Positions 1 to 23,352 of a stretch of DNA of 23,352 bases are shown here, piece after piece. The DNA comes from a bacterium. Lineage in GTDB: Bacteria > JAJRZV01. The number at the start of each line of letters is the position of its first letter. Position 1 is the stretch's first letter. The position numbers and the translations under genes were made by a program. The notes beneath the pieces are model-generated. The model was not told the origin of the DNA, did not search any database, and saw only the letters and a program-made list of their open reading frames with translations. Location: contig JAJRZV010000081.1 of NCBI GenBank assembly GCA_024275095.1, positions 1-23,352 of the forward strand, written 5' to 3'.

Positions 1-278
1 AAGAACCTCCTCTTTTGGTGGCCAGCACTCTCCTGGTGCCGGGTTATGTGGATGAATACGAGGTGCAAATGATTGCCCGATTTATCGCATCGATCAACAC
101 TGACATTCCGTATTCTCTTCTCGCATTTCATCCGTGTTTTTTTCTCGATGATGTGGGATTTACGTCTCGTGAGGAAGCCATCGCCTGCCTGCGAGCGGCA
201 AAAGAGGAAGGCCTGAAAAACGTGAGGATTGGAAACATCCATCTGCTCAATCCTCCGGGGTCTGGTCTCAACATTTGA
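1..278 (+). CDS. Radical SAM protein, C-terminal part (5' end outside window)
   Basis: The frame is open from the left edge (first full codon at 3) to a TGA at 276-278, so only the last 91 residues are seen. They read like the end of a pyruvate-formate-lyase-activating-enzyme-like radical SAM protein: a strand ending in LVPGYVD, then an acidic helix, then IPYSLLAFHP and finally VRIGNIHLL. These blocks resemble the last strands of the radical SAM barrel in the PflA-like and AmmeMemoRadiSam groups (family knowledge). The CxxxCxxC cluster motif would lie upstream and cannot be checked. A TTG at 15-17 could be read as a start but it lies inside a conserved strand, so it is not used here. The substrate is unknown. 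The gene is followed by about 175 bp with no recognisable gene before the suf promoter. Confidence 0.7.
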   Translation, partial: EPPLLVASTLLVPGYVDEYEVQMIARFIASINTDIPYSLLAFHPCFFLDDVGFTSREEAIACLRAAKEEGLKNVRIGNIHLLNPPGSGLNI

Positions 279-453
279 CATTCGGGATTCAACGCTGGGG
301 TTTTATGGCTGGTGTGGTACGTGGATGAAGATTGTTTCGGTCACCCCGCCTTTGACAGGCCCCCTCGCAATTCCAGCCAATCTTTGAACACCTGTTGATA
401 CCTTTGCTTGATAAATTCAAAGCTTATAAAATCGGGACGACCCCTATAGTACC

Positions 454-482
454 TTGACAACATCCTTAGCGTGATTGAGAAT
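454..482 (+). promoter_or_regulatory. Putative sigma70-type promoter of the suf operon
   Basis: A perfect TTGACA (454-459) is followed after 17 bp by GAGAAT (477-482), which matches four of six bases of TATAAT. The sufC start at 511 lies about 28 bp downstream with a good ribosome site, AAGGAGG at 498-504, giving a short leader. The upstream stretch 279-453 holds no gene I recognise. The call is inference from consensus matching alone. Confidence 0.45.
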
Positions 483-490
483 GATTATTC
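476..490 (+). promoter_or_regulatory. Putative Fur-family operator over the suf promoter
   Basis: TGAGAATGATTATTC matches the 7-1-7 Fur box (TGATAATnATTATCA) at 12 of 14 informative positions, counted by eye. It overlaps the proposed -10 element, where a bound repressor would block transcription. Repression of suf by Fur with iron is established in Escherichia coli; applying it here is inference. A site for IscR or another Rrf2-type regulator was looked for and not recognised. Confidence 0.4.
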
Positions 491-510
491 CATGCTGAAG
501 GAGGATTTCA

Positions 511-1275
511 ATGGCGGAGAAAGAGCTGGAGATCGTGGACCTTCACGTAAGTGTTGAGGGCCAGGAGATATTGAAAGGTTTGAACCTTGAGGTTGAAAAG
601 GGTGCTGTGGAAGTCATCATGGGGCCCAATGGTTCTGGAAAAAGCACGCTCGCGCATACCATTATGGGGCATCCCAAGTATCAAATTACATCGGGAAAAA
701 TTCTCTTTCGCGGTGAAGACATTACCCATCTGAAACCCTACGAGCGGGCTCGCAAGGGACTTTTTCTCGCTTTTCAGTATCCCCACGAAGTGGAAGGTGT
801 CCCCCTGGGCCGATTTCTCTGGAGGGCCGCATCCGTAATACGCGAAGCAGATACCGAGAGGGATATCCCTGATAATCCTGGCGCGTTTAACGAGGTCCTT
901 CGCAAAGGACTTGAGGCCCTGCAACTGGATAAATCTTTTCGTAGTCGAGACCTTAATCTCGGCTTTTCCGGAGGTGAAAAAAAACGTGCAGAAATCGTGC
1001 AGATGCTTGCACTCAAACCCCGTCTGGCGGTACTGGATGAAATTGACTCTGGTCTTGATATCGATTCCATCAAGCTTGTCGCTTCCGCAATTGAGCGGTA
1101 CCGCAACGGAGCTTCTTTCCTTATCATCACCCATTATCAGAGGATTCTGGATTACGTGAAACCCGACCGTATTCATGTAATGATAGATGGACAGGTTGTG
1201 CTTTCCGGAGGTCCTGAACTTGCCAGAGAACTTGAAGAGAAGGGTTACGAGTGGCTCCGGGAAAAGAGGGGGTGA
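511..1275 (+). CDS. sufC: SufC, ATPase of the SufBCD Fe-S cluster scaffold
   Basis: A 254-residue cytosolic ABC ATPase, the usual length for SufC. It powers conformational change of the SufB-SufD dimer during iron-sulfur cluster assembly (family knowledge). Visible motifs are Walker [10 protein letters not shown] (38-46), the Q-loop glutamine in FQYP (about 89), the signature [10 protein letters not shown] (150-159), Walker B with DEID (176-179) and the switch histidine in ITHY (208). The [10 protein letters not shown] block after the Q-loop is typical of SufC and not of transport ATPases. The ATG is preceded by AAGGAGG. It is the first gene of the suf unit, immediately behind a likely promoter and Fur-like box. 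Its stop is followed 5 bp later by the preferred sufB start. Confidence 0.97.
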
Positions 1276-1280
1276 CCACC

Positions 1281-2690
1281 TTGGCCGATGAGAAGAAAGG
1301 TGTTCTTGACGATATAGATTATTCCAAATACGACTTCAAGCAACCCGACATCCATACTTTTACCACGGGTAAAGGATTGTCACGTGAAGTTGTGGAACAA
1401 ATATCTCATATTAAAGAGGAGCCTGACTGGATGAGGGAATTTCGGCTCCGTGCATATGAAATTTTCCTGGAGAAGCCCATGCCCACCTGGGGAGCGGATC
1501 TTTCCTCAATTAATTTTGATGAATACACTTATTACATTCGCCCATCGGATAAAAAGGGCACGTCCTGGGAAGAAGTTCCTGATCACATTAAGGATACCTT
1601 TGAGAAGCTTGGAATACCCGAGGCGGAACGGAAGTTTCTCGCGGGTGTAGGAGCCCAGTATGAAAGCGAAATGGTGTATCACCATATTCAGGAAGATCTC
1701 GAAAAGAAGGGGGTCATTTTCCTGGATGCAGATACGGGCCTCAAGCAGCACGAAGAACTTTTCAAAAAATATTTTGGCTCGGTGGTGCCTCCAGGGGATA
1801 ACAAGTTTGCCGCTCTTAACTCGGCCGTGTGGAGTGGGGGAACTTTCATCTATGTGCCACCCGGTGTGAAGGTGGATATACCCCTTCAGGCGTACTTTCG
1901 CATCAACGCCCAGGCAATGGGCCAGTTTGAGAGAACACTCATCATTGTGGATGAAGGAGCGTTTGTTCACTACATTGAAGGATGTACTGCTCCTATTTAT
2001 TCCAAGGATTCACTGCACGCTGCCGTGGTAGAAGTGATCGCCTTACCACATGCCCATGTGCGCTATACCACCATTCAGAACTGGTCCAAGAATATTTACA
2101 ACCTGGTTACCAAGCGTGCTGTTGCGTACGAAGGTGCGCTTGTTGAGTGGGTGGACGGAAATATTGGTTCAGGAACCACCATGAAATATCCCGCTATTAT
2201 TTTATGAGGTGAAGGTGCACGTGCAGAAATACTTTCCATTGCATATGCAGGTAAAAACCAACACCAGGATACCGGTGCCAAGGTTATACATCTTGCTCCG
2301 CATACCTCATCTACAATTACCTCAAAGTCTGTATCTCGTTATGGAGGCCGTGCGTCTTACAGGGGACTCGTGAAGGTTGTCAGTGGTGCGCACGGTGTCA
2401 GGGTTTCTGTGAGATGTGATGCACTTATTCTTGACGAAGTTTCGCGATCAGATACGTATCCATATATGGAAATTGCTGAAGAAGATGTGGAAATCGCTCA
2501 TGAAGCAACTGTAGGCCGCATTACCGAAGACCAGATTTTTTACCTCACTTCTCGAGGACTTACTGAAGAAGAGGCTCTCGCCATGATCGTGAGGGGCTTT
2601 ATTGAGCCTTTTACCAAGGAACTTCCCATGGAATACGCTATTGAACTCAACCGTCTCATTCAGCTCGAAATGGAAGGCTGCATAGGCTGA
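1281..2690 (+). pseudogene. sufB: SufB, Fe-S scaffold subunit, interrupted by one in-frame TGA
   Basis: Read through the TGA at 2205-2207, the frame encodes about 469 residues, the normal SufB length. It has SufB blocks before the stop ([50 protein letters not shown]) and after it ([46 protein letters not shown]). The TGA is codon 309 and sits where homologues I recall carry variable residues (Met, Lys, Arg), so a CGA-to-TGA change is a simple explanation. Reading from the stop onward, no ATG, GTG or TTG occurs in frame until 2370, so re-initiation would lose part of the beta-helix. A truncated product would also lack the cysteine at 379, which probably corresponds to the assembly cysteine of E. 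coli SufB. The TTG at 1281 is preferred, with GAGGGGGTGA just upstream; GTG 1251 would overlap sufC by 25 bp. The stop overlaps the sufD ATG. Confidence 0.9.
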
Positions 2691-3916
2691 TGGGAGCGAA
2701 AAGGGAAGCATCATTCGGGTACTGGCTTGATCAACTGGCTGAAGAGGCCAGGGAAACCCTTAGCGGGACTCCTTTACCCACAGACAAGTACAACAGGCAG
2801 CATCTGGTGGACCTCAATGTATTCAAGGCTCCAGAACGCAGAAAAGATGCGACGACTCGAATTCCAGAGGTGGCAGGGGATTTTGAAGTTATAGATATTG
2901 ACGGTGCTATTCTCAAGGTTTCTGCTGAGGGACGTGCTTCTCGTGAAGGTGTTTATGTGGGCGATGCTTCTGGAGATGTGCCTCATGAAGTTATTGAAGT
3001 TTTCGGATCGTTGCGAGACCACCTGCTTGGTGAGAATCGTTTTTCACGTCTTGTTGCCTCACTGTGGTCGGGTATTACTGTGGTTTATATTCCACCCTCG
3101 TGTCAGCTCAGTGATTCCATAGACATACTTCACGTCAGAAGTGCAGAAAATGCAACGCTTGGTCATCTTACTTTTATATTCGCTGGTCCGAATTCGCAGG
3201 CACGAATTTTTGAAGAATATATTTTTGAAAAGCGGAAGGATGGTGCTGGTCTCGGAGGAGTTTTTATTTACCTCTCGGAAAATGCCAGGATGGAGTACAA
3301 CGCGCTCATTCCGTTCAATGAACTTGAGGGCTGCGTGCATCACCGACGGGCCTTTGCATCCGCAGGTGCTTCTCTCACCTGGAATCACGGGTGGTTTGGT
3401 TGCAGGTATCTTCGGGCTGAGGTGAAGACATTTTTACAGGGTCCGGGGGCTCAGGTGGATGAGAGGCATTTCTTTTTTGGCGAGGGCAAAAATTTCTATG
3501 ACATGGATGCGTTGCTCATGCATGCAGCACCTGCTACTAGTGGCACCAGTACTGTACGCGGTGCACTTGCAGGTACGTCTCGCAGTGTTTTCCGCGGCCT
3601 TGTCCACATTGTCCCGGAGGCAAAAAATTCGGATTCTTTTCTGGAGGACCATGTGCTGTTGCTTTCCAAGGGCGTCCGTTCCGATTCTGTGCCTGCACTT
3701 GAAATTCTCAACAATGCTGTACGTGCTTCACATTCGGCATCATCCGGTCATATTGACCGCGAAAAAATGTTTTATCTTTGTTCACGAGGACTTGATGAAA
3801 CGGAAGCAAGGAATATTCTTGTCCGCGGTTTTTTCGAACGTGCCCTGGGGCGTGCGTGGGATAATTTCAAGCGCAGGCTTATAAGCCAGACAGATGAAGT
3901 GCTGGAGAGGATTTAG
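2690..3916 (+). CDS. sufD: SufD, Fe-S scaffold subunit
   Basis: A 408-residue SufD-family protein, the partner of SufB in the SufBC2D complex; it supports iron entry and cluster assembly (family knowledge). The N-terminal third is variable. The right-handed beta-helix core runs from about residue 120 to 340, and the C-terminal helical region includes CSRGLDETEARNILVRGF, the same block seen near the end of SufB. SDSFLEDHVLLLSKG and RASHSASSGHID are typical SufB/SufD family signatures, the latter containing histidines near the proposed assembly site. The ATG shares a base with the sufB TGA (TGATG), so its translation probably depends on ribosomes finishing sufB. The in-frame TGA inside sufB could therefore lower SufD output as well. 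Confidence 0.93.
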   Translation: MGAKREASFGYWLDQLAEEARETLSGTPLPTDKYNRQHLVDLNVFKAPERRKDATTRIPEVAGDFEVIDIDGAILKVSAEGRASREGVYVGDASGDVPHEVIEVFGSLRDHLLGENRFSRLVASLWSGITVVYIPPSCQLSDSIDILHVRSAENATLGHLTFIFAGPNSQARIFEEYIFEKRKDGAGLGGVFIYLSENARMEYNALIPFNELEGCVHHRRAFASAGASLTWNHGWFGCRYLRAEVKTFLQGPGAQVDERHFFFGEGKNFYDMDALLMHAAPATSGTSTVRGALAGTSRSVFRGLVHIVPEAKNSDSFLEDHVLLLSKGVRSDSVPALEILNNAVRASHSASSGHIDREKMFYLCSRGLDETEARNILVRGFFERALGRAWDNFKRRLISQTDEVLERI

Positions 3917-3934
3917 TCTTCAGGAGAACCGGTG

Positions 3935-4333
3935 ATGAGCGAGTACGATGATGTACAGATGGAATATATTCTTGAGCTTTACAGGAATCCCCGGAACAAA
4001 GGAACCATTGAAAACCCTGATATTACCCATCAAGAAGGCAATCCTTCCTGTGGCGATGAAATTCGCATTGATGTAAAGCTGGACGGCGATCGTATTGGAG
4101 AGATTAAGTTCTCCGGCAAGGGTTGTGCCATATCTCAGGCAGCAGCATCCATACTCACGGAGATGGTAAAGGGCAAAACCCTGGAAGAAGTTAAAAAACT
4201 GACCAAGGAAGACATGTTGAAAGCTATTGGTGTACCTCTAAGCCCCATCAGGCTCAAGTGCGGTCTTCTGGCTCTGAAGGTGTTGAAAGCGGGGCTTTAC
4301 GGCATCAAAGGATGGCCTGGTGAAGAGGAGTAA
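3935..4333 (+). CDS. sufU: SufU/IscU-type Fe-S scaffold or sulfur-relay protein
   Basis: A 132-residue NifU-N/IscU-fold protein. The three conserved cysteines are present at 39 (NPSCGDEI, with the adjacent Asp), 64 (GKGCAISQAAAS) and 109 (RLKCGLLALKVL). The gap between the second and third cysteine (45 residues) is close to that of IscU. It lacks the roughly 20-residue insertion known from Bacillus SufU, while the operon setting with sufCBDS is that of a SufU. It may accept persulfide from SufS or hold a zinc or a nascent cluster; the sequence alone cannot decide. The ATG at 3935 is chosen over the GTG one codon upstream because CAGGAG at 3921-3926 is well spaced from it. There is an 18-bp gap from sufD. 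Confidence 0.9.
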   Translation: MSEYDDVQMEYILELYRNPRNKGTIENPDITHQEGNPSCGDEIRIDVKLDGDRIGEIKFSGKGCAISQAAASILTEMVKGKTLEEVKKLTKEDMLKAIGVPLSPIRLKCGLLALKVLKAGLYGIKGWPGEEE

Positions 4334-4348
4334 AAAGGGGAACAGGTC

Positions 4349-5569
4349 ATGAAGGTGGAGGAAATAAGAAAGGACTTTCCTATTTTTCAGCAACAGGTTA
4401 ACGGTCATCCGCTGGTGTATCTGGACAACGCAGCCACGACCCAGCGTCCTCGCCAGGTGGTGGAGGCGGTGATGCGGTTCTATCAGGATGCCAATGCCAA
4501 CGTTCACCGTTCCGTACATACCATGAGCTATCGGGCTACAGAACTCTATGAAGGAGCGCGTAAAAAAATTGCGTCTTTCATCAATGCTTCGTCCTGGCGG
4601 GAAATTGTTTGGGTGAGGGGAGCAACGGAGGGCCTTAATCTACTCGCATATTCTCTCGGGCTTTACCATCTTCGGGAAGGTGATGAAATCGTGTTAACCG
4701 TGATGGAGCACCACTCAAACATGGTTCCCTGGCAGCGCATCGCACAGTTAAAAAACTTACGTATTGTCTATGCCGGTGTTACACCTGAGGGCCGGCTGGA
4801 CATAGAAGACCTCAAAGCCAAGATCTCTTCCCGTACCCGGCTCATTTCCGTAATCCATGCATCAAATGTTTTGGGAGTGGTCAACCCTGTCGGTGAAATT
4901 GCGCAACTTGCCCGGGATGCAGGTGCTATTTTTATTGTGGATGCAGCCCAGTCTGCTCCGCATATGCCTATAGATGTGGAAGCGATGGGTTGTGATTTTC
5001 TTGTGGCAAGTGGTCATAAGATGCTTGGACCTACGGGGATAGGATTTTTATACGGGCGCAGGGAGCGTCTTGAAGCGATGGAGCCGTTTCAAAGCGGTGG
5101 GGACATGATCGAACACGTAACCTTGGAAGGAGCCACCTGGAATGAATTGCCATGGAAATTCGAAGCAGGAACGCCCAATATCGCCGGCGCCATTGGTCTG
5201 GGCGCGGCGGTTGATTACATTAACAATGTCGGACTGACTGATATGCTTGAGCATGAAAAGGAGCTGCGTCGCTATGCTGTAGAGCGTATCAGAGAACTCG
5301 GCGGAGTGGATATCTATACTCCTGATGGAGATGATGTGCTGGGGATCGTGTCCTTCAACATCCACGGAATTCATCCCCACGATGTGGCAGGATATCTGGA
5401 TCAGTGCGGTATCGAAGTCCGTTCGGGTCACCATTGCACGCAGCCGCTTATGGAATGCCTGCGTATAGAAAACGCCGTGCGCGCCAGTTTTTACCTGTAC
5501 AACACAAAAGAAGAAGTGGATCGGCTGGTTGAGGCCCTGGCGCGTGTGAAAAAACTTTTCCGCGTGTGA
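4349..5569 (+). CDS. sufS: SufS, cysteine desulfurase
   Basis: A 406-residue class V aminotransferase-fold enzyme that takes sulfur from L-cysteine as an enzyme-bound persulfide, giving alanine. The N-terminus YLDNAATTQRP (24-34), the HHSNMVPWQ block (121-129), the pyridoxal-phosphate lysine in SGHKMLGPTG (Lys224) and the catalytic loop RSGHHCTQPLM (Cys363) are all present. The short Cys loop and the ending ASFYLYNTKEEVD place it in group II (SufS) and not IscS or NifS. Length is normal. It starts 15 bp after sufU, which fits a SufS-SufU pair. The stop overlaps the GTG of the next gene by 4 bp. Confidence 0.96.
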   Translation: MKVEEIRKDFPIFQQQVNGHPLVYLDNAATTQRPRQVVEAVMRFYQDANANVHRSVHTMSYRATELYEGARKKIASFINASSWREIVWVRGATEGLNLLAYSLGLYHLREGDEIVLTVMEHHSNMVPWQRIAQLKNLRIVYAGVTPEGRLDIEDLKAKISSRTRLISVIHASNVLGVVNPVGEIAQLARDAGAIFIVDAAQSAPHMPIDVEAMGCDFLVASGHKMLGPTGIGFLYGRRERLEAMEPFQSGGDMIEHVTLEGATWNELPWKFEAGTPNIAGAIGLGAAVDYINNVGLTDMLEHEKELRRYAVERIRELGGVDIYTPDGDDVLGIVSFNIHGIHPHDVAGYLDQCGIEVRSGHHCTQPLMECLRIENAVRASFYLYNTKEEVDRLVEALARVKKLFRV

Positions 5570-6507
5570 AGCCAGCACACTTCCAGCCTGTGGAACGTCG
5601 CTCTCCGCCACTCAGGCCTGTGCGCTTCGGGTGTCTCACGGGTATTCCCTCTCTCAATCTCACCAGCGGCTGTTCGCACCGGTGCCTGTACTGTTACGCT
5701 CAGGGGTATCCGGGGGCACCGCCCAGGGGCCGGGTGCTTGTGTATACCAATCTTCCTTATTGGCTGGAGCGAATTCTCAGCAAAGGGGGGCCCTCATTTG
5801 TCGTTTTTGGAACAGCCAGTGATACATTTCAGAATAATCCCCTCGTGCTGGAGACTGCATGGAAATGCCTGGAAATACTCCTGAGAAAAAGTGTTGCAAC
5901 AATATCTGTTCTCACCAAGGGTCATATTCCCTCAGAATTTATTGGCTTGTTTCGGCGATACCGTGGACGTGTGAAAGTGCATATAGGGCTTATCACCCTC
6001 AACGAAGCTGCACGTCGTATCTGGGAACCCGGGGCATCACCAGTGGAAGCTCGATTGAAGAACCTGGAGGTTCTGGCTGATTGCGGTGTGCTGGTTTCAG
6101 TACGTGTTGATCCCATTATCCCTTCCTGGACAGATAGTGAAGAGAATTTTCGTTCACTCTTCTGTGCTGTTCGTGAGAGAGGAGTTGAAGAAGTGACACT
6201 TTCTGCTTTGCATATTCGCCATGGTATTGAACCGGTAATAGCAGAAGCTCTGGGCAGGCGCGAGTGGTTCAATCTTCTCGCCTTTTACGAACAGCGCTGG
6301 TCCACTGTTGGTTGTGCCACGCGTGCCCGTCTTGTGCGGAAAGCCTTGCTGGAGCGTATTTACAGCCGGGCGCTACGTGCTGCACGTGATGCAGGAGTGT
6401 GTGCACGGATTTGCGCCTGCAAAAATCCTGGAATGGGCGAGGTATGTGCATCAGGTCGAGGGTTCTATACATTTCCTGTCCAGCAGAAGTTGTCGTTCAA
6501 TAATTGA
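5566..6507 (+). CDS. SPL-family radical SAM protein
   Basis: A 313-residue protein related to the spore photoproduct lyase-like radical SAM group. The cluster motif is C36-SHR-C40-LY-C43 followed by YAQGYP, and the barrel includes FGTASDTFQ (81-89), SVLTKG (114-119) and VRVDPIIP (179-186). The C-terminus has a second cysteine group at 279, 283, 285 and 294 (CARICACKNPG and then C), which may bind another cluster or metal. Substrate and reaction are unknown; true DNA photoproduct repair is not implied. The GTG start overlaps the sufS stop by 4 bp, so it is probably translated with the suf unit, whose product it needs. Its 3' end overlaps the convergent M23 gene by 11 bp, leaving no room for a terminator between them. 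Confidence 0.85.
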   Translation: MKPAHFQPVERRSPPLRPVRFGCLTGIPSLNLTSGCSHRCLYCYAQGYPGAPPRGRVLVYTNLPYWLERILSKGGPSFVVFGTASDTFQNNPLVLETAWKCLEILLRKSVATISVLTKGHIPSEFIGLFRRYRGRVKVHIGLITLNEAARRIWEPGASPVEARLKNLEVLADCGVLVSVRVDPIIPSWTDSEENFRSLFCAVRERGVEEVTLSALHIRHGIEPVIAEALGRREWFNLLAFYEQRWSTVGCATRARLVRKALLERIYSRALRAARDAGVCARICACKNPGMGEVCASGRGFYTFPVQQKLSFNN

Positions 6508-7306
6508 TAAGTACAGGTCTCAACAGAGTGAGGGGGTTGACCCGTTTGCCTGCGTATCTTACGCCGAAATGCAGATGCGGCCCTGTTGCACGCCCGGTGC
6601 TGCCCACATACCCGATGATATCACCCTTTTGTACCTTTTCGCCCTCTCTCACTGCGAAACGAGAGAGGTGAAAATACATGGTATAGAGGCACCCTCCGTG
6701 GTCGATAACAATGGAAAGGCCCGAAAAGAAAAGGTCTCTTGTTAGTACCACTGTACCAGAAGCAAACGCATGTACAGGTGTCCCTGCCGGTGCCGGGATG
6801 TCAACTCCTGTATGAGGAGAACGCGGTTCGCCGTTGATGATGCGTTTGTCACCGAAGTTGTCCTTCACGTCAAATCCCGGAAGAGGATGGTAAAATGGCG
6901 GTTTCCACTGGAGGGGATACGTACACCTGTTCCACAGCTTGTTGAGCATTTCGTTTTCTTCCTTCACACGCTGGAGAACCTGTGGAGAAAGACGGACCAT
7001 CTCTTCCGGAAGTGTGAGCCGTTGAACCGGAAATTCCCTGGGACACACGGGAATTTCGATACTGATTTGACGGTTGTCTTCAGAGAGGAGTAATTTCAAC
7101 GGCTTATCGGGTTTATCAAGCAAACCTGAAGCAACAAGCACGGTGCCATCTTCAGGGAGCGGTATTTCCAGATTCTGAAATCTTACAGTGGTATTTTCCG
7201 GTCTGAACCCGCTTTCAACCACCGCGGGCAACACATTGAAAAATGCAGCATCTCCCGGTTGTAAGCAGAAACCCGCAACAGCCGCAAGGAGCAGGCTATG
7301 AATCAT
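6497..7306 (-). CDS. M23-family (LytM/lysostaphin-type) peptidoglycan endopeptidase
   Basis: A 269-residue exported protein. Residues 1-21 look like a signal peptide (hydrophobic LLLAAVAGF core, ending near GDAA). The middle (about 25-135) is a beta-rich N-terminal domain. The M23 domain spans roughly 140-265, with zinc and catalytic residues visible: H165 and D169 in SPHTGVD, H213 in YFHLS, and H244/H246 in GPHLHFG. An intact motif set predicts active cleavage of peptide cross-links rather than a degenerate activator. It is the last gene of the minus-strand unit; its ATG overlaps the stop of the upstream thioredoxin-like gene by 4 bp. Its 3' end overlaps the radical SAM gene on the other strand. 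Confidence 0.93.
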   Translation of the reverse strand: MIHSLLLAAVAGFCLQPGDAAFFNVLPAVVESGFRPENTTVRFQNLEIPLPEDGTVLVASGLLDKPDKPLKLLLSEDNRQISIEIPVCPREFPVQRLTLPEEMVRLSPQVLQRVKEENEMLNKLWNRCTYPLQWKPPFYHPLPGFDVKDNFGDKRIINGEPRSPHTGVDIPAPAGTPVHAFASGTVVLTRDLFFSGLSIVIDHGGCLYTMYFHLSRFAVREGEKVQKGDIIGYVGSTGRATGPHLHFGVRYAGKRVNPLTLLRPVLINY

Positions 7307-7938
7307 GGTGTTTCAGCCAGAAGTTCCTGTACACGCGTGTTTATTTCTCTGGCCTCCCAATTGATAGCCCCGGGAATGATTTCCCGGATTACTCCGCGTT
7401 TGTCAATAATGAAGGAAGTGGGGAGGCCGGAGATATAATACTGGACAAGCTGTTCTTCTCGTGCAAATCCCACAGGAAAGTCAACTTTTACTTCCTTCAG
7501 AAATTCTTTTACAGTATCTTCCGACCCATCCACAGCAATGGCTATGATCTCCAGGCCCTTTTCTGCATAGGTATGGTAGAGCTTGTTCATTGACGGCATT
7601 TCGAACCTGCACGGTGGACACCATGTACCAAAGAAATTGAGAAGTACAACCTTCCCCTTTAGGGAAGCCAGCGACAGGTATTGCCCCTGCAGTGTTGTTA
7701 CATCCAGAGGAGGAGCAAGGTGTCCGATGCGAGATGCGGGCGCTCGAGGGGTTTCCTTCTCGGAATAGGAGAGGCGCGCTGTCGGTAATGACCCGGGGAT
7801 GAAAACATACCGTATCACCAGGTACGCGAGGATAAATACAGCGGCTATTTTTGTTCCTGAGGATGCAAACTTGCGTAAGGGAGAAACGTCCTTTGCCGGT
7901 ATGTTTTCCCCGTTTTCAGTCCTGTCTTTTTCGCTCAA
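7303..7938 (-). CDS. Membrane-anchored thioredoxin-like protein (TlpA/ResA type)
   Basis: A 211-residue protein with a polar N-terminus, one membrane segment at about 29-47 and a thioredoxin-fold domain from about 70 on. It has the redox motif W106-CPPC-(107-110) and the cis-proline region GLPTSF (Pro173). The inserted strand-helix between them is that of the AhpC/TSA-Redoxin or TlpA branch. The domain would face the periplasm or outer surface and reduce protein disulfides, as in cytochrome c maturation or redox repair (family knowledge); the partner is not in the window. The TTG start has GGAGG 5 bp upstream and lies 23 bp inside the preceding gene, so the two are co-translated. It differs clearly from its neighbour and is not a recent duplicate. 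Confidence 0.92.
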   Translation of the reverse strand: MSEKDRTENGENIPAKDVSPLRKFASSGTKIAAVFILAYLVIRYVFIPGSLPTARLSYSEKETPRAPASRIGHLAPPLDVTTLQGQYLSLASLKGKVVLLNFFGTWCPPCRFEMPSMNKLYHTYAEKGLEIIAIAVDGSEDTVKEFLKEVKVDFPVGFAREEQLVQYYISGLPTSFIIDKRGVIREIIPGAINWEAREINTRVQELLAETP

Positions 7939-8479
7939 GCAAGCCTCCGTGAAAGATTGCCTGTATTACAGCACTTTTAACAGGTGTCGAGCTCCAGTCT
8001 TGAGGACCGATAAATTTCTTCATGAGAATGCCTTGCTTGTTGATGACAAAGCTCTCCGGATAGCCTGTAATCCCGAACTTTTCGCCTACTTTTCCGGTGT
8101 CGTCCAGGAGCACAGGTACTTTTATAGAGAACTTTTTGACAATTTTTTCCACATCTTTACGTGGAGAGTCTCCAGCAATAAAGACCAGAGCGATGTTTCT
8201 TCCCGTGAGTTCTTTGGCAAAATCCAGGAGCGAAGGCAACTCGTCCAGACATGGAGGGCACCATGTTGCCAGAAAGTTAATCAGAACCCCGTTGTACTCT
8301 TTCAGAAGCTCCTGGAGTGAAATTTCCTGCCCCTTCAGGTCTTTCAGGGAGAACAGGGGTGCGCGGTCTCCCACCTCTGGCATGTAAAGAGAATATTTCA
8401 GATAGGAAGAGTAGAATGCCCACCCGATGGCAAGAACCAATCCCCCGATAATGACCAGAGCCTTTACTTTTTTACTCAA
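7916..8479 (-). CDS. Membrane-anchored thioredoxin-like protein (TlpA/ResA type), second copy
   Basis: A 187-residue protein with an N-terminal membrane segment (about 6-24) and a thioredoxin-like domain from about residue 36. The redox motif is W73-CPPC-(74-77), and the cis-proline loop reads ITGYPESF. It probably works outside the cytoplasmic membrane as a dithiol reductase; the ResA/TlpA/CcmG functions cannot be told apart from this sequence. The TTG start is supported by AAAGGAGA about 8 bp upstream on the minus strand. It follows the GGDEF gene after only 2 bp and overlaps the next thioredoxin-like gene by 23 bp. Two different CPPC proteins side by side suggest an electron relay or two clients, which is inference. 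Confidence 0.92.
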   Translation of the reverse strand: MSKKVKALVIIGGLVLAIGWAFYSSYLKYSLYMPEVGDRAPLFSLKDLKGQEISLQELLKEYNGVLINFLATWCPPCLDELPSLLDFAKELTGRNIALVFIAGDSPRKDVEKIVKKFSIKVPVLLDDTGKVGEKFGITGYPESFVINKQGILMKKFIGPQDWSSTPVKSAVIQAIFHGGLLERKRQD

Positions 8480-8481
8480 CG

Positions 8482-9876
8482 TTATGTCTCCTTTTTCATT
8501 CTAATAAGCATTGTATCAATGTCTCTCAAGATAGTGTCAACGTCGCTCACCTGTGACGGCCTGTAAGTGCGTTGCGCAATGGTTACTGAGAGCCCTGTCA
8601 CCTCGTAGTTTTCGCTTTTTACCACAAGTGAAGACACAGCACTTTTGATGCGGTCGGCAACACTGGAGGCTCCCTTTTCATTTGTCCCGGGCATCACCAC
8701 GAGAAATTCGTCGCCCCCGTAACGACCCATTATGTCGGTCTGCCTGAGAGCCGAGCGGATGGCCTGCACACATTCCTTCAACACCGCGTCTCCCACGAGA
8801 TGGCCGTAATCGTCGTTTACCTTTTTGAAATTGTCAAAGTCAATCATAAGCACGGAAACAGGGGTGTCCTTTTCTGCACCCTTTGAAATTTCTTCTCTGA
8901 GCCTTTCCATCACAACACGCCTGTTGAACACCCCCGTAAGGTCATCAACAGAAGAAAGCTCGCGCAGTTTTTCAAACAGGTGCGCGTTCTGAATAGCAAT
9001 TCCTGTAAGAGTACCCAGACCCACGAGGGTTTCAATGTCTTCTTCTGTAAAAGCATCCACCTTGCTGCTGTGGAAGTTCATGACGCCCACAACAGTGTCA
9101 CCGGCGATAATGGGCAAACTCAGAAGGGAACCGCGATCTTTAATGATACCCTTGTAAAAAAGGTATCGGGGTTCCTTGTGCGTGTCTGGAATATAGATTG
9201 GTTTTCCCGTCCGCACTGTTTCAAAAGACACCCCCTCTCTAGGATGAAATTCTATACCCTTGATGCGTTCGTTCATTCCGTAGCACGAGACCACTCTCAG
9301 GTTTCCCTCCTGTGTACACAGGAGGATTGCGAATTCACGGTATCCCAGGATTTCACTGACGGTGCGCGTGATGCTGTCGAGAAGCGCCGGTAGTTCGAGG
9401 TTGCCCACCATCTGTTTTACCACCTCAAGAAGCAGACGTGTGCGGGTCACCTGAGCCGAGAGCCGTGCATTTACTTTCTGCAATTCACGGGCAAGGGCAG
9501 CTTCGCGTTCCTTGATTTCAAGCTGGGCTTCTTTTTCCAATTTCTCCGCCATGATGTCGGTGGCGCCTGAAAGGATGGTGAGTATATGTTTTTTTACGGC
9601 ATTGACGGCCTCCACCTGCCCCATGGGTGGGCGGTGAATAAAGGTTCGTTCGGCTGCCGCTTCTTCGACAAAAGTGTGCAGTTCTTCCAGTTCGTGGAAA
9701 AGGTTGGTGAGCTTCGCGTAAAATATGGCACCGGTAATGACGAATCCAACAGCAGCGAGTACTGAAAGTATGAACAGCAATTTGTTGTTGCCGCTCAAAA
9801 ATCCCAGAGCAATGGAGAGAATTCCCATGTTCAGGGATATAATCAGTAACAGGCGAAAATCCTTGAGTAACTTCAT
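8482..9876 (-). CDS. Membrane GAF-GGDEF diguanylate cyclase
   Basis: A 464-residue signalling protein. Two hydrophobic segments (about 8-27 and 33-55) are followed by a charged coiled-coil (about 105-145), a GAF domain (about 150-300) and a GGDEF domain (about 309-464). The active-site motif YGGDEF (GGDEF at 387-391) is intact. The product-inhibition site RQTD lies at 378-381, exactly five residues before it. It should make cyclic di-GMP in response to a signal bound by the GAF domain (inference). The end is less typical: the usual SIG strand reads VTIAQ, and the protein stops after RDIDTMLIRMKKE without the common GRN tail. It is the first gene of the minus-strand unit with the two thioredoxin-like proteins and the M23 peptidase. 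The minus-strand AAGGA precedes the ATG. Confidence 0.93.
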   Translation of the reverse strand: MKLLKDFRLLLIISLNMGILSIALGFLSGNNKLLFILSVLAAVGFVITGAIFYAKLTNLFHELEELHTFVEEAAAERTFIHRPPMGQVEAVNAVKKHILTILSGATDIMAEKLEKEAQLEIKEREAALARELQKVNARLSAQVTRTRLLLEVVKQMVGNLELPALLDSITRTVSEILGYREFAILLCTQEGNLRVVSCYGMNERIKGIEFHPREGVSFETVRTGKPIYIPDTHKEPRYLFYKGIIKDRGSLLSLPIIAGDTVVGVMNFHSSKVDAFTEEDIETLVGLGTLTGIAIQNAHLFEKLRELSSVDDLTGVFNRRVVMERLREEISKGAEKDTPVSVLMIDFDNFKKVNDDYGHLVGDAVLKECVQAIRSALRQTDIMGRYGGDEFLVVMPGTNEKGASSVADRIKSAVSSLVVKSENYEVTGLSVTIAQRTYRPSQVSDVDTILRDIDTMLIRMKKET

Positions 9877-9907
9877 GGCTTCCTTGGTTATAAAAATAAT
9901 CTTCCAA

Positions 9908-11050
9908 GTGTACAGATTGTGCTGTCAAGCTGTTTTTGCGTCAAGTTTAGCAGCCACAGCATTTTTAATCCCTTTAAATGCGCATTCTTCCTCGTATCGA
10001 ATTCGTCTTGCCGTTAAGCAGGGGCTTACAAGTGTTACGGTTACAGGAGAGAACATGCGCGTAAGAGATATGTTTTCATACAAAATTCTTCTTGATCACA
10101 TAAACCGGCTTACCATTAAGCGCAGAGGCAGAAGTTTTGTGCTTAACGGACGCAACACGTCCTTATCACGGGGAATTATCATCCAGTCCCATGGCCCCGT
10201 AAAAGTAGGAAAGCACAGATACTCAGGACGACTGGAGGTTGTTGCGGAAGGTTCTGGTCTGACGGTGGTGAACGATATTGATCTGGAGGAGTACATTGTT
10301 GGTGTTGTCAGCAGGGAGATGAGCCCGTCCTGGCCCATGGAGGCACTCAAGGCCCAGGCGGTCGCGGCGCGAACCTACGCTGTTAGTAAAATGGTCAACT
10401 CTCGCGAGAAACTCTACGATCTCGTGGGCACGGTGATGGATCAGGTTTATCACGGAGTGGGTTTTGATAACGACCGTGTGCGTAAAGCCGTGTACTCTAC
10501 ACGAGGAGAGATCCTCGCATACCGGGGACGCATCGCCCGTGTTTTTTATCACTCCACATGCGGAGGTCGCACGGAGTCCGCAGCGGATGTGTGGGGTTTC
10601 AGTGAACCGTATCTCATCAGTGTACCCTGTCCGTATGATTCCGAATCCCCGGCTTATTTCTGGAAATTCCGTATCAATGCTGCTGAACTGAGAAAGGGTC
10701 TTATCCTTTCGGGTCAGGACACAGGACGTATTCGCAAAATTACGATTCTTTCGCGAACAAAAAGCCGACGTGTAAAACGCCTGCGTATCACGGGGACCAA
10801 GAGAAGTGTAGTCCTTTCCGGAGAGGACCTGAGGCGCATGCTCGGGTACAACAGACTCAAAAGCACGAGGTTTACCATTGAAGTGGACGGTCGAGACCTC
10901 ATAATTCGGGGTAGCGGTGCGGGACACGGGGTGGGCATGTGCCAGTGGGGAGCGCGGGGAATGGCTGAAAAAGGTTTTAACTATGTACAAATCCTCAAGC
11001 ATTATTTTCCAGGTACTCACATTACATCCTGCTCGCGGTGGTTGAATTGA
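9908..11050 (+). CDS. SpoIID/LytB-like amidase-enhancer or lytic transglycosylase protein
   Basis: A SpoIID-domain protein of about 380 residues from the GTG at 9908. This start leaves a signal-like N-terminus (CCQAVFASSLAATAFLIPL). ATG 9875 or TTG 9884 are alternatives; none has a clear ribosome site, so the start is uncertain. SpoIID cleaves glycan strands lacking stem peptides (known from Bacillus and Clostridium). The core shows DLEEYIVGVVSREM with the likely catalytic Glu (about 137), then ALKAQAVAARTYAV, the HSTCGGRT block with possible zinc ligands (His and Cys at about 215 and 218), and the C-terminal signature SGAGHGVGMCQWGARGMA. It begins a long plus-strand unit; its stop lies 13 bp inside queA. 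Its presence does not prove sporulation, since such proteins occur in non-sporulating phyla. Confidence 0.88.
   Translation: MYRLCCQAVFASSLAATAFLIPLNAHSSSYRIRLAVKQGLTSVTVTGENMRVRDMFSYKILLDHINRLTIKRRGRSFVLNGRNTSLSRGIIIQSHGPVKVGKHRYSGRLEVVAEGSGLTVVNDIDLEEYIVGVVSREMSPSWPMEALKAQAVAARTYAVSKMVNSREKLYDLVGTVMDQVYHGVGFDNDRVRKAVYSTRGEILAYRGRIARVFYHSTCGGRTESAADVWGFSEPYLISVPCPYDSESPAYFWKFRINAAELRKGLILSGQDTGRIRKITILSRTKSRRVKRLRITGTKRSVVLSGEDLRRMLGYNRLKSTRFTIEVDGRDLIIRGSGAGHGVGMCQWGARGMAEKGFNYVQILKHYFPGTHITSCSRWLN
9916..9944 (-). promoter_or_regulatory. Weak candidate promoter for the GGDEF unit
   Basis: On the minus strand, TTGACG (9939-9944) is followed after 17 bp by CACAAT (9916-9921). A second TTGACA lies at 9923-9928 without a good -10 at normal spacing. 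The site falls within the first codons of the divergent SpoIID-like gene if that gene starts at 9908. Consensus matching only. Confidence 0.3.
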
Positions 11051-12078
11051 AAAGAAGTTCGCTTTACCACATAGAAAGTTATCAGTACACCCTTCCTTCA
11101 GAACTTATAGCACAAAAGCCTCTTGAACATCGTGAAGAGTCACGCATGATGGTGGTGGATCGTAGAAAAGGCACACGAGAGCATCATCTGTTCAAGGAAC
11201 TGCCCGCTTTTTTAAATGACGGGGATGTGGTGGTTGTCAATGATTCGCGCGTGTTTCACGCGCGTCTTTCCCTTCAGAAGCCTACCGGGGGACGGGTGGA
11301 TTTGCTCGTTTTAAAAGTGATGGCTGGGCGGATACAGGCGTATCTTGAAAGGGGAAAAAATATTTATTCTGGCCTGGAGCTTTTCCATCAGACCGGTCTG
11401 GCCTTCAGGGTATTAAAAAAGGAAGAACGCTTCCTGGAACTCGAAGCATCCCGTGAGCTTACGCTGGAGGAGATAGACCGTCTGGGACGGCTGCCTCTTC
11501 CCCCTTACATAAAGCGTGAGCCAGCTCCACCGGACGAGGAACGGTATCAAACCGTATTTGCCCGGGAACCCGGGAGCATTGCTGCTCCTACTGCAGGACT
11601 GCATTTCAGCGAAACCATGTTGCAGAGTCTTCAAAATGTCGGAGTGGACATTGTTACGGTGACCCTCCATGTAAGCCTGGGCACATTTCAACCTGTCAAG
11701 GTTGCTGATATTCGCAGGCACAGGGTGTATCCAGAGTACTATCGAATTTCTTCTGAGGCTGCTGATCGTGTTAACACCGCCCTGGAACGAGGGAGGCGAG
11801 TCCTCTGTGTTGGTACCACCACGGTACGGGCACTTGAGACAAGCGTGCGCGATGGGCGTGTTGTTCCTGGTGAAGGAAAAACGGAACTTTACATTTACCC
11901 TGGATTTCACTTTCAGGTTACAGGGGCGTTGCTTACGAATTTTCATCTGCCATGTTCTTCTCTTCTTATGCTCGTTTGCGCGTTTGGTGGTTATGAGACG
12001 ATAATGGATGCTTACAGAGAGGCTGTTGAAAGACGGTACAGGTTTTATTCATATGGCGACTGCATGCTCATACTTTAA
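11038..12078 (+). CDS. queA: QueA, S-adenosylmethionine:tRNA ribosyltransferase-isomerase
   Basis: A 346-residue enzyme that moves the ribosyl part of S-adenosylmethionine to 7-aminomethyl-7-deazaguanine in tRNA, giving epoxyqueuosine. Family blocks are present in order: YTLPSELIAQKPLEHREESR near the N-terminus, NDSRVFHARL (about 68-77), LPPYIKR, ERYQTVFAREPGSIAAPTAG (about 167-186), HVSLGTFQPVK, VGTTTVRALE and TNFHLPCSSLLMLVCAF. Length is normal. The GTG start lies inside the end of the SpoIID-like gene and has no strong ribosome site, so it is probably translated by coupling. The end overlaps tgt by 26 bp, and the two act in consecutive steps. Confidence 0.96.
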   Translation: MVELKRSSLYHIESYQYTLPSELIAQKPLEHREESRMMVVDRRKGTREHHLFKELPAFLNDGDVVVVNDSRVFHARLSLQKPTGGRVDLLVLKVMAGRIQAYLERGKNIYSGLELFHQTGLAFRVLKKEERFLELEASRELTLEEIDRLGRLPLPPYIKREPAPPDEERYQTVFAREPGSIAAPTAGLHFSETMLQSLQNVGVDIVTVTLHVSLGTFQPVKVADIRRHRVYPEYYRISSEAADRVNTALERGRRVLCVGTTTVRALETSVRDGRVVPGEGKTELYIYPGFHFQVTGALLTNFHLPCSSLLMLVCAFGGYETIMDAYREAVERRYRFYSYGDCMLIL

Positions 12079-13183
12079 GTTTGAGCTCATCCAGGGTGAT
12101 CGTACAGGTCCCCGTTTGGGCAGGATTCTATTTCGCCACGGTGTTGTGGAAACACCTGCTTTTTTCCCCGTGGGCACCGTGGGTACGGTTAAAGGTGTTT
12201 CATGTTCAGAACTGGAAGCAGTGGGTGTGCGCGGAATGCTCAGTAACGCCTTTCACATATACCTGCGCGGCAATCTTGACCTCATACGCCGCCTTGGAGG
12301 GCTCCACAATTTTGTACGCTTTAAAGGCATGATTATCACTGACAGCGGAGGTTTTCACATTAAATCCCTGGCCCAGCACACACGGGTGACTCCTGAAGGA
12401 ATGCAGTTTAGTTCTCCTTTTGACGGTTCGCGGCATTTTCTCTCGCCAGAGGAAGTTGTACACATCCAGGAAGCACTGGACTCGGATGTAAAACTCCCGC
12501 TTGATGTATGTCCATCATACCCGGAAGGCGAAAAAGAACAGGAACATGCCACCCGGCTTACTCTTCAGTGGTATGAAAGAGCTCAGCAGGCTGTGAAAAA
12601 GCCCGATCAGGGCTTCCTCGGGATCGTACAGGGTGGGTTTGATGAGGCTTTAAGGCGGTGGGCGGCGCGCGAGACTGTAAAATTCGGTTTTCACGGATAC
12701 GCTATCGGGGGTCTCAGTGTTGGTGAGCCCAAGCATTTGACTTTTCAGCTCCTTCAGGCCGTTAATGAGGAATTACCCTCCGAGCAAATCCGTTATCTTA
12801 TGGGGATGGGCAAACCTCAGGATATAGTCACAGCAGTTGAAATAGGTACGGATTTATTCGATTGTGTGATCCCCACGCGCAATGCACGCAACGGTACTCT
12901 TTACACCTGGAAGGAGGGTGTTATAAGAATTCGTAATAGTTCAATGAAGGATGACCCCTGTGTAATAGAGGAGGGGTGCAGGTGTCCTGCGTGCGCTGGA
13001 GGTTACTCGAGAGCATTTCTTGCGTATCTTTACCGGTGTGGGGAGATGCTTGCCTTGAAGTTGTTGACATTGCATAATTTATTTTTCTTTCAGACTTTGA
13101 TGAACCGAATACGCGAAGCCGTGAAAAAGGGCACATTTGGAGAATTAAAAACACAGGTGTTGGACCTGTTTGGGGAGGATTAA
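12053..13183 (+). CDS. tgt: Tgt, tRNA-guanine transglycosylase (with unusual motif changes)
   Basis: A 376-residue TIM-barrel enzyme that swaps guanine 34 for preQ1 in tRNA. The essential residues are present: D97 in TDSGG, D151, Q193 in GIVQGG, GLSVGE (220-225) and the nucleophile D270 in FDCVIPTRNARNG. The zinc site is C309, C311, C314 and H341. Several usually near-invariant positions differ: NTYHL is NAFHI (65-69), LRPG is LRGN (71-74), DSGGFQ is DSGGFH (His102), and the DEC motif is DVC (151-153). The ATG at 12053 is preferred because the conserved fold starts soon after (YFKFELIQGD). Location between queA and yajC strongly supports the tRNA enzyme over a DNA-modifying relative. Confidence 0.93.
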   Translation: MATACSYFKFELIQGDRTGPRLGRILFRHGVVETPAFFPVGTVGTVKGVSCSELEAVGVRGMLSNAFHIYLRGNLDLIRRLGGLHNFVRFKGMIITDSGGFHIKSLAQHTRVTPEGMQFSSPFDGSRHFLSPEEVVHIQEALDSDVKLPLDVCPSYPEGEKEQEHATRLTLQWYERAQQAVKKPDQGFLGIVQGGFDEALRRWAARETVKFGFHGYAIGGLSVGEPKHLTFQLLQAVNEELPSEQIRYLMGMGKPQDIVTAVEIGTDLFDCVIPTRNARNGTLYTWKEGVIRIRNSSMKDDPCVIEEGCRCPACAGGYSRAFLAYLYRCGEMLALKLLTLHNLFFFQTLMNRIREAVKKGTFGELKTQVLDLFGED

Positions 13184-13184
13184 T

Positions 13185-13517
13185 ATGAACAGTTTGACCA
13201 TTTTGCTTGCACTTGTCTCGCAGGAAGCACAGCGCAAACCGGGCATGTTTGAAGCTCTTCTTCCCATCATTATTATCTTTCTCATTTTTTACTTCATTCT
13301 CATTCGACCGCAGCAAAAGCGTCTTAAAGCGCATCGCAATTTTTTGAGCAACCTTCAGAAGGGTGAAGAGGTTGTGACAACAGGCGGACTTATTGGGCGG
13401 GTTGTGGGTATTGCCGAACGCGTTGTGACTCTTGACCTGGGCGGCAATGTGAGGGTAAAGGTTGTCAAAGATCAAATTGCAGGCCCTTACCGGGAGCGCA
13501 GTGAAAAACAGACTTGA
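13185..13517 (+). CDS. yajC: YajC, accessory subunit of the Sec translocon
   Basis: A 110-residue protein with one membrane helix (about 25-41) running into FYFILIRPQQKR, the hallmark of YajC. A small soluble domain follows with KGEEVVTTGGLIGRVV. YajC associates with SecDF. The ATG at 13185 follows GGGGAGGAT with 4-5 bp spacing and lies 1 bp after the tgt stop; a TTG at 13170 is rejected because it lies before this ribosome site. The N-terminus has a short hydrophobic stretch before the main helix. The 3' end overlaps the HD-domain gene by 17 bp. Confidence 0.95.
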   Translation: MNSLTILLALVSQEAQRKPGMFEALLPIIIIFLIFYFILIRPQQKRLKAHRNFLSNLQKGEEVVTTGGLIGRVVGIAERVVTLDLGGNVRVKVVKDQIAGPYRERSEKQT

Positions 13518-14184
13518 GATAGGTCCTGGAGCATTGGATTTTCTTGCTTCGACACCGGAGGCCAAGGTCCTTCTCGATCGTGCTGATCGTTATCTTGAAG
13601 CTATAGGATATACCGAGCACGGGGTCAGACACGCAAAAGTCGTGGCCAAGTTTGCCAGGCGGATTCTCGAAGCCCTGGGTAAGGATCCGCACACAGTAGA
13701 GCTCGCTGCTATTGCCGGTTATTTTCACGATGTTGGCAATGCCCTTGGTCGGCAGCACCACGATCTGGCCGGAGCGTTTCTCGTCAAAGACCTGCTCATG
13801 CAGTATGAAGTACCGCTGGAAGACCGCCTTATCATCATGGAAGCGATTGCCAATCACGAAAACGAACGCCTGGATGTGGCTGATGAGGTTACAGCAGCCG
13901 TGGTTATTGGTGATAAAAGTGATGTTCACCGCACGCGCGTACGGAATACCGAATTTATCACATTCGATATTCACGACAGGGTCAACTACGCTGTCACACG
14001 CAGCACCGTACGCGTTGACATACAGAAGAAAGAAATCATACTCGAGCTGGAAATCGACACTTCTATTTCCTCGGTGACTGAATACTTTGAAATTTTCCTT
14101 ACGAGGATGTTATTCTCCCGTAAAGCAGCGCGTCGTCTTGGATGCGGCTTTGGAATATTGGCTAATGGAGTGAGGCTGGCTTAA
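13501..14184 (+). CDS. HD-domain metal-dependent phosphohydrolase-like protein
   Basis: A 227-residue cytosolic protein. The HD-superfamily metal ligands can be traced: H44 in HGVRHAKVV, H76-D77 in GYFHDVGN, H86/H87 in GRQHHDL, H119 in NHENE and D138 in IGDKSDVH. The C-terminal about 70 residues form an acidic, beta-rich tail with no motif I recognise. The substrate is unknown; HD enzymes commonly act on nucleotides or cyclic dinucleotides (family knowledge). The GTG at 13501 is chosen because GGGAG lies just upstream and the start is coupled to yajC by a 17-bp overlap. Its TAA overlaps the secD ATG by one base, so it is fixed tightly in the Sec cluster, which hints at a link to translocation or envelope state (inference). 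Confidence 0.85.
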   Translation: MKNRLEIGPGALDFLASTPEAKVLLDRADRYLEAIGYTEHGVRHAKVVAKFARRILEALGKDPHTVELAAIAGYFHDVGNALGRQHHDLAGAFLVKDLLMQYEVPLEDRLIIMEAIANHENERLDVADEVTAAVVIGDKSDVHRTRVRNTEFITFDIHDRVNYAVTRSTVRVDIQKKEIILELEIDTSISSVTEYFEIFLTRMLFSRKAARRLGCGFGILANGVRLA

Positions 14185-15905
14185 TGGAACAGCGGATAAA
14201 AGTCAAACTGACAGTTGTTGTTGTTTCATTCCTGGTGGCTGTGTGGCTTGTGATTCCGTCGCTTCAGCTTCCCATACCATCTATTCTCAAACCCATCTTT
14301 CCCAAGCGCACCCTTCGTTTGGGTCTTGACCTCAAAGGGGGGATCCACCTGGTGCTAGGTGTGGATGTGGAAGCAGCAGTTAAAAACCTCACTGACAGAA
14401 TGATGAGCGCTGCAGAAGAGATTATTGAAGAGAAAAAAGCAGAGGGGAAGGTTTATCGAACCGGTACTGACGAGTTTGCTGTAGAGGTGACTTCCCCGGT
14501 GGCGGCAGATGTGGAAGCGGCTTTGTTGGATCGTTTTGCTCCTCAGCTTATAAAACGGCGCATGGAAATGGTGGAAGGCAAAGCCGTCATATATTTCGGT
14601 CTCCATCAGGGAGAAATCAATCGCATCCGCAAGAATACCATTGACCAGGCGATAGAAACCATACGCAATCGTATTGACCAGTTCGGTGTAACTGAACCTG
14701 TGGTCCAGAGGCAGGGTGAAGATCACATCCTCATACAGCTTCCAGGCATTGCCGATCCGGAACGTGCAAAGAACATTATTGGCAAAACAGCACTGCTGGA
14801 GTTCAAAATCGTTGATGACGAGTCTAAATTTTTTGAACAGTTCAAAGACAAACTCCCGGAAGGGGTGTACCTGAGCTATGAAAGTGTACAGAAACCTGAC
14901 GGTTCGGTTGTAAAGGTTCCGTACCTCTGGTCGCGCTCGGAATCTGCACTGAAAAAAATCGTGAAAGGAAAGGTGCCTCCTGACCATGTCGTGCTTATTG
15001 GAGAAATGGATCGTTCGAGGCGTGGGGGCACACGGTCCTATCGCACCTACTATCTTCAGGCCAAAACCCTTTTAACAGGCGATTACATACAGGATGCACG
15101 GGTGAGGTTCACGAGTCAATTCAACGAGCCCTACGTGGCGATCAAGTTTACTTCCCAGGGTGGGCGCATATTCGAAGATATCACTGCACGCAACGTGGGG
15201 CGCAGGCTCGCCATTATTCTTGACAATCGCGTTTATTCCGCCCCGCGTATAAAAGAGCGCATTGCCGGAGGCAGTGCTATTATTGAAGGGTCTTTTACAA
15301 CCGAAGAAGCTCATGATCTTGCCCTTGTTTTACGTTCGGGTGCACTGCCTGCTCCTGTAACAGTGGAGGAAGAGCGCACAGTGGGCCCATCACTGGGTCG
15401 GGATTCCATACGCCAGGGCCTTTTCTCAATTGTCATCGGTGGAGTCATTCTTTTTATATTCATTGTCGTGTATTACCGTGCATCCGGGTTGCTGGCTGAC
15501 TTCGCTTTGTTTTTCAACCTCGTTCTCGTTGCAGCTGTCATGAGTTTGTTCGAGGCGACTCTTACTCTGCCGGGCATTGCGGGTCTTATACTTACAGTTG
15601 GTATGGCTGTGGATGCGAATGTGCTGATATTCGAGCGCATGAGGGAGGAACTCGACCTCGGCAAGACCCCCCGTGCGGTTGTAGAATCCGGTTTCAATCG
15701 CGCTTTTCTCACAATTGTTGACGCCAATATTACCACCGTGCTTGCAGCTGCCATCCTTTTCCAGTTCGGGACCGGACCCATAAAGGGATTTGCAGTAACA
15801 CTCACCATCGGGATTCTCGCTTCAATGTACACGGCTGTATTTGCTGTCAGAGCGATATACGAGTATCTTGTTTACGTCGTTCGAATTGAGAGGATCAGCA
15901 TATGA
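14184..15905 (+). CDS. secD: SecD, protein-export membrane protein
   Basis: A 573-residue RND-superfamily subunit that uses the proton or sodium gradient to complete protein export. After a first membrane helix (about 9-27) comes LRLGLDLKGGIHLVLGVD (D1 motif, about 44-61). The periplasmic P1 domain contains NRIDQFGVTEP and LPGIADPERAKNIIG, and the five-helix membrane block contains the D4-type signature LTVGMAVDANVLIFERMREE. The P1 domain carries an insertion around 205-280 (SYESVQKPDGS to GGTRSYRTYY), moderate in size for the family. SecD and SecF are separate here, not fused, and share a 4-bp ATGA overlap. Confidence 0.97.
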   Translation: MEQRIKVKLTVVVVSFLVAVWLVIPSLQLPIPSILKPIFPKRTLRLGLDLKGGIHLVLGVDVEAAVKNLTDRMMSAAEEIIEEKKAEGKVYRTGTDEFAVEVTSPVAADVEAALLDRFAPQLIKRRMEMVEGKAVIYFGLHQGEINRIRKNTIDQAIETIRNRIDQFGVTEPVVQRQGEDHILIQLPGIADPERAKNIIGKTALLEFKIVDDESKFFEQFKDKLPEGVYLSYESVQKPDGSVVKVPYLWSRSESALKKIVKGKVPPDHVVLIGEMDRSRRGGTRSYRTYYLQAKTLLTGDYIQDARVRFTSQFNEPYVAIKFTSQGGRIFEDITARNVGRRLAIILDNRVYSAPRIKERIAGGSAIIEGSFTTEEAHDLALVLRSGALPAPVTVEEERTVGPSLGRDSIRQGLFSIVIGGVILFIFIVVYYRASGLLADFALFFNLVLVAAVMSLFEATLTLPGIAGLILTVGMAVDANVLIFERMREELDLGKTPRAVVESGFNRAFLTIVDANITTVLAAAILFQFGTGPIKGFAVTLTIGILASMYTAVFAVRAIYEYLVYVVRIERISI

Positions 15906-16795
15906 TCAGGATCATACCCAGAGGTGTTAACGTTGACTTTGTGGGTAAGCGCTTCTATTTCATTGTCCTAAGTTTGATTCTCATTGCTGCTGGTATGGCG
16001 CACGTGGTTGTTCACGGAGGATTCCGTTACGGTATTGATTTTTCAGGTGGTATTCTCATTCAGGTGCGTTTCACAAATGGAGGACCGGACATTGGGACAC
16101 TGCGCAGGGATGTGAGCGCCATGCACGTGGGTACGGTTACCGTTCAGGATTTTGAACATGCGAGCGAGTATCTAATACGCCTTCAGAAAACGAAAGAAGA
16201 ACCTGCAGCCCTGGCCGATCGCGTTGTAAAGCAGCTGCGGCAGAAGTATGGTGAAGGCATGGAGGTGCGGCGCATAGAAACAGTGGGAGCGCGTGTTGGT
16301 GCGGACCTCAAGCGCAGGGGTATACTATCGGTGATATTCGCCATCATTGGGATGCTCATATATATTACCTGGCGGTTTCAATTCTCTTTCGGGCTTGGTG
16401 CCATAGTTGCCCTGGCGCACGATGTGCTCATCACTCTTGGAGCTATATCCATTGCCGGCAAGGAAATAGACCTGGTCATCATAGCCGCATTGCTCACCAT
16501 CGTGGGATATTCTGTTAACGATACGATTGTGGTGTACGACCGAATCCGCGAAAATATTCGTAAAAGACGCAGGGCTCCCTTTCCACAGGTGGTTAATGTC
16601 AGCATTAACGAAACGCTGTCACGAACCATTTTGACTTCATTTACCACGCTGATTATGGTGTTTGCACTGTTTGTATTCGGAGGTGGAATTATTCACGATT
16701 TTGCGTACGTGCTCCTCGTTGGAATCATCACGGGCACGTATTCATCCATATTTGTTGCATCTCCCATTGTTATTTCACTGCAGCGTAAGAGGTAG
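15902..16795 (+). CDS. secF: SecF, protein-export membrane protein
   Basis: A 297-residue partner of SecD. The first helix (about 16-36) is followed by FRYGIDFSGGILIQVRF. A short periplasmic domain ends in VGARVGADLKRRGI, and the membrane block contains VGYSVNDTIVVYDRIRENI and the terminal segment FVFGGGIIHDFAYVLLVGII. Six membrane helices are expected. The ATG overlaps the secD TGA. A 6-bp gap separates it from the DUF456 gene. Confidence 0.96.
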   Translation: MIRIIPRGVNVDFVGKRFYFIVLSLILIAAGMAHVVVHGGFRYGIDFSGGILIQVRFTNGGPDIGTLRRDVSAMHVGTVTVQDFEHASEYLIRLQKTKEEPAALADRVVKQLRQKYGEGMEVRRIETVGARVGADLKRRGILSVIFAIIGMLIYITWRFQFSFGLGAIVALAHDVLITLGAISIAGKEIDLVIIAALLTIVGYSVNDTIVVYDRIRENIRKRRRAPFPQVVNVSINETLSRTILTSFTTLIMVFALFVFGGGIIHDFAYVLLVGIITGTYSSIFVASPIVISLQRKR

Positions 16796-16801
16796 GATGC
16801 A

Positions 16802-17314
16802 GTGACGTGGGGTGAAGTAATCCTCTCCATTGCCTACTTCACCCTCTCGGTTGTGTTTCTCGTATCCAACATTTTCGGCGTTCCAGGTAATGCCCTTATT
16901 TTTCTTGCCACGCTGGGGTACAAGCTTGTACTGGGGTCGGACCAGTTCGGGTGGCTGCCGCTTGGAATTGTCCTTGCGTTGTTCGTGGCAGGAGAAGTCC
17001 TGGAGAGTTACCTTGGACTGCGTGGGGCTAAACGGGCAGGAGTGTCGCGTAAGGGGCTTGTTGCCTCTTTTATCGGTGCCATTCTCGGTTCAATTTTGTT
17101 CGCTCCTTTTCTTTTCGGGGTGGGGGCTATTATAGGAGCGGCGCTCGGTGCTTTTACAGGCGCGTTCGTGTTTACGCTGGTGGAAGAGCGACGCCTGGGC
17201 AAAGCCGTGGAGGGCGGTGTTGAGTCTGCCAAAGGGAGGCTTTTGGGAACAGCAGTAAAGGGAGTTCTCGGTTTATCCATGATCCTCCTCTCCGCTTACG
17301 TGGTTATTACCTGA
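16802..17314 (+). CDS. DUF456-family membrane protein
   Basis: A 170-residue very hydrophobic protein with about four or five predicted helices. It has the glycine-rich signature of DUF456: VSNIFGVPGNALIFL near the N-terminus and AFIGAI-type and GVGAIIGAALGAFTGAFVF segments in the middle, followed by an amphipathic charged stretch (EERRLGKAVEGGVESAKG) and a last helix. The glycine-zipper pattern suggests packed helices or oligomers. Function is unknown. The GTG at 16802 has AGGTAGGA a few bases upstream. It sits between secF and recJ with gaps of 6 and 2 bp, so it is part of the same transcript. Confidence 0.82.
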   Translation: MTWGEVILSIAYFTLSVVFLVSNIFGVPGNALIFLATLGYKLVLGSDQFGWLPLGIVLALFVAGEVLESYLGLRGAKRAGVSRKGLVASFIGAILGSILFAPFLFGVGAIIGAALGAFTGAFVFTLVEERRLGKAVEGGVESAKGRLLGTAVKGVLGLSMILLSAYVVIT

Positions 17315-17316
17315 TA

Positions 17317-19014
17317 ATGTGGCCGCTCAAGGCACACGATTCTGATGCGGCATCTCGATTGGTGGAGAGCTTGAAAATTCCTCCGCTCCTCGCGCGGGTT
17401 CTCTCTGCAAGAGGAATTACCACGACGGAAGAGGCAATTCGCTTTTTGTCTCCCAGGCTTTCTCACATGAACGACCCTTTCACAATTCCGGGCATGGAAA
17501 AGGCTGCTCTGCGTCTGGCGAAAGCTGTTCAGAATGGCGAAACAATTGTCGTGCATGGTGATTATGATGCAGACGGCGTGTCTGCTGCAGTACTCCTTAC
17601 GCTTTTCCTTCGTGCCCTTGGTGTGAAAGCAGAATTTTACATACCCCACCGCATTGACGAAGGACACGGTATCAGCTTGCTCGTCGGTGATTTTCTTAAA
17701 CGGACGGGGAGCCACATCCTTGTTACCGTAGATTGCGGGATCAGGAACGTGGAAGAGGTCAAAGCACTTCAGGATAAGGGTTGTGAAGTAATCGTAACCG
17801 ATCACCACCTTCCCGGTGACGAGCTCCCTCCCGCTACTGCAGTTGCGGATCCTTTGCTTGCAGGTTCTGCCTACAAGGGGCATCTATCAGGAGTGGGAGT
17901 GGCGTTTATGCTTGTTACGGCTCTCAGGCGCCTTCTTCGGGAAAAGGGTTGGTTCAGAGCAGAAGAAGAAATCAATCTCAAGTCGTTCCTGGACCTTGTT
18001 GCCATTGGCACGGTAGCCGACGTTGTCCCCCTTACAGGGGACAATCGCCTCTTTGTCAAATACGGGCTCAAGCTCATGCAGACTTCACCCCGCCCCGGCA
18101 TTCAGGCTCTTGCGGAAGTCGCCGGCCTTAAATATCAGCAACTGAACACATGGGATATTGCGTTCAAACTTGCACCTCGAATAAACGCGGCGGGCCGGAT
18201 GCTTCATGCAGGTCAGGCGGCAAAATTGCTGATGGAAGAAGATTACGAAAGAGCGATCGCAGGAGCTCGAGAACTCCACCGCCTCAACGCCGAGAGGCAG
18301 AAAGCCGAGACAGAAATCCTGCGCGAAGCAGAGGAAAGCGTGTTATCAGCTGTATACGAGGATCACCCGGTGATTGTGATTGCGTCTGAGGGATGGAATC
18401 CCGGGGTTCTCGGTATTGTGGCAGCACGCATTGTAGAAAAGTATGGAAAACCATGTATTGCCATTGGCATTCTCGATGAATGCGGTATTGGTTCGGCGCG
18501 GGCACCGGAAGGTGTAAACCTTGTGGAAATTCTTTCTGCTGTCTCGGGACTTCTCATATCGTACGGAGGTCATGCAGCGGCAGCGGGACTCCGCATCGCT
18601 CCCGAGCTCATAGATGATTTCCGCCAGCAGCTTCTCGAAGTGGCCGCAGGAATAAATGCTGTTGAGAAAGCTTCGCGTCCTGTTGATGCAGAAGCCGTGC
18701 CCTCAGAGCTTCGTACTGAGATTTTTCAAGCATTTCAATACATGGAGCCTTACGGGGAAGGCAATCCCAGGCCCCTTATTCTCACACGGGGTTTAAGGGT
18801 GCTACGCGCCATCAACCTCGAGGGTGGACATCTCAAAATTTTCTTTGCTGGTGCGGAAAAGGATATTCAGGGGCTCATTTTTGGGATGGCTGACCACTAT
18901 TCGTGGCTTGCTCCCGGTGATATCGTAGATGTTGTATTTACCCCCGCTGTGGACCAGTGGGAGGATTACATCTCTCCGTATCTTAAAATTACAGAACTCA
19001 GCCCTTCCAAGTGA
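17317..19014 (+). CDS. recJ: RecJ, single-strand-specific 5'-3' exonuclease
   Basis: A 565-residue DHH-family nuclease of normal RecJ length, acting in recombination and mismatch repair. Metal-binding motifs are in order: VVHGDYDADGVSA (DYDADG at 82-87), VTVDCGI (139-141), VIVTDHHLPGDELP (DHH at 162-164) and LDLVAIGTVADVVPL (motif IV). The DHHA1 motif SYGGHAAAAG follows, then an OB-type C-terminal part containing QYMEPYGEGNPRP. No frameshift or missing residue is seen. It starts 2 bp after the DUF456 gene without a clear ribosome site, which suggests coupled translation. Its TGA begins the inverted-repeat region that ends the unit. Confidence 0.96.
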   Translation: MWPLKAHDSDAASRLVESLKIPPLLARVLSARGITTTEEAIRFLSPRLSHMNDPFTIPGMEKAALRLAKAVQNGETIVVHGDYDADGVSAAVLLTLFLRALGVKAEFYIPHRIDEGHGISLLVGDFLKRTGSHILVTVDCGIRNVEEVKALQDKGCEVIVTDHHLPGDELPPATAVADPLLAGSAYKGHLSGVGVAFMLVTALRRLLREKGWFRAEEEINLKSFLDLVAIGTVADVVPLTGDNRLFVKYGLKLMQTSPRPGIQALAEVAGLKYQQLNTWDIAFKLAPRINAAGRMLHAGQAAKLLMEEDYERAIAGARELHRLNAERQKAETEILREAEESVLSAVYEDHPVIVIASEGWNPGVLGIVAARIVEKYGKPCIAIGILDECGIGSARAPEGVNLVEILSAVSGLLISYGGHAAAAGLRIAPELIDDFRQQLLEVAAGINAVEKASRPVDAEAVPSELRTEIFQAFQYMEPYGEGNPRPLILTRGLRVLRAINLEGGHLKIFFAGAEKDIQGLIFGMADHYSWLAPGDIVDVVFTPAVDQWEDYISPYLKITELSPSK

Positions 19015-19015
19015 C

Positions 19016-19051
19016 GTGCGTCACACTCTTTGACGCACTGCATAATTTTTT
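19016..19051 (+). terminator. Likely rho-independent terminator after recJ
   Basis: An 8-bp perfect stem, GTGCGTCA (19016-19023) and TGACGCAC (19031-19038), with a 7-base loop, is followed by TGCATAA and six T residues (19046-19051). The T run starts later than ideal (7 bases after the stem). The stem begins 2 bp past the recJ stop. The same bases contain repeated TGACG/CGTCA units, so an operator role is also possible. Confidence 0.55.
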
Positions 19052-19052
19052 C

Positions 19053-19081
19053 TTGACAAAAATGACGCGCCGTGTTAATTT
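19053..19081 (+). promoter_or_regulatory. Candidate promoter of the phasin-like genes
   Basis: A perfect TTGACA (19053-19058) follows directly on the terminator T run. The best 17-bp-spaced -10 is TAATTT (19076-19081), a weak match; GTTAAT at 15-bp spacing is closer to consensus but too near. A TGACG unit (19063-19067) lies in the spacer. The strong -35 with a poor -10 would fit a regulated promoter (inference). Confidence 0.45.
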
Positions 19082-19086
19082 TTAAC
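19074..19086 (+). repeat. Inverted repeat at the proposed -10/start region
   Basis: GTTAATTTTTAAC is a perfect inverted repeat (5-bp arms, 3-bp centre) overlapping the proposed -10 of the phasin-like operon. It may be an operator. It is A/T-rich and short, so chance occurrence is possible. Confidence 0.3.
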
Positions 19087-19112
19087 TGAAGATTAATATG
19101 AGGAGGTGGAAA

Positions 19113-19301
19113 ATGGCAGCGAGAAAAAAGGTTACCAAGAATGAATGGGAGCTGGAGAGCCTGAAAAAGCGTGGCATGGCTTACGAGAAAGAACTTAAAA
19201 AGAGAGTTGAAAAAGCCCGCGAAAGTGTAAGGGCTCTCTTCGACCAGACCCTCTCGGCTGTGATGGAAGCCGCAGCGAGAATTCCGGTCATCAGCAAATA
19301 A
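19113..19301 (+). CDS. Small phasin-like charged helical protein
   Basis: A 62-residue protein, basic at the N-terminus (MAARKKVTKNE), then a long charged amphipathic helix (about 10-42) and a more hydrophobic end (FDQTLSAVMEAAARIPVI). It has no cysteine and no catalytic motif. The pattern and its neighbour suggest a phasin-like surface or granule-associated protein, but the short length prevents a firm family call. The ATG at 19113 is chosen because AGGAGG (19101-19106) lies 6 bp upstream; the ATG at 19098 precedes the ribosome site and would read through it. It is first in a unit with the next two genes, 19 bp from the second. Confidence 0.75.
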   Translation: MAARKKVTKNEWELESLKKRGMAYEKELKKRVEKARESVRALFDQTLSAVMEAAARIPVISK

Positions 19302-19320
19302 TTTTCAAGGAGGTGCAATA

Positions 19321-19776
19321 ATGGCAGCACAGGCGAAAAAAGGAGGAGGCGCCAAAAAGACTGGTGCCAAAAAAGGAGGCGCTCGCAAGGCTCCTGCTAA
19401 GAAGCCCGTTGCACAGGCAAAGGCAGCGCAACCCTCTGCCTCAGTGCTCAAGGATACAATTCGAGATGCCTGGTATGCAGGTCTTGGTGCACTTTCCCTC
19501 TCAGAGGAAAAAGCCCGCGAAATACTCAACTCTCTTGTTGAGAAGGGGAAGCTGAGCGAGAGGGAAGCGACAAAATTCTTCAACGACTTCCGTAAAAGGG
19601 TGGAGAAGAATCGGAAAGACCTGGAGAAATGGGTGGAAGAGCGCATCAAACAGGTAGTTCCCAACTTGAAGATTCCCTCTGTGGAGGAGTGGAAAAAAGA
19701 AGTTCAGCAGCGTTTGAAAAAACTTGAGGACGTGGTTGAGAAAATCCGTACAGGAAAGGTCACGAGCAAGAAGTAA
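19321..19776 (+). CDS. Phasin-like protein with Lys/Ala-rich histone-H1-like tail
   Basis: A 151-residue protein in two parts. Residues 1-40 are a low-complexity basic tail built from repeated AKK, GGA and APAKK units, like the PhaF or histone-H1 type tails that bind DNA or other polyanions. Residues 42-151 are charged helices with AWYAGLGALSLSEEKAREIL and KGKLSEREATKFFNDF, a pattern seen in phasins of the PhaF/PhaI group (polyhydroxyalkanoate granule proteins). No PHA synthase or depolymerase lies in the window, so a role at granules is unproven; a nucleoid or envelope role is possible. The ribosome site AAGGAGGTG is near perfect, suggesting high expression. The TAA shares a base with the next ATG. 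Confidence 0.78.
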   Translation: MAAQAKKGGGAKKTGAKKGGARKAPAKKPVAQAKAAQPSASVLKDTIRDAWYAGLGALSLSEEKAREILNSLVEKGKLSEREATKFFNDFRKRVEKNRKDLEKWVEERIKQVVPNLKIPSVEEWKKEVQQRLKKLEDVVEKIRTGKVTSKK

Positions 19777-20405
19777 TGAAACGTCCTGTTGTCAGCATTT
19801 TGTTTGGCGTATGCGTTTTATCGATATGGATGGGGGCCGGTTTTCTCCGGCCCTCGTTTTCGTTTTTAAACTTTTCTTCTCGAGAGTCCCAGCTCGAACC
19901 GTGGAAGACCCTCCAGGACCTTATCGAGTTGAAAAGTCCATTTTCTCGGTATGAATCTGTTCACCTGGCACAACTCATCTGGGAAGAAAGTGAGAAGTAC
20001 GGAATAGACCCTTACTACATTCTTGCCATAATTGAGGTTGAAAGTAACTTTGATCCCGATGCAGTATCTCCCAAAGGAGCCATCGGGCTTATGCAGCTCA
20101 TGCCGGAGACAGCAGTAGAAATTGCCAGAGACATGGGCTTTACGATGACGCAGCGCAAAATCACTTCATTGCTCACAAATCCCTATTTCAACGTAAAAAT
20201 GGGCATTGCTTACTTTGCCAAACTCAGCAGGGAATTCCAGAACCAGAAACTCGCCACACTCGCCTACTTCTGGGGACCGAACAATGTCCGGCGCTTCATT
20301 CGAGCATCTCTTTTTCCTGCTGATACCTACTTTCAAAAAGTTTCGGCCCGCTACAGGACCTCCTTCCAGCGTTTTCTGCTCCTTGCAAGGTCCTACACCC
20401 GGTAA
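19776..20405 (+). CDS. SLT-type lytic transglycosylase
   Basis: A 209-residue exported enzyme that cleaves peptidoglycan glycan strands. A signal peptide or anchor lies at about 5-25. The SLT domain starts near residue 62, with the catalytic glutamate E89 in IIEVESNFDPDAVS, then the signature PKGAIGLMQLMPETA and later YFAKLSREF and LAYFWGP. The usual AYNAG motif is replaced by AYFWGPNNV, which keeps the helix but is atypical. The ATG overlaps the phasin-like gene's TAA, so it belongs to that transcript, an odd partnership that recalls nothing standard. It ends just before a clear hairpin terminator. Confidence 0.9.
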   Translation: MKRPVVSILFGVCVLSIWMGAGFLRPSFSFLNFSSRESQLEPWKTLQDLIELKSPFSRYESVHLAQLIWEESEKYGIDPYYILAIIEVESNFDPDAVSPKGAIGLMQLMPETAVEIARDMGFTMTQRKITSLLTNPYFNVKMGIAYFAKLSREFQNQKLATLAYFWGPNNVRRFIRASLFPADTYFQKVSARYRTSFQRFLLLARSYTR

Positions 20406-20410
20406 TATCC

Positions 20411-20444
20411 CCTGGGTGTTAGAGACGCCCCAGGTTTAATTTAA
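20411..20444 (+). terminator. Likely terminator after the lytic transglycosylase gene
   Basis: CCTGGGTGT (from 20411) can pair with ACGCCCCAGG (ending at 20434), with one bulged C and a G-U pair, around a small loop; a T-rich tail (TTTAATTTAATT) follows. It lies 5 bp past the stop at 20405. Confidence 0.6.
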
Positions 20445-20502
20445 TTGAACAGCCAAATGACTGTCTTGGAGCCGGGAGTAGGAGCTCTCTGCGGGCACGG
20501 GA

Positions 20503-20521
20503 TTTAATGTTTTGCATTAAA
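20503..20521 (+). repeat. Inverted repeat upstream of the mltF-like gene
   Basis: TTTAATG-TTTTG-CATTAAA is a perfect 7-bp inverted repeat with a 5-base centre. It lies in the 230-bp gap 20406-20636, which otherwise shows a terminator, an A/T-rich TATAAA (20545-20550) and a GGAGG at 20571-20575 with no well-placed start. It could be an operator or transcript hairpin; no known riboswitch was recognised. Confidence 0.3.
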
Positions 20522-20636
20522 AGTGTAAACTCTTACCACGGGAATATAAAAAAACACCTTGTTGAAAACCGGAGGTTGTGCATTACTTGAAGATTGAAGA
20601 TGAAAGTTGTGGTTTAAAATGGCACCGGTAAACATC

Positions 20637-22007
20637 ATGAAAAACCGGATTCGTGTTTTTCTCGTGATATTTCTTGTGGTTGTTGCGGTTGCTCTGGCAG
20701 TGTATCTTTTATGTTACCCTGCTCTCCGCGATCTCCCCCAGATCAAAGAATCTGGCAGGCTCGTTATGCTCACGCGCAATAATACCACCACTTTTTTCAT
20801 CTATCGTGGGTTCAGATACGGATTTGAATATGAACTTTTAAAACACTTTGCCGATGAAAATAAGCTTAAACTGAAGGTAAAAATTATCAATGCCTGGGAC
20901 CAGATGATTCCTGCACTGAGGGATAAAACAGGGGATATTATTGCATCCAACTTTACCATTACACCGCAGAGAGCCAGGCGCGTTTCTTTTACAGAACCCT
21001 ATCTGGTGACCCGGGAAGTGGTCGTGGCTTCTGATAAGGTGACGGATGTGGCATCTCCCGAAGACCTTGATGGAAAGACTGTTCACGTGCGGCGATCCAG
21101 TTCTTACTATCAGACATTGAAGCATTTGGAAAAATCACTGGGCATTCGTATCAATGTGAAATTTGTTGATGAGGATGTGGAGACGGAAGAAATTCTCTAT
21201 ATGGTCTCAAAGGGGAAATTTACACTTACTGTAGCGGATTCTTACATTGCGGAACTCCAGAAAACCTTTTATCCCAACCTGAAAATCCTTTTTCCCGTAT
21301 CGCATGATCGAAAAATTGCCTGGGCAGTGAGGAAGTCATCACCTGAACTGCTGAAGGCACTCAACAGTTACATAAAGAAAATCAAAAAAGACGGTTACCT
21401 GAACATTATCCGCAACAAATACTTTCGTCGCAAAAAGTGGTTCGCTCGCATTGCTTCTCATCCGGGTTTTACACTCAAAAGCGGCAGGATTTCGGAATTT
21501 GATGAGCTTATTAAAAGGGCGGCTGCCGAAGTTGCCCTTGATTGGCGCTTTATTGCAGCAGTTATATCGGTGGAATCAGGCTTCTCTCCGTCCCGGAAAA
21601 GCTGGGCTGGTGCCGTGGGACTAATGCAGCTTGTTCCAAGAACTGCTGAAAAATATGTACGGGGAGATGTTTCATTACCTGAAAACAACATTCTGGCCGG
21701 CAGTCGCTACCTGAAAGAACTTTACAAAATTTTTGCTGAAGTGCCTGACAAAGACACACGGCTGAAGTTTGTTCTTGCGGCTTACAACGCAGGTATGGGA
21801 CATGTGTGGGATGCCATGACCCTGGCGGAAGAACTGGGCCTGGACAAGCATTCGTGGGAAGGCCTGAAGAAGGCACTGGAGCTTCTCTCCAAGAAACAGT
21901 ATCATTCCAGAGCCAAATATGGATATGTAAGGGGCTGGGAAACTGTGAATTACGTGGAGAAGGTGTGGGAAAAATACCAACTGTTCCGTACTCTCGTGTC
22001 AGAATAA
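20637..22007 (+). CDS. MltF-like membrane-bound lytic transglycosylase
   Basis: A 456-residue two-domain protein. A membrane segment or signal (about 8-25) is followed by a solute-binding (SBP_bac_3) domain at about 37-265, with SGRLVMLTRNN, GFEYELLKHFA, FTITPQRARRVSFTEPY and KIAWAVRKSSPEL. An SLT domain covers about 288-440, with catalytic E313 in AVISVESGFSP, then AGAVGLMQLVPRTA and LAAYNAGMGHV. This is the arrangement of E. coli MltF, where the first domain modulates the enzyme in response to cell-wall fragments. There is no lipobox cysteine at the usual place, so anchoring is probably by the N-terminal helix. The start could instead be ATG 20619; neither has a strong ribosome site. It converges with the next gene across a 10-bp gap. 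Confidence 0.9.
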   Translation: MKNRIRVFLVIFLVVVAVALAVYLLCYPALRDLPQIKESGRLVMLTRNNTTTFFIYRGFRYGFEYELLKHFADENKLKLKVKIINAWDQMIPALRDKTGDIIASNFTITPQRARRVSFTEPYLVTREVVVASDKVTDVASPEDLDGKTVHVRRSSSYYQTLKHLEKSLGIRINVKFVDEDVETEEILYMVSKGKFTLTVADSYIAELQKTFYPNLKILFPVSHDRKIAWAVRKSSPELLKALNSYIKKIKKDGYLNIIRNKYFRRKKWFARIASHPGFTLKSGRISEFDELIKRAAAEVALDWRFIAAVISVESGFSPSRKSWAGAVGLMQLVPRTAEKYVRGDVSLPENNILAGSRYLKELYKIFAEVPDKDTRLKFVLAAYNAGMGHVWDAMTLAEELGLDKHSWEGLKKALELLSKKQYHSRAKYGYVRGWETVNYVEKVWEKYQLFRTLVSE

Positions 22008-22017
22008 ACACACGTGC

Positions 22018-23094
22018 TCAGGAACACGACCGTTTTTGTTCGGTTTCAGGCCTGTTTTTTTCGCGTTTAATCCTGTCTATCAGCGGTTCCTCTCCCAGGG
22101 CTTCCGCCGCGGTAAGCAGGCGTCCCTTTCCTGCTTCGAAAACATCGTGAAACTTATGGCGGTATTTCCCCTCGCGCAGCAGGTGATGGTCGTAAACAAT
22201 GAGGTGCGTGGAAGTTGATTGCAGAATCTTCATGATGTTCTTTCGTGCACGTTCAATGTCCTGTTTGCTTACTCTGTAGCCTGCCAGATATGTCGGCGGA
22301 CCGTCTATGACGGCAATGTGAGGGTTCTCTGCAATAACCCACTGGGCATATTCCTCGACCACCGGGCCCTGGATATCAGAAGAATAGAGAAACTTGTGCT
22401 TTTTGTATTCCAGCACCATTCCCACAACCCATCCAACAGGCTCGTATTCCCGGCCGTGAAAAAGAGGTGCCGTGAACCGCACGGAGGTTTTTCCACGGCG
22501 GAATGACTGTCCGTCGGCAAAGCGGATGTGTTCGCATTCCTCTGCCCATTTTCCACTTTTCCACAGGTGGATGAGCTCTTTCACCCAGGTTCGTTTTTTA
22601 CGACTCTTTCGGTCCTTTCCTCCTTTGGGAACGAGTGGTGAGGCAAGTTTCTCCACCAGCTCTTTTTTTGGTGAGCTTTCGGCAAGAGCTCTCAGCTCTT
22701 CCAGAAACAGCCTTGCTCTTTTCCATTGTGAGCGGTTAATGAACAGGTTGGGATTTTTGGCCCAGATGACCTTGTCCTGATAAATGTACGGTAGCCCCTC
22801 TGGCATTCGCGACGGCAGAGCGTGGTGGTCGTAGTGGTAGTGCGAAATAAAAACAACATCGGCTTTCTCGGCAGCCTTACTGATGCGATTCAGTGCTTCA
22901 AGCCTCAGTCGCTCTTTTTCTTCCGGTGGAAGTGGATAGCCCGGTTGCATTACGGCGGCACCAGGGTCGATGAGCATGCGCAAATCCGGTGTCTCGACGA
23001 GCACAGAGCTTGACTTGGCACCAAGAGAGTCAAACCAGAGGAGATCCACGCGGATGCTTCCGGCTTCCAGCAGTTGTCTCTGTGCGCTCTTCAT
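22018..23094 (-). CDS. UPF0282-like metallo-beta-lactamase-fold hydrolase
   Basis: A 358-residue metallo-beta-lactamase-fold protein. LLWFDSLGAKSSSVLVETPD (19-38) and LIDPGAAVM (41-49) match my recollection of the UPF0282 family, mostly archaeal, with bacterial members. Metal ligands are visible: HYHYDHH (H85, H87, D89, H90), H213 in LFHGRE, D240 in YSSDIQGP, and H303/H304 in VYDHHLLR. Residues about 135-185 form an insertion with a very basic stretch (KGGKDRKSRKKR), and the C-terminus is also basic (REKNRPETEQKR), which could mean nucleic-acid contact (inference). The substrate is unknown. The ATG has only a weak ribosome site (GGCGAG). The gene stands alone on this strand, convergent with the mltF-like gene. 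Confidence 0.82.
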   Translation of the reverse strand: MKSAQRQLLEAGSIRVDLLWFDSLGAKSSSVLVETPDLRMLIDPGAAVMQPGYPLPPEEKERLRLEALNRISKAAEKADVVFISHYHYDHHALPSRMPEGLPYIYQDKVIWAKNPNLFINRSQWKRARLFLEELRALAESSPKKELVEKLASPLVPKGGKDRKSRKKRTWVKELIHLWKSGKWAEECEHIRFADGQSFRRGKTSVRFTAPLFHGREYEPVGWVVGMVLEYKKHKFLYSSDIQGPVVEEYAQWVIAENPHIAVIDGPPTYLAGYRVSKQDIERARKNIMKILQSTSTHLIVYDHHLLREGKYRHKFHDVFEAGKGRLLTAAEALGEEPLIDRIKREKNRPETEQKRSCS

Positions 23095-23113
23095 CGCTCG
23101 CCGGTGGGTGCTT

Positions 23114-23132
23114 CAAGAAATTTTACTTCTTG
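23114..23132 (-). repeat. Inverted repeat upstream of the UPF0282-like gene
   Basis: CAAGAA (23114-23119) and TTCTTG (23127-23132) form a 6-bp inverted repeat with a 7-bp centre, 20 bp before the gene's start. It may be an operator or a leader hairpin. The rest of 23095-23240 holds no gene I recognise. Confidence 0.25.
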
Positions 23133-23240
23133 TGCATTGCATCCGTTACAGGATTTTGTTGTTTCGGGGAAGATGCGTGTATGAATTGCTTTGAAACACA
23201 ATATAATCAAGCCAATAAATTCTACCAAAGCATAAGTTCT

Positions 23241-23352
23241 TTAGCGGTTGTGTCTCAGTAGTTGTGTCCAATTTCTGATCTCATGAAAAGATTTATTCAG
23301 ATAAACTTCTGCCGGTGTTCTCAGTCCCTAATGCCCGGTGGGGCCTGTGCCA
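23241..23352 (-). pseudogene. IS transposase C-terminal end, frameshifted (runs off window)
   Basis: On the minus strand from the right edge the sequence reads WHRPHRALGTE in one frame, and then, after skipping one base near 23319, TPAEVYLNKSFHEIRNWTQL and a few more residues to a TAA at 23241-23243. The RPHRALG...TPAEVY pattern is the standard ending of DDE transposases of the IS3/IS481 type (family knowledge). One extra base breaks the frame, so this copy is either decayed or carries a sequencing error. The rest of the element and its left terminal repeat lie beyond the window; I could not identify the inner terminal repeat between 23133 and 23240. Confidence 0.75.

Follow-up and report, generated by a model that had tools for sequence, protein, structure and literature searches.

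The single in-frame TGA that interrupts sufB in this draft genome is most probably a wrong base in the metagenome consensus, the organism's own gene being intact; we put the probability of this reading at about 0.85. We infer the base error from the rest of the assembly, in which lone stops, with TAA, TAG and TGA all represented, turn up again and again in genes that cells cannot do without. Scattered base-substitution errors in the consensus would put such stops into undamaged housekeeping genes, and the cell would then make intact SufC, SufB, SufD, SufU and SufS, an ordinary SUF system for iron-sulphur assembly. At face value, the TGA would suggest instead that the organism's one complete scaffold for iron-sulphur assembly is gone.

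The suf operon and the state of sufB

The window, i.e. the whole stretch of DNA that was analysed (23,352 nt), is an entire contig (C46) of a draft genome of 2.45 Mb in 136 contigs, with a completeness of 97.0% and a contamination of 0.9%. This genome is the sole member of its phylum among the genomes compared. In the window, sufC, sufD, sufU and sufS adjoin sufB and run in one direction:

511..1275, + strand: sufC, intact (TIGR01978, 327 bits)
1281..2690, + strand: sufB, single copy, interrupted once; own stop at 2688-2690, likely start codon TTG at 1281
2205..2207, + strand: in-frame TGA in sufB, codon 309 of 469 counted from the TTG at 1281
2690..3916, + strand: sufD, intact, assigned from position and sequence (TIGR01981, 191 bits, slightly below the cut-off of 222)
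3932..4333, + strand: sufU, intact (TIGR01994, 105 bits)
4349..5569, + strand: sufS cysteine desulfurase, intact (TIGR01979, 588 bits)

In the assembled sequence, the SufB frame is not continuous, as it contains one TGA. When this codon was read as X, the SufB profile TIGR01980 matched straight through it with 727.6 bits (cut-off 346.4), the match covering positions 3-448 of 448 over 446 residues with exactly one internal stop; the Pfam SUFBD_core domain likewise spans the TGA (residues 207-441 of the read-through product). Only one of 109 near-invariant SufB columns is changed, by a conservative substitution (S189T), which is comparable to what is seen in intact homologues, and looking for the marks of a decayed pseudogene revealed no damage in sufB beyond the TGA. 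We therefore rejected the idea that sufB is an old pseudogene. No further breaks were seen in the window's other genes, a point that counts against the base-error reading.

The earlier note on this DNA had placed the TGA at codon 309 of sufB, on which the frame and the profile match agree. Its statement that the rest of the operon is intact holds for sufC, sufD, sufU and sufS, and the junction it described between the sufB stop and the sufD start was found as TGATG at 2688-2692, where the two overlap. It had also taken sufB to be the only copy in view and had asked for a search of the genome for a second sufB or an isc/nif system. The profile search of the genome detected no second sufB or SmsB-like copy, the one further SufB match being the neighbouring SufD, and sufU proved to encode the only NifU_N/IscU-type protein (PF01592 search), leaving no second scaffold of that type. 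Outside the suf operon, the genome encodes a further cysteine desulfurase, of IscS/NifS type (C108:6000-7148; 408 bits, below the IscS cut-off), and no second scaffold protein was found in the genome to go with it.

Codon 309 is variable, as had been claimed: about 108 homologues, drawn from two collections, have M, A, L, T, K, R, V, Q, Y, H or E at the aligned position, and Cys, Trp and stop codons are absent from it. The Arg that the earlier note gave for E. coli SufB was confirmed by alignment with 5awf. Among the residues seen, those one step from TGA are Arg (CGA, AGA) and Leu (TTA). The route that the note had considered simplest, CGA to TGA, is thus possible but not to be preferred, since AGA and TTA are equally close and the stop types found across the genome (see below) misfit a C-to-T spectrum. 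The nearest SufB found, 75% identical and from a WOR-3 MAG (S141_55), has Leu (CTC) at this codon. Separately, long SufB matches in Patescibacteria resembled inteins; the one that was opened (L098) turned out to be an ordinary SufB of 496 residues, the surplus length of the match probably being a SufD match.

Single in-frame stops across the assembly

We sampled 943 kb of the source genome for stop codons with same-frame coding sequence on both sides, as recognized by codon-pair statistics, and then checked the candidates by profile. Thirteen genes, a lower bound, were found in which a single in-frame stop interrupts a conserved protein (9 TAA, 3 TAG and 1 TGA). Besides sufB, these are:

C21:8711, TAA: prfB
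C21:1991, TAA: dnaE
C16:30974, TAA: nadB
C59:24879, TAA: dapL
C121:55233, TAA: efp
C59:5717, TAA: malic enzyme
C7:17629, TAA: NiFe-hydrogenase small subunit
C19:5555, TAA: methyltransferase
C15:7890, TAA: MR_MLE enzyme, stop between two domains of one enzyme
C110:19155, TAG: proB
C89:9675, TAG: M16 peptidase
C79:3868, TAG: M50 peptidase

In 12 of the 13, the stop falls within the matched domain, the MR_MLE enzyme being the exception. The match of prfB, which encodes RF2, contains two TAA codons; the sequence of the gene shows the usual frameshift region at its start and a mid-gene TAA. prfB and dnaE lie on the same contig. Candidates whose stop falls at a gene or domain boundary were left out of the count (purA/DUF4388, a PilZ pair, glutamine synthetase/GATase and SCP2/CoA-transferase, and likewise ExbB/ExbD, MshEN/ABC and DAGK/Tam41). 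The source assembly shows an excess of single stops, and at the genome's rate 0.32 of them is expected per 23-kb window. As none of the SufB homologues has a stop at codon 309, the TGA in sufB is no mere accident of the frame, but for this assembly it is nothing out of the ordinary.

The same screen was applied to two other genomes (614 kb). It returned 32 candidates in the 943 kb of the source genome (33.9/Mb), versus 6 in 400 kb and 1 in 214 kb in the controls, figures that are only roughly comparable per Mb as the screen is affected by G+C content (0.48 versus 0.38 and 0.35). Most of the seven control candidates look like gene junctions, as judged by eye from the flanking peptides. Both dnaE and efp are single-copy in the source genome, each with its stop. 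Over 59 genomes, only one of 57 efp matches contains a stop, namely that of the source genome, and very few dnaE matches do. One of these, with a single TAG, is the top-scoring dnaE of a different genome that consists of one contig (G057:C1:2465201-2468251).

As regards the kind of base change, no clear frameshift was observed in the sampled stretches, eight frameshift candidates lacking a nearby ATG being probably places where gene ends overlap and the next gene uses another start codon. The proportion of TAA among the stops (9 of 13) is far above the 15% predicted by pure C>T/G>A change (P ~1.5e-5) and exceeds the 41% predicted by uniform substitution (P ~0.04); G>T/C>A change predicts 55%, and an illustrative mixed natural spectrum gives P ~0.01. 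DNA damage by deamination is disfavoured as the source by this mix of stops. At the stop positions of proB and of the hydrogenase small subunit, homologues have Glu, which suggests a G>T change in both genes. The counts of stop types are small and alone do not separate error from mutation.

Recoding, gene splitting, fresh mutation or error

The earlier note had left three options open, namely a sequencing or assembly error, a recent loss and a stop that is read through. Our results favour the error, and programmed read-through was left unsupported. That the TGA might be read through, whether by selenocysteine insertion, by a suppressor tRNA or through a general tolerance of in-frame stops, would agree with the conserved frame on either side of it and with the presence of stops in indispensable genes, but we consider it very improbable. 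Indeed, no SelB scored above its cut-off in the genome (97% complete), no tRNA-Sec exceeded the gathering score there, the best matches being tRNA-Ser and tRNA-Leu, and the hairpin directly downstream of the TGA was not significant as a SECIS element (z -1.24; 24 of 200 shuffles as good). Together with the absence of Cys from the homologues, this led us to reject selenocysteine. Nor was a tRNA with a stop-reading anticodon found in the sampled 920 kb. Reassignment of TGA was rejected as well: all three stop codons serve as terminators in the genome, TGA is the commonest (it ends 287 of 520 long frames), the RF2 gene is present, albeit with its mid-gene TAA in the assembly, and in-frame stops are far too sparse. 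Moreover, as TAA, TAG and TGA all occur among the 13 stops, no single recoding explains them. A bacterium that, alone in its phylum, tolerates sparse stops of every kind by some general, unrecognised read-through would be a scarcely credible exception. We find it just as implausible that SufB is made in two parts from a split gene whose second half restarts: there is a GTG-started frame at 2370-2690, but such a restart would skip the stretch 2208-2369, about 54 conserved codons, and a split at this position is seen in none of the approximately 108 homologues.

Real and very recent nonsense mutations in a gene-losing lineage, or minor alleles caught in the consensus, sufB being in that case a fresh pseudogene, seem unlikely to us, although less so. 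Fresh mutations would leave genes otherwise intact, as sufB and the other stop-bearing genes are. By contrast, the affected genes include some that cells cannot spare (the single-copy dnaE, prfB), plus efp. Gene decay normally brings indels as well as stops, and the sampled stretches contain no clear frameshift. The predominance of TAA also fits poorly with a spectrum dominated by C-to-T changes, be it pure or mixed. The reading that most simply explains dnaE, prfB and efp along with sufB is a substitution error in the consensus. A draft genome can make an intact gene appear broken, and a lone stop in it should be judged by how often such stops occur elsewhere in that assembly.

Comparison with known systems

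In sequence, domain make-up and gene neighbourhood, the present sufB agrees with the SufB of SUF systems encoded by sufCBDUS-type operons, the difference being the one in-frame TGA in the assembly. The order sufC-sufB-sufD is likewise that of the SUF system in the WOR-3 MAG S141_55. Bacterial selenoproteins, in which UGA specifies selenocysteine, resemble the present sufB in that a UGA lies within a frame conserved before and after it; sufB differs from them in that SelB, tRNA-Sec, Cys-containing homologues and a significant hairpin are all lacking. The closer likeness that we favour is with the premature stops that sequence errors introduce into metagenome assemblies, which likewise yield truncated predicted proteins. 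Truncated predicted proteins have been described as a mark of assembly error in the case of indels in long-read assemblies (PMC6785717); unlike those indels, the changes in the source assembly look like substitutions.
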